Source: Mycolicibacterium gilvum
GTDB taxonomy: Bacteria > Actinomycetota > Actinomycetes > Mycobacteriales > Mycobacteriaceae
Direction of reading: 5' to 3'
Assembly (NCBI RefSeq): GCF_900454025.1
Contig: NZ_UGQM01000001.1
Span: 248,001 to 312,000, forward strand
Length of the DNA stretch: 64,000 nucleotides
In this document: positions 1 through 64,000 of the stretch, piece by piece
How the letters are laid out: every line of letters begins with the position of its first letter
Position numbering within the stretch: the stretch's first letter is position 1
Position numbers and translations under genes: made by a program
The notes under the pieces: generated by a model
What the model was told of the DNA's origin: nothing
Database searches by the model: none
Seen by the model: only the letters and a program-made list of their open reading frames with translations

Positions 1-1
1 C

Positions 2-757
2 CTGCGGCGCATCGTCGCCGCCCACAATGCCGCCATCCCGTTCGAGAACCTCGATCCGCTGATGGGGGTCCCGGTGGTCGATCTGTCGGCAGAAGCGTTG
101 TCGGACAAGCTCATCGGTCGGCGCCGCGGCGGCTACTGCTACGAACACAACGGATTGCTCGGCTACGTCCTCGAAGATCTCGGCTACGCGGTGGAACGTC
201 TCGTCGGCCGCGTCGTCTGGATGCACGAAGGTGACGCCCTCCCCGCCCAGACCCATCAGGTGCTGGCGGTGACGCTGCCGGACGGCGACGGGCCCTGGCT
301 CGTCGACGTCGGATTCGGCGGCCAGACACTGACGTCGCCGATCCGGTTGCAGACCGGCGTCGTCGCCCAGACCCGGCACGAGCCCTACCGGCTGCTCGAC
401 CACGCCCACGGGATGCAGCTGCAGGCCTTGATCCGCGATGTCTGGCAGCCGCTGTACCTGCTCGACCCGGCCCCCCGCCCGCGGATCGACCTCGAGGTGG
501 GCAGCTGGTACGTGTCGACGTTCCCGCGGTCGGGCTTCGTCACCGGGCTCACCGCCGCGCTGGTCACCGACGACGCCCGCTGGAACCTGCGCGGCAGGCA
601 TCTCGCCGTGCACCGCGCGGGCGGCACGGAGAAGACCCGCCTGGACACCGCGGCCGAGGTGATGGAGTTGCTTGCGACGCGATTCGGGATCGACCTGGAC
701 GATCTCGGAAACCGTGCCGACGTGGCGTCGCGCATCACCGCCGTCCTCGACACCTGA
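2..757 (+). CDS. nat: Arylamine N-acetyltransferase, 5'-truncated by window edge
   Basis: The enzyme transfers acetyl groups from acetyl-CoA to arylamines and hydrazines in the cytoplasm. In mycobacteria the family also acetylates isoniazid. The reading frame is open from base 2, so the first 25-30 residues lie outside the window; about 251 codons remain of a usual length near 275-280. The catalytic triad is visible: Cys in RGGYCYEHN (TGC at 137-139), His in QTHQVL and Asp in WLVDVGFGG. A Met codon at 62 lies in frame, but the residues before it (AAIPFENLDPL) match the conserved NAT N-terminal region, so it is internal. A 59-base gap separates it from the next gene on the same strand. Confidence 0.92.
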   Translation: MRRIVAAHNAAIPFENLDPLMGVPVVDLSAEALSDKLIGRRRGGYCYEHNGLLGYVLEDLGYAVERLVGRVVWMHEGDALPAQTHQVLAVTLPDGDGPWLVDVGFGGQTLTSPIRLQTGVVAQTRHEPYRLLDHAHGMQLQALIRDVWQPLYLLDPAPRPRIDLEVGSWYVSTFPRSGFVTGLTAALVTDDARWNLRGRHLAVHRAGGTEKTRLDTAAEVMELLATRFGIDLDDLGNRADVASRITAVLDT

Positions 758-816
758 ACCGGCACAGCAGGAATTGTCATGTCCCTGACGGCGGCGGCCG
801 ACGATACTCGGACACC

Positions 817-1740
817 GTGAACGATCCCGCCAGACGAGACCGGCTGCGTGAGTTGCTCGACGCCGTGACCGATGCCGGCAACAGCGGCGTCGGGGACATG
901 GCCCGCAGCACCTACGCCTCGGAGTTCCACTTCTCCCGGGAAGTCCGGCGTCTCACCGGAGAAGCGCCGGCGGCGTTGCGGCGGCGGGTGATGCTCGAAC
1001 GCGCCGCGTGGCGGCTGCAGCACGGCGAGCCGGTCTCCGCGGTCGCCGCGGACGAGGGATGGTCGTCGCCCGAGGTGTTCTCGCGTGCCTTCCGGCGCAC
1101 CTACGGGGTGCCGCCGTCGCAGGCCGTCGACGTGCACTTCCGACTGCCCAGCCCCAACGGACTGCACTTCCATCCGCCGCAGTCGCTGTGGCTGGACAGC
1201 GATCGCAGCGACGATCCCGGCGTCCCCGACATCGCGGCCCTGATGATCGCCCACGACATCGACGACACCACCTACCTGCTCACCCGGGCCGCGGAACTGA
1301 CCCGGGCGCAGTGGACGGCCGAGGTCGCACCCGGCCAGACGGTGCTGGAATGGGACGGCCCCGAACCCAGCGTCGGGGCGGTACTGGGTGCGCTCGTGTG
1401 GAACAAGGAGGTCTGGCTGGCGACCATCGCGGGTGAGGACTTCCCGTCCAGGGCCGCGACGCAGCCCGACCTCGTCGACGCGCGAACCCTGGCCGCGCAC
1501 CACGACGACATCGCAAAACGTTGGCGCGCAATGATTTCCGAATACGCGGCGGCGGGCCGTCTCGGGGACACCGTGATCGACGCGCTGTGCGATCCGCCCG
1601 AGTCGTTTCAGCTCTACGGCATCGTCGCGCACGTGTTGACCTACTCGGCGCACCGCCGCGAACTCGTCCGCGCCATGCTCGCCGGGCACGGCGTACCGAC
1701 GGGACTCGGAGACCCCCTCGACTGGATGAGAGGCCGCTAG
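817..1740 (+). CDS. AraC-family regulator with C-terminal DinB-like domain
   Basis: A predicted DNA-binding transcription factor of 307 residues. The N-terminal ~105 residues form an AraC-type double helix-turn-helix; the second helix pair is seen in VSAVAADEGWSSPEVFSRAF followed by RRTYGVPPSQ. Residues ~140-300 resemble a DinB/YfiT-like four-helix bundle (HVLTYSAHRRELVRAML near the end), a fold that often binds metal or thiol ligands and could act as sensor. The start is GTG at 817. The stop abuts the next ATG (1740/1741), so the two genes are probably co-transcribed and translationally coupled. The inducer and target genes cannot be read from the sequence. Confidence 0.85.
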   Translation: MNDPARRDRLRELLDAVTDAGNSGVGDMARSTYASEFHFSREVRRLTGEAPAALRRRVMLERAAWRLQHGEPVSAVAADEGWSSPEVFSRAFRRTYGVPPSQAVDVHFRLPSPNGLHFHPPQSLWLDSDRSDDPGVPDIAALMIAHDIDDTTYLLTRAAELTRAQWTAEVAPGQTVLEWDGPEPSVGAVLGALVWNKEVWLATIAGEDFPSRAATQPDLVDARTLAAHHDDIAKRWRAMISEYAAAGRLGDTVIDALCDPPESFQLYGIVAHVLTYSAHRRELVRAMLAGHGVPTGLGDPLDWMRGR

Positions 1741-2262
1741 ATGAGCACGATCTACTACACCGCATCGAGTCTCGACGGCTACATCGTCGACGACCACGGC
1801 AGCCTGGACTGGCTGACCAGTCGCGCGATCGACGCCGACGGCCCGTTCGGGATCGAACCGTTCATGGCCGACATCGGCTCGCTGGTCATGGGCGCCGACA
1901 CCTACGAGTGGATCCTGCGAAACCACCCCGGGGAGTGGATGTACACCCAGCCGTCGTGGGTGGTGACCCACCGCCCCGACATCGTCGCCGCCGACCACCC
2001 GGTCCGCACGTTCGCCGGTGACGTCGTCGACCTGCACCCGACCCTTCTCGACGCCGCAGCCGGCCGGAACGTCTGGGTGGTGGGCGGCGGCGACCTCGCG
2101 AGACAGTTCGCCGCCGCGGGCCTGATCGACGAGATGATCGTGTCCTACGCGCCGTGCACGCTGGGCGCCGGATCCCCGGTGCTCCCGATGCGCTCGGAGT
2201 GGACGCTGCAGACCTGCGCCGCCAACGCCGACTTCGTCTGCGCGCACTGGCGTCGCGTTTAG
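1741..2262 (+). CDS. Dihydrofolate reductase-family protein (RibD C-terminal-like)
   Basis: A 173-residue single-domain protein of the RibD C-terminal/DHFR superfamily, expected to bind NADPH in the cytoplasm. It opens with the family signature YYTASSLDGYIVDDHGSLDW and has the nucleotide-binding stretch VWVVGGGDLARQF followed by LIDEMIVSYAP. Proteins of this type are NADPH-dependent reductases of largely unknown substrate; a genuine folate role is not implied. It follows the AraC/DinB regulator with no gap, so that regulator may control it or sense its substrate. Confidence 0.85.
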   Translation: MSTIYYTASSLDGYIVDDHGSLDWLTSRAIDADGPFGIEPFMADIGSLVMGADTYEWILRNHPGEWMYTQPSWVVTHRPDIVAADHPVRTFAGDVVDLHPTLLDAAAGRNVWVVGGGDLARQFAAAGLIDEMIVSYAPCTLGAGSPVLPMRSEWTLQTCAANADFVCAHWRRV

Positions 2263-2330
2263 GCGCCTCCCGGCTGCGGACGTAGGCTGACGGCAAACCC
2301 GATCGGGCGGCCGGAACCGGAGGATGCAGC

Positions 2331-4166
2331 ATGGGTCACTACAAGAGCAACGTCCGCGACCTGGAGTTCAACCTGTTCGAGGTGCTCGCCCTCGAGAAGG
2401 CGCTCGCCACCGGCGATTTCGGTGACCTCGACCTCCAGTCCGCGCGCGACATGCTCGCCCAGGCCGTCGAGCTGGCCGAGGGGCCGGTCGCCGAGGCTTT
2501 CTCCGAAACCGACCGCCGGCCGCCGAGCTTCGACCCCGCCACCCACGTCGTCAGCATCCCGGAGCCGTTCAAGAAGTCGTTCCGGGCCTGGTATGACGGC
2601 GAGTGGTTCCGCGTCGGCATGGCCGAGGAGATCGGCGGCGTCCCCGCGCCGTCGATGCTGGAGTGGGCGATCAACGAGCTCGCGCTGGGGGCGCAGCCGG
2701 CCGCCTTCATGTACGCCGCGGGCCCGAAGATGGCCCACATCCTGCACGCGATCGGCAACGAGCAGCAACGGCACTGGGCCGGGCTGATGATCGAGCGCGC
2801 CTGGGGCGCCACCATGGTGCTGACCGAGCCCGACGCCGGCTCGGACGTCGGCGCCGGCCGGACCAAGGCCGTCCAGCAGCCCGACGGCACCTGGCACCTG
2901 GACGGCGTGAAGCGCTTCATCACCAACGGCGACGCCGACGACCTGTTCGAGAACATCGTGCACGTCGTCCTTGCCCGGCCCGAGGGCGCCGGTCCCGGTA
3001 CCAAGGGGCTGTCGCTGTTCATCGTGCCGAAGTTCCACTTCGACCCGCAGACCGGTGATCTCGGGGAGCGCAACGGCGTGTTCGTCACCGGCCTCGAGCA
3101 CAAGATGGGGCTCAAGGCGTCGGCGACGTGCGAGCTGACGTTCGGCCAGCACGGCGTGCCCGCCGTCGGATGGCTCGTCAACGACACCCACAGCGGCATC
3201 GCCCAGATGTTCAAGGTGATCGAGTACGCGCGAATGATGGTGGGCACCAAGGCGATCGCGACGCTGTCGACGGGCTACCTCAATGCGCTGGCGTACGCCA
3301 AGACCCGCATCCAGGGCGCCGACATGATCCAGATGACCGACAAGACGGCGCCGCGCGTGACGATCATGCACCACCCCGACGTGCGCCGGGCCCTGATGAC
3401 GCAGAAGGCCTACGCCGAGGGGCTGCGCGCGCTGTATCTGTACACCGCCGCGCACCAGGACACGACCGTCGCCGACATCGTGTCCGGTGCGGACGCCGCG
3501 ATGGCAGGACGGGTCAACGATCTGCTGCTTCCCATCGTGAAGGGCGTCGGCTCCGAACGCGCCTACCAGTGTCTGACCGAGTCGCTGCAGACGTTCGGCG
3601 GATCGGGCTTCCTGCAGGACTATCCGGTCGAGCAGTACATCCGCGACGCCAAGATTGATTCGCTCTATGAGGGCACCACCGCGATCCAGGCGCAGGACTT
3701 CTTCTTCCGCAAGATCGCCAGGGACCAGGGCGGCGCCCTGCTGCACGTGGTGAGCCACATGAGGCGGTTCCTCGACGACGCCGCGGCCCGCCCGGAACTG
3801 GCGACGGAGCGGGCACTGCTGGACACCGCCGTCGGCGATGTGCAGGAGATGGTCGCGGCGATGACGAAGTTCCTCGTCGACTCGCAGGAGAACCCGCGCG
3901 AACTGTATCGCCTTGGGCTGGAATCGGTTCCGTTCCTGCTGTCGGTCGGCGACCTGCTGCTCGCCTGGCTGTTGCTGCAGCAGGCCGAGATCGCGCTCAA
4001 CGCCCTCGACGGCACCGTCTCCGAGCGGGACCGCGCGTTCTATACCGGCAAGGTCGCGACCGGGAAGTTCTTCGCCCGCAACGTACTTCCGCGATTGAGC
4101 GCCCAGCGCGCGATCCTGCAGGCGGTGGACCTGACGGCGATGGACCTGCCCGAGGCCGCGTTTTGA
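2331..4166 (+). CDS. Acyl-CoA dehydrogenase, FadE5-like paralogue
   Basis: An FAD-dependent acyl-CoA dehydrogenase of 611 residues, catalysing the first oxidation of fatty acyl-CoA beta-oxidation. It starts [18 protein letters not shown] after a good ribosome site (GGAGG at ~2320). Family signatures include the flavin/substrate motif [11 protein letters not shown], the [20 protein letters not shown] segment and [15 protein letters not shown] with [20 protein letters not shown]. Length and sequence closely parallel FadE5 at 28825-30660 on the other strand, with the same start motif and the same C-terminal hydrophobic helix region. It lies outside the conserved Rv0223c-Rv0252 order and is probably a lineage duplicate with different chain specificity. 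Confidence 0.93.
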
Positions 4167-4210
4167 CCGGTGCTCGATGAGTTCCGGGCGCGGCGCCGGT
4201 CGGTACACAC

Positions 4211-4609
4211 ATGAGCGATGACCAGCGTCAGATCCGGGACACCGTCGAGCGATGGGTCGAGGCGATCCGTGCGCGCGACCTCGACGGCGTGCTCGCCGCC
4301 CACACCGACGATCTCGTGATGTTCGACGTACCCCCGCCCTACGACGGGATCCGGGGTATGGACGCCTACCGCGACTCCTGGCCGCCGTTCTTCGACTTCC
4401 TCGCCGGTGGGGCGCAGTTCGAGCTCGTCGAGCTCGACGTCGTCGCCGGGGAGACCGCGGGGTTCGCCTACGCGCTGCTGCGGTGCGGTCGGCCGGAGGA
4501 CTTCGAGGCCGAACCCGACGTCCGCCTGCGGATCACGATGGGACTGCGCAAGGTCGACGGCCGGTGGCTCATCACCCACGAGCACCACTCGTTCCCGATC
4601 AAGGGCTGA
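4211..4609 (+). CDS. SnoaL-like / ketosteroid isomerase-like protein
   Basis: A small cytoplasmic protein of 132 residues with the NTF2-like cone fold expected of SnoaL/YybH families. The typical pattern is visible: an N-terminal helix (IRDTVERWVEAIRARDLDGV), LAAHTDDLVMFDVPPPYDGI with the conserved aromatic/acidic pocket residues, and a C-terminal strand KVDGRWLITHEHHSF. Members range from true isomerases to ligand-binding proteins, so no reaction can be assigned. It lies 44 bases after the acyl-CoA dehydrogenase on the same strand and may share its transcript. Confidence 0.8.
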   Translation: MSDDQRQIRDTVERWVEAIRARDLDGVLAAHTDDLVMFDVPPPYDGIRGMDAYRDSWPPFFDFLAGGAQFELVELDVVAGETAGFAYALLRCGRPEDFEAEPDVRLRITMGLRKVDGRWLITHEHHSFPIKG

Positions 4610-4615
4610 GCAGTG

Positions 4616-4678
4616 CGCCGAACGCACGCTTTATGACCGTTTTTCGGTGATTTCACGGCATATTTCGTGCATTCGGCG
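4616..4678. repeat. Palindrome between convergent genes, possible bidirectional terminator
   Basis: Bases 4616-4628 (CGCCGAACGCACG) and 4666-4678 (CGTGCATTCGGCG) are inverted repeats matching at 12 of 13 positions around a 37-base loop with a short T tract (TTTTT near 4650). The element lies between the convergent ends of the SnoaL-like gene and the aldehyde dehydrogenase gene. A terminator or RNA-end stabilising role is inferred from position only. Confidence 0.45.
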
Positions 4679-4695
4679 ACCCGCGTCTTCTGGCG

Positions 4696-6174
4696 TCAGG
4701 AAGCCGGCGGGGTGTACCCGAACGGCAGCAGGATGCTCTTCTGCTCGCAGTAGGCCTCGATGCCCTCCCAGCCGTTCTCCCGGCCGATGCCCGAGTTCTT
4801 GTAACCGCCGAACGGGGCACACGGATCGAACGCGTACATGTTCACCGCGTAGGTGCCGGTGCGGATACGCCGCGCGATCTTGAGCGCCCGGTCGTTGTCG
4901 GTGGTGTACACCGAACCGGCCAGCCCGTAGACCGAGTCGTTGGCGATACGGACCGCGTCGTCCTCGTCCTCGTAGGGGATCACCGACAGGACGGGTCCGA
5001 AGATCTCCTCCTGCGCGATGGTCATCGAGTTGTCGACGTCGGCGAAGACGGTCGGCTCGACGAACCAGCCGCTGTCCAGGCCTTCGGGGCGGCCACCACC
5101 GGTGACGACGCGCGCGCCCTCCTCGATGCCCTTCTTGATGTAACCCTCGACGCGGTCGCGCTGCTTCTCGCTGATCAGCGGGCCGATCATCGCGGCGGGG
5201 TTGTCCGGCAGGCCCGGGGCCATATTGCGGACAGCTTCCCCGAGTTTCTCTATGACCTCGTCGTAGCGCGAACGCGGCGCCAGGATGCGGGTCTGCCCGA
5301 CACACGCCTGGCCCGAGTTCATCAGGCCCGAGAACACCAGCATCGGCAACGTCGAGTCCAGGTCGGCGTCCTCGAGGATGATCGCGGCGGACTTGCCGCC
5401 GAGCTCCAGGGTGCACGGCTTGAGCTTGTCGGCGGCGATCTTCGCGATCTCCTTGCCCACACCCGAGGACCCGGTGAACGTGTACTTGTCCAGGTTCGGG
5501 TTGGCGGTCAGCGCCTGACCGGTCTCCGGACCGCCGGGCACGATCGACAGCACGCCCTCGGGCAGGCCGGCCTCGACGAACATCTCGGCCATCGCGAAGA
5601 CCGACAGCGGGGTCTCGGCAGCAGGCTTCAGCACCACCGTGCAGCCGGCCAGCAGCGCTGGGCCGAGCTTGTTCGCGGCGAGGAAGAACGGCACGTTCCA
5701 CGCGGTGACAGCGCCGACCACGCCGACCGGCTCACGCACGACCAGGGTCTGGCCGTACACGCCGTCGCGGATGTCCTGCCAGGTGAACTTGTCGGCGGCG
5801 CCGGCGTAGAACTGGAACGACGACATCGCGGCGCCGTACTGCATCATGTCGACGATCGTCGGCGGCTGCCCCGTCTCGGCGGCCAGCAGGAACTTCAGCT
5901 CGTCGGCGCGCTCCTCCATGAGCTTCACGGCGCGGCCCAGCACCTCGGCGCGCTCGGTCGGCGACATCTGCGGCCACGGGCCGTTGTCGAAGGCCTCGCG
6001 GGCGGCGGCGCACGCGGCGTCGACGTCGGCGGCCGAGGCCAGCGGCACCTTGCCGACCACGTCACCGGTGGCGGGGGAGCGCACCTCGATCACCTCCGAG
6101 GAGGCCGGCTCGACCCACTTGCCGCCGATGAACAACTTGTCCCATTCGGTTCTGAAGGCAGTGCTTTGCGTCAT
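4696..6174 (-). CDS. NAD(P)-dependent aldehyde dehydrogenase (Rv0223c-like)
   Basis: The enzyme oxidises aldehydes to carboxylic acids with NAD(P)+ in the cytoplasm; the substrate is unknown. About 492 residues from ATG at 6174; an upstream in-frame GTG at 6183 would add three residues, and the family start near WDKLFIGGKWVEP favours the ATG. Signatures: cofactor site GYFTFTGSSGVGKEI-type (here YTFTGSSGVGKEIA), catalytic Glu in LELGGKSA, catalytic Cys in NSGQACVGQTRI and the C-terminal APFGGYKNSGIGRENG. Sequence and position next to the Rv0224c-type methyltransferase match M. tuberculosis Rv0223c. Confidence 0.93.
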   Translation of the reverse strand: MTQSTAFRTEWDKLFIGGKWVEPASSEVIEVRSPATGDVVGKVPLASAADVDAACAAAREAFDNGPWPQMSPTERAEVLGRAVKLMEERADELKFLLAAETGQPPTIVDMMQYGAAMSSFQFYAGAADKFTWQDIRDGVYGQTLVVREPVGVVGAVTAWNVPFFLAANKLGPALLAGCTVVLKPAAETPLSVFAMAEMFVEAGLPEGVLSIVPGGPETGQALTANPNLDKYTFTGSSGVGKEIAKIAADKLKPCTLELGGKSAAIILEDADLDSTLPMLVFSGLMNSGQACVGQTRILAPRSRYDEVIEKLGEAVRNMAPGLPDNPAAMIGPLISEKQRDRVEGYIKKGIEEGARVVTGGGRPEGLDSGWFVEPTVFADVDNSMTIAQEEIFGPVLSVIPYEDEDDAVRIANDSVYGLAGSVYTTDNDRALKIARRIRTGTYAVNMYAFDPCAPFGGYKNSGIGRENGWEGIEAYCEQKSILLPFGYTPPAS

Positions 6175-6228
6175 GTACGTCACACTACCGACCGCGGGCC
6201 CAAACGAGAACCTGTTGCAAGACAGCCG

Positions 6229-6996
6229 TCAAGTCGGGCGCAACACCAGCACCAGGTTGCTCACCAGAAATTCCCGGACCCCGGGCACCCGCGTCAGACC
6301 CCACGCCCATCGCGGGTGGTAGCGGGGAAATGCGGCGGCCAGCGCGCCGGTGCTGCGGGCCCAGCGCAACCCGTCGGCCGCCGACACCGCGAACAACGAC
6401 GATCCGTAGTCGTTCTTGGGCCGGTGGCCGTGTCTGCGCGTGTAGCGTTCGGCGGCCCGGTAGCCGCCGAGGTAGTGCGACAGGCCCATCTCGTGGCCGC
6501 CGAACGGCCCCAGCCACACCGTGTAGGACAGCACCGCGAGCCCGCCGGGCCGGGTCACCCGCAGCATCTCCTCGCCGAGCCGCCACGGCTGTGCGACGTG
6601 TTCGGCGACGTTCGACGACAGGCAGATGTCGACGCTGCCGTCGGCGAACGGCAGCGCGGTCCCCGACGCCCGGACGAATGATCCGGCGCGACTGTGGGTG
6701 CGCGGCGCCGCGGCGTGCATCTCCCCGGGGTCGGGCTCGACACCGACATAGTGCAGGCCGGCCTCGGTGAACGCGCTCGCGAAGTAGCCCGGTCCGCCGC
6801 CGACGTCGAGCACCGTCAGATTCCGTGTCGACGTGCCGGTGGCCGCCCGCCACAGGTCGTCGACCATCGCGACGGTGTCTAACGCCAGCGCGCCGTAGAA
6901 GCGGTCCGGGTCGGTCTGCTCGGACCGGAACGCCGAGAGCAGCCGTAGCGACCGTGACAGCGTCGCGCGACCGGCCAGGAGATCGGTAGCGGCCAC
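6229..6996 (-). CDS. SAM-dependent methyltransferase (Rv0224c homologue)
   Basis: A class I methyltransferase of 255 residues, start GTG at 6996. SAM-binding motif I is VLDVGGGPGYFASAF near residue 64, followed by the acidic motif II VGVEPDPGEM and the motif near DICLSSNVAEHV. The C-terminal part (residues ~150-255) carries hydrophobic segments that may touch the membrane. Rv0224c is recalled as important for growth in M. tuberculosis; its substrate is not established, though the neighbouring genes concern envelope glycans and lipids. It is divergent from the glycosyltransferase gene, with a 38-base gap that must hold both promoters. Confidence 0.88.
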   Translation of the reverse strand: MAATDLLAGRATLSRSLRLLSAFRSEQTDPDRFYGALALDTVAMVDDLWRAATGTSTRNLTVLDVGGGPGYFASAFTEAGLHYVGVEPDPGEMHAAAPRTHSRAGSFVRASGTALPFADGSVDICLSSNVAEHVAQPWRLGEEMLRVTRPGGLAVLSYTVWLGPFGGHEMGLSHYLGGYRAAERYTRRHGHRPKNDYGSSLFAVSAADGLRWARSTGALAAAFPRYHPRWAWGLTRVPGVREFLVSNLVLVLRPT

Positions 6997-7034
6997 CCGG
7001 ACACCCTACTGATCGTCCAGTTAGGCTGGCACGG

Positions 7035-8195
7035 ATGTCTGACCTGCCCCTGCGCTCGGTGCTGCTGCTGTGCTGGCGCGACACCGGTCACCCCCAGGGT
7101 GGCGGCAGCGAGACCTACCTGCAGCGCATCGGCGCACAGCTCGCGGCGTCGGGCACCGAGGTGACGCTGCGCACCGCGCGCTACCCGGGTGCCGCGCGCG
7201 ACGAGGTCGTCGACGGAGTGCACGTCCAGCGGCGGGGCGGCTCATACACCGTGTACGTGTGGGCCGGTCTGGCGATGGCCGCGGCCAGGCTCGGGCTCGG
7301 CCCGCTGCGCCGGGTGCGTCCGGACGTGGTGGTCGACACCCAGAACGGGCTGCCGTTCCTGTCCCGGCTCGTACACGGCCGACGCGCCGTCGTGCTGGTG
7401 CACCACTGCCACCGCGAGCAGTGGCCGGTCGCCGGCCCGGTGATGAGCCGCATCGGGTGGTTCGTCGAGTCCCGCCTCGCGCCGCGGCTCTACCGGCGCA
7501 ACCAGTACGTGACGGTGTCGCTGCCGTCGGCGCGCGACCTCGCGGTGCTCGGTGTCCCCGCCGACCACGTCGCGGTCGTGCGCAACGGCGTCGACGCCGC
7601 CCCCGGGGAATCGCTGACCGTGCCGAGGTCGGCGACCCCGAGGGTCGTCGTGCTGTCACGGCTGGTGCCGCACAAGCAGATCGAGGACGCCCTCGACGTC
7701 ATCGCCGCGCTGCGCGGCAGGATCGCCGACGTGCACCTCGACGTGCTGGGTGACGGCTGGTGGTCGCAGAAGCTGGTCGAGTACGCGCACCGGCTGGGCA
7801 TCTCGGACGCCGTCACATTCCACGGCCATGTCGATGATGCGACCAAACATGTTGTGCTGCAACGTAGCTGGGTGCACGTCCTGCCGTCGCGCAAGGAAGG
7901 CTGGGGCCTCGCCGTCGTGGAGGCCGCGCAGCACGCGGTGCCGACCATCGGGTACCGGTCCTCGGGAGGTCTGACGGACTCGATCGTCGACGGTGTGACC
8001 GGCGTGCTGGTCGACGGCCCCGCCGATCTGGCCGATGCGCTGGAACGCCTGTTGACCGACGACGTCCTGCGCGAACAGCTCGGCGCGAAGGCGCAGGTGC
8101 GCAGCGGCGAGTTCTCGTGGAAGGAGAGCGCCGATGCGATGCGCACGGTGCTCGAGTCGGTCCACGCGGGGCGGATGACCAGCGGCGTCCTGTGA
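7035..8195 (+). CDS. GT4-family glycosyltransferase (Rv0225 homologue)
   Basis: A GT-B fold retaining glycosyltransferase of 386 residues. N-terminal acceptor domain: LLLCWRDTGHPQGGGSETYLQ, with the GGxE-type loop typical of GT4. C-terminal nucleotide-sugar domain: VVVLSRLVPHKQIEDAL, then HVLPSRKEGWGLAVVEAAQ carrying the conserved EX7E motif. No signal peptide, so it acts on the cytoplasmic face. Rv0225 is reported as essential in M. tuberculosis transposon screens and is suspected to act in LPS-like or lipoglycan assembly, but its product is not established. It converges on the P450 gene with three bases between the stop codons. Confidence 0.9.
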   Translation: MSDLPLRSVLLLCWRDTGHPQGGGSETYLQRIGAQLAASGTEVTLRTARYPGAARDEVVDGVHVQRRGGSYTVYVWAGLAMAAARLGLGPLRRVRPDVVVDTQNGLPFLSRLVHGRRAVVLVHHCHREQWPVAGPVMSRIGWFVESRLAPRLYRRNQYVTVSLPSARDLAVLGVPADHVAVVRNGVDAAPGESLTVPRSATPRVVVLSRLVPHKQIEDALDVIAALRGRIADVHLDVLGDGWWSQKLVEYAHRLGISDAVTFHGHVDDATKHVVLQRSWVHVLPSRKEGWGLAVVEAAQHAVPTIGYRSSGGLTDSIVDGVTGVLVDGPADLADALERLLTDDVLREQLGAKAQVRSGEFSWKESADAMRTVLESVHAGRMTSGVL

Positions 8196-8198
8196 TCC

Positions 8199-9419
8199 CT
8201 AGGCGGGCACCACTGCCGGGGTGAACTGGACGGGCATCGAACGGATCCCGTTCATCAGCACCGAGCGCACCCGCTCGACCGGTCCCACGAGCCCGATTTC
8301 CCTTGTGCGGGTGATCAACTCGCGAAAGATCGCCGCGGCCTCCACTCGGGCCAGGCTCGCGCCGAGGCAGAAGTGCGTGCCTCCGCCGCCGAAGGCCAGA
8401 TGCGGGTTCGGCATACGGCCGATGTCGAAGCGGTCGGGATCGGCGAAGTGCTTCTCGTCGCGGTTGGCCGACGGGTAGAACATCGCGACCCGTTCGCCTT
8501 CGCGCAACCGGATCCCGCCGACGTCCGTATCGCGGGTCGCGGTGCGACTGAACACCGTTACCGGGCTGGTCCAGCGCAGCATCTCCTCGACGGCGGTGGG
8601 CATCAACGACGGGTCGGCCGCCAGGCGCCGCCACTGATCGGGGTGCTCGATCAGCGCGAGAGTGCCTGCGGCGACGAGGTTTCGGGTGGTATCGCCACCG
8701 GCGTTGATCAGCAGCAGGAAGAAGAGGTTGAACTCCAGGTCGGTGAGGCGCCGGCCGTCGACCTCGGCGTGCAGCAGCGCCGTCGCGATGTCGTCGCCCG
8801 GCTCGGATCGCTTGCGGGCGGCGAGCTCGGCGGCGTACTCGAACATCTGCATCTGCGCGGCCACCAGCTCCGGGTCGTGCAGCGGGCGGGTGTTCATGAT
8901 GTCGGTCAGCGTGTACAGGCGGCGCCCGTCCTCGAGCGGGATTCCGAGCAGCTCGGCGATCACATACGACGGCAGCGCCCCGGCCACCTCGTCGACGAAC
9001 TCGCACTGGCCGTGCGCCAGCGCGTCGTCGACGATCGCGCGCGCCATGTCCGCGGTCCGCGCGCCCAGCCGGGCGACGTGGCGCGGCGTGAAGCCGCGAC
9101 TGACCAGCGCCCGCAGCGCGGTGTGCCGCGGCGGATCCATCGTCAGTATCATCAGGGCCAGCTGATAGGAGTCCTCCGGGGCGGGGACGTCGAGAAACAC
9201 CCCGGTCGCCTGCGACGACCACGTCTCGCTGTCGCGGGACACCGCGTAGATCTCGTCGTATCCGGTGAGCGCCCAGAACCTCGGCTTGTCGACCTGTGGA
9301 TGCCAGGCGACGGGCGCCTCGCGGCGAAGGGTCCGGAACGCGTCGTAGGGCATGCCCGCGAGATAGGTGTCGGGGTCGGCGAGGTCGGCCCCGCCGAGGG
9401 TGATCGCGTCTGCGGGCAT
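8199..9419 (-). CDS. Cytochrome P450
   Basis: A haem-thiolate monooxygenase of 406 residues from ATG at 9419. The frame stays open further upstream, but PADAITLGGADLADPDTYL looks like a normal bacterial P450 N-terminus. Signatures: I-helix oxygen-activation motif LINAGGDTTRN, K-helix ExxR in VEEMLRWTSP, and haem-binding AFGGGGTHFCLGASLAR with the ligand Cys at about residue 351. Soluble bacterial class, needing separate ferredoxin and reductase; none is adjacent. The CYP subfamily and substrate cannot be assigned by eye. It is divergent (75 bases) from a small membrane protein plus DUF2236 oxygenase cluster. Confidence 0.94.
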   Translation of the reverse strand: MPADAITLGGADLADPDTYLAGMPYDAFRTLRREAPVAWHPQVDKPRFWALTGYDEIYAVSRDSETWSSQATGVFLDVPAPEDSYQLALMILTMDPPRHTALRALVSRGFTPRHVARLGARTADMARAIVDDALAHGQCEFVDEVAGALPSYVIAELLGIPLEDGRRLYTLTDIMNTRPLHDPELVAAQMQMFEYAAELAARKRSEPGDDIATALLHAEVDGRRLTDLEFNLFFLLLINAGGDTTRNLVAAGTLALIEHPDQWRRLAADPSLMPTAVEEMLRWTSPVTVFSRTATRDTDVGGIRLREGERVAMFYPSANRDEKHFADPDRFDIGRMPNPHLAFGGGGTHFCLGASLARVEAAAIFRELITRTREIGLVGPVERVRSVLMNGIRSMPVQFTPAVVPA

Positions 9420-9494
9420 AGGCCGAACTGTAGATCGGCCAGTCTGATTCGCGCCCCGGTATTGCAGACAAAGCCGTGAATAGTCATTAACATA

Positions 9495-9722
9495 ATGGGC
9501 ATGCTCAGCGACCTGCGCCGACTCCTGAGCTACGAGATGACCCTCGCCGAGTGGCTGGGCACCGCAGTTCTGCTCGTGACGCCGCACCTCGTACTCGGGG
9601 TGGTCTACGCGGTCCTGCAACCCGGCTACATCACCTCCGTCGACGGTGCGGAGAGGGTCGCCGCGACCGTGGGCACCGTGGTGTTCTGGCCCGTGCTGCT
9701 GATCGCCGAGTTGTGCCCATGA
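9495..9722 (+). CDS. Small two-helix membrane protein, partner of DUF2236 gene
   Basis: A predicted 75-residue membrane protein: a short cytoplasmic start, helix 1 at about residues 20-42 (WLGTAVLLVTPHLVLGVVYA) and helix 2 at about 55-73 (VGTVVFWPVLLIAEL), ending Glu-Leu-Cys-Pro. Its stop overlaps the next gene's start (ATGA at 9719-9722), which indicates translational coupling. It resembles the protein at 10577-10837: both have a proline-centred PhLV(L/I)G segment, a central E-rich linker, a WPV motif in helix 2 and a cysteine at or near the C-terminus. The function is unknown; it may anchor or assemble the neighbouring oxygenase. Confidence 0.7.
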   Translation: MGMLSDLRRLLSYEMTLAEWLGTAVLLVTPHLVLGVVYAVLQPGYITSVDGAERVAATVGTVVFWPVLLIAELCP

Positions 9723-10576
9723 ATGCCAACAGGATTCAGATCACCCGCCGCACCGCGCGGTGGAGCGACGACCCGGTGCGCGTCGGTGACGCGATGGACT
9801 TCTGGTCGTTCGCGGCGGGCGCCGCCAACGTGATCATGCAGCTGTCCCGGCCCGGCGTCGGGTACGGCGTGGTCGAGAGCAAGGTCGACTCCGGCAACCT
9901 GATGAAGCACCCGTGGAAGCGGGCGCGGACCACGTTCCAGTACCTGGCCGTCGCGATCTTCGGTTCCGACGACGACCGTGCCGCGTTCCGCGCCGCCGTC
10001 GACGAGGCTCACCGTCATGTGAAGTCCACGCCGTCAAGCCCGGTGCGCTACAACGCATTCGACCGCGACCTTCAGATGTGGGTGGCGGCGTGCCTGTTCG
10101 TCGGACTGGAGGACACCTACCAGTTGCTGCGCGGCGAGATGACCGCCGAGCAGGCCGACCAGTTCTACGCCTCGGCATGGACCCTCGGCACCACCCTGCA
10201 GGTCACCGAAGACCAGTGGCCGCCCACGCGTGCGGATTTCGACCGCTACTGGGACGAGGCGTGCGGGCAGGTCGCGATGGACGACGTCGTCCGGTCCTAT
10301 CTGCTCGACCTGGTCAACCTGCGGATGATCAACCCCGTCCTCGGGATTCCGTTCCGTCCGCTGCTGAAGTTCCTCACCGCCGGGTTCCTGGCCCCGGTGT
10401 TCCGCGACGCGCTGGGCCTGACGTGGGGTGACGGTCGACAGCGGCTCTTCGAGCGGCTGTTCCTGAGCGTCGCGTTCGTCAACCGCTTCATCCCCGGGTT
10501 CCTCCGCCAGGGCGGCAGTCATGTGCTGCTCGCCGACGTGCGGATGCGGGTACGCCGACACCGGCAGCTGGTCTGA
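9719..10576 (+). CDS. DUF2236 / MpaB-type oxygenase family protein
   Basis: A 285-residue protein of the oxygenase MpaB/rubber oxygenase (DUF2236) family, members of which bind haem b and perform oxidative cleavage or remain uncharacterised. The start is ATG at 9719, overlapping the upstream stop; the frame is open further upstream but inside the previous gene. Family features: WSFAAGAANVIMQLSRPGVG near the N-terminus (a segment like this typically begins the domain), RTTFQYLAVAIFG, and the HRHVKSTPSSPVRYNAFDRD histidine-rich loop followed by LQMWVAACLFVG. The hydrophobic C-terminal third suggests membrane association. It is probably transcribed with both flanking mini membrane proteins. Confidence 0.85.
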   Translation: MNANRIQITRRTARWSDDPVRVGDAMDFWSFAAGAANVIMQLSRPGVGYGVVESKVDSGNLMKHPWKRARTTFQYLAVAIFGSDDDRAAFRAAVDEAHRHVKSTPSSPVRYNAFDRDLQMWVAACLFVGLEDTYQLLRGEMTAEQADQFYASAWTLGTTLQVTEDQWPPTRADFDRYWDEACGQVAMDDVVRSYLLDLVNLRMINPVLGIPFRPLLKFLTAGFLAPVFRDALGLTWGDGRQRLFERLFLSVAFVNRFIPGFLRQGGSHVLLADVRMRVRRHRQLV

Positions 10577-10837
10577 ATGATGTCCCTTCGTACCCGCACC
10601 CGCAGCCTGCTGGCCCGCAGGATCTCGGTCGAAGGAATGATCGAGTTCGGCTTGTGGATGGCGATCCCTTACCTCGTGATCGGCTTGACCTGGGCGTTCT
10701 TCAACGTCACGAAGGTGCGGCACCTCGAGGAGCTGCTGGAGTCGGCGATCCCCGCGGGCGGGGGTGTGGGGGCCTATCTACTGGTCGCCGGCCTGTGGCC
10801 GGTCTACCTCCTGCTCCCGTCCGTGTGCGCGGCGTGA
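10577..10837 (+). CDS. Small two-helix membrane protein, second partner of DUF2236 gene
   Basis: A predicted 86-residue membrane protein following the oxygenase stop without a gap; ATG codons at 10577 and 10580 are both possible starts. Helix 1 is FGLWMAIPYLVIGLTWAFF and helix 2 is GAYLLVAGLWPVYLLLP, ending Ser-Val-Cys-Ala-Ala. It shares layout and local motifs with the 75-residue protein that precedes the oxygenase. The last 60 bases overlap the 3' end of the convergent Rv0226c-like gene, an unusual amount for convergent coding genes. Function unknown. Confidence 0.65.
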   Translation: MMSLRTRTRSLLARRISVEGMIEFGLWMAIPYLVIGLTWAFFNVTKVRHLEELLESAIPAGGGVGAYLLVAGLWPVYLLLPSVCAA

Positions 10838-12535
10838 CCGCCGTCGCGCGACGAGCATGCCGAGAAGACCGACACCGAGCGCCGCGAGCCACACCGAGTG
10901 CGCCGCGATCACGACGCCGCGGTGCGCCGACGACGGGCTGTGGCCACCGACCCGGTACACGGTGAGGTTCTCGTCGCGGTAGGACTCCGGCAGCGCGAGC
11001 CGCACCCCGGATCCCTCGACCACGACCCAGCCCACACCGGCAGCCGCCAACTCGTCGCGGTCCGCGCCTGAGGTGAGCATCTGCTGCACCTCACGGGCGC
11101 GGGCACCCTCGCCGAGCACCGTGGTCCCCGCGATCGTCAGGTCACCGGTGCTGAGCACGTCGGCCCGCAGCCAGCGCGGCAGCGGGTCGAGTACCGGTGC
11201 GCCCGGCGCCCAGGCGAACCGGCGCATGCTGTCGACGGGCAGGACCGCGACGGTGGCGGGCTCGGCGTTGATCACGGACGCCGCCGCCGACCAGCCGGGC
11301 GGGTAGTCCACCGGTGTGACGCGTCCGCCGACGCCCCACGCCAGGTCGGGCAGCGTCGCGATCAGGGCCGCGCAGCACACCGCACCCGTCGCGAGCGTCG
11401 GGATCCGCGAACGCAGCGCCAGTACCGTCGCGGCGCCGGCCAGCGCGTAGGCGGGCATCGCCAGCGCGACCCACTTCTGTCCGTCGCGCAGCACACCCAG
11501 ACCCGGGACCGCGCCGATCACCGCCTCGACGGCGAGCAGACCGGGGCCCGTCGCCATCATGGCCGGCGCCACCACCGCCACGACCGCGAGGATGACCAGA
11601 GGCACCGGAACCCGGCGACGCACCAGGAGCGGGACACCGACGGCGACGATCGCCAGCAGCACCGCCGTCGACACGATCGCGAAAGGCGTTGTCCGCGACG
11701 CCGGGACCGCATCGGCGTTCCAGATGCCTCCCAGGCCCGCGAGACTGCCCAGGGTGCCCAGCCCGGGTTCGGCACGCGCCGCAAACGCCTCGACGCCCGC
11801 CTTCTGGCCGGCGTCCGCAGCAGCCCACCCGGGGGCCACCGCCGTCGCGACGAGCCAGGGCAGTGCCGCCGCGAGCGCGGCCGCCATGCCTACCGCGGCA
11901 CACCACCAACGGGGCCGGCCGGCACCGGGCGCCAGCGCGCACGTCAACGCGATCGTCGCGGCCAGCATCAGTCCCGTCGGGGTCAGCCCGGCCAGCGCCA
12001 CCCAGAACACCACCGCCGCCACCCCGCCGAACTTGCATTCCAGCAGGCGACTACTCGCACTTTGTCTGCTGGAATGCAATTTCGGCGAGGCGGCCCGGGG
12101 GGACCCCGCGCGCAACGACAGCATCGACACCGCCACCCACGGCAGGCACCCGTAGCCCACCAGCAGGCTCCAGTGACCCTGTAGAAGCCGTTCGGCGACG
12201 TACGGATTCCAGATCGCGATCGTCACCGCGACGCACTGCCCGGCCACCCCGGCCTGAAGTACGTCCGCGACCAAACGGGCCGCACCCCAGCCGGCCAGCC
12301 ACAGCCCAAGGATCAGCAGAGCCTTGACCACGACACCGCCGTCGACGACGGTCGAGACCAGCGCGACGAGATAATCCTGCGGAAGGGCCCGCGGTGCGGC
12401 CTGCGTCAGACCCAGCGCCGCGTCGGTCAGATACGACCGCGGCGTCGACACGGCGTCGCGCAGCAGCAGGTAGCCGGGCTGCAGCAGCGGCGCGGTCACC
12501 GCGACGGTCAGCGCCAGCGCATAGGCCGGCGCCAC
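10778..12535 (-). CDS. Polytopic membrane protein, Rv0226c homologue, with inserted palindrome
   Basis: An integral membrane protein of about 585 residues with roughly a dozen hydrophobic helices, e.g. VVKALLILGLWLAGWGAARLV and VPVPLVILAVVAVVAPAMMA. The layout recalls GT-C-like envelope glycosyltransferases, but no catalytic motif is certain. Position between aftD/pgfA and the Rv0223c-0225 genes identifies it as the Rv0226c homologue, reported essential in M. tuberculosis screens. The start is uncertain: GTG at 12535 is the only canonical start in this frame after a stop at 12581-12583. A 63-bp IS-like palindrome (12025-12087) is inserted in frame and adds about 21 residues in a polar loop. 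The C-terminal 60 bases overlap the convergent small membrane gene. Confidence 0.85.
   Translation of the reverse strand: MAPAYALALTVAVTAPLLQPGYLLLRDAVSTPRSYLTDAALGLTQAAPRALPQDYLVALVSTVVDGGVVVKALLILGLWLAGWGAARLVADVLQAGVAGQCVAVTIAIWNPYVAERLLQGHWSLLVGYGCLPWVAVSMLSLRAGSPRAASPKLHSSRQSASSRLLECKFGGVAAVVFWVALAGLTPTGLMLAATIALTCALAPGAGRPRWWCAAVGMAAALAAALPWLVATAVAPGWAAADAGQKAGVEAFAARAEPGLGTLGSLAGLGGIWNADAVPASRTTPFAIVSTAVLLAIVAVGVPLLVRRRVPVPLVILAVVAVVAPAMMATGPGLLAVEAVIGAVPGLGVLRDGQKWVALAMPAYALAGAATVLALRSRIPTLATGAVCCAALIATLPDLAWGVGGRVTPVDYPPGWSAAASVINAEPATVAVLPVDSMRRFAWAPGAPVLDPLPRWLRADVLSTGDLTIAGTTVLGEGARAREVQQMLTSGADRDELAAAGVGWVVVEGSGVRLALPESYRDENLTVYRVGGHSPSSAHRGVVIAAHSVWLAALGVGLLGMLVARRRSRRAHGREQEVDRPQAGDQ
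12025..12087. mobile_element. 63-bp IS-derived palindromic element (MITE-like) inside a coding gene
   Basis: Left arm CGCCGAACTTGCATTCCAGC and right arm (reverse complement CGCCGAAATTGCATTCCAGC) pair over about 22 bases around a ~15-base centre. The arms match the terminal repeats of the insertion sequence at 25874-27441, and the centre also resembles that IS right end (CAGGCG then ACTCG then TTT then CTGCTGG). At 63 bp it keeps the host frame, encoding residues such as KLHSSRQSASSRLLECKFG within the Rv0226c homologue. No clear target duplication is visible. Confidence 0.75.
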
Positions 12536-12555
12536 CGACGCGCGGGTGAGAGCGA

Positions 12556-13761
12556 TCAGACCGGTCGGTCCGGCGGCAGATCAGAGGGTCGCTGCGCCGG
12601 GAGCTTCTCGGTCATCGCCTCCGCGCCCGGCACCGGCTCGCCCTCCTCGTCCCGCTTGCCGTAGAAGCGGTCTCCTGCGCCGTCGAGTCCCGGATCGATC
12701 AGCATCGACTCCGCGCGCAGGCTGAACGTGCCCAGCACCGCTCCGCCGACGAGGGCCACCAGACCCAGCGCGGTGAAGGTGATCGGCAGGATGCGTCCCC
12801 ACAGCGAGATGCGGTCGCGCTCGTCCTGCGCGGAGGCCACCTGGGACTCCACCGACTCCTCGTCGGTCGTGACGGTGTAGTCGACGTAGGTCATCTCGGG
12901 CTTGAGCGCCTCGCGGGCGTAGTAGTGGTAGCCGCGATCGGTCTGCTTGACGATCGTGCCCGAGACCGGGTCGACCCAGAACGTGCGCTGCGCGGCGTAG
13001 TACCGCGTCATCGTGATCGGCTCTTCGGGATCGCCCTCCAGGCCCCACAGCGACGCGCGCGCGGTCACCTGCGCGTCGGCGTCGTCGTCGTAGAGCGACG
13101 CGAACCGGACCGGCTCGACCAGCTTGCCGTCGGCGTCGAAGCCGACGTTCTGGGTGAACTTCAGCGCGGTCAGGCCGTTGACGTCCTCCTCGCCGGAGTA
13201 GTTGGCGTCGAACGGCTCCTGGGCGATCGGGTCGAACACCTGATAGGTCTTCTTCTCCGTGTCGAACGGGAAGCGGTACGTCAGACCCTCGTGCGGCAAC
13301 GCGATACTCGTCGGCGGGTTCTCGTCCTCCATCGCGCGCGGCTTCTGCACCGACCCGCCCGGGTTGGTCTCACTGGAGACCGCCTCCGCGGTTTCGCGGT
13401 TCATCGTGACGGTGTCGACCATCGCCAGCAGCAGGCCGTTGTCGCCCTGCTGATCGGTGCGCCGCAGCGACGTGCCGACCTGAAGCGTCACGACGTCGGC
13501 GTTGGCGGGCGCCTCGACGCTGGTCTGCTGCTGCGACACGACCGGGACGTCCTCGTTGACCACGAAACGTTCCCCGAGCAGCGACGCCGGATCGAACGCG
13601 GTCGCGGTGCCGTCGCTGACGAGTGTCGAGTCAACGGTGAGCGGAATCTTCGCGATCTTGCCCTGGGTGTAGGTGGACAAGAGCAGGGCGGCGATGAGCA
13701 AGGCAGCTCCGAGCCCCATGATTCCGCACGCGGCGATCCTCAGCGCAACTGCGCGGTTCAA
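12556..13761 (-). CDS. pgfA: PgfA, DUF3068 envelope lipid-trafficking protein (Rv0227c homologue)
   Basis: A 401-residue bitopic protein: N-terminal membrane helix at ~10-30 (IMGLGAALLIAALLLSTYTQ), a long extracytoplasmic domain (residues ~35-325) and a second helix at ~328-352 (ILPITFTALGLVALVGGAVL), followed by an acidic cytoplasmic tail. This is the DUF3068 architecture of Rv0227c. Its M. smegmatis orthologue is recalled as PgfA (polar growth factor A), a periplasmic partner of MmpL3 in trehalose monomycolate handling; the corynebacterial orthologue was linked to lipomannan maturation. It lies directly upstream of the Rv0226c homologue on the same strand (20 bases) and is divergent from the TmaT-like acyltransferase. 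Confidence 0.88.
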   Translation of the reverse strand: MNRAVALRIAACGIMGLGAALLIAALLLSTYTQGKIAKIPLTVDSTLVSDGTATAFDPASLLGERFVVNEDVPVVSQQQTSVEAPANADVVTLQVGTSLRRTDQQGDNGLLLAMVDTVTMNRETAEAVSSETNPGGSVQKPRAMEDENPPTSIALPHEGLTYRFPFDTEKKTYQVFDPIAQEPFDANYSGEEDVNGLTALKFTQNVGFDADGKLVEPVRFASLYDDDADAQVTARASLWGLEGDPEEPITMTRYYAAQRTFWVDPVSGTIVKQTDRGYHYYAREALKPEMTYVDYTVTTDEESVESQVASAQDERDRISLWGRILPITFTALGLVALVGGAVLGTFSLRAESMLIDPGLDGAGDRFYGKRDEEGEPVPGAEAMTEKLPAQRPSDLPPDRPV

Positions 13762-13942
13762 TACCGTGTCTCCCTTCGAGCGCCGCCACGGGCGTGGCGG
13801 TGGCGGCGCCCAACCAGACGCCCAAAAGTCGGTTCGACACTAACAGCACTGTGTAAGGCCGGCGTTTACTACAACGTCTTCACCGGCAGCCCTGACTACC
13901 CGTTTTCGCCACGGGCACGCCCCGGCGGGCACACTGATCGGC

Positions 13943-15148
13943 GTGAGCGCAACCGGAACCGCGTCCTCCCGCGGGGATGTCGGTGCGACCGGCGACGGCG
14001 TCGGAGGCACCCGCAGCTTCCTGCCGGCCGTCGAAGGACTGCGCGCATGGGCGGCCATCGGCGTCGTCATCACCCACGTGGCGTTCCAGACCGGACAGAG
14101 CGGCGGCGCCGTCGGACGCATCCTGGGCCGCTTCGACCTCGCGGTCGCGGTGTTCTTCGCGCTGTCGGGTTTCCTGCTGTGGCGCGGCCACGCCGCCGCG
14201 GCGCGCGGCCTACGGTCCCGTCCGTCGACCGGCCACTATCTGCGGTCCCGCATCGTGCGCATCATGCCGGGCTACCTCGTCGCGGTGGTGGTGATCCTCA
14301 CGCTGCTGCCCGAGGCCAAGGCCGACGTCACGGTGTGGCTGGCGAACCTGACCCTGACGCAGATCTACGTGCCGCTGACGTTGACCGCCGGGCTGACGCA
14401 GATGTGGAGCCTCTCGGTCGAGATGAGCTTCTATCTGGCACTGCCCCTGCTGGCGCTGCTCGCGCGCCGCGTCCCGGTGCGCGCGAGGATCCCGGTCCTG
14501 ATCGGTGCCGCCGCGGCCAGCCTGCTGTGGGTGCACATCCCGTTCGACGGCGCCACCGGACACAATCTGTGGAACTGGCCGCCGGCGTTCTTCTCCTGGT
14601 TCGCCGCGGGCATGGTGCTCGCCGAGTTGACCGTCAGCCCCGTCGGCTGGGCGCACCGGCTGGCCCGGCGCCGCGTGTTGATGGCGCTGCTCGCGCTGAC
14701 GGCGTTCCTGATCGCGGCGTCCCCGCTGGCGGGCCGCGAGGGCCTGCATCCCGGGTCGATCGCGCAGGTGACACTCAAGACGGTGATGGGTGCGATCGTG
14801 GCCGGCGCGCTGCTGGCGCCGTTGGTGCTCGACCGCGTCGACACGTCGCACCGGATGCTCGGCAGCCCCGTGATGGTGACGCTGGGCCGCTGGTCCTACG
14901 GCTTGTTCGTCTGGCACCTCGCGGCGCTGGCGATGGTGTTCCCGGTGATCGGCGCCTTCCCGTTCAACGGGCATTTCACCGTGGTGCTGCTGCTGACGCT
15001 GCTGTTCGGCTTCGCGATCGCCGCGGTCAGCTATGCGCTGGTGGAGTCGCCGTGTCGAAACGCGTTGCGGCGCTGGGAGAGACGCAATGCCCCGACGCCG
15101 CTGGACTCGTCGGTCACCGAGGAGGTCGAGCCCGAGGTCGCGCGGTAG
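13943..15148 (+). CDS. Membrane acyltransferase-3, TmaT-like (Rv0228 homologue)
   Basis: An integral membrane acyltransferase of the AcylT-3 family, 401 residues, start GTG at 13943. It begins with RSFLPAVEGLRAWAAIGVVI, where the R-x10-H/E-type motif of the family lies, followed by FALSGFLLWRGH and about ten hydrophobic helices. The family moves acetyl or other short acyl groups across or at the membrane. The corynebacterial gene in this position is recalled as TmaT, which acetylates trehalose monomycolate before MmpL export; that role is inferred here from synteny. It is divergent from pgfA (181 bases between starts) and convergent with aftD (14 bases). Confidence 0.85.
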   Translation: MSATGTASSRGDVGATGDGVGGTRSFLPAVEGLRAWAAIGVVITHVAFQTGQSGGAVGRILGRFDLAVAVFFALSGFLLWRGHAAAARGLRSRPSTGHYLRSRIVRIMPGYLVAVVVILTLLPEAKADVTVWLANLTLTQIYVPLTLTAGLTQMWSLSVEMSFYLALPLLALLARRVPVRARIPVLIGAAAASLLWVHIPFDGATGHNLWNWPPAFFSWFAAGMVLAELTVSPVGWAHRLARRRVLMALLALTAFLIAASPLAGREGLHPGSIAQVTLKTVMGAIVAGALLAPLVLDRVDTSHRMLGSPVMVTLGRWSYGLFVWHLAALAMVFPVIGAFPFNGHFTVVLLLTLLFGFAIAAVSYALVESPCRNALRRWERRNAPTPLDSSVTEEVEPEVAR

Positions 15149-15162
15149 CCGGCGGGTCTCGA

Positions 15163-18100
15163 TCAGGCCCGCCTCGGGCGCCCGGAATCGGGGACGGACA
15201 CCGTCGACACCGCGACGGCGACCACCGACAGCAGCGCCAGGAACTGGACACCGGCCGAATGGCCGACGTAGCCGTCGACCGAACGCCACGGGTTCCCGCT
15301 GAGCACCGCGCCCGCCAGGATCAGCCCGGACGCCGCGACGCCGACCGTCAGCCGGTCCACCAGCCTCTCCCGGTGCCGCAGCAGATAGCGGACACCGAGG
15401 GCGACACCGGTGACCAGCAGTCCGCCCACACCGGAGATCACCGTAGCCGCAACGGCTGCCGCAGCGCCGACAGCCACGGCGGGCGGCTGCCATGGCCGCG
15501 CGGCTGTGCTCGCAGCCGCCCCCGCCCGCACCGGCACGAACGCCAGCACGAGAAGCAGCGGCAGCAGGGCGAGGCCGCCGATCAGCCCGGCCCGGTAGGT
15601 GCTGTTGGACGTGAAGTGCAGCGTGACAGGGCCTTCGGTGTCGGGGGGCAGCACCCAGCCCTGCTGCCAACCGTTGACCGTCACCGGGTCCAATGTGGCC
15701 CCCGACGCGGCGCGTGCCACCCAGCCCGGGTTGACGCTCTCGGGCACCACCAGCACCTGCGTGCTCTCCGAAGGCGGTGTGCTCACCTCGCGGTCAGCGG
15801 GGCCCCACCGGTTGACGGACACCGACGATGTTGTCGCCGAGCCGATTTCAACGGCTCTCGCAGTGGACAGCTGGACTCCGTCGACGATCAAAGCGCCACC
15901 CGGGCTGATCAACAGCTCCTGCTGGCCCGCGGGAAGACGGATCGGTTGATCCCGGCACGGCTGCGCGGGGACGGGCCGGCCGGCGAGGAGATCGCCGACG
16001 GTGGTGGTCACCGACGTTTGCACGAACTCTCCGGCCACGCCGATGACGGGGCCGCGGCCGCAGGGCAGGCTCACGGTGCGCTCCCGATTGGCGGCCGCGT
16101 CGGCGGCGCCGATGGGCTGCCCGCGGTCGTCGAGCACCGTCGCCTCGGCCAGGCCGGGCGGTTTGAGCTGATCGAAACCCAGTGCGTTGCGGTCGATCAC
16201 GTCGTCCCAGTCCATCAGCCACACCGTGACCGAATCGGTCACCCTCGGGTGCAGATCGAAGGTCTGCGTACCGTCGGCGGACATCCTGCGCACCTGCGGT
16301 CCGTCACCGAGGTCGACGGCGATCATCCGTGGGTGGGCGGGCAGCGCCGACGAGCTCGGGGCGAGTCGGATCCCGGCGACGTTACGCGGCTCGGGAAGGC
16401 GAAGCACGAGCGACGGCGGGGTGTGCGGTTGCACCGAACGCTGGGGGGCGGTCCACGACGTGCCCGGGTCCCCGTCGGCGGCGGCGTAGGCGGAGCCGAG
16501 CACGTCGATCGGGTCGGAGTCACCCACCGCCCGCGTGGTGCCGGGCTGGGCGACGAGCTCGGCGAGCTGCGGCCCCTGCCGTGCCCGCACCCACACGGTC
16601 GGTGTCACCTCGATCGGCTCCGGCACGGCCAGCGTCCGGCTCAGGTTCGCCGGCTCCTCCGAGGCCAGTGCCATCGCCGCCGCGCACCGGATACCGGTGG
16701 GGCTCTCGGCGCACCCGGCGCGGCCCAGCAGCTCGGACCCCAGGTCCCATTGCGCCACAGCAGAACCCGGGGGTGGGCCGGGGACGTCGACGGTGTGGCG
16801 CAGCGTCACCGGGTGGGCGAAGCCGTTGGCGTCGTACTGGGTGACGTTGATGTCGGTGAGACCGAACTGCACGCCGGGTGACCCGTCGTCGGTGCCGGTG
16901 GCGGTGATGCGCACCCACGGGGACTCGCCGTACGGGAGCGCGACGGTCAACGGCTTTCCGGCCTCCTCGAAGCGCACGGACGTCGTGCCGTTGACGGTGG
17001 AGACCTCCATCCGGCGTACCTGGGCGCCGACGGCGGTCGCGCTCGGGGTGATCGTCAGCGTGGCGTTGGTGACCGGCAGGTCGAAGTCGACCTGCAGCCA
17101 CTGGCCGATCGCGGTCTGCAGGGCGTTGGACACCCAGCTGGTCGAGGTGTCCCCGTCGATCGCCGACGCCGGCCCGGAGGACGGCGAGACATTGGGCAGC
17201 GCAGTCGAATCCGATGCCGCACTGGACACCGTCACCCGGCCGCCGTCCCATTGCCCGTAGACCAGGTCGGCGCCCTCGGCGGGATAGTCGGGGACCCTGT
17301 TGAAGGTGTTGCGGGCATCGTCGGGGCCGCGGATCGCCGACGAGTGGTCGTCGACCCGCCCGTAGTCGGTCTCGCGGGCGGTCGGGGTGTCGGTGACGGT
17401 GACCAGCGGGGCGGGCAGACCGGCACGCGCCGCGTCCTGGGTCAGCAGCACGGGTCCCAGCGCAGGCTCGCCGGTGAGCCTGCGGCGCTCGTCGAGCCGC
17501 ATCAGCGATTCGGGCCCGCCGTCCACGCGCGCCATCGAATCTGCTTCGGCCACATACGGAGTCAGTGACCCCGGGCTGTCGACGCGGTAGATCTCGACCG
17601 CCGGATAGCGCGGCCGCAGCCCACTGTCGGCGACGAACCCGTCGAGGGTGCCGGGCCCGACAGGATCCCCGAACGAGGCGACCCGCGTCAGGCCGGGCGA
17701 GCCGTCGACCGCGCGGTGCACCAGGATCGGCCGCGCCGACCGTGACGTCTCGGGATCCAGGTCGTTGCGCACGACGACATACGAAATACCCTGACGGGCA
17801 AGGGTGTCGGCGAGACCGTCGGACGGCCGTCCCGCCGCGAAGAGCCGCTGGACCGAATCGAGGGCGCGGATGGTCTCCGGCGGTGTCAGCGGGATCGAGT
17901 CCCGTACCCCCCAGGCGCTGTCGCCGAGGACCTGCAGGGGTTCGTCGTGGCTGTTGCCCCAGACCTGGGTGGCGAACGGTGCCCCGGGGGCGACGAGCAC
18001 CCGGCCCCCGGTGTTGTTGTCGTCCAGCCAGTCCGCGGTGTCATGCCAGTACTGCGGGATCGCGTCGAACGTCCCCGGCGGCGTCAACCGGCCCGTCCAG

Positions 18101-19353
18101 GCCAGCGAGGTGGCCGCCGTCAGCGCGGCCAGCAGCACGATGCCGACCGCGACCCGACGGTCGTTCTCCGGGTGGGCGAACGCGTCCCGCCACACCGGGC
18201 GCCCGACGCTGCCCGGCAGCGGGATGCGGCCGAGCAGATGGATAAGCCCCAGCGCCAGCGGCAGCCTCAGCAGCGGTTCGAGTTTGTGCAGATTGCGCAG
18301 CGGTGTGCCGTCGGCGTCGAGGAAGATCTGCACCGCGTGCGCGATCGGCGAGCCCAGGCCACCGGAGTAGGTCGAGGCGAGCAGCACGACACCGACCAAC
18401 AGCATCGTGATCAGCCGGCCCCGGGCGGGCATCCGCGTCATCGCCAGTCCCGCGAGGCCGCCCGCGGCCACCAGCGTCGTCGCCAGCACCGCGACCGAAC
18501 CCGTCACCAGCGGCGCCCCGGCGGTCGCGGTCGGCGCAACATACGGCGTCCACGCACCGGTGCCGCGAAGCATCTCGGTCAGCGACATCCACCGCGTCGT
18601 GACCCCGGAGGACTCGATGAAGTCCAGGAACGGCGGGCTGATCCGGCCCAGATGCAGCAGCGCGATCACCCACCACGTCACCGCCAGCGCGACGCACGGC
18701 AGCCACCACGCCACGAACCGCCACCACACCCGGTTCGGCCGGTGACACAGCAGCCACACCGCGGCGCACAGGCACGCGGTCAACGTCGCGACCGCGTTCA
18801 CCGCGCCCATCAGCGCGATCGCCAGCGCCGAACGCGCCGCCAGGGTCCGGATCCGGCGGCCGTCGCGAAGCGCCAGGATCACCGGCAGCAGCACCCACGG
18901 CGCCAGCATCATCGGCAGGGTCTCCGACGAGATGGCGCCGAGCGTGGTCAGCACCCGCGGCGACAACGCATACGCGACCGCGCCGATCACCCGTGCCGGG
19001 GTGGTGCCGATGCCGAGCGCCTCGGCGACGCGCAGGACGCCCCAGAACCCGACCACGAGCAGCAGCGCCCACCAGAGCCGCTGGGTGACCCAGCCGGGCA
19101 CACCGAGGAGGTCGCCCGCCAGGAAGAACGTGCCGTGCGGAAAGAGGTAGCCGTAGGCCTGGTTCTGCGCCTGCCCGAACGGCAGGTCGCTGTTCCACAG
19201 ATTGAATGCGCGCGCGAGGAAGCGCAGCGGATTCGCGGTGAGGTCGAGCTTGGTGTCGGGGGAGATCTGGCCGGGAGACTGGGCGAATGTCAGGACCAGC
19301 GCCGCCGCACCGGCAACCCACAGCCAGCGCCGGGACAGCGGCGGGGGCGTCAG
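15163..19353 (-). CDS. aftD: AftD, arabinofuranosyltransferase of arabinogalactan/LAM
   Basis: A very large GT-C membrane enzyme that adds alpha-(1->3)-branched arabinofuranose from decaprenyl-phospho-arabinose on the outer face of the membrane. About 1396 residues if started near 19353, in line with ~1400 for Rv0236c. N-terminal ~430 residues hold the multi-helix catalytic core, beginning FAQSPGQISPDTKLDLTANP with the acidic loop Asp; a soluble C-terminal region with carbohydrate-binding-like domains follows, and four hydrophobic helices end the protein. Start problem: from the stop at 19477-19479 there is no ATG, GTG or TTG in frame until GTG at 19101, which would delete the catalytic loop. 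CTG at 19351-19353 (LTPPPLSRRW) is proposed from alignment with the tuberculosis N-terminus. Confidence 0.9.
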   Translation of the reverse strand: MTPPPLSRRWLWVAGAAALVLTFAQSPGQISPDTKLDLTANPLRFLARAFNLWNSDLPFGQAQNQAYGYLFPHGTFFLAGDLLGVPGWVTQRLWWALLLVVGFWGVLRVAEALGIGTTPARVIGAVAYALSPRVLTTLGAISSETLPMMLAPWVLLPVILALRDGRRIRTLAARSALAIALMGAVNAVATLTACLCAAVWLLCHRPNRVWWRFVAWWLPCVALAVTWWVIALLHLGRISPPFLDFIESSGVTTRWMSLTEMLRGTGAWTPYVAPTATAGAPLVTGSVAVLATTLVAAGGLAGLAMTRMPARGRLITMLLVGVVLLASTYSGGLGSPIAHAVQIFLDADGTPLRNLHKLEPLLRLPLALGLIHLLGRIPLPGSVGRPVWRDAFAHPENDRRVAVGIVLLAALTAATSLAWTGRLTPPGTFDAIPQYWHDTADWLDDNNTGGRVLVAPGAPFATQVWGNSHDEPLQVLGDSAWGVRDSIPLTPPETIRALDSVQRLFAAGRPSDGLADTLARQGISYVVVRNDLDPETSRSARPILVHRAVDGSPGLTRVASFGDPVGPGTLDGFVADSGLRPRYPAVEIYRVDSPGSLTPYVAEADSMARVDGGPESLMRLDERRRLTGEPALGPVLLTQDAARAGLPAPLVTVTDTPTARETDYGRVDDHSSAIRGPDDARNTFNRVPDYPAEGADLVYGQWDGGRVTVSSAASDSTALPNVSPSSGPASAIDGDTSTSWVSNALQTAIGQWLQVDFDLPVTNATLTITPSATAVGAQVRRMEVSTVNGTTSVRFEEAGKPLTVALPYGESPWVRITATGTDDGSPGVQFGLTDINVTQYDANGFAHPVTLRHTVDVPGPPPGSAVAQWDLGSELLGRAGCAESPTGIRCAAAMALASEEPANLSRTLAVPEPIEVTPTVWVRARQGPQLAELVAQPGTTRAVGDSDPIDVLGSAYAAADGDPGTSWTAPQRSVQPHTPPSLVLRLPEPRNVAGIRLAPSSSALPAHPRMIAVDLGDGPQVRRMSADGTQTFDLHPRVTDSVTVWLMDWDDVIDRNALGFDQLKPPGLAEATVLDDRGQPIGAADAAANRERTVSLPCGRGPVIGVAGEFVQTSVTTTVGDLLAGRPVPAQPCRDQPIRLPAGQQELLISPGGALIVDGVQLSTARAVEIGSATTSSVSVNRWGPADREVSTPPSESTQVLVVPESVNPGWVARAASGATLDPVTVNGWQQGWVLPPDTEGPVTLHFTSNSTYRAGLIGGLALLPLLLVLAFVPVRAGAAASTAARPWQPPAVAVGAAAAVAATVISGVGGLLVTGVALGVRYLLRHRERLVDRLTVGVAASGLILAGAVLSGNPWRSVDGYVGHSAGVQFLALLSVVAVAVSTVSVPDSGRPRRA

Positions 19354-19387
19354 GTGATCGGAGACCGGTGGCGAAGCGACCGGGGAA

Positions 19388-19561
19388 TCAGGTGCGGTCG
19401 CCGTACTCGACCCTGTTGAGCACCGAGGACGCCGGGTCGCCCGCCTGCAGCGGAGGCTTTGTGTCCTCCTGCACCATCAGCGTCACACCGAACACGGCAG
19501 CCGCGCCCAGCAGCAGGCCGACGACAATGCTGGCTGCGGCGGGCACGAGGAACCGATTCAT
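19388..19561 (-). CDS. Small secreted/anchored protein Rv0236A homologue (DUF2613)
   Basis: A 57-residue protein starting MNRFLVPAAASIVVGLLLGA, an uncleaved-looking signal anchor, followed by a short polar segment (QEDTKPPLQAGDPASSVLN) ending RVEYGDRT. Length, hydrophobic N-terminus and the VLNRVEYG end match the recalled M. tuberculosis Rv0236A. It ends 34 bases before the proposed aftD start on the same strand, so the two are almost certainly co-transcribed and it may assist AftD; that role is inference. Confidence 0.85.
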   Translation of the reverse strand: MNRFLVPAAASIVVGLLLGAAAVFGVTLMVQEDTKPPLQAGDPASSVLNRVEYGDRT

Positions 19562-19615
19562 GCGGCCAACCTAGCAGAACGGGCGGTGCGGCCTCCGCGC
19601 CGCGGAGCGGCGCAA

Positions 19616-20101
19616 TCACGGCTCGGGCGGCACGATGAGCACCGGACGGTGCCCCCGGCGCAGCACGTGGTCGGCCACGCTCGACTGGATCAGGGACCGG
19701 AAACCGGTGGTGGCCCTGGTGCCGGTCACGATCAGATCGGCGTCGAGTTCGTCGGCGGCCTCGATGATCGCCTGCCAGACGGTGAAGGTCACCGCGCGGC
19801 GCATCGGCTCGGCGGGAAGCCCCGCAGCGACGGCGAGCTCCACCCCCTCGTCGTTGATGCGCTGCGCTTCGGCCAGTGCGATGTCGAGCTCCTCGTCGCG
19901 CGGATCGGGCGGGCCGTCGAGGTCGTAGTCGTAGTCCTGCGGGTCCGTCCCGCGGTTCAGCGGCGTCCACGCGGTCAGCACCACCGCGCGGTCGGCGGTC
20001 AGGAACCGTGCCGCGTACGCGACCGCGCGGCGCGCGGTGGGAGATCCGTCGAAGGCAATGACGATCACCGTCTTCTTGTCCGTGGGCACGGGGCTCGTCA
20101 T
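19616..20101 (-). CDS. Universal stress protein family
   Basis: A single UspA domain of 161 residues from ATG at 20101, preceded by AGGAG at a suitable distance (a GTG one codon earlier is too close to it). Core strands VIVIAFDGSPTARRAVAYAA at the start and LIVTGTRATTGFRSLIQSSV near the end are typical, but the ATP-binding loop differs from the canonical G-x2-G-x9-G(S/T), so nucleotide binding may be altered. Cytoplasmic; stress and redox adaptation roles are known for the family. It lies 54 bases downstream of Rv0236A's start on the same strand. Confidence 0.88.
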   Translation of the reverse strand: MTSPVPTDKKTVIVIAFDGSPTARRAVAYAARFLTADRAVVLTAWTPLNRGTDPQDYDYDLDGPPDPRDEELDIALAEAQRINDEGVELAVAAGLPAEPMRRAVTFTVWQAIIEAADELDADLIVTGTRATTGFRSLIQSSVADHVLRRGHRPVLIVPPEP

Positions 20102-20301
20102 CACCGCTCCTGTCTACCGCTGCCTCCGGGTATCAGGATATTTGGTTCCGGCTTGCCGTCAGCGCCGTTTCTGGCGCGCCGGACACGATGTGCCGGAAAT
20201 GCCGACGACCTGCGACGGCCGGTGAGCGGACCCCGCCGGCGGGCCGACGCGGGCGACGAGGACGTGGATCGACGCGTCCAATGCCGTTACTGTCAGGACG
20301 C

Positions 20302-21501
20302 ATGCCCGCCCCACGAAGCGTTTCTCACGCCCTGATCGGAGTGCTGGCGGCATCGGCGCTGCTGGTGGGCTGCACGTCTGCCCAGCCCGAGCCCGAGCAG
20401 CCGGCGCCCCCCGGCCCGTCGCTGGTCGCAGGGACGGCTCCGGTGCCGGCCGCTCCGGCGCCGGTCGTCCCCGCCGCCCCGGTCTGCGGTGATCCGGCGG
20501 CCGCCGTGGCCGCGATGTCGACCCGCGACAAGCTGGCGCAGCTGCTGATGGTCGGTGTCACCGGCGCCGCCGACGCCCGGACTGCGGCCGCCGAGTACCA
20601 CGTCGGCGGCATCATGGTGGGCAGCTGGACGGACCTGTCGATGCTCACCGACGGCTCGCTGCCCGACATCGCGAACGCGGGCCTGCTGCCCTTGGCGGTC
20701 AGCGTCGACGAAGAGGGCGGCCGGGTCTCGCGGCTGTCCGGCCTGATCGGCCCCCAGCCCTCCGCGCGGGTGCTGGCCCAGACGAAGACCCCGGACGAGG
20801 TTCGCGCGATCGCCCGCGACCGCGGCGCGAAGATGCGCAACCTCGGGATCACGGTCGACTTCGCGCCCGTCGTCGATGTCTCCGACGCCCCCGACAACAC
20901 CGTGATCGGCGACCGCTCGTTCGGCGCGGACCCGACGACGGTGACCGATTACGCCGGCGCCTACGCCCAGGGGCTGCGCGAGGCCGGGGTGTTGCCCGTC
21001 CTCAAGCACTTCCCCGGCCACGGCAGCGGATCGGGCGATTCGCATGTCGGCAGCGTCGTCGCCCCGTCGCTCGAACAGCTGCAGGCCTCCGACCTGGTCC
21101 CGTACCGGACGCTGGCCGCGCAGGCGCCCGTCGGCGTGATGGTCGGGCACGTCGAGGTGCCGGGTCTGACCGGCAGCGATCCCGCCAGCCTCAGCCCGCA
21201 GGCGTACGGCCTGCTGCGTTCCGGCGGCTACGGCGGCCCGCCGTTCGGCGGGGTGGTCTTCACCGACGACCTGTCCGGGATGCAGGCGATCTCGGACCGG
21301 CTCGGGGTGGCCGAGGCGGTGTTGCGCGCGCTGCAGGCCGGTGCCGACGTGGCGCTGTGGCTGTCCACCGGTGAGGTCCCGGCTGTGCTGGACCGACTGG
21401 AGAAGGCCGTCGGTGCCGGCGAGCTGACCATGTCGGGAGTGGACGGGGCGGTCACGCGGATCGTCGCGATGAAGGGTCCGTCACCTCGGTGCGGCGGCTG
21501 A
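20302..21501 (+). CDS. lpqI: LpqI, beta-N-acetylglucosaminidase lipoprotein (GH3)
   Basis: A lipid-anchored cell-wall recycling enzyme that releases N-acetylglucosamine from muropeptide fragments, 399 residues. The start at 20302 gives a standard lipoprotein signal (SHALIGVLAASALLVGC) with lipobox LVGC; an in-frame ATG at 20281 and the longer upstream frame would bury it. A Pro/Ala/Gln linker leads to the NagZ-like GH3 barrel: IMVGSWTDLS, VSVDEEGGRVSRLSG, the catalytic His/Asp loop KHFPGHGSGSGDSHV, and the nucleophile Asp in GVVFTDDLSGM. It corresponds to Rv0237 and precedes the TetR gene Rv0238. Confidence 0.93.
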   Translation: MPAPRSVSHALIGVLAASALLVGCTSAQPEPEQPAPPGPSLVAGTAPVPAAPAPVVPAAPVCGDPAAAVAAMSTRDKLAQLLMVGVTGAADARTAAAEYHVGGIMVGSWTDLSMLTDGSLPDIANAGLLPLAVSVDEEGGRVSRLSGLIGPQPSARVLAQTKTPDEVRAIARDRGAKMRNLGITVDFAPVVDVSDAPDNTVIGDRSFGADPTTVTDYAGAYAQGLREAGVLPVLKHFPGHGSGSGDSHVGSVVAPSLEQLQASDLVPYRTLAAQAPVGVMVGHVEVPGLTGSDPASLSPQAYGLLRSGGYGGPPFGGVVFTDDLSGMQAISDRLGVAEAVLRALQAGADVALWLSTGEVPAVLDRLEKAVGAGELTMSGVDGAVTRIVAMKGPSPRCGG

Positions 21502-21576
21502 CCGGCCGACCATTGCATACCCTGTAACCGGCAGGCGTTCGCTGCCGGGGCAGCACGGTATCCGGAAGGTATGGGC

Positions 21577-22224
21577 ATGGCAGGTGGAACCAAGCGGTTG
21601 CCGCGTGCCGTGCGTGAGCAGCAGATGCTGGACGCGGCCGTGGAGATCTTCTCCGTGAACGGCTATCACGAGACGTCGATGGACGCGATCGCCGCCGAGG
21701 CGCAGATCAGCAAGCCGATGCTGTACCTCTACTACGGCTCCAAGGAGGAGCTGTTCGGGGCGTGCCTACACCGGGAGCTGACCCGGTTCGTCGACGAGGT
21801 CAACAGCAACATCGACTTCACCGCACCGCCGAAGGAGCTGCTGCGCACCGCGGTTCTGGCGTTCCTGAACTACATCGACGCCAACCGCGCGTCGTGGATG
21901 GTGCTCTACACGCAGGCGACCAGCTCGCAGGCCTTCGCCCACACCGTGCGTGAGGGCCGTGAGCGCATCATCGAGATCGTGGGGCGCCTGCTGCGGTCGG
22001 GTACGCGCTTTCCCGAACCCGACACCGACTTCGACATGATGGCGGTGGCGCTCGTGGGCGCCGGTGAGGCGATCGCGTCGCGGGTCAGCACCGGCGACGC
22101 CGACGTGCACGAGGCGTCCGAGCTGATGATCAACCTGTTCTGGCGGGGTCTCAAGGGCTCGCCGTCGGCAGCGTCGGACAGGGACGTCGACGCCACCGAC
22201 GCGACGGCGGTCATCACAAGCTAG
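21577..22224 (+). CDS. TetR-family transcriptional regulator (Rv0238 homologue)
   Basis: A TetR repressor of 215 residues. ATG at 21577 has GGAAGG at a normal distance; ATG at 21571 is too close. The N-terminal helix-turn-helix runs through REQQMLDAAVEIFSVNGYHE and MDAIAAEAQISKPMLYLYYG; the C-terminal domain (~70-200) is the ligand and dimer region. It sits in the Rv0238 position beside htdX-fabG4-fadA2. A palindrome shared by the fadA2/fabG4 and fadE5 promoters (TTAC-N6-GTAA) makes this protein the nearest candidate for the repressor that reads it; that link is inference. Its 3' end overlaps the convergent htdX end by 11 bases. Confidence 0.9.
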   Translation: MAGGTKRLPRAVREQQMLDAAVEIFSVNGYHETSMDAIAAEAQISKPMLYLYYGSKEELFGACLHRELTRFVDEVNSNIDFTAPPKELLRTAVLAFLNYIDANRASWMVLYTQATSSQAFAHTVREGRERIIEIVGRLLRSGTRFPEPDTDFDMMAVALVGAGEAIASRVSTGDADVHEASELMINLFWRGLKGSPSAASDRDVDATDATAVITS

Positions 22225-23062
22225 TCAGCGTGCCCGTCAGGTGCGGGTGGCCCTTGGTGAGATGTCGCAGCGTGAGGTCCCATCCGTCGGCGCGACGATC
22301 GACGTACAGCCCTGCCCGTGCGGGCAGGATCACCGGTTTGGCGAACCGCACCGAGTACTTCACGCCGTCGGGGAGCTGACCTTCGACATTGGCCAACACC
22401 GCTGCGGCAGTGAACATTCCGTGTGCGATCACGGTCGGGAACCCGAAAAGCCTCGCCGCGATCCCGTTGGTGTGGATCGGGTTGTGATCGCCGCCCACCG
22501 ACGCGTAGTGCTTGATCTGCGCGGGCGTGATCCGCAGAACCGCGTTGGGCGGTGGCAGTTTCGGCTGCTTCTGCGGCGGCGGCTTCGGCTCGTCGGACAG
22601 GCTGGTGCGCTGCTGGTGCAGAAACGTCGTCACCTGCTGCCAGGCGAGTTCGTTGCCGACCCTGACGTCGGTGAGGATGTCGACCAGCAGCCCCCGGCGA
22701 TGTTCGCGCATGTTCTCGGCGTGCACCGCCACCGAGACGGTGTCGGTCACCGCGATGGGCCGCAACTGCGTGATGTGGTTCTCCAGATGCACCGAACCCA
22801 TTGCCGCGAAAGGGAAGTCGAACCCGGTGATCAGTTGCATCACGGTCGGGAACGTCAGAGCGAACGGGTAGGTCAGCGGCACGGTGTTGTCGAACCGCAG
22901 CCCTGTCACATCGGCGTATTCGGCGACGTTGACCGGGTCGATGCTCAGGTCCTCGACGGTCAGCGTGCGGGTGGGCAGGGTGTCGCCACGCGGCACGAAC
23001 GGCAGCGCTCCCGCCGCCGCCAGCGCGAGATTCTTCAGGCCCGAGGGTTGTTTGTCGCTCAC
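22214..23062 (-). CDS. htdX: HtdX, (R)-3-hydroxyacyl-thioester dehydratase
   Basis: A MaoC-like hot-dog-fold dehydratase of 282 residues that interconverts 3-hydroxyacyl and trans-2-enoyl thioesters in fatty acid metabolism. The start GTG at 23062 overlaps the fabG4 stop by one base, which fits tight coupling and the length of Rv0241c (280). The catalytic hydratase motif is ASVGGDHNPIHTN (Asp and His) followed by ARLFGFPTVIAHGMFTAA. The N-terminal half is a degenerate hot-dog repeat. It forms an operon with fabG4: reductase plus dehydratase act in succession on acyl thioesters. Confidence 0.93.
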   Translation of the reverse strand: MSDKQPSGLKNLALAAAGALPFVPRGDTLPTRTLTVEDLSIDPVNVAEYADVTGLRFDNTVPLTYPFALTFPTVMQLITGFDFPFAAMGSVHLENHITQLRPIAVTDTVSVAVHAENMREHRRGLLVDILTDVRVGNELAWQQVTTFLHQQRTSLSDEPKPPPQKQPKLPPPNAVLRITPAQIKHYASVGGDHNPIHTNGIAARLFGFPTVIAHGMFTAAAVLANVEGQLPDGVKYSVRFAKPVILPARAGLYVDRRADGWDLTLRHLTKGHPHLTGTLTSL

Positions 23063-24414
23063 TATGCCCCCAGCATCGCCTGGCCGCACACCCGGATCGT
23101 GTTGCCCGTGACGGCATTCGAGGCCGGGCTGGCGAAGAAGGCGATGGCCTCGGCCACATCGACGGGCTGGCCACCCTGGAACAGCGAGTTCAATCGCCGG
23201 CCCACCTCGCGGGTCGCCAGCGGGATCGCCTCGGTCATCTTCGTCTCGATGAAACCGGGCGCGACCGCGTTGATGGTGATGTTCTTCTCGGCGAACTGCG
23301 GTGCCAGCGCGTCGGTCAGCCCGATCATGCCCGCCTTGGTGGCGGCGTAGTTCGTCTGGCCCCGGTTGCCGGCGATGCCCGCCATCGAGGACAGACCGAC
23401 GATCCGGCCGCCGTCGCCGATCAGCCCGCTGCCGACGAGTTCCTCGGCAAGGCGAAGCGGCGCAAGGAGATTGACCGCGATGACGGAATCCCAGCGGGAC
23501 TCGTCCATGTTGGCCAGCAGCTTGTCGCGGGTGATTCCGGCGTTGTTGACCAGGATGTCGAGCGTGCCGTCATAGTGCTCGCGGACGTGCTCGGTGATGC
23601 GGTCGACCGCGTCGGGGGCGGTCACATCCAGCGTCAGCGCGGTACCGCCGACCTTCGTGGCCGTCTCGGTCAGCGCCTCGACCGCCCCCTCGACGTCCAC
23701 CGCAATCACCTTCGCGCCGTCGCGCGCGAAGACCTGTGCGATCGTCGCGCCGATGCCGCGGGCCGCGCCGGTGACCACCGCGACCTTGCCGTCGAGCGGC
23801 TTGTCCCAGTCGGCGGGCGGGGTGGCGTCGGCGGCGCCGACATGAAAGACCTGACCGTCGACGTAGGCCGACTTGCCCGACAGCAGGAAGCGCAGCGTGG
23901 ACTCCAGGCCCGTCGCGGCGGGCTTGGCGTCGGCCGACAGGTACACCAGCGAAGCGGTCGATCCGTTGCGCAGCTCCTTGGCCAGGGACCGGGTGAAGCC
24001 CTCGAGGGCGCGCTGCACGGTGCGCTCGTGGATGCTGCCGGTCTCCTCGGGTGTGGTGCCGATGACGACGACGCGACCGGAGTGGCCGAGATTGCGCAGC
24101 AGCGGAGTGAAGAACTCGTAGAGGCCCTTGAGGCCCTCGGGTTCGGTGATGCCCGTGGCGTCGTAGACCAGACCGCCGAACGAGTCGGCCCACCGGCCGC
24201 CGAGATTGTTGGCGACGACGTCGTAATCGTCGGCCAGCGCTGCGCGCAGTGGTTCGACGACGCGTCCCTCCCCGCCGATCAGCAGCGAACCGACCAGCGG
24301 GGGCTCGCCCTGCTTGTAGCGGCGCAGCGGCTCGGGCTGCGGAACCCCGAGCTGCTTGGCCAGGAACGAGCCCGGACCGGAGTTGACGACTTGGGAGAGA
24401 AGATCGGAAGCCAC
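23062..24414 (-). CDS. fabG4: FabG4, high-molecular-weight 3-ketoacyl reductase
   Basis: An SDR reductase of 450 residues using NADH to reduce 3-oxoacyl thioesters. GTG at 24414 gives [20 protein letters not shown], the start seen in Rv0242c; the open frame to 24486 is an upstream extension. The N-terminal ~200 residues form the family-specific flavodoxin-like domain. The catalytic domain begins near 210 with the cofactor motif [18 protein letters not shown], and has [10 protein letters not shown], the catalytic Ser in [10 protein letters not shown] and Tyr/Lys in NYAATKAG. It is co-transcribed with htdX and divergent from fadA2 across an operator-bearing promoter region. Confidence 0.94.
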
Positions 24415-24496
24415 GGTGCTGCCTTTCGCTGGATCCGGGTACATCTGTTGCGGCGTTGGTGCAGGGGTTACCCAGCACTGCCGCATCCCTCACGAA

Positions 24497-24527
24497 CTTA
24501 CTCCAGAGTAAGAACGGTGGGTAGTAT
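24497..24527. promoter_or_regulatory. Operator palindrome and promoter between fabG4 and fadA2
   Basis: CTTACTC (24497-24503) and GAGTAAG (24506-24512) form a perfect 7-base-arm palindrome, core TTAC-N6-GTAA at 24498-24511. A TANNNT -10 hexamer (TAGTAT, 24522-24527) for fadA2 would place its -35 (TTACTC, 17-base spacer) inside the palindrome, as expected of a repressor site. The same core is found at the fadE5 promoter. The binding protein is unknown; a TetR-type repressor is inferred. Confidence 0.6.
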
Positions 24528-24564
24528 GACCCTGGACACCCCATGAGCAAGCCGGGAGGCAGAC

Positions 24565-25866
24565 GTGGCAGACAGCAAGACAGCGCGCCGGGTGGCGATT
24601 CTCGGAGGTAACCGGATCCCGTTCGCCCGCTCCGACGGCGCCTACGCGCAAGCGTCCAACCAGGACATGTTCACCGCCGTGCTGGACGGGCTGGCAGACC
24701 GCTTCAACCTCAAGGGCGAGAAGCTCGACGCCGTCATCGGCGGCGCCGTCCTCAAGCACAGCCGGGACTTCAACCTGATGCGCGAATGCGTGCTGGGCAG
24801 CTCGTTGTCGTCGTACACGCCCGCGTTCGACCTGCAACAGGCCTGCGGGACGGGCCTGCAGTCGGCGATCGCGGCGGCCGACGGCATCGCCCGGGGGCGC
24901 TACGACGTGGCCGCGGCCGGGGGTGTCGACACCGCCTCCGACGCCCCGATCGCGTTCGGCGACGACCTGCGCAAGGTCCTGCTCGGGCTGCGCCGCGCCA
25001 AGTCCAACGTCGACCGCCTCAAGCTGGTGGGCAAGCTGCCCGCATCGCTGGGCGTCGAGATTCCCGTCAACAGCGAACCGCGCACGGGCATGTCGATGGG
25101 CGAACACGCCGCGGTCACCGCCAAGGAGATGGGCGTCAAGCGAGTCGACCAGGACGAGCTCGCCGCGGCCAGCCACCGCAACATGGCCGCCGCCTACGGC
25201 CGCGGGTTCTTCGACGACCTGGTCAGCCCGTTCCTGGGGCTGTACCGGGACAACAACCTGCGGCCTGACTCCTCTGCGGAGAAGCTGGCCAAGCTCAAGC
25301 CGGTCTTCGGAGTGCGCAACGGCGACGCCACGATGACCGCGGGCAACTCCACCCCGCTGACCGACGGCGCGTCGGTGGCGCTGCTGTCGTCGGAGGAGTG
25401 GGCCGCCCAGCACTCGATCCCGGTGCTCGCGTATCTCGTCGACGCCGAGACCGCGGCGGTCGATTACGTCAACGGCCGCGACGGCCTGCTGATGGCGCCG
25501 ACGTACGCGGTGCCGCGGCTGCTCACCCGCAACGGCCTGACCCTGCAGGACTTCGACTACTACGAGATCCACGAGGCGTTCGCGTCCGTCGTGCTCGCGA
25601 CGCTGGCCGCGTGGGAGTCCGACGAGTACTGCAAGGAGCGTCTGGGACTGGACAAGGCGCTGGGATCGATCGATCGTTCCAAGCTCAACGTCAACGGCTC
25701 GTCGCTGGCCGCCGGGCATCCGTTCGCGGCTACCGGCGGCCGGATCGTCGCCCAGCTGGCCAAGCAGCTCGCCGAGAAGAAAGCCCAAACCGGTCAGCCG
25801 GTGCGGGGCCTGATCTCCGTTTGCGCCGCCGGCGGGCAGGGTGTGACGGCCATCCTGGAGGCCTAG
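24565..25866 (+). CDS. fadA2: FadA2, acetyl-CoA acetyltransferase (thiolase)
   Basis: A thiolase of 433 residues that splits 3-ketoacyl-CoA or condenses acetyl-CoA, the last step of beta-oxidation. GTG at 24565 follows GGGAGG. Active-site features: nucleophile Cys in DLQQACGTGLQSAI, His in EIHEAFASV, His in AAGHPFAATGG and the second Cys in SVCAAGGQG. An internal insertion (residues ~120-200 loop with GMSMGEHAAV) is typical. It corresponds to Rv0243. An insertion sequence begins only 8 bases after the stop, separating the gene from a hairpin that may have been its terminator. Confidence 0.94.
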   Translation: MADSKTARRVAILGGNRIPFARSDGAYAQASNQDMFTAVLDGLADRFNLKGEKLDAVIGGAVLKHSRDFNLMRECVLGSSLSSYTPAFDLQQACGTGLQSAIAAADGIARGRYDVAAAGGVDTASDAPIAFGDDLRKVLLGLRRAKSNVDRLKLVGKLPASLGVEIPVNSEPRTGMSMGEHAAVTAKEMGVKRVDQDELAAASHRNMAAAYGRGFFDDLVSPFLGLYRDNNLRPDSSAEKLAKLKPVFGVRNGDATMTAGNSTPLTDGASVALLSSEEWAAQHSIPVLAYLVDAETAAVDYVNGRDGLLMAPTYAVPRLLTRNGLTLQDFDYYEIHEAFASVVLATLAAWESDEYCKERLGLDKALGSIDRSKLNVNGSSLAAGHPFAATGGRIVAQLAKQLAEKKAQTGQPVRGLISVCAAGGQGVTAILEA

Positions 25867-25920
25867 TTTTACCCCGCCGAAATTGCATTCCACCCTCTTT
25901 GCCACGCTCGTTGTGAGTCA

Positions 25921-26382
25921 GTGGGAGTCAGTGCGAAGGGGATGAGTGTGTCGATCAGTGCAGGGTTCAGTATCGCCGAGATTCGTGAGTTCGTTGTCGA
26001 GTATCAGCGGGTGCCTCATGGGCAGAAGGGGTCGTGGCTTGCTGCTTCAGGGGTCTCTGGCGGTCAGTTCAGACGGTGGCAGGCCGCAGTGTTTAGCGGT
26101 GACCTCGACCGTGGCCTGATTCCGCGAGAAGGTAGTGAGATGACAGTTCCCCCGGCGCTGCGCAAAGCGTTGGCCAAAGTTGATGCAGCCAGGCAGGACC
26201 GCGACGAGGCCGAACTCGCTCAGCTACGAGAGCGAGTTCGCGAGCTCGAGGCAACCAACGAGGCTTTGGGAAAAGCTATCGGGCTCTTGCACACGATGAG
26301 CGCGCACGAGCCCGACGCAGCCCCGACGATCCACGATCTCGACGATTCATCGACGCCGAGAACGGACTTGTCACCGAGTTGA
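25921..26382 (+). CDS. IS OrfA, helix-turn-helix transposase subunit
   Basis: A 153-residue DNA-binding subunit. An N-terminal helix-turn-helix (IREFVVEYQRVPHGQKGSWL then GGQFRRWQAAV) is followed by a leucine-zipper-like coiled coil (LRERVRELEATNEALGKAIG, about residues 100-120), the usual OrfA layout. The start is GTG at 25921 or ATG at 25942. It ends TTGA over the OrfB start; OrfB is in the -1 frame, as in IS3 elements that make an OrfAB fusion by programmed frameshift. The bases just upstream of the overlap, read in the OrfB frame, give AENGLVTEL, consistent with a fusion. Confidence 0.8.
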   Translation: MGVSAKGMSVSISAGFSIAEIREFVVEYQRVPHGQKGSWLAASGVSGGQFRRWQAAVFSGDLDRGLIPREGSEMTVPPALRKALAKVDAARQDRDEAELAQLRERVRELEATNEALGKAIGLLHTMSAHEPDAAPTIHDLDDSSTPRTDLSPS

Positions 26383-27383
26383 CCGCGGCGATCGGTTCGC
26401 AACGTCAGGCGCTGGCGATGATCGATCTGTCGCGTTCGACGTGGCATTACCGGACCAACCCGCGCCCGCCGGTCAGCGACCCGCTGCCGCAGAAGCATCG
26501 GGCTTACCCATCGCGCATCGATGAGGCCGACCGGGCAGTGATCCGAGACAAGATCCTCGCCGGCTGGGAGGCGGGCAGCTCGGTGGACCATGCGTTCGCC
26601 GCCAGCTGGGACGAGGGCGTGATGTTGGCCTCGCGGCGTTCCTGGTGGCGGATCGCCGCCGCGATCGAGGACCAAAGTGCGCGCCCAGTCGCACCGACCC
26701 GCTCGACGAGCAAGACGCCCCGGCAGGCGCCGGTACTCAAAGCGACAGGACCACAACAGATCTGGAGTTGGGACATCACCGACCTGCGCAGCCCGTGGCG
26801 CGGTGTGGCGTTCAAGGCGTACTCGATCCTTGACATCTACTCCCGCAAGATCGTGGGCTGGCGCGTGGAGGAACGGGAATGCGACGACCTCGCCGTGGAC
26901 ATGTTCGAAGCCGCGTTCGCCGGGCACGGCCTCCCCGCGGTCGTGCACGCCGATTCCGGGCCGGCGATGCGCTCGACGGTCCTCAAAGACCTCCTGGCCG
27001 GTCTCAAGATTGGCCAAACCCATAACCGGCCCCGGGTCAGCAATGACAACCCGTTCTCCGAATCGGAGTTCCGCACGATGAAGTACCGACCGAACTATCC
27101 CGGTGTCTTCACAGATCTTGACTCCGCCCGCGCCTGGGTGAGCGCCTACGTGTCCTGGTACAACCAGCATCACCGCCACAGCGGCGTCGAACTGTTCACC
27201 CCAGACTCCGTCCACGACGGCACGTGGGCGCAGCTCTGGGACCGACGAGACACCGCCCTACAGGCCTACTACGACGCTCACCCCGAACGGTTCCGCAACC
27301 GTCCACGAACCAAAAGCCCCAGCCCCGTCGTCGGCATCAACCTCCCCACCGAAAACGACCCCGACCGACTCCAAGCAGCTTGA
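26379..27383 (+). CDS. IS OrfB, DDE integrase-core transposase
   Basis: A 334-residue catalytic subunit of an IS3-type transposase. An N-terminal HTH_21-like region (LAMIDLSRSTWHYRTNP) precedes the rve integrase core: first Asp in WSWDITDLRSPWRG, second Asp in VVHADSGPAMRS, and Glu in NPFSESEFRTMKY exactly 35 residues later, with the family's KYRPNYPGVF and WYNQHHRHSGVE motifs. All catalytic residues are present and the frame is intact, so the element could still move. The start is TTG at 26379 overlapping the OrfA stop. Confidence 0.88.
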   Translation: MTAAIGSQRQALAMIDLSRSTWHYRTNPRPPVSDPLPQKHRAYPSRIDEADRAVIRDKILAGWEAGSSVDHAFAASWDEGVMLASRRSWWRIAAAIEDQSARPVAPTRSTSKTPRQAPVLKATGPQQIWSWDITDLRSPWRGVAFKAYSILDIYSRKIVGWRVEERECDDLAVDMFEAAFAGHGLPAVVHADSGPAMRSTVLKDLLAGLKIGQTHNRPRVSNDNPFSESEFRTMKYRPNYPGVFTDLDSARAWVSAYVSWYNQHHRHSGVELFTPDSVHDGTWAQLWDRRDTALQAYYDAHPERFRNRPRTKSPSPVVGINLPTENDPDRLQAA

Positions 27384-27494
27384 CATCGCCCGCCAGCAGG
27401 GAAAAGTCGAGTGGACGCCTGCTGGAATGCAATTTCGGCGGAAATTTCTGAAGGTCTGTAACGCCCGTCGTCGCAGCGTCGATACTCCGGATAG

Positions 27495-27538
27495 CTCCGT
27501 GTTGCCGTCTGACCCCCCGACCCGACGGCAACACGGGG
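27495..27538. terminator. Strong hairpin after the IS, probably the displaced fadA2 terminator
   Basis: CCGTGTTGCCGTC (27497-27509) and GACGGCAACACGG (27524-27536) form a 13-bp perfect stem with a 14-base loop, extendable by a G-T and a G-C pair. No U-run follows. It lies 32 bases before the LLM gene start and 1.63 kb after fadA2, but would be about 60 bases after fadA2 if the IS were removed. It could be a terminator or an attenuating leader hairpin. Confidence 0.55.
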
Positions 27539-27567
27539 CTCTTGTCTGTCAGGACTACATTTCAGAC

Positions 27568-28488
27568 ATGCAGATCAGCATGTTCGGACAGATCAGCGCC
27601 TTCGGCGGAAACGCGATCGACGCGACGATCGGCTACCTCTCCCAGCTGCGTGACGAGGGTTTCGGCCGCGTCTGGATCAGCCAGCTGCCCTACGAACCCG
27701 ACCTGCTGACCGTCCTGGCGGTGGCGCTGCACGAGGTCGACACCATCGAGGTGGCCAGCGGTGTCGTGCCGATCCAGAACCAGCATCCGATGCAGATGGC
27801 GCAACGGGCGCTGACCGTCAGCCTCGCCTCGAACGGCCGGTTCATCCTCGGCCTGGGAATGACGCACGCCGCGGTCACCGAGGGCATGTGGGGCATTCCG
27901 TGGGACAAGCCGGTGCGGCGCCTCAACGAGTATCTCGACGGCCTGCTGCCACTGCTGGCCGGGGAGCCCGCCAACGCGACCGGCGAGACCGTCACCACCC
28001 GCGGTGCCCTGATGATCCCGGGCGCCCCGCGGCCCGACGTCTACATCGCGGCGCTGGGTCCGCAACTGCTCCGGCTCGCGGGACGTCGCACCCAGGGCAC
28101 CTGTACGTGGATGACGGGCCCGGCGACCCTGCGCGACCACGTCAGCCCGACGCTGCGTCAGGCCGCCGCCGACGCGGGCCGGCCGGACGGTTCGGTGCGG
28201 GTGGTCGCGTCGCTGCCGGTGGCGGTCACCGACGACGTCGACGAGCTGCGGAAGCAGGCGGCCGACCAGTTCGCGATGTACGGGACGCTGCCGTCGTACC
28301 GCGCGATGCTGGACCGGGAGGGCTACGCCGGCCCCGAGGACGCCGCGATCATCGGCGACGAGGCGACCGTGCGCGACCGGATCGCCGAACTCGGTGCGGC
28401 GGGTGTCGACGAGTACGTGGGCGCGGTGTTCGACAGCTCCGTCGAGGGCCGCGACCGCACCCGTGCGCTGCTGCGCGAACTCGGCTGA
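27568..28488 (+). CDS. LLM-class (F420-dependent type) oxidoreductase
   Basis: A luciferase-like monooxygenase-fold protein of 306 residues, the group that in mycobacteria mostly uses coenzyme F420 or FMN. Start ATG at 27568 (MQISMFGQISAFGGNAIDAT); the open frame extends upstream into the IS and is not real there. Barrel features: FGRVWISQLPYEPDLLTVLA, the substrate/cofactor strand IEVASGVVPIQNQHPMQMAQ, RFILGLGMTH, and PDVYIAALGPQLLRLAGRR. The TIM barrel ends with the C-terminal swap helices. Substrate unknown. It lies between fadA2 and fadE5 where M. tuberculosis has no gene. Confidence 0.87.
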   Translation: MQISMFGQISAFGGNAIDATIGYLSQLRDEGFGRVWISQLPYEPDLLTVLAVALHEVDTIEVASGVVPIQNQHPMQMAQRALTVSLASNGRFILGLGMTHAAVTEGMWGIPWDKPVRRLNEYLDGLLPLLAGEPANATGETVTTRGALMIPGAPRPDVYIAALGPQLLRLAGRRTQGTCTWMTGPATLRDHVSPTLRQAAADAGRPDGSVRVVASLPVAVTDDVDELRKQAADQFAMYGTLPSYRAMLDREGYAGPEDAAIIGDEATVRDRIAELGAAGVDEYVGAVFDSSVEGRDRTRALLRELG

Positions 28489-28564
28489 ATTTTCTTGGCC
28501 TCAGGGCTTTTCGTGGGTCTGAGCCAGGCGTAGCATCGTTCTCACGACGGGTTCGGGAGTGACT

Positions 28565-28660
28565 GAATCAAAGAGTCGGCAAAGGGATGAAAGCCGACCG
28601 CGCGATCCATATGAGACGCACCCACATGTCCTCCCGAACCCGCCCTTATGTCCGGGGCCC
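28565..28660 (+). ncRNA. Candidate F6-like small RNA (boundaries approximate)
   Basis: Position: between the fadA2 side and fadE5, on the plus strand, as recalled for the SigF-associated sRNA F6 of M. tuberculosis. Sequence: a 5' hairpin with GTCGGC and GCCGAC arms around a 12-base loop (28575-28598), then a C-rich single-stranded stretch with ACCC and CTCCCG motifs, a feature of GC-rich actinobacterial sRNAs. I could not confirm a SigF promoter, and the 3' end may extend to the inverted repeat or to the terminator at 28800. Confidence 0.4.
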
Positions 28661-28677
28661 GTTGAGCCCGTCGGTCC

Positions 28678-28745
28678 CTCCGCGAGCAGACACACAATCG
28701 CGTGACACGCCGCGGACACGCCTGACTTTGCGTCTGCTCGCGGGG
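28678..28745. repeat. 14-base inverted repeat in the fadA2-fadE5 interval
   Basis: CTCCGCGAGCAGAC (28678-28691) pairs with GTCTGCTCGCGGGG (28732-28745), 11 bases perfectly and 14 with one G-U pair, enclosing 40 bases that contain CGTGACACGCCGCGGACACG. It could close a larger RNA fold at the 3' side of the candidate sRNA or bind a dimeric protein. Confidence 0.5.
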
Positions 28746-28769
28746 AAGACGCTCGCACTGCGCAACGCA

Positions 28770-28800
28770 AGACGCCCCCGGGAAGAGTCCGGGGGCGTCT
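28770..28800. terminator. Bidirectional terminator hairpin between sRNA region and fadE5
   Basis: AGACGCCCCCGG (28770-28781) and CCGGGGGCGTCT (28789-28800) form a perfect 12-bp GC-rich stem with a 7-base loop. It lies 25 bases after the fadE5 stop on the minus strand and also ends the plus-strand region. There is no long U-run, which is usual in mycobacteria. Confidence 0.8.
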
Positions 28801-28824
28801 CGGGTCCGAAGCGAACAGAGGGGG

Positions 28825-30660
28825 TCAGAAGCTCGCTTCGTCCAGTTCCATGACCTCGTTGTCGAGGTTCTCGATGATGGACCGGGTGCTGGTGAGCAGC
28901 GGCAGGAAGTTCTTCGCGAAGAACGACGCGACCGCGATCTTGCCCTCGTAGAAGGCGCGGTCCGCACCCTCGACGCCGGCGTCCAGCTTCTCGATCGCCA
29001 CCGCGGCCTGCTGCTGCAGCAGCCATCCGATGACCAGGTCGCCGACGCTCATCAGGAAGCGCACCGAACCCAGGCCCACCTTGTAGATGGCGGCCTGATC
29101 CTCCTGTGAGGCCATCAGGTAGCCGGTCAGCGACGCGGCCATGCCCTGGACGTCCTCCAGCGCGGTGGCCAGCAGCGCACGTTCGGCCTTCAGCCGGCCG
29201 TTGCCGGTCTCGGCCTTGACGAACTGCTCGATCTGGCCGGCTACGTGAGCCAGCGCCACACCCTTGTCGCGGACGATCTTGCGGAAGAAGAAGTCCTGCG
29301 CCTGGATCGCCGTGGTGCCCTCATAGAGCGAGTCGATCTTGGCGTCACGGATGTACTGCTCGATCGGGTAGTCCTGCAGGAAGCCGGAGCCGCCGAAGGT
29401 CTGCAGCGACTCGGTCAGCTTGGCGTACGCCTGCTCCGAACCCACACCCTTGACGATCGGCAGCATCAGGTCGTTGACCCGGACCGCGAGGTCGGGCTCG
29501 ATGCCGTGGATGACCTTGGCCATCTCGGCGTTCTGGTGCGTCGCGGTGAACAGGTACAGCGCGCGCAGGCCCTCGGCGTACGCCTTCTGCGTCATCAGCG
29601 AGCGACGGACGTCGGGGTGGTGCGTGATGGTCACCCGCGGCGCGGTCTTGTCGGTCATCTGGGTCAGGTCGGCGCCCTGGACGCGGTCCTTGGCGTAGGC
29701 CAGCGCGTTCAGGTAGCCGGTGGACAGGGTGGCGATCGCCTTGGTGCCCACCATCATTCGGGCCTGCTCGATGACGTCGAACATCTGCGCGATGCCGTCG
29801 TGCACCTCGCCGACGAGCCAGCCGACGGCGGGGGTGCCGTGCTGGCCGAGCGAGAGCTCACAGGTGGTCGAGATCTTCAGGCCCATCTTGTGTTCGACGT
29901 TGGTGACGAACACGCCGTTGCGCTCACCGGGCTCGCCTGTCTCGGGGTCGAAGTGGAACTTCGGCACGAAGAACAGGGACAGACCCTTGGTGCCCGGGCC
30001 CGCGCCCTCGGGGCGTGCCAGCACCAGATGCATGATGTTCTCGAACAGGTCATCGGAGTCGGCGGAGGTGATGAACCGCTTCACGCCGTCGATGTGCCAG
30101 GTGCCGTCGGGCTGCTGCACGGCCTTGGTGCGTCCGGCGCCCACGTCGGAGCCGGCGTCCGGCTCGGTCAGCACCATCGTGGAGCCCCAGCCGCGGTCGG
30201 CGGCGAGCTTGGCCCACTTCTTCTGCTCGTCGGTGCCCAGGTGGTAGAAGATGTCGGCGAAGCCGGCGCCCATCGCGTACATGTAGACCGCGGGGTTGGC
30301 GCCCAGGATGTGCTCCTGCAGAGCCCACGAGATCACGCTGGGCAGTGCGGCGCCACCGATCTCCTCGCTGGCCGACAGCTTGTCCCAGCCGCCGTCGGTG
30401 ACGGCGCGGACCGACTTCTTGAACGCCTCGGGCAACGTCACCGAGTGCGTCTTGGGATCGAAGACCGGAGGGTTGCGATCGCCCTCGGCGAAGGAGTCCG
30501 CGACGGGCCCCTCGGCCAGCTTGGCCATCTCGCCCAACATCTCGGTGACGGTGTCGACGTCGAGCTCGGCGTACGCGCCCTGGCCCAACGCCTTGTCGAC
30601 GCCGAGAACCTCGAACAGGTTGAATACCTGGTCGCGAACATTGCTCTTGTAGTGGCCCAC
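28825..30660 (-). CDS. fadE5: FadE5, acyl-CoA dehydrogenase
   Basis: An FAD-dependent acyl-CoA dehydrogenase of 611 residues with broad chain-length activity reported for FadE5. GTG at 30660 ([20 protein letters not shown]) follows GAGGAGG; the open frame upstream to 30819 crosses the promoter and is rejected. Signatures: [57 protein letters not shown], and the C-terminal [20 protein letters not shown] with the following YEGTTAIQ. It corresponds to Rv0244c and near-identically in layout to the paralogue at 2331. It is divergent from the NAD-binding dehydrogenase and controlled by a two-operator promoter. Confidence 0.95.
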
Positions 30661-30708
30661 GATTCCTCCTCGGTGAGAACGCCACATGCGGTTGGGTACT
30701 CGTCCATA

Positions 30709-30761
30709 AGTTACCCACCAGTAACTGCGCGTAACTATACCGCTCGGTAACTTCAACGCAA
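30709..30761 (-). promoter_or_regulatory. fadE5 promoter with two TTAC-N6-GTAA operators
   Basis: On the minus strand, TTGCGT (30756-30761) and TATAGT (30734-30739), 16 bases apart, form a sigma-A-type promoter. Operator 1 is AGTTAC-CCACCA-GTAACT (30709-30726), predicted just downstream of the start point. Operator 2 is ATAC-CGCTCG-GTAA (30737-30750), one mismatch from the consensus, lying between -35 and -10. The centres are 26 bases apart. The arrangement is typical of TetR repression; the same core occurs at fabG4/fadA2. Confidence 0.65.
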
Positions 30762-30898
30762 GACGAGTGTGAGCAATTTCCCCCCAACTCCCAACCGAGC
30801 GGTTGGCCGGTGCGGTCACGACGCCTGATTTCCGGCGTTGAGCTGGGCTTTCAGCGGTTTGTGATGATACTCACGTTTGGGCGCATAGGGTGTTCGAC

Positions 30899-31987
30899 AT
30901 GCAGAGGGCAATCGGGGTCGCGGTCTGGGGTACCGGCAACATGGGGTCCACGGCGATCCGGTCGACGGCGGCGTTCCCGGGGCTTGCGCTCGCGGGGGTG
31001 ATCACCTCGTCAGCTGACAAGGCCGGCCGCGATGCGGCGACCTTCGGGGGACTGGAGGCGCCGACCGGGATCGCGGCGACCACCGACGTGGACGCGGCCC
31101 TGGCCGCCTGCGATGCGGTTGCGTACATGGCGTCCGGCGACATCCGGCCCGACGACGCCCTCGCCGACATCGAGCGGTGTCTGCGCGCGGGGCGGCACGT
31201 CGTGACGCCGTCGCTCTACTCGCTCTACGACCCCGCGTCCGCGCCCGCCGAATGGATCGAACGGTTGACCGCGGCGGCCGAGGAAGGCCGCGCCACACTC
31301 CTGGTCAGCGGCGTCGACCCGGGGTGGGGCAACGACGCGCTCGCGGTGACGGCGGCGAGCCTGTGCACCCGCATCAACACGATCACCTGCCAGGAGATCT
31401 TCGACTACTCCACCTACGACCAGCCGTTCGCGGTCAAGGTGTCCTGTGGTTTCGGAGGATCGATGGACGAGACGCCGATGATGCTGCTGCCGTCGATCCC
31501 GACGATGGTGTGGGGCGGCAACGTGCGCCTCGTCGGCCGCGGGCTCGGCATCGAGATCGACGAGATCACCGAGGAAGTGGAACGCCTGCCGCTGGAGGAG
31601 ACCGTCGAGACGGTGATGGGAACGTTCGAGAAGGGCACCCAGGGCGCGTTCTGGCTCAAGGTCATCGGCTGGTCGGACGGCAGACAGCGCATCGTCATCG
31701 ACCACATCACCCGCATCCACCCGTCCTGCGCACCGCACTGGCCCCAACCCGATCAGGGGGACGGGGAGCATCGCGTGGTCGTCGACGGCGACCCGCAGCT
31801 GACGATCACCAGCCGCGCCGACGTGCCCGGCGGTACCCGTGCCGACGGAGGCAACACGACGGCCGCCAACCGGCTTCTGGGCGCGCTGAACTGGCTGGTG
31901 GAGCAGAAGCCCGGGATCTACGACGGACTCGCGGTGCCGCTGCGCTCGGCGTTGCCCCCGGAGGCAGAGGACGCGCGCTGGGCGTGA
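30899..31987 (+). CDS. NAD(P)-binding dehydrogenase, dihydrodipicolinate reductase-like
   Basis: A predicted oxidoreductase of 362 residues from ATG at 30899 with AGGG 8 bases before it (a GTG at 30890 is an alternative). Rossmann motif VAVWGTGNMGSTAIRSTAAF at the N-terminus, then a DapB-like domain with VTPSLYSLYDP and VSGVDPGWGNDALAV. It resembles the 2,4-diaminopentanoate dehydrogenase/NAD(P)H-dependent amine dehydrogenase group, whose mycobacterial members have unknown substrates. Divergent from fadE5; the 238-base gap contains the fadE5 operators, which may also affect this gene. Confidence 0.8.
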   Translation: MQRAIGVAVWGTGNMGSTAIRSTAAFPGLALAGVITSSADKAGRDAATFGGLEAPTGIAATTDVDAALAACDAVAYMASGDIRPDDALADIERCLRAGRHVVTPSLYSLYDPASAPAEWIERLTAAAEEGRATLLVSGVDPGWGNDALAVTAASLCTRINTITCQEIFDYSTYDQPFAVKVSCGFGGSMDETPMMLLPSIPTMVWGGNVRLVGRGLGIEIDEITEEVERLPLEETVETVMGTFEKGTQGAFWLKVIGWSDGRQRIVIDHITRIHPSCAPHWPQPDQGDGEHRVVVDGDPQLTITSRADVPGGTRADGGNTTAANRLLGALNWLVEQKPGIYDGLAVPLRSALPPEAEDARWA

Positions 31988-31990
31988 TCG

Positions 31991-32057
31991 CGTCGCGAGA
32001 GTGCACTCACGGTCGTGTGCGGACGGAATTCACGACGGTGGTGTGAATCTCGCGACG
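31991..32057. repeat. Dispersed intergenic palindrome, copy 1
   Basis: Arms 31991-32017 and 32031-32057 are inverted repeats matching at 20 of 27 positions. The left arm core CGCGAGAGTGCACTCACGGT plus CGTG recurs with three differences at 61339-61362. Both copies sit between the ends of convergent genes. Confidence 0.6.
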
Positions 32058-32068
32058 CCGAGGCGCGC

Positions 32069-32860
32069 TCAGCTGCCGGCGAGGCCCTTGTTGACCAGGC
32101 GGGTGAGCCACGCCGGTGAGAATCTGGCCCCGAGCGCCAGCGCCTTGGCCTGAAGGCCGACCGGAAAGTGCACCTGCGCCAACGCTTTCCGGGCCCACGT
32201 CGCGTCGACGGCGGCGACGATGTCGTTGGCGATGTCCTGGGCGGTGAGCCGGATGCCGAGGCTCTGCGTGGTGCCGGTCTTGACGTCCTTGGTCATCGCG
32301 GTGTTCACGTACAGCGGCCACATGTCGATCACGCGGATGCCGTAGTGCCCCCACTCCAGGTTCAGCGCCTCGGTGATCGCCCTGACGAAAAACTTGGTCG
32401 CGCTGTAGTTCGCGAGTTCGGCCTGACCGTAGATCGCCGACGCGGACGCCAGGTTCACCACGACCGCGCCCGGAGTGCCCTTCAGATACGGGAACGCCGC
32501 GTGCAGCCCGTTGACCACACCCTTGACGTTGACCTCGATCTCGCGGTGGTGCACCTCCAGCGGGATCTCCTCGAAGCGGCCCGCGTTCAGCAGACCCGCG
32601 TTGTTGATCAGCACGTCGATCCGTCCGCCCGATCCCTCGGCGAACTCGGCGAGCCGCCGTGCCACCTCGTCGGGATCCGTGACGTCCAGGTGGGCGACCA
32701 CAGGCGTCCCGCCGACGGCCGTGATGTCGGCGGCCAGCACCGCCAATCCGTCCTCGTCGAGGTCATAACCGCCGACGCGGTACCCGCGGCCGGCGAAGAG
32801 CAGCGCGGTGGCGCGACCGATTCCCGTCGCCGCTCCGGTGATGAACACAGATTTCGTCAC
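32069..32860 (-). CDS. Short-chain dehydrogenase/reductase
   Basis: A classical SDR of 263 residues, start GTG at 32860 after AGGAG. Cofactor motif FITGAATGIGRATALLFAGR, with YDLDEDGLA suggesting NAD(H) preference because an Asp follows strand beta-2. NNAGLLNAGRFEEI, catalytic Ser in NLASASAIYGQ and Tyr/Lys in NYSATKFFVRA are present. The C-terminus has a short hydrophobic tail. Substrate unknown. It ends next to a dispersed palindrome and starts 18 bases after the TspO-like gene on the same strand, so the two probably form an operon. Confidence 0.88.
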   Translation of the reverse strand: MTKSVFITGAATGIGRATALLFAGRGYRVGGYDLDEDGLAVLAADITAVGGTPVVAHLDVTDPDEVARRLAEFAEGSGGRIDVLINNAGLLNAGRFEEIPLEVHHREIEVNVKGVVNGLHAAFPYLKGTPGAVVVNLASASAIYGQAELANYSATKFFVRAITEALNLEWGHYGIRVIDMWPLYVNTAMTKDVKTGTTQSLGIRLTAQDIANDIVAAVDATWARKALAQVHFPVGLQAKALALGARFSPAWLTRLVNKGLAGS

Positions 32861-32878
32861 ACGAACTCCTCGTCACAC

Positions 32879-33382
32879 TCAGTTGTTCAGCTGCCACACC
32901 GCGAAATTGAGGCACAGTGCGAACGTCGACCACGCCAGGTAGGGCAGCAGCAGCGCGCCGGCGAGGGTGCTGCGGCGCCAGAACATGACGACGGTGGCGA
33001 TGAGCACCACCAGCAGCGCGCTCAGCTCGAAGAACGCGACGCCGCGCCAGCCCAGACCGAAGAACAACGGCGTCCACGCCGCGTTGAGCACCAACTGGAC
33101 GCCGTAGAGCGTCAGCGCGCGCCGCGTCTCGGGGGACGGACCGGTGCGCCACACCAGCCACGCCGCGATCGCCATCAACGCGTACAGCAGCGTCCAGGTG
33201 GGGCCGAAAACCCAGGAGGGCGGCGCGAATCCGGGTTGCTCCAGTTGCGCGTACCCGTCGGCGCTGTTGGCCGACAACCCGCCCAGCGCGGAGGCCAGGA
33301 TGACGGCGGCGAACGAGATCGCCAAGGCGAGCCACGGTGTGGTGCGTGCCGACACCGAAGTCGACACCGAATCGGACGTCAT
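32879..33382 (-). CDS. TspO/MBR-family membrane protein
   Basis: A five-helix membrane protein of 167 residues of the TspO/peripheral benzodiazepine receptor family, which binds porphyrins and sterols and affects stress responses. Family signatures: FAPPSWVFGPTWTLLYALMA in the second helix region, ALTLYGVQLVLNAAWTPLFF, and YLAWSTFALCLNFAVWQLNN at the C-terminus, the conserved WxxFAxxLN motif. ATG at 33382. It precedes the SDR gene on the same strand and lies 49 bases from the end of the TPP-type pks gene. Confidence 0.9.
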   Translation of the reverse strand: MTSDSVSTSVSARTTPWLALAISFAAVILASALGGLSANSADGYAQLEQPGFAPPSWVFGPTWTLLYALMAIAAWLVWRTGPSPETRRALTLYGVQLVLNAAWTPLFFGLGWRGVAFFELSALLVVLIATVVMFWRRSTLAGALLLPYLAWSTFALCLNFAVWQLNN

Positions 33383-33431
33383 GGGCGGCAGGCTACCCGG
33401 CGGACCCCGCCGTCAGACGGGCCAATTGTGG

Positions 33432-44471
<11,040 letters not shown>

Positions 44472-44709
44472 GCCTTGTCCTCCCGTGAATCGGCGGTCCG
44501 ACAGCGGCGCTGCGACAGCGCTGTCACGCCGAGATCGGACTCCCCCGACGGACACTATTGCACGGGCGGGAGGGGCATGCGAGAGGTTGCTGTCCGCGAT
44601 CGGCCGTGACCCGGCGACGGCGTGCTGGTGTTGGGTATGTTGATCCGGCGAACACGGGTGCTGCGGATCCGAACGCGGATATTCGGGCACGACTCGGGAG
44701 GACCACGCT

Positions 44710-46131
44710 TTGCGCATCGGCAAGATCACGGTTGGCGCACTTGAGGAATGGTCGCTGAAGCCCGGCAAGGTCATTTCCTGGCATCCGACGGCGGCGTCAA
44801 TAGACAAGGCGCGGCAGGCTCCTGTCAGTTCGGTGCCGGTCAGCTACATGCAGGGCCAGCATCTTCGTAACTACTGCGACCGCACGACCGAAGGATTGAA
44901 CTTCTCCCGCCAGATCATCGCGAGCTGCGACGTCGCCGGCGTGTGCGACATCGAGGCCATGGACCACGCGGTGAACGCGTATCTGCGCCGGCACGACACA
45001 TTCCGCAGTTGGTTCGAACACAGCGGTGACGGCGAATTCGTCCGCCGGGCACTCGTCGACCCCGACGACATCGAATTCGTTCCGGTCGAGCACGGCCATA
45101 TGAGTGTCGACGAAATCCATACCCACGTGGTGGCCATTCCGAGTCCGCTGGAATGGGGTTGTTTCACCTTCGGGATCATTCAGAACGACGACCATTTCAG
45201 TTTCTTCGCCTCCATGGACCATGTGCACGGGGACGCGACCCTGATCGGCACGACGATGATGGAAGCCAACGGGATGTATTCGGCGCTCAGCAGCGGCGGT
45301 GCGGCCCTCGCGCTGCCCGACGCCGGCAGTTTCGACGACTTCTGCGTGCGTGAGCGGGAGTACACGGCGGAGCTGACCGAGGATTCGCCCGGCGTGCGGG
45401 CGTGGATCGAGTTCGCCGAGAACAACAGCGACGGGTTCCCCGAATTCCCCCTGCCACTGGGCAATCCGAAGGATTCCACACGCAGCGTGATGACGTCGGC
45501 GGTCCTGATGGACACCGCGCAGACCGAGCGCTTCGACGCGGCCGCCACGGCCGCCGGCGCCCGCTTCGTCGGCGGCCTGTTCGCCTGCCTGGCGCAGGTG
45601 GAACACGAATTGACCGGCGCACTGACCTATTACGGGCTCACGCCGAGGGATTCGCGCAGCGGATCGGACAATTTCATGACCCAGGGCTGGTTCACCGGCC
45701 TGATTCCGATCACGGTGCCCATCGGTGCGGCGTCCTTCGGTGAAGCCGCATGGGCCGCGCAGAGTTCGTTCGACTCGGGCCTGAACATGGCAAAGGTGCC
45801 GTATTACCGCGTTCTGGAATTGGCGCCGTGGCTGGGATGGCCGCGACCGAATTTCCCGGTGTCGAATTTCTTCCACGGCGGCGCCGCGCCGCTGAACGCC
45901 ATTCTCGCGGCCAGTGAAATGGGGCTGGCCGACAACATCGGCATCTATCCCGACGGCCGGTTCTCCTACCAGCTGACGATCTACATCTTCCGGTACGGCC
46001 AGGGCACCGAGATGGCGATCATGCATCCGGACAATCCGGTCGCGAAACGATCGGTCGAGCGCTACATGCAGACGATGAGTTCGGTGGCCTCGCTGGTCGC
46101 CGACACCGGGCACTGGGGACGCGTCGCGTAG
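44710..46131 (+). CDS. papA3: PapA3-type polyketide/trehalose acyltransferase
   Basis: A 473-residue condensation-fold acyltransferase that esterifies trehalose with acyl groups to give diacyltrehalose-like precursors. TTG at 44710 follows GGGAGG; no nearby ATG fits as well. The catalytic HxxxD motif appears as MDHVHGDATLIG (Ala replaces the usual Gly after Asp). Second-lobe PapA features include FMTQGWFTGLIPITVPIG. The N-terminal MRIGKITVGALEEWSLKPG resembles other PapA proteins of glycolipid loci. Divergent from pks over 238 bases and first of the papA3-mmpL10-fadD23-PE run. In TPP producers PapA3 makes the diacyltrehalose core. Confidence 0.9.
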   Translation: MRIGKITVGALEEWSLKPGKVISWHPTAASIDKARQAPVSSVPVSYMQGQHLRNYCDRTTEGLNFSRQIIASCDVAGVCDIEAMDHAVNAYLRRHDTFRSWFEHSGDGEFVRRALVDPDDIEFVPVEHGHMSVDEIHTHVVAIPSPLEWGCFTFGIIQNDDHFSFFASMDHVHGDATLIGTTMMEANGMYSALSSGGAALALPDAGSFDDFCVREREYTAELTEDSPGVRAWIEFAENNSDGFPEFPLPLGNPKDSTRSVMTSAVLMDTAQTERFDAAATAAGARFVGGLFACLAQVEHELTGALTYYGLTPRDSRSGSDNFMTQGWFTGLIPITVPIGAASFGEAAWAAQSSFDSGLNMAKVPYYRVLELAPWLGWPRPNFPVSNFFHGGAAPLNAILAASEMGLADNIGIYPDGRFSYQLTIYIFRYGQGTEMAIMHPDNPVAKRSVERYMQTMSSVASLVADTGHWGRVA

Positions 46132-46158
46132 CGTGGAGCAAATCGCTGGGGCGGAGGT

Positions 46159-49100
46159 GTGGCCGATATGCGACGGCTAGCCGATGTCGTGGTGCGCTGG
46201 CCCTGGGCCGTGATCGGGGTGTGGATCGCGCTGGCCGTGGCGCTGCCGCTGTCCTTCCCGTCGCTGGGCCAGATGGCCGCGAAGAATCCGCTGCAGATCC
46301 TTCCCGCGGATGCGCCGTCGAGCGTCACCGCGCAGAAGATGGCCGAGGCGTTCGACGAGCCCGGCTCCGACAACCTGCTCGTGGTCGCGTTCATCAACGA
46401 GAGCGGGCTGGTCCCCGAAGACGAACTCACCTACCGCAACGTGGTGGACGCGCTGCGCGACGACGTCGCCGACGTGGTGTCGGTGCAGGACTTCCTCGGC
46501 ACGCCGCAGCTGCGGCAGTTCCTGACCAGCGAGGACAAGACCACCTGGGTGCTTCCGGTCAGCCTCGTCGGCGAGCTGGGCACCCCGCGGGCCTACGAGT
46601 CCTTCAACCGTGTCGCCGACGTGATCCGGCACGAGGTGCCCGACGCCGGAACCGGTGGCAGCTCCCTGACCGTCCACGTCACCGGCCCCGCCGCCACCGT
46701 CGCCGACCTGACCGTCGCCGGCGAACAGGACCGGTTGCCGATCGAGATCGCGATCGCCGTGCTCGTGCTGGGCGTGCTGCTGCTGGTGTACCGCAACCCC
46801 GTCACGATGCTGCTGCCGCTGCTGACGATCGGTGCGTCGGTGCTGATCGCGCAAGGCGTGGTCGCCGGCTATTCCGAACTGACGGGCGCGGGCGTCTCGA
46901 ACCAGTCGATCGTGTTCCTCAGCGCGATCCTGGCCGGCGCCGGCACCGACTACGCGGTGTTCCTGATCAGCCGCTACCACGACTATCTGCGACGGGGCGC
47001 GGAGGCGGGTGAGGCGGTCCGGGCCGCGATGGCCTCGATCGGGAAGGTCATCACCGCGTCCGCGTCCACGGTCGGCATCACCTTCCTGGCCATGAGTTTC
47101 GCCGAGATGGGCGTGTTCAGGACGATCGGGGTGTCGGCGGCGATCGGCATCGGCGTGGCCTACCTCGCCGGGGTGACGCTGCTGCCGGCGATCCTGGTGC
47201 TGGCCGGCCCAAAGGGCTGGATCAAACCCCGGCGTGAACTGACGGCGCAGTTCTGGCGGCGCTCCGGTATCCGCATCGTGCGCAGACCGGTACCGCACCT
47301 GGTGGCCAGCGCGCTGGTGCTGGCACTGCTCGCCGGCTTCGCGATCGTGGCGGACTTCAACTACGACGACCGCAAGGCCGTCGACGCGGCGGCGCCCAGT
47401 TCGGTCGGCTACGCCGCGCTGGAACGCCACTTCCCGATCAGCCAGTCGATTCCGCAGTACATCCTGATCCAGTCGCCCAAGGATCTGCGCAATCCGCAGG
47501 CGCTGGCCGATCTCGAGCAGATGGCGTCGCGGATCGCGCAAATCCCGGACGTCTCGCTGGTCTCCGGCGTCACCCGCCCGCTGGGTGAGGTCCCCGCGGA
47601 GTTCCGCGCCACGTTCCAGGCCGGCATCGTCGGTGACCGGCTGGCCGCGGGCTCGGCCCAGATCGGCGAACGCAGCGGCGACCTCACCACACTGGCCGAC
47701 GGCGCCACCACGCTGGCCGACAGCCTCGGCGACGTCCGCTCCCAGGTCAACGAGATCGCACCCAGCCTCAAAGGGATCATCGACACCTTCTCGTCGGTGC
47801 GCACCGAGTACGGCGGCGACAAACTCGTCCGCGACGTCGCGACCGCCGCCAAGCTCGTCGACAGCGTCAACAAGCTCGGTCTGTCCATGGGCATCAACTT
47901 CCGCGCCGTGCGCGACATGTTCGCCTGGATCGGACCGGTGCTCACGGCGCTGCAGGGCAACCGGGTGTGTGACGCCAACCCGTCGTGCGTCGACACCCGC
48001 ATGCAGTTCGAGAAGCTGGTCGCCGCCCGCGAGGACGGCCGCGTCGACGAGATCAACCAGCTGGCCGGCCAACTCCAGGGTGTCGACGACCGGCAGAGTC
48101 TCACCGCGACGGTGAACCAGCTCAACGGCGCGCTGGCCCAGCTGACGAAGGCGATCTCGGCAATGGGTCTCGACACCCCCGCCGGCGCGCGGGCCGGCCT
48201 CGACGACCTGCAGGACGGCGCCGACCGCCTCGCCGACGGCAGCCGTCAGGTCGCCGGGGGTGTCGACCAGCTCGTCGAGCAGATCAACGTGATGGCGGCC
48301 GGCCTCGATCAGGCCGCGGCGTTCCTGCTGACGATGCGCAACGACGCGTCCAGCTCGAACATGGCGGGCTTCAGCATTCCGGCCGAAGTGCTCGGCGCCG
48401 TCGAGTTCCAGAAGGCGTCCGAGGCGTTCGTCTCCCCGGACGGCCACTCGGTGCGCTACCTCGTGCAGACGAAGCTCAACCCGTTCACCTCCGAGGCGAT
48501 GGACCAGGTCAACACGATCAGCGACATCGCCCGCGGCGCACAGCCCAACACGATGCTGTCCGACGCGTCGATCTCGATGGGCGGCTTTCCCGCCGCGCTA
48601 CGCGACACCCGCGACTACTACGAGCGCGACATCCGGTTCATCATCATCGTGACCCTGGTGATCGTGATGCTGGTGCTGATGGTGCTGCTGCGGTCGCTGA
48701 TCGCACCGCTGTACCTGGTCGGCTCGGTGGTGGTGTCCTACTTCGCCGCGATCGGCATCGGGGTGCTGGTCTTCCAGCTGCTGCTCGGCGAGCAGTTGCA
48801 CTGGAGCGTGCCGCCGTTGGCGTTCGTGGTGCTCGTCGCGGTCGGCGCCGACTACAACATGCTGTTCGTGTCCCGGATGCGTGACGAATCCCCGCACAGC
48901 GTCCGCTTCGGCATCATCCGGACGCTGGGGTCCACGGGCGGCGTGATCACCGCCGCGGGATTGATCTTCGCCGCGTCCATGGCCGGTCTGCTGTTCTCCA
49001 GCATCGGCATCGTGGTGCAGGGCGGATTCGTGATCGGTGTCGGCATCCTGCTGGACACGTTCGTGGTCCGGACCATCACGGTGCCCGCTATCGCGACGCT

Positions 49101-49173
49101 GCTCGGACGCGCCAACTGGTGGCCGTCGCGGGTCGCGGCCCCCGCGCGTGAACGAGTTAGCGCGGACACCTGA
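46159..49173 (+). CDS. mmpL10: MmpL10 lipid transporter (RND superfamily)
   Basis: A 1004-residue RND transporter with about twelve helices and two large periplasmic loops. GTG at 46159, 27 bases after papA3. Proton-relay motifs in helices 4 and 10 are visible: GAGTDYAVFLISRYHDYLRR and AVGADYNMLFVSRMRDE. The second loop (residues ~420-780) holds the long helical insert with repeated LADGATTLADSLGD-type heptads, usual for mycobacterial MmpLs. Exports the trehalose acyl precursor across the inner membrane, where polyphleates are completed. No MmpS partner is adjacent. Confidence 0.93.
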   Translation: MADMRRLADVVVRWPWAVIGVWIALAVALPLSFPSLGQMAAKNPLQILPADAPSSVTAQKMAEAFDEPGSDNLLVVAFINESGLVPEDELTYRNVVDALRDDVADVVSVQDFLGTPQLRQFLTSEDKTTWVLPVSLVGELGTPRAYESFNRVADVIRHEVPDAGTGGSSLTVHVTGPAATVADLTVAGEQDRLPIEIAIAVLVLGVLLLVYRNPVTMLLPLLTIGASVLIAQGVVAGYSELTGAGVSNQSIVFLSAILAGAGTDYAVFLISRYHDYLRRGAEAGEAVRAAMASIGKVITASASTVGITFLAMSFAEMGVFRTIGVSAAIGIGVAYLAGVTLLPAILVLAGPKGWIKPRRELTAQFWRRSGIRIVRRPVPHLVASALVLALLAGFAIVADFNYDDRKAVDAAAPSSVGYAALERHFPISQSIPQYILIQSPKDLRNPQALADLEQMASRIAQIPDVSLVSGVTRPLGEVPAEFRATFQAGIVGDRLAAGSAQIGERSGDLTTLADGATTLADSLGDVRSQVNEIAPSLKGIIDTFSSVRTEYGGDKLVRDVATAAKLVDSVNKLGLSMGINFRAVRDMFAWIGPVLTALQGNRVCDANPSCVDTRMQFEKLVAAREDGRVDEINQLAGQLQGVDDRQSLTATVNQLNGALAQLTKAISAMGLDTPAGARAGLDDLQDGADRLADGSRQVAGGVDQLVEQINVMAAGLDQAAAFLLTMRNDASSSNMAGFSIPAEVLGAVEFQKASEAFVSPDGHSVRYLVQTKLNPFTSEAMDQVNTISDIARGAQPNTMLSDASISMGGFPAALRDTRDYYERDIRFIIIVTLVIVMLVLMVLLRSLIAPLYLVGSVVVSYFAAIGIGVLVFQLLLGEQLHWSVPPLAFVVLVAVGADYNMLFVSRMRDESPHSVRFGIIRTLGSTGGVITAAGLIFAASMAGLLFSSIGIVVQGGFVIGVGILLDTFVVRTITVPAIATLLGRANWWPSRVAAPARERVSADT

Positions 49174-49253
49174 TGTGTGCAAAACTTCGCCCAACGAGCC
49201 GGTCGGCAGCGCAGGGCTGACGGTGCTCCTCGCAGATTCAGTACGGACGTGAT

Positions 49254-51008
49254 GTGACAGCTACGCCCCAGTCGACAATCCTCTCGATGTTGCACGGCCG
49301 CGCCAGCATGCGCCCCGACGACGTCGCGTTCACGTTCACCGAATACGCCGACGATCCGGCCGGTGTCGCCGAAACCGTCACCTGGTCGCAGCTGTCGCGG
49401 CGCACCGCCAACGTCGCGCGGGTCCTGGCCCGGCACGGGTCGGCCGGGGACCGGGCGGTGATCCTCGCCCCGCAGGGCCTCGAGTACATCCTGGCGTTCC
49501 TGGGCTCGATGCAGGCCGGGATGATCGCCGTGCCACTTCCGTTGCCGCACCGGGGTTCCAACCACGACCGGGTCAGCGCCGTCTTCACCGACACCACGCC
49601 GGCGGTGGTCCTGACGACCTCCGCGGTCGCCGGGGACGTCGGCGCCTACGTCGACGAGGCACGGATGCAGATCGCGCCGACGATCGTCACGGTCGACACC
49701 CTGGATCTCGACGGCACGCCCTCTGACGACGAGCCTGCGGTGGCCGCCGGGGAGGCCCCCGACATCGCCTACCTGCAATACAGCTCGGGATCCACCCGGC
49801 TGCCCACCGGCGTGATGATCTCGCACCGCAACCTGCAGTCGAACTACGAGCAGCTGATGCGCAGCTTCTTCGCGGTACCGCACATTCGGTCGACGGCCGA
49901 GTTGACGATCGTGTCGTGGCTGCCCTTCTACCACGACATGGGCTTGGTGCTCGGGGTCTGCGCGCCGATCCTGGGCGGCCACCCCGCGAAGCTGACCAGC
50001 CCGGTGGCGTTCCTGGAGAAGCCGTCGCGCTGGGTGCGGGCACTGGCCGAAAACCCGCAGGCCTTCTCGGCCGCGCCGAACTTCGCGTTCGAGCTGGCGG
50101 CCCGCAAGACCCGCGACAGCGACCTGGCCGGACTCGACCTCGGCGGCGTGCTCGGGATCATCAACGGCGCCGAGCGGGTCAATCCGGCGACCCTGGAGCG
50201 TTTCGCAGATCGCTTCGCACACTTCAACTTCCGCGACAACATGCTGCGGCCGTCCTACGGGCTGGCCGAGGCCACCGTGTTCGTCGCGAGCGGCATCTAC
50301 CGCGAGTCGGCCGACGAGGCCCGGTTCGACAGCAACGAACTTTCGGCGGGCCGGGTGGCGCGGCGCACCACCGGCGGCACCGCGCTGGTCAACTACACGC
50401 TGCCGCAGGCGCCGACGGTGCGCATCGTAGATGTCGAGACGAACCGCGAGTGCGCCCCCGACGTCGTCGGCGAGATCTGGGTGCACGGCGAGAACGTCGC
50501 GGCGGGCTACTGGAGCAGGCCGGCCGACGAGCAGCAGTGCTTCGGCGCGACGCTCGCCGACCCGTCCCCGGGCACCCCGGCCGGCCCGTGGCTGCGCACC
50601 GGCGACCTCGGATTCGTCCACGGTGGCGAGCTGTTCATCGTCGGCCGCATCAAGGATCTGCTGATCATCCGTGGCCGCAACCACTACCCCGAGGACATCG
50701 AGGCGACCGTGCAGGGAATCACCCGCGGGCGCGTCGCGGCGATCTCGGTGCCGGAGAACAGCACCGAGAAACTGGTCACCGTCATCGAGCTGAAGAAGAG
50801 CGCCGAACCCGACGCGGACGCGACGCGCTGGCTCAGCGAGGTCAAGAGCGACGTCACTTCGGCGATCTCGAATGCGCACGGTCTCAACGTCGAGGATCTC
50901 GTGCTGGTGCCGCCCGGGTCGATCCCGACCACCACGAGCGGAAAGGTGCGCCGTTCCGCCTGCGTCGACCATTACCGGCAGGATCAGTTCGATCGACTGG
51001 ACGCCTGA
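49254..51008 (+). CDS. fadD23: FadD23-type long-chain fatty acyl-AMP ligase
   Basis: A 584-residue FAAL that activates a starter fatty acid as acyl-AMP and loads it on the Pks. GTG at 49254. ATP-binding motif YLQYSSGSTRLPTGVMISHR, A5-like GLAEATVFV, and FAAL-type motif LRTGDLGFVHGGELFIVGRI with KDLLIIRGRNHYPEDIEAT; the C-terminal lysine lies in TTTSGKVRRSAC. The insertion characteristic of FAALs (as opposed to CoA ligases) is consistent with the length. It feeds the adjacent bimodular Pks. Confidence 0.92.
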   Translation: MTATPQSTILSMLHGRASMRPDDVAFTFTEYADDPAGVAETVTWSQLSRRTANVARVLARHGSAGDRAVILAPQGLEYILAFLGSMQAGMIAVPLPLPHRGSNHDRVSAVFTDTTPAVVLTTSAVAGDVGAYVDEARMQIAPTIVTVDTLDLDGTPSDDEPAVAAGEAPDIAYLQYSSGSTRLPTGVMISHRNLQSNYEQLMRSFFAVPHIRSTAELTIVSWLPFYHDMGLVLGVCAPILGGHPAKLTSPVAFLEKPSRWVRALAENPQAFSAAPNFAFELAARKTRDSDLAGLDLGGVLGIINGAERVNPATLERFADRFAHFNFRDNMLRPSYGLAEATVFVASGIYRESADEARFDSNELSAGRVARRTTGGTALVNYTLPQAPTVRIVDVETNRECAPDVVGEIWVHGENVAAGYWSRPADEQQCFGATLADPSPGTPAGPWLRTGDLGFVHGGELFIVGRIKDLLIIRGRNHYPEDIEATVQGITRGRVAAISVPENSTEKLVTVIELKKSAEPDADATRWLSEVKSDVTSAISNAHGLNVEDLVLVPPGSIPTTTSGKVRRSACVDHYRQDQFDRLDA

Positions 51009-51071
51009 GAGCATGCGTGTTCGTCAGGTAGCTTGGTGGCAGGTGCGAGGTCGAGCAGGGCGGGGAATCAC

Positions 51072-52214
51072 ATGAGGCGACATCTCGCATTCGCTACTGC
51101 GATAACCACTCTGGGCGCGACGGGCATCCTGGGTCTCGGGATCGCCGCGGCGCAGCCCGCGCCCGCGCCGCCACCCCCGCCGGCCCCGGGCGCCGCTGCG
51201 GGAGCCCCGACGCCGCTGGGCACGCCGGGACGGGGTTACGCCCTCGGCGGCGCGCACGTGCTCGGTATCCCGTACGACGAATACATCATGCGCACCGGTG
51301 CGGACTGGTTCCCCGGGCTGGACCGCGAGATCGTCGACTATCCGGCCGGTCAGGTCCAGGGCCACACGCTGGAGCGCCTGTTCCCCGGTATCGGCGCGTT
51401 CGGGGACCGCATCGCCCCCGGCCTCGGCCTCGACGGACCCAGCTACGGCGAGTCCATCGACGTCGGCGCGCCCAACCTGATCGGGGCGATCCGCCGAGGC
51501 GGCCCCGGCACCGCGATCGGACTGTCCGAGGGCGCGTCGGTGCTCGACGAGGTGCAGGCGCGGCTGGCCTACGATCCGGCGGCGCCGCCTCCGGATCAGC
51601 TGAGCTTCGCGACGTACGGCAACCCGGTCGGAAAGCATGCGTTCGGCGAGAGCTTCCTGACCCAGAACTTCCCGGTCGGCAGCGTGGTGCCGTCGCTGGA
51701 CTATCGAATCCCGGCGCCGGTGGAGAGCCAGTACGACACCTACAAGTTCGTCTCCGCCTACGACAGCATCGCCGACTGGCCGGACCGGCCCGACAACTGG
51801 CTCTCGGTGGCGAACGCGATCGTCGGGCTCGCCACCGGTCACACCGCGGTCGCCTTCACCGATCCGAGCATGGTGCCGGAGCGCAACATCCGGACCACCG
51901 TGAACTCGCGCGGCGCGACGACGACGACGTACATGATCCCCGAGGAGCATCTCCCGCTGGTGCTGCCGTTCAAGTACCTCGGGGTGCCCAAGGACACCCT
52001 GATGGAGCTCGACAAGGTGCTGCTCCCGTACGTCGACGCCGGATACTCCCGCAACGACGATCCGGCCACCGCGCCGATCACCGTCGACCCGGTCAACGGC
52101 TACGACCCCGCCGAGGTCACCGCGCCGGCGACCCAGGCCGCGTTCGGCGGCGGAGCCGACCCGGTCTCGCAGCTCCTTTCGGGTCTGCAGTACATCCTGA
52201 ACAACCCGCCGTAG
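51072..52214 (+). CDS. PE-PPE-domain serine hydrolase/acyltransferase of TPP assembly
   Basis: A 380-residue exported alpha/beta hydrolase. ATG at 51072 starts a signal peptide ([20 protein letters not shown] then AAAQP) followed by a Pro/Ala-rich linker; the in-frame GTG at 51033 would spoil it. PE-PPE domain: [19 protein letters not shown], nucleophile elbow [13 protein letters not shown] (Ser in GLSEG), [20 protein letters not shown], and the C-terminal catalytic His likely in [14 protein letters not shown]. In the TPP pathway this protein (called PE) moves polyphleoyl chains between diacyltrehalose molecules outside the membrane. No PE motif at the N-terminus. Confidence 0.88.
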
Positions 52215-52240
52215 GCCAGTTCTGGGCCGGAATTCGCCCG

Positions 52241-52897
52241 CTACAGGCCGGCGAGACCCACGACGAGCAGCACGCCTCCCACTATCGCCATCAACGCGCA
52301 CACCCCGACGCGTCCCCGTGCCCGGATCCAGGAATTGAGCGACGCCAGCACTGCGCGGGTCCGGTCCGGGCTCACCAGATAGCACAGCAGCGGTATCTCG
52401 ATCAGGGCGAACGCCACCGCGTTGAACGCCATCAACGCGCCGAACTGGGTCGCGGCCGCGGCGCCGGAGGCGGCGATCAGCGCCAGCGCGGCGAGGTAGT
52501 CGACGGACGGCAGGGCGGTCCCGAGGCCCACGGCGGCGGCCGTCCACAGCGAACGGCCGTCGAGCAGACGCCGGGCGCGCATCTCCAGCACACCCGGTGC
52601 GCGGCCCGGGTCGCGAGGGCGCCCCACCAGCCCGGAACCCACCGCGGCCGCGGTGCACAGCACCACCAGCCCGACCACGACCTGCACCCGCGGCAGCGTG
52701 AACTGCGCCGAATCGAGCACCGGTCGCAGCAGGAACAGCACCGCGACACCCACCGCGGTGCCCATCGCGAACCCGCCGGTGAGGAAGGCGAGCAGCTGCA
52801 GGCCCGGCCGCGGCCGGTTGATCATCAGGACCGTCATGCCGATCCGGAACGGCTCCAGGCTGACCGCAACGGCCATGGCCAGGAGCGTGATCCACAT
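52241..52897 (-). CDS. GAP/Sap-family membrane protein
   Basis: A 218-residue membrane protein with about six helices, e.g. VGLVVLCTAAAVGSGLVG and VGVCALMAIVGGVLLVVGLA. It opens MWITLLAMAVAVSLEPFRIG, the conserved acidic start of GAP (glycolipid-addressing) proteins, then GGFAMGTAVGVAVLFLLRP. In mycobacteria the family helps surface exposure of glycopeptidolipids and sulfolipids. Its place after the PE-PPE gene, on the opposite strand and convergent, suggests a part in exposing trehalose polyphleates; that is inference. Confidence 0.82.
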   Translation of the reverse strand: MWITLLAMAVAVSLEPFRIGMTVLMINRPRPGLQLLAFLTGGFAMGTAVGVAVLFLLRPVLDSAQFTLPRVQVVVGLVVLCTAAAVGSGLVGRPRDPGRAPGVLEMRARRLLDGRSLWTAAAVGLGTALPSVDYLAALALIAASGAAAATQFGALMAFNAVAFALIEIPLLCYLVSPDRTRAVLASLNSWIRARGRVGVCALMAIVGGVLLVVGLAGL

Positions 52898-52899
52898 GA

Positions 52900-53472
<573 letters not shown>

Positions 53473-53484
53473 CGAGCGGTCAGC

Positions 53485-53646
53485 TCAGGGGCGTGCGCCC
53501 AGCTCGTCGCGGTAGCCCCGGACACGCCGGTCCAACTCGGCGGCATCGGCGCTGCGTCCCTCTTTGCGGGCCAGGTCGGCGCGGACACTCAACTCACGGA
53601 TGGCCGTGCGGATGTCGGTGATGCTGTGGGGCTCTCGAAGTGCCAT
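53485..53646 (-). CDS. Small hypothetical protein (53 residues)
   Basis: A short charged protein, MALREPHSITDIRTAIRELS followed by ADLARKEGRSADAAELDRRV, predicted mostly helical with coiled-coil potential. ATG at 53646 has GAAAGG about 10 bases before it; a longer open frame to 53856 overlaps the next gene and looks non-coding. It converges on the flavin reductase with 12 bases between the stops. Not recognised. Confidence 0.55.
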   Translation of the reverse strand: MALREPHSITDIRTAIRELSVRADLARKEGRSADAAELDRRVRGYRDELGARP

Positions 53647-53750
53647 GAGAGCTGCCTTTCTTCGGGGACTGGCTGCTGTCACGAGCGTACGCCTGCTCGC
53701 GGTCGCCGGGACCGGACTGCGAGTCCCGGTCCGATCTGCCGGCCGGCCTG

Positions 53751-55490
53751 TCAGGGGCGCATCGTGTAGACGCCGTCGTAGCCCCTCACCTGTTCCCACA
53801 CCCGGTCGAATCGCCCGGAGTCCGGCTCGGGTTTGCGCACCGCCGACAGTGCCCAATCCTGTTGCGCACTCGTGGAGCCGGGTTTTCCGTGCAGCGCCAC
53901 CGCGTACGCGGAGAAATCGCGGACCGCGACGTCGAAGATCTGGTCGATCAGGTCACGGTCGAGCCCGGTGATCTCGGCCTGTTCGAGGATCAGCTGGCCG
54001 TACACCACAAGGCTGAACAGGTGCCCGACGACAAGGACGAAGTCGAGGTCGGACTGCTGATCGGCATCGGGCGCCGCGGCCGTCAGCAACTCCTTGAACG
54101 CCTGCACCTGTTCGTAGAAGCGGCCGACATTCGGAACGTCGCAGTGGCGCTCGTACACCGGCGCCCAGTCCGCGAACCGCACCTTCGACGCGCCGCGCGC
54201 GGGCCCCTGGGACCAGAAGAAGACATCGTCGGCCGGATCGTCACGGGTGCCGATCGGCGGGTACTCGGCGGGATTGAACATGTAGTTGGGCATGAACTTC
54301 AAGATCTGCGCGACGTTGACGTGGACAGTGCCCTCCAGTCGCGGCAGCGCCCCGATGAGCCGGGTCACCTGATAGAAGTAGGTGTCCTTCTCGAAACCTT
54401 TGGCGGCCAGCACATCCCACAGCAGTGTGACGACCTTTTCGCCCTCGGAGGTGACCTTCGACTTGGTCACCGGGTTGAACAGCAGGTACCGGCGGTCGTG
54501 CGGGCCCGCGCTGCGGAAGTAGTCGATCGCGCGGTCGCTGAACAGCTTCATCGCGATCAACCGGGCATACGCGTCGACGAACGTGGCCCGCACATGGGGG
54601 AAGTCGGTGACGGGGTTTCCGTACAGGATGCGATTGTTCGCATGGGTGATCGCCTCGTAGAACGCGTGCTCACACATGCCGATGGAGCCGCTGCACAGGT
54701 TGAATTTGCCGACGTTGACGGTGTTCAGCGCGGCCGAGAACGCGTCCTGGCCGGTGGCGAGGATGTCCTCCTCGTAGACCGGGTAGTCGCGCAGCGCGAA
54801 GTTGCTGACGAACATCTGGCCGTGCACGACGTTGCCGATCAACTCGTAGTCCGGGTGCCGGCTGTCGGCGACGAACCACACGTATCCGTCGGCGCCCTCC
54901 ACGTCGGTGCGGCGACCGAACACCGACACCATGCCGGCGACGTTGCCGTTGCCGATGTAGTACTTCTCGCCGGACGCGCGGAACACCACGGGATCGTCAG
55001 CTCCCGGCGAGGCCGGGGTGAGCAGCATGTCGGTGTTGTAGATGTCGGCGCCGTGCGCCCGCTCGGAGAGTCCGAACGCCATCACCTCACCGGCCTCGAG
55101 CTGCGCCGCCGCGCGTTCCCTGGCCTTGACGTTGTCGCTCTGCCAGATCGGGCCGAGGCCCAGGATGGTGACCTGCTCGGCGTACCAGTAGGACAGGCCG
55201 TAGAAGCCCAGGATCTCGCTCAGCACGGCGTTGCGGGCAGTGTCCCACCGCTTGTTCGGGTCGCCCTCGGCGAACTCCGACGGCGTCAGGAACGTCGCGA
55301 ACAACCGTTCCTTCTTGACGAACTCCAGGAAGTCGGCGACCCAGACGCCGTCGAGATCGTCGCGCAGCAGCCGTGCCTTGCCGCGCTGCTCGAACCAGTC
55401 GATGAGCGCGCGCAGCAGGCGCCGGGATTCGGGGTCCAGCCATGCGGGGTCGAAGTGGTTCGGGTTCAGCAGAAGTCCGCGGGCGGCCAT
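53751..55490 (-). CDS. Acyl-CoA dehydrogenase/oxidase-like protein
   Basis: A divergent member of the acyl-CoA dehydrogenase superfamily, 579 residues. The N-terminal helical domain (LLNPNHFDPAWLDPESRRLL) resembles the start seen in a separate mycobacterial ACAD group; flavin motif MAFGLSERAHGADIYNTDML replaces the canonical T-E-x-x-x-G-S with SERAHGADI; FNLCSGSIGMCEHAFYEAIT and EGTVHVNVAQILKFMPNYMF lie in the C-terminal domain. The usual catalytic Glu cannot be placed by eye. It is divergent from an Lrp/AsnC regulator gene (60 bases), the probable regulator. Confidence 0.82.
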   Translation of the reverse strand: MAARGLLLNPNHFDPAWLDPESRRLLRALIDWFEQRGKARLLRDDLDGVWVADFLEFVKKERLFATFLTPSEFAEGDPNKRWDTARNAVLSEILGFYGLSYWYAEQVTILGLGPIWQSDNVKARERAAAQLEAGEVMAFGLSERAHGADIYNTDMLLTPASPGADDPVVFRASGEKYYIGNGNVAGMVSVFGRRTDVEGADGYVWFVADSRHPDYELIGNVVHGQMFVSNFALRDYPVYEEDILATGQDAFSAALNTVNVGKFNLCSGSIGMCEHAFYEAITHANNRILYGNPVTDFPHVRATFVDAYARLIAMKLFSDRAIDYFRSAGPHDRRYLLFNPVTKSKVTSEGEKVVTLLWDVLAAKGFEKDTYFYQVTRLIGALPRLEGTVHVNVAQILKFMPNYMFNPAEYPPIGTRDDPADDVFFWSQGPARGASKVRFADWAPVYERHCDVPNVGRFYEQVQAFKELLTAAAPDADQQSDLDFVLVVGHLFSLVVYGQLILEQAEITGLDRDLIDQIFDVAVRDFSAYAVALHGKPGSTSAQQDWALSAVRKPEPDSGRFDRVWEQVRGYDGVYTMRP

Positions 55491-55550
55491 GTGTGAAATC
55501 TAGTCCCGCTTTCCGGCGCTGAACCGGTGTTCGATGCGATCATCGGCGGT

Positions 55551-56009
55551 ATGGGGGACGACGACCGGATCGCGCTGGATCGCACGGACGAGGCGATCCT
55601 GAAGGCGTTGCAGGACGACGGCCGGATCAGCACCGCCGATCTGGCCCGCGCGGTGTCGTTGTCGCCGAGTTCGACGGCCGACCGGGTCCGCCGCCTCGTC
55701 GACGCCGGTGTCATCACCGGCTACACCGCGACGGTCTCGGCGACGGCGCTCGGTTACACAATCACGGCGTTCGTCCGGCTGGCCTACCCGTCGGGGAACT
55801 ACAAGCCGCTGCACAGCCTTCTCGACGTGACGCCCGAGGTCGTCGAGGCCCACCATGTCACCGGCGACGACTGCTTCATTCTCAAAGTGCTGGCACGGTC
55901 GATGTCGGACCTGGAGCGGCTGACGGGCCGGCTCGCGACGCTGGGGGCCGTCACGACCAACGTCGTCTACTCGAGCCCTCTGACGCGGCGCAGGCTGGAG
56001 CCAGGTTAG
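55551..56009 (+). CDS. Lrp/AsnC-family transcriptional regulator
   Basis: A feast/famine regulator of about 152 residues from ATG at 55551 (an upstream in-frame start at 55527 is possible). DNA-binding part: LDRTDEAILKALQDDGRIST and ADLARAVSLSPSSTADRVRR, the standard winged helix; the C-terminal RAM domain follows (VVEAHHVTGDDCFILKVLAR). Lrp proteins sense amino acids or related small molecules and often control a divergent gene, here the acyl-CoA dehydrogenase-like gene. It converges on the cysteine-ladder gene with 11 bases between the stops. Confidence 0.9.
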   Translation: MGDDDRIALDRTDEAILKALQDDGRISTADLARAVSLSPSSTADRVRRLVDAGVITGYTATVSATALGYTITAFVRLAYPSGNYKPLHSLLDVTPEVVEAHHVTGDDCFILKVLARSMSDLERLTGRLATLGAVTTNVVYSSPLTRRRLEPG

Positions 56010-56020
56010 ATTCGCACCGG

Positions 56021-56464
56021 TCAGGCGGCGTGGACGCCGCGCAGCCCGACGGCGCCGCGCAGGCCCGAGCAGTCGATGCATCCGACACAGCCGATGCAGT
56101 CCTCACAGTCGATGCAGCCGACGCACGCCTTGCAGCTCGTGCACGCGATACAGCCCAGGCAGGCCAGGCATTTCGCGCACGCGAGCGACAGCACGACCAG
56201 GATCGACTTGGCGATCGCCGCGCTGCCGGCCGTCGCGATCGACTGTGCGACGGCAGCGCTACCCGCGGTGGCAATGGAATTGGCCACCGCGGCGCTCCCG
56301 GCGGTGGCGATCGAGCCGGCCACCCCCGCGCTGCCCGCGGTGGCTATCGACCCGGCGACGACCGCGCTGCCCTGTGTCGCCACCGATCCTGCGACGACGT
56401 AGCTGTCCTCGGTGCGCAACGACCGCACGACGGCACGTGAGGTGTCGTCGTCGCGTTCGTCCAT
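56021..56464 (-). CDS. Hexad-repeat protein with 13-cysteine ladder (CxxCxx...), end of sdh1 operon
   Basis: A 147-residue protein of unknown function. Residues 1-23 are polar. From 24 to ~131 the sequence follows a strict six-residue period, V/T-A-G-S-I/A-A (e.g. VAGSIATAGSAAVANSIATA): Ser occupies every position 27, 33 ... 93. In the same register cysteines take over at 96, 99, 102 ... 132, thirteen in all, each exactly three apart (CAKCLACLGCIACTSCKACV ...). The tail is SGLRGAVGLRGVHAA. ATG at 56464 has GGAAG upstream. Repeated units use different synonymous codons, so the pattern is kept at protein level. It follows sdhB by 40 bases on the same strand. No signal peptide. A beta-helix-like fold with stacked cysteines, perhaps binding metal or Fe-S, is speculation. 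Confidence 0.72.
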   Translation of the reverse strand: MDERDDDTSRAVVRSLRTEDSYVVAGSVATQGSAVVAGSIATAGSAGVAGSIATAGSAAVANSIATAGSAAVAQSIATAGSAAIAKSILVVLSLACAKCLACLGCIACTSCKACVGCIDCEDCIGCVGCIDCSGLRGAVGLRGVHAA

Positions 56465-56504
56465 GTCCGCTACTTCCGCTGCTGTCTTCTCTTCGCGCAA
56501 GCAC

Positions 56505-57257
56505 TCATCGCCGGAACAGCTTGTTGCCCAGCCACACCACCGGGTCGTACTTGCGGTCCGCGGCACGCTCTTTCATCGGGATCAGGGCGTTGTCGGTGAT
56601 CTTGATGTGTTCGGGGCAGACCTCGGTGCAGCACTTGGTGATGTTGCAGTAGCCGAGGCCGTTCTCCTCCTGCGCCTGCTCGGAACGGTGACCGTGTGTG
56701 TCGAGCGGGTGCATGTCCAACTCGGCCTGCCGCATCAGGAAGCGCGGGCCGGAGAACGCGAGCTTGTTCTCCTCGTGGTCACGCACCACGTGGCACACGT
56801 TCTGACACAGGAAGCACTCGATGCACTTGCGGAACTCCTGGGACCGGTTCACGTCCTCCTGCTGCATCCGGTACTCACCGGGCTGCAGGTCCTTCGGAGG
56901 CGTGAACGCCGGGATCTCCCTGGCCTTCTCGTAGTTGAACGACACGTCGGTCACCAGGTCGCGCATCACCGGGAACGTCCGCAGGGGAGTCACCGTGACG
57001 ACCTCGTCCTCGCCGAAGGTGGACATGCGCGTCATGCACAGCAGGCGCGGACGGCCGTTGATCTCGGCCGAACACGATCCGCACTTGCCGGCCTTGCAGT
57101 TCCACCGCACGGCCAGATCCGGCGTCTGGGTGGCCTGCAGCCGGTGGATGATGTCGAGCACGACCTCACCCTCGTTGACCTCGACGGTGAAATCCTTCAG
57201 TTCACCGCCGGTGTCGTCGCCGCGCCAGACCCGGAGCTTTGCGTTGTAGGCAGCCAT
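56505..57257 (-). CDS. sdhB: Succinate dehydrogenase 1 iron-sulfur subunit
   Basis: The electron-transfer subunit of succinate:quinone oxidoreductase (Rv0247c type), 250 residues, ATG at 57257 (AAYNAKLRVWRGDDTGGELK). The ORF is open upstream inside sdhA. N-terminal [2Fe-2S] domain: RWNCKAGKCGSCSAEINGRP with the fourth Cys in RLLCMTRM. C-terminal domain: CIECFLCQNVCHVV ([4Fe-4S]) and CNITKCCTEVCPEHIKI ([3Fe-4S] and last cluster ligands). It faces the cytoplasm on the membrane. Four bases separate it from the sdhA stop; the cysteine-ladder gene follows. Confidence 0.95.
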   Translation of the reverse strand: MAAYNAKLRVWRGDDTGGELKDFTVEVNEGEVVLDIIHRLQATQTPDLAVRWNCKAGKCGSCSAEINGRPRLLCMTRMSTFGEDEVVTVTPLRTFPVMRDLVTDVSFNYEKAREIPAFTPPKDLQPGEYRMQQEDVNRSQEFRKCIECFLCQNVCHVVRDHEENKLAFSGPRFLMRQAELDMHPLDTHGHRSEQAQEENGLGYCNITKCCTEVCPEHIKITDNALIPMKERAADRKYDPVVWLGNKLFRR

Positions 57258-57261
57258 CGAT

Positions 57262-59196
57262 TCAGCCCTTCTGTTCCGGGTGTTCGGCCAATTCCTCTGG
57301 CGTGTAGTACTTCTCCAATTCGGACAGCTCGAAGGTCGCGAGCAGATCCGGCCGCATCGGCGGCTGCGGTTCCACCTCGACCGAGACCTCCGGGATGATC
57401 GGATCGCCCGGTTCGTCGCCGCCGCCGACGGTCTTGCACACCAGCAGCTTGTTGCGCCAGTGCGAGTCCATCTTGGGGTAATCGTCGCGGGTGTGTCCGC
57501 CGCGACTCTCGGTGCGCTGCAACGCCGCCTTGGCCACGCACTCGCTGACGAGCAGCATATTGCGCATGTCGATGGCCAGGTGCCAGCCGGGGTTGAAGAT
57601 GCGGCCACCCTCGACGACGACGTTCTGGTAGCGCTTCTTGAGCTCGTCGATCTTGGCGAGAACCTCGTGCAGCTCATTCTCTTTGCGGATGATGCCGGCG
57701 AGGTCGTTCATCGACTCCTGCAGTTCCGCGTGCAGCGTGTACGGATTCTCGGCGTCGCCCTTGGGTTCGAACGGCAGCAGCGCCAGCTTCTCGGCCCGCT
57801 CCAGGGCCGCGTCGGTGACGGCGGGCCGGTTGTCGAGGGAGCGGACGTAGTCCGAGGCGCCGAGTCCGGCGCGGCGGCCGAACACCAGCAGATCCGACAG
57901 CGAGTTGCCGCCGAGGCGGTTGGAGCCGTGCATGCCGCCGGAGCATTCACCGGCGGCGAACAGGCCGGGTGTCGCGGCTCCGCCGGTGTCCGGGTCGACC
58001 TCGATGCCACCCATCACGTAGTGACAGGTCGGGCCGACCTCCATCTCGTCCTTGGTGATGTCGACCTCGGCCAACTCGATGAACTGGTGGTACATCGACG
58101 GCAGCCGGCGCTTGATCTCCTCGGCGGGCATCCTCGACGCGATGTCGAGATACACACCGCCGTGCGGGGTTCCGCGACCGTTCTTCACCTCTTCGTTGAT
58201 GGCGCGGGCCACCTCGTCGCGGGGGAGCAGGTCAGGGGTGCGCCGCGCCGAGTCGTTGTCCTTGAGCCACTGGTCGGCCTCTTCCTCGGACTCGGCGTAC
58301 TGGCCCTTGAACACGTCGGGGATGTAGTCGAACATGAAGCGCTTGCCCTCGGAGTTCTTCAGAACCCCGCCGTCGCCGCGCACGCCTTCGGTGACGAGGA
58401 TGCCCTTCACCGACAGCGGCCAGACCATCCCGGTCGGGTGGAACTGGATGAACTCCATGTTGATCAGGCCCGAGCCCGCCCGCAGCGCCAGCGCGTGCCC
58501 GTCGCCGGTGTACTCCCAGGAGTTCGACGAGACCTTGAACGACTTGCCGATGCCGCCGGTGGCCAGCACGATCGCGGGCGCCTCGAACAGCACGAACTTG
58601 CCGGTCTCGCGGTAGTAGCCGAACGCGCCGGCGACCCGGCCGTTCTCCTTGATGATCTCGGTGATCGAGCACTCGTGGAAGACGCGGATGCGGGCGTCGT
58701 AGTCGCCGAGCTCGCGCTTGTCCTCCTGCTGCAGTGACACGATCTTCTGCTGCAGGGTGCGGATGATCTCCAGGCCGGTGCGGTCGCCGACGTGGGCCAG
58801 CCGCGGATAGGTGTGTCCGCCGAAGTTGCGCTGGCTGATGCGGCCGTCCTTGGTGCGGTCGAACAGCGCGCCGTAGGTCTCCAGCTCCCAGACCCGGTCG
58901 GGCGCCTCCTGTGCGTGCAGTTCGGCCATCCGCCAGTTGTTCAGGAACTTGCCGCCGCGCATCGTGTCACCGAAGTGCACCTGCCAGGAGTCCTTGGTGT
59001 TGACGTTGCGCATCGCGGCGGCGCAGCCACCCTCGGCCATCACGGTGTGGGCCTTGCCGAACAGCGACTTGGTGACCACGGCGACCCGCAGGCCCCGTTC
59101 GCGGGCCTCGATCACCGCGCGCAGTCCGGCCCCGCCGGCACCGATCACGACGACGTCGTACTCGTGCCGCTCTAGCTGTGCTTCCTCCGAAGCCAT
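57262..59196 (-). CDS. sdhA: Succinate dehydrogenase 1 flavoprotein subunit
   Basis: The catalytic subunit that oxidises succinate to fumarate with covalently bound FAD (Rv0248c type), 644 residues from ATG at 59196 (a TTG one codon earlier is also possible). FAD-binding start YDVVVIGAGGAGLRAVIEAR; the SLFGKAHTVMAEGG stretch carries the His of flavin attachment; MEFIQFHPTGMVWPLSVKGI, the RGDGGVLKN region and GMHGSNRLGGNSLSDLLVFG close the active site. The C-terminal domain is the long helical arm. It is in the sdhC-sdhA-sdhB operon. Confidence 0.96.
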   Translation of the reverse strand: MASEEAQLERHEYDVVVIGAGGAGLRAVIEARERGLRVAVVTKSLFGKAHTVMAEGGCAAAMRNVNTKDSWQVHFGDTMRGGKFLNNWRMAELHAQEAPDRVWELETYGALFDRTKDGRISQRNFGGHTYPRLAHVGDRTGLEIIRTLQQKIVSLQQEDKRELGDYDARIRVFHECSITEIIKENGRVAGAFGYYRETGKFVLFEAPAIVLATGGIGKSFKVSSNSWEYTGDGHALALRAGSGLINMEFIQFHPTGMVWPLSVKGILVTEGVRGDGGVLKNSEGKRFMFDYIPDVFKGQYAESEEEADQWLKDNDSARRTPDLLPRDEVARAINEEVKNGRGTPHGGVYLDIASRMPAEEIKRRLPSMYHQFIELAEVDITKDEMEVGPTCHYVMGGIEVDPDTGGAATPGLFAAGECSGGMHGSNRLGGNSLSDLLVFGRRAGLGASDYVRSLDNRPAVTDAALERAEKLALLPFEPKGDAENPYTLHAELQESMNDLAGIIRKENELHEVLAKIDELKKRYQNVVVEGGRIFNPGWHLAIDMRNMLLVSECVAKAALQRTESRGGHTRDDYPKMDSHWRNKLLVCKTVGGGDEPGDPIIPEVSVEVEPQPPMRPDLLATFELSELEKYYTPEELAEHPEQKG

Positions 59197-59251
59197 CAAT
59201 CCTCGCTCATCTATCGGTATGTCAGTGAATGTGTCTGTGGGAAGGGCTGTC

Positions 59252-60073
59252 TCAGCCGACGAACCTCAGGTCGGAGAACCACCCGGCGGCCAGGGCCATC
59301 ACGTAGAAGTCGGTCAGCATCAGCGTGCCCAGGGTGATCCAGGCGTACTGCTTGTGCCGCACGTTGAGCTTGCTGATCTGAGTCCACATCCAGTAGCGGA
59401 CGGGGTGCTTGGAGAAGTGCTTGAGCCGGCCCCCGGCGACGTGCCGGCACGAGTGGCACGAAACCGTGTAGGTCCACAGCAGCACGACGTTGACGACGAG
59501 GATCAGGTTGCCCAGACCGAAGCCGAAACCGCCGTCGGGCTTGGAGAACGCGATGATCGCGTCATAGGTGTTGACCAGTGAGATGAGCACCGCGATGTAG
59601 AAGAAGTAGCGGTGGGTGTTCTGGATGATCAGCGGGAAGCGGGTCTCGCCGGTGTACTTCGCATGCGGTTCGGCGACGGCGCAGGCGGTCGGGGCCTGCC
59701 ACACCGTGCGGTAGTAGGCGCCGCGGTAGTAGTAGCAGGTCAACCGGAACAGCAGCAGGAAGGGCAGCGACACCGCCGCGTACGGCAGCCACCAGACGTC
59801 GGGCAGGAACTGGCCGAAGTGGCTGGCCTCGGGCACGCAGCCGGTGCTGACGCACGGCGAGTAGAACGGCGTCAGGTAGCCGTACTCGGCGACGTAGTAG
59901 TTGCTCTGCATGAACGCACGCACCGTCGCGTAGATGATGAACGTCGCGAAGCCCAGGTCGATGAGGATGGGCGACTTGAGCCAGTTGTCGGTCCGCAGCG
60001 TGCGCTGCCGGATCTGGGCTCGGCCAGGCGAGAAGACGCCGGTCGCTTTGCGGTCGGCGGTGGGTGCGCTCAC
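59252..60073 (-). CDS. sdhC: Succinate dehydrogenase 1 membrane anchor (Rv0249c homologue)
   Basis: A single large membrane subunit of 273 residues with five helices (e.g. PILIDLGFATFIIYATVRAF, PYAAVSLPFLLLFRLTCYYY, NLILVVNVVLLWTYTVSCHS), typical of SDH1 enzymes that have one anchor protein. It passes electrons from SdhB to menaquinone. Start GTG at 60073. Conserved histidines near the membrane edges (HRYFFYIAVL and CRHVAGG) may serve haem or quinone binding; haem content cannot be judged here. It precedes sdhA by 55 bases. Confidence 0.9.
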   Translation of the reverse strand: MSAPTADRKATGVFSPGRAQIRQRTLRTDNWLKSPILIDLGFATFIIYATVRAFMQSNYYVAEYGYLTPFYSPCVSTGCVPEASHFGQFLPDVWWLPYAAVSLPFLLLFRLTCYYYRGAYYRTVWQAPTACAVAEPHAKYTGETRFPLIIQNTHRYFFYIAVLISLVNTYDAIIAFSKPDGGFGFGLGNLILVVNVVLLWTYTVSCHSCRHVAGGRLKHFSKHPVRYWMWTQISKLNVRHKQYAWITLGTLMLTDFYVMALAAGWFSDLRFVG

Positions 60074-60145
60074 GGTTACCTTTCGATGAAGTTATGTCCC
60101 CCGGGTGCGTGCCGCCTCGCCGTGGCGAAGAGCGGCACGCACGTC

Positions 60146-60448
60146 TCAGCGTGTGCCGCCGAGACCCTCGTCGTCGACACCGCGCCAGAACTCGGTGTCG
60201 TACTGGGTGTCGGGGATCGGGATCCGCTCGGCGACGTGATGATGCCGGCTGACACCGCGCGCGAGTTCCAGCTCCTCGGCATCGATGTCGAGACGATCGA
60301 TGTCGTTGAGAATGCGCTCGGCGTCGTTGACGATGCGACGGGTGGCTGGGCTGTCCCCGTATCGCGACGCCAGCGACGTCACGCATCGCCTCAGGCTGCC
60401 GATCAGATCGTGAAGCTGGGCGAGTTCGGTGGTGCTGGTGCTGGACAA
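60146..60448 (-). CDS. Rv0250c-like small protein leading the sdh1 operon
   Basis: A 100-residue cytoplasmic protein, mostly helical: LAQLHDLIGSLRRCVTSLAS, then ATRRIVNDAERILNDIDRLD, ending with a His-rich RHHHVAERIPIPDTQYDTEF segment. It matches the recalled Rv0250c in length and position as first gene of the SDH1 cluster. It is 72 bases upstream of sdhC on the same strand. Function unknown; a regulatory or assembly role is inferred from operon position. Confidence 0.75.
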   Translation of the reverse strand: MSSTSTTELAQLHDLIGSLRRCVTSLASRYGDSPATRRIVNDAERILNDIDRLDIDAEELELARGVSRHHHVAERIPIPDTQYDTEFWRGVDDEGLGGTR

Positions 60449-60562
60449 GCGACCTCCTTGGGCTGAAGGGTGTCATGGATCACAGTACGCAACCGATGGT
60501 AGCCACATCATGGTTGTCAGCGTGAGACAGATCACTTTGAGGACGGAAAAGTCGGAGGGCAC

Positions 60563-61324
60563 ATGGCGACGAAGGACGATTTGAAGGCGCGGGCGGAAGC
60601 GTTGCTCAGGCTGCATCAGCCCGGGAACCCGGTGATTCTGCCGACGGTGTGGGATGCGTGGTCGGCGCACCTGGCGGTCGACGCGGGTTTCTCGGCGCTG
60701 ACCGTGGGGAGCCATCCGCTCGCGGACTCAATCGGCAAGCCCGACAACGAGGGGATGGTGTTCGACGACGTGCTGACCCGGGTCGCGCAGATCACCGCGG
60801 CGGTCGACGTCCCGGTGTCGGTCGACATCGAATCCGGGTACGCCGAGGAGCCCGCCCGGCTGATCGACGGTCTGCTGTCGGTCGACGCGGTCGGGCTCAA
60901 CATCGAGGACACCGTGCACAGCGAGGGTGGTCGCCTGCGGTCGTCCGAGGAACACGCGGCGCTGGTCGGCGGTCTGCGCGCGGCGGCCGACGCCGCCGGG
61001 GTGCACGTGGTGATCAACGCGAGGACCGATCTGTTCCTGCGTCAGGACGGTGACGAGGCCGACCGGGTGGACCGGGCCATCGCGCGCCTGAAGGAGGCCG
61101 CCGACGCGGGTGCCGACGTGCTGTACCCGGTCGGTGTGCACCCGCCGGAGGTGATGCGGCGCCTGACCTCCGAGTTGCCGTTGCCGGTCAACGCGATCGC
61201 CCGCCCCGACCAGTCCGACCCGGCGTCCTACGGTCCGCTCGGTGTCGCGCGGATCAGCTTCGGGCCGTTCTGGCAGGCGGCGCTGGCCGAGCGGTCCAAG
61301 GAGCTGCTGGCGCGCTGGCGCTAG
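60563..61324 (+). CDS. Isocitrate lyase/phosphoenolpyruvate mutase-family protein
   Basis: A TIM-barrel enzyme of 253 residues of the ICL/PEPM superfamily, probably a carbon-carbon or carbon-phosphorus bond lyase with Mg2+. Features: LPTVWDAWSAHLAVDAGFSA, VSVDIESGYAEEPARLIDGL (metal-binding Asp/Glu) and GLNIEDTVHSEGGRL, VVINARTDLFL. The catalytic Cys loop of isocitrate lyase proper (KKCGH) is absent, so it is more like an oxaloacetate or 2-methylisocitrate-type member; substrate unknown. ATG at 60563, divergent from the sdh1 operon. Confidence 0.85.
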   Translation: MATKDDLKARAEALLRLHQPGNPVILPTVWDAWSAHLAVDAGFSALTVGSHPLADSIGKPDNEGMVFDDVLTRVAQITAAVDVPVSVDIESGYAEEPARLIDGLLSVDAVGLNIEDTVHSEGGRLRSSEEHAALVGGLRAAADAAGVHVVINARTDLFLRQDGDEADRVDRAIARLKEAADAGADVLYPVGVHPPEVMRRLTSELPLPVNAIARPDQSDPASYGPLGVARISFGPFWQAALAERSKELLARWR

Positions 61325-61338
61325 CCGGCGGCGATACC

Positions 61339-61399
61339 CGCGAGACTGTACCCACGGTCGTGAAACCGGCCTGACAGCGACCCTGAGTGCAGTCTCGTG
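61339..61399. repeat. Dispersed intergenic palindrome, copy 2
   Basis: CGCGAGACTGTACCCACGGT plus CGTG (61339-61362) repeats the left arm of the element at 31991 with three differences, and GAGTGCAGTCTCGTG (61385-61399) is its inverted partner (12 of 15). It lies between the convergent lyase-family and universal stress genes, as copy 1 does between other convergent genes. Confidence 0.6.
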
Positions 61400-61418
61400 A
61401 GACTCCGGTACCGCGCTG

Positions 61419-61868
61419 CTACTTCGACGTCTCGACGACGAGCACTTCGGTCGTCGAGTTCTTCGACACGATGCGCGGAACGGATCCGACGAGGCGGCCC
61501 ACCATCGACTTGAACCCGACGTCGCCGACGACGAGCAGGTCGGCCTGTACCTCTTCGGCCAGCGCGATCAACGCGTCTGCCGGGGTGCCCGCGAGGGCGC
61601 GTTCCTCGACGTTCTTCGCGCCGGCCGAGCGCGCCTTCGCCGCGGCGTCGCGCAGCAGATCGAAGACGGGCGCGTCGCCCGCCGTCCGGTAGTTCTCATC
61701 GCGCGGCTGGTCCGGGTCCGGGGCGCCGCCGTCGCGCGCGGTCGGTGTGTAGGCCGACGCGACGATCAGCCGGGCGTCCGCCTCGGCGGCGAGGGTGGCC
61801 GCCCGCTGGACCGCTCGCATCGACGTCTCCGACCCGTCGGTGCCTACGACGATCACGCGGTATGCCAC
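61419..61868 (-). CDS. Universal stress protein (UspA domain, ATP-binding type)
   Basis: A single UspA domain of 149 residues, start GTG at 61868 after GAGGAG. Here the ATP-binding loop is canonical: GDVGFKSMVGRLVGSVPRIV fits G-x2-G-x9-G-S, unlike the other Usp in this window. N-terminal VIVVGTDGSETSMRAVQRAA. Cytoplasmic stress protein. A 20-base palindrome with the TTAC-N6-GTAA core lies about 28 bases upstream of the start codon. Confidence 0.9.
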   Translation of the reverse strand: MAYRVIVVGTDGSETSMRAVQRAATLAAEADARLIVASAYTPTARDGGAPDPDQPRDENYRTAGDAPVFDLLRDAAAKARSAGAKNVEERALAGTPADALIALAEEVQADLLVVGDVGFKSMVGRLVGSVPRIVSKNSTTEVLVVETSK

Positions 61869-61895
61869 GGCGACTCCTCACTGAGTGAACACTTG

Positions 61896-61915
61896 TTCTT
61901 ACTTTACAGTAAGAA
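61896..61915. promoter_or_regulatory. TTAC-N6-GTAA palindrome upstream of usp
   Basis: TTCTTAC (61896-61902) and GTAAGAA (61909-61915) are perfect 7-base arms around TTTACA. The core is the same as in the fadA2/fabG4 and fadE5 promoter operators. It sits between the usp start and the end of the membrane protein gene; an alternative is a weak terminator of that gene. Confidence 0.5.
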
Positions 61916-61923
61916 AATCGCGG

Positions 61924-62355
61924 TTAGAAGAGCTGCCCGACCACGAATCCGGTCAGCAGCACCGCGAATCCGCCGATCTCACCGACGATCAGCGCGGCCA
62001 TCGCAATCCTGATCGTGGTGTCGACGTGTTCGAACTGGTTGGTGGTGTCGCGCCGGATGCCGTGCAGGACATAGGTGGCGATGGCCAGCACGAAGAACGC
62101 GACGACCACCGCTGCCGCGGTCAGGTTCACCGCGGTGGGCCATGCGCTCAGCTCCACGAACACGGCGAGCAGCATCGTCGCGAACGCGTACAGCAGCGCG
62201 GCGCGGTGAGCGATGTCGACATACGGATGCGCGAGGTGGTCGGCGCTGGTGGCCATCTGCCGGTACTTCCACACGCCGAGTACCAGCGCCCACAGGAAGA
62301 TCAGGCCGGCCGCCAGCACGGTCAGTGTCGTGTCGATCCCGAGTGCTGCATCCAT
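61924..62355 (-). CDS. Four-helix membrane protein of unknown function
   Basis: A 143-residue membrane protein with four predicted helices: TLTVLAAGLIFLWALVLGVW, YAFATMLLAVFVELSAW, AAAVVVAFFVLAIATYVLHG and MAALIVGEIGGFAVLLTGFV. ATG at 62355 (MDAALGIDTT); an upstream in-frame start would only add basic residues. The loop YRQMATSADHLAHPYVDIAH contains conserved-looking histidines. Probably co-transcribed with the usp gene (55 bases). Not recognised. Confidence 0.7.
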   Translation of the reverse strand: MDAALGIDTTLTVLAAGLIFLWALVLGVWKYRQMATSADHLAHPYVDIAHRAALLYAFATMLLAVFVELSAWPTAVNLTAAAVVVAFFVLAIATYVLHGIRRDTTNQFEHVDTTIRIAMAALIVGEIGGFAVLLTGFVVGQLF

Positions 62356-62384
62356 GGTCTGAGCAGAGTATCGGCATCGACGCG

Positions 62385-62419
62385 AAGAGCCGGTGGACCT
62401 CAACGGTCCACCGGCTCTT
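62385..62419 (-). terminator. Strong terminator hairpin after hsp20
   Basis: AAGAGCCGGTGGACC (62385-62399) and GGTCCACCGGCTCTT (62405-62419) form a perfect 15-bp stem with a 5-base loop, immediately downstream of the hsp20 stop on the minus strand. It insulates the downstream membrane protein and usp genes from heat-shock transcription. Confidence 0.85.
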
Positions 62420-62426
62420 TCGGCGG

Positions 62427-62867
62427 TTACCTGCTCTCGATCTCGATGCGCCGGGCCTCGGCGCCCTTGTGCGCGCCGGCGACCCGCACGGTCAGCACGC
62501 CGGCCTCGTAGCCGGCAGAGACCGCGTCACCGGTGAGGTGCGAGGGCAGCGCGAAGGACCGGTGGAACGATCCGTACCGGATTTCGCTGACCTTGCGGCC
62601 GTTCTTCTCCTCGGCACGCTCGTCGCGGCGCTCCCCGCGGATTACCAGGCGGCCGCGGTCGACTTCGACGGTGACGTCCTTCGCGACGTCCACACCGGGA
62701 AGATCGACACGGATCACCGCGTCCTCGCCGTCGCGGTCGACCTCGACGGCGGGGTTGATCCCGGCGGCCCACTCGCCGGCGGTCGCAGGTCCGAAGAACT
62801 CGCGTACGAAGCGGTCGGTGTGGGAGTTGGTCCATGCCGGCCAGTTCCGCAGTGCGACATTGCTCAT
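62427..62867 (-). CDS. hsp: Hsp20/alpha-crystallin small heat-shock protein (Rv0251c, Acr2 type)
   Basis: An ATP-independent chaperone of 146 residues. ATG at 62867 has AGGAG about 10 bases before it; the ATG at 62876 lies directly on that site. The alpha-crystallin domain runs from about NPAVEVDRDGEDAVIRVDLP to the GVLTVRV motif (AGVLTVRVAGAHKG). The N-terminal ~45 residues (ALRNWPAWTNSHTDRFVREF) are the usual variable arm. It corresponds to Rv0251c, the major HspR/SigE/SigH-regulated chaperone. An HspR-like inverted repeat lies upstream and a strong terminator follows. Confidence 0.92.
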   Translation of the reverse strand: MSNVALRNWPAWTNSHTDRFVREFFGPATAGEWAAGINPAVEVDRDGEDAVIRVDLPGVDVAKDVTVEVDRGRLVIRGERRDERAEEKNGRKVSEIRYGSFHRSFALPSHLTGDAVSAGYEAGVLTVRVAGAHKGAEARRIEIESR

Positions 62868-62920
62868 TGGTGTCATCTCCTTGGTCGGGACCGGCTCCGT
62901 GCCGGTTCTGCCCATACAAA

Positions 62921-62941
62921 CTTGAGTCGACCACGCTCATG
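62921..62941. promoter_or_regulatory. HspR (HAIR-like) operator upstream of hsp20
   Basis: CTTGAGT-CGACCAC-GCTCATG fits the HAIR consensus CTTGAGT-N7-ACTCAAG: the left half is perfect, the right half matches at 5 of 7. It is about 54 bases before the hsp20 start. HspR repression of acr2 is known in M. tuberculosis. Confidence 0.7.
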
Positions 62942-63066
62942 TTCCTGGAATGCGTTCGCTGTCGGCGAACGGCCTCACATCAGCGGCGGCGCGGACGTGA
63001 GCACACCGTGATGGGGGCTTCACACGGGGCGACATAGAAGCAATATCGGCTCCCTAGCGTGAGGGC

Positions 63067-64000
63067 ATGGCGTCAAACTCGCACGTCGTGGTCGTCGGCC
63101 ACGGCATGGTCGGTCACCGTTTCGTCGAAGCGCTTCGCTCCCGGGACACCGAGGGAGGCTGGCGGGTCACCGTGCTCGCCGAGGAACTCGATCCGGCCTA
63201 CGACCGCGTCGGGCTCACCGGCTACACCGACCACTGGGACCGCGCGCGGCTCGCGCTGCCGGGTAACGATTACGCCGGCGACGACCTCGTCGAGGTCCGG
63301 CTCGGGCAGCGGGTAGCGGCACTGGACCCGGCCGCGAAGACGGTGACGACGGCGGACGGCACGCAGATCAACTACGACGCGCTGGTCCTGGCCACCGGCT
63401 CCTACGCGTTCGTGCCGCCGGTGCCGGGGCGCGACCTGCCCGGCTGCCACGTCTACCGCACGCTCGACGACCTCGACGCGATCCGCGCCGATGCGCAGCG
63501 CGCCCGGGAGAGCAGCCGTGCCCCCGTCGGCGTGGTGATCGGCGGCGGACTGCTGGGGCTGGAGGCCGCCAACGCGCTGCGCGGATTCGGCTTGAACGCC
63601 CATGTCGTGGAGCGCTCCGGACGCCTGATGTCCCAGCAACTCGATGAGGCGGGAGGCGCCCTCCTGGGCAGAATGATTAGCGAACTCGGCATCGCCGTGC
63701 ACACCGACGTCGGCACCGAGTCCATCAGACCCGCGCAACGGAACCGGCCGCTGAAGCGGTCGGCCGAGGACAACTCGATGCGCGTGGCGCTGAGCGACGG
63801 CACATTCATCGACGCAGGTGTCGTCGTTTTCGCCGCAGGCGTCCGTCCTCGCGATGAACTGGCCCGCGACGCGGGTCTGGAGGTCGCCGAGCGGGGCGGA
63901 GTCCTCACCGATCTGGGTTGTGTGACAAGCGATCCCGCCATCTACGCAATCGGTGAGGTGGCCGCGATCGAAGGGCGGTGCTACGGCCTGGTCGGACCGG
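63067..64000 (+). CDS. nirB: NirB, nitrite reductase large subunit (3' end beyond window)
   Basis: The N-terminal 311 residues of the assimilatory NADH-dependent nitrite reductase, which reduces nitrite to ammonium in the cytoplasm. ATG at 63067 starts the FAD-binding motif VVVVGHGMVGHRFVEAL. The NAD-binding motif VGVVIGGGLLGLEAANALRG follows near residue 155, and VVFAAGVRPRDELARDAG with AIYAIGEVAAIEGRCYGLVG closes the reductase domain. The [2Fe-2S] and sirohaem domains lie outside the window. It occupies the Rv0252 position next to hsp20; the ~200-base gap contains no certain GlnR or NnaR site. Confidence 0.92.
   Translation, partial: MASNSHVVVVGHGMVGHRFVEALRSRDTEGGWRVTVLAEELDPAYDRVGLTGYTDHWDRARLALPGNDYAGDDLVEVRLGQRVAALDPAAKTVTTADGTQINYDALVLATGSYAFVPPVPGRDLPGCHVYRTLDDLDAIRADAQRARESSRAPVGVVIGGGLLGLEAANALRGFGLNAHVVERSGRLMSQQLDEAGGALLGRMISELGIAVHTDVGTESIRPAQRNRPLKRSAEDNSMRVALSDGTFIDAGVVVFAAGVRPRDELARDAGLEVAERGGVLTDLGCVTSDPAIYAIGEVAAIEGRCYGLVGP

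Follow-up and report, generated by a model that had tools for sequence, protein, structure and literature searches.

A cysteine-ladder protein encoded beside sdh1 in Mycolicibacterium gilvum represents an actinobacterial family that is probably a thin beta-solenoid

The gene and its two ladders

Along the minus strand of the window (the whole 64,000-nucleotide stretch of Mycolicibacterium gilvum DNA that was analysed), the genes of the sdh1 cluster are followed by a short gene for a protein rich in regularly spaced Ser and Cys, which we call the Cys-ladder protein, and then by a convergent regulator gene and an acyl-CoA dehydrogenase/oxidase-like gene (Table 1). Excerpts of a published account of M. 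tuberculosis give Sdh1 as the three genes Rv0247c-Rv0249c (PMC4239112). The Cys-ladder gene lies 40 bases after sdhB on the same strand, just as the earlier note on this DNA had placed it, with the sdhB stop at 56505, its own ATG at 56464 and its stop codon at 56021-56023. Rfam gave no match over 55400-57400, and a scan for sigma-70 promoters and terminators found none.

Table 1. Coordinates of the Cys-ladder gene, its segments and its neighbours in the window
Feature	Position	Strand	Basis and remarks
Acyl-CoA dehydrogenase/oxidase-like gene, downstream	53751..55490	minus	PF00441
Convergent AsnC/Lrp-type regulator gene, end 11 nt from the Cys-ladder stop	55527..56009	plus	PF13412, PF13404, PF01037
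Gene for Cys-ladder protein	56021..56464	minus	147 aa + stop; translation, third-position bias, dN/dS, homologues
Conserved C-terminal tail, residues 133-147	56024..56068	minus	Commonest family form SGLRNAVGLRDVHA
Cys ladder, residues 96-132	56069..56179	minus	13 Cys, spacing 3; roughly three coils of 12 residues, with four Cys in each
Ser ladder, residues 9-93	56186..56440	minus	12-residue units of type S-[IV]-A-T-A-G-S-A-A-V-A-G
Possible ribosome-binding site, GGAAG	56473..56477	minus	8 nt 5' of ATG; suggested by sequence inspection
sdhB of sdh1 cluster, upstream neighbour	56505..57257	minus	PF13085, PF13183
sdhA, flavoprotein subunit; start codon uncertain	57262..59199	minus	PF00890, PF02910
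Presumed SDH1 membrane anchor	59252..60073	minus	Position only; no Pfam match

Ser occurs at each sixth position from residue 9 to residue 93 (15 Ser), and Cys continues in the same phase at 96, 99 ... 132 (13 Cys). The earlier note had described the Cys spacing and its phase correctly, and the Ser periodicity too, with Ser placed from 27 to 93; the ladder in fact already begins at residue 9. Neither run is of a length expected by chance: in 20000 shuffles of the window protein, runs never exceeded 5 for Cys in step 3 and 6 for Ser in step 6, against 13 and 15 observed, and across all six frames of the 64-kb window the second-longest run of Cys in step 3 has a length of 3. The repeats do differ in synonymous codons, as had been remarked (Ser TCG 8, AGC 7, TCA 1, TCC 1; Cys TGC 10, TGT 3). 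The N-terminus is charge-rich and, by eye, carries no obvious signal peptide. A long antisense ORF overlaps the gene on the plus strand (window 56030-56440), and many other loci, too, have an antisense frame that stays open; substitution bias tracks the sense frame.

Family membership and selection

The gene belongs to a real bacterial protein family that is under purifying selection and patchily distributed. A first search of relatives matched 26 of 61 genomes, the window's own among them, and a profile built from 73 sequences then defined a conserved, uncharacterised family in 111 of the 248 sampled genomes of the genus, with no stop inside any match listed. The phylum-wide profile search matched 25 of 396 genomes, most through Ser repeats with weak scores. 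On GTDB contigs a relative is encoded by 184 of 297 pattern stretches; among the 80 of these 184 that are listed, the hosts are chiefly Mycobacterium/Mycolicibacterium, Pseudonocardia and Actinomycetospora, with some actinobacterial MAGs and one Acidimicrobiaceae MAG contig making up the rest.

Substitutions at codon positions 1, 2 and 3 number 1858, 1300 and 5976, respectively (131 non-independent pairs, 5-20% divergence), and dN/dS lies between 0.031 and 0.234 in 14 chosen pairs of members, bearing out the protein-level selection that had been thought likely. A spurious ORF, which the earlier note would have accepted had no homologue kept the frame and Cys spacing, is ruled out by these two measures and by homologues in related mycobacteria that retain both. 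Pairs of members at least 80% identical provide 2410 comparisons involving Cys, 2388 of them Cys with Cys (1784 with the same codon, 604 TGC/TGT switches) and 22 Cys with another residue. In 95 distinct extracted members the number of Cys ranges from 10 to 17, gaps between Cys are of 3 residues in 1034 instances and of 6 in 53, other spacings being rare, and in 84 members the first ladder Cys falls, modulo 6, in the dominant Ser phase, whereas in 11 the two differ by 3. Alignment of 73 members reveals invariant positions throughout the Cys ladder (C105, C108, C114, C117, C120, D122, C123, G125, C126, G128, C129), in the Ser ladder (T66, S69) and in the C-terminal tail (G134, L135, G140), where R136 and R142 are conserved in 90% or more. 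The fragmented assembly G032 contains two diverged copies on different contigs (L034, L036), a pair by which paralogues may exist.

The earlier note knew of no characterised family with the ladder pattern, and none was found in Pfam, NCBIfam or the literature searched, which holds no account of the Cys-ladder family that we could find. No Pfam or NCBIfam model reached its cut-off with the window protein; the 73 members, in a comparison given without cut-offs, matched just low-complexity types such as collagen (best E 1e-4). The weak collagen-type matches (Pfam, 8 of 73 members, best E 1e-4; NCBIfam, 7 of 73 and 5 of 73) and a match of the window protein to phrog_36982 (E 0.01) were treated as low-complexity matches. 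A PDB sequence search returned two weak matches (E 0.14 and 0.43), a protein search with residues 94-147 as query returned one candidate and no hit, and a plasmid search returned no match.

Repeat period and predicted fold

In the members' repeats the position midway between two Ser alternates between T and V. With other residues omitted, this position is identical in 66 of 970 hexad pairs at a lag of one hexad, in 824 of 879 at a lag of two and in 73 of 785 at a lag of three, and the agreement at two hexads sets the repeat unit at 12 residues, of which S, T, S and V presumably point inward. The Cys occupy Ser positions as well as T/V positions, so that hydroxyls give way to thiols in the presumed core while the register is kept. 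Of the residues in the inward class of the repeats 0.6% are charged, versus 2.7% and 6.5% in the remaining two classes, and between the Cys the figures for the two non-Cys classes are 11.6% and 24.8%. The zero charge of the Cys class holds by construction, as in part does the Ser half of the 0.6% figure. Outward residues of the repeats are mainly small or aliphatic (A, V, I, G).

We think it rather probable, from this periodicity and from AlphaFold models of two members, that the protein folds as a thin parallel beta-solenoid of 12-residue coils. The beetle antifreeze protein structure 1ezg is the rank 1 structural match of both models, which are of low confidence, and in one of them it is matched over model residues 11-92, again at low confidence; residues 71-110 of the other member (L124), mostly its Cys ladder, have a block-mean pLDDT of 85-89. 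The idea of a beta-helix advanced in the earlier note thus survives as a probable beta-solenoid, while its left-handed turn of 18 residues is not supported: the equation of eighteen hexads with six such turns is arithmetic alone and the 12-residue period speaks against it, and the AlphaFold prediction that had been suggested as a check best fits, in both models and at low confidence, a right-handed coil of 12 residues.

A left-handed hexapeptide beta-helix (LbH) with 18-residue turns would have in common with the family a six-residue repeat and small residues, and the AlphaFold models are too low in confidence to decide against it. We nevertheless regard it as highly improbable. The period is 12 and not 18, T/V positions seldom agree at 18 residues (the lag of three hexads above), and no hexapeptide-repeat Pfam family was matched by the window protein at E 1 or by the 73 members at E 0.01. 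Cys at each third residue, moreover, misfits the inward pattern of LbH proteins.

Likeness to the Tenebrio molitor-type antifreeze proteins (AFP; 1ezg, 1l1i) lies in the 12-residue unit with one inward residue per three, the core positions of beetle AFP being 2, 5, 8 and 11 of 12 in the published excerpts (PMC8038014). These proteins follow the consensus TCTxSxNCxxAx, whereas the Cys-ladder family has neither the TCT consensus nor such a Thr array; its core runs S-T-S-V and then four Cys per coil, it is bacterial, and it shows no export signal by eye. Judged by this lack of consensus, the family is not a member of the Tenebrio-type AFP, and its likeness to them is one of predicted geometry. 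If the predicted fold is right, the geometry of a beetle antifreeze would serve another purpose in bacteria, on a small scaffold whose core chemistry can be read along one axis. The Ser-ladder part alone was weakly matched at three sites (G073:C24:254109-254318, G069:C1:275919-276128, G160:C1:4679818-4679997) in genomes that also contain the full gene; they may be solenoids of this type that lack a thiol core.

The proposed thiol core and the genomic setting of the gene

We propose a small, presumably cytosolic protein folded as one thin parallel beta-solenoid with each third residue turned inward, in which the N-terminal coils, with a core of Ser, Thr, Ser and Val, would be the scaffold, and the last three coils, with Cys at all four inward positions, would form a thiol-lined core closed by the conserved C-terminal tail. 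The stacked thiols would most likely act as a metallothionein-like buffer for soft metals (Cu(I), Zn or Cd), whose ions they would bind. Our rough probability for this proposal as a whole is 0.38; the cytosolic location and the metal binding, taken by themselves, are likewise tentative. With four thiols per coil facing a narrow core, in a cytosol that is presumably reducing, binding of soft metals seems the likeliest use. The variable number of Cys and the patchy distribution would fit buffering better than a fixed cofactor site, and a range of 10 to 17 Cys appears to fit a fixed Fe-S site poorly. Bacterial and mycobacterial metallothioneins are small, Cys-rich proteins with CxxC spacing, and the presumed chemistry is alike; the Cys-ladder family is set apart from them, by description, through its strictly periodic beta-solenoid pattern, and no curated metallothionein family is among the Pfam or NCBIfam matches of the window protein or the 73 members. 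It is decidedly unlikely that the C-terminal coils close into a tube in which four thiols per coil surround a straight axial stack of metal ions or metal-sulfur units, about one per coil. Such a protein would amount to a metal thread, genetically encoded, within a beta-solenoid; the solved structures searched contain no significant match to this design, which is perhaps common to the Cys-ladder proteins of phages.

The main rival to metal binding, unlikely but to be taken seriously, is a structural solenoid whose Cys would be joined by disulfides, either across the coils or along them, into a stiff rod that self-associates or binds surfaces without any metal. TmAFP-type proteins have core disulfides between coil positions 2 and 8, according to the excerpts of PMC8038014, and both the top-ranking 1ezg match and the mainly small or aliphatic outward residues would suit such a rod. 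Four Cys per coil are, however, double the number in TmAFP, and the window protein lacks an export signal by eye. The turn positions of the TmAFP fold also lie far apart.

Improbable, too, is a redox or sulfur buffer, in which the thiol core, with no fixed metal, would store sulfur as persulfide or polysulfide or act as an oxidant sensor. The variation in Cys number is consistent with it, as is the presence, in 8 loci (cluster 19), of a rhodanese-like gene (identified by eye) that lies two or three genes downstream, but all 8 are of the sdh1 type, with the rhodanese-like gene following the acyl-CoA gene, and no further sulfur gene was recognised by eye among the neighbours.

The genomic setting speaks against the role tied to SDH1 that the earlier note had suggested. 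Although sdhB1 is present in 244 of the 248 genomes of the genus, the Cys-ladder gene lies within ~300 bp of it in at least 17 of the 111 gene-bearing genomes (matched by eye). Loose labelling rules assign 21 of the 95 distinct members to an sdh1 context; these 21 rows group together, needing one change on a 95-row tree with few columns and many weak forks (branch support 92/79), and 90% of bootstrap trees agree. Three relatives chosen because the gene was not listed beside sdhB there (G078, G219, G108; loci L178, L179, L180) have no match to it after sdhB, and G108 carries it elsewhere in the genome. Given the tree, the adjacency counts and these relatives, this looks to be an accessory gene, retained in some actinobacteria and missing in others, that entered the sdh1 cluster once and is open to loss. 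An SDH1 accessory carrying electrons or Fe-S clusters, for which the position after sdhB in the window and the 21 sdh1-context members might be cited, consequently has very poor prospects, and an SDH1 partner is not supported, linkage with sdhB not being conserved. Other settings of the gene (named by eye) include a short-chain dehydrogenase with a peptide-type ABC transporter, an acyl-CoA dehydrogenase with a TetR-type regulator, and elsewhere; clustering of neighbourhoods revealed no constant partner gene, using a simple gene caller that misses or mis-assigns genes and neighbours named by eye. The acyl-CoA gene is also without a match in the stretch fetched for L179 and L180, and it adjoins the rhodanese-like gene in L051, L053, L055, L056, L059, L060, L061 and L070, L061 being a copy from Mycolicibacterium vanbaalenii.

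Least probable of all is a RiPP precursor, in which azoles or thioethers would arise by cyclisation of Ser/Thr and Cys: Cys at each third position is a feature of heterocycloanthracin/sonorensin precursors (TIGR03601), one of four scanned phage ladder proteins scores 14.8 bits to that model (cut-off 35) and one of the 73 members weakly matches a thiocillin RiPP model (E 0.0051), but the window protein does not match TIGR03601, and maturation of the YcaO, MbnB/TglH-type and LanC-like classes is unlikely because the window's own genome (G000) contains none of these genes, which searches found in 14, 9 and 11, in that order, of 118 genomes of the genus. The candidate was rejected on these three enzyme classes, with neighbours judged by eye.

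Phage ladder proteins (e.g. of Campylobacter phage CP220) resemble the Cys-ladder protein in their long xxC ladders, often with D, G or N before Cys, and differ in that no Ser-hexad part is seen and the N-termini and ends are others. All four phage ladder proteins tested match PHROG_15341 (function unknown) and no Pfam family. PHROG_15341 in turn matches the window protein over residues 95-134 only (E 1.7e-8, 40 of 276 profile positions), which may reflect composition, and in the viral library a protein of Campylobacter virus IBB35 is the first match, with E 1.1e-3, just above the 0.001 line. One phage ladder protein is found in 17 Campylobacter phage records, 16 of them hypothetical and one without annotation. 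In all, xxC ladders occur in 45 phage-contig loci (L132-L176, e.g. L134, L137, L164, L171), with up to ~47 Cys behind several different N-terminal segments.
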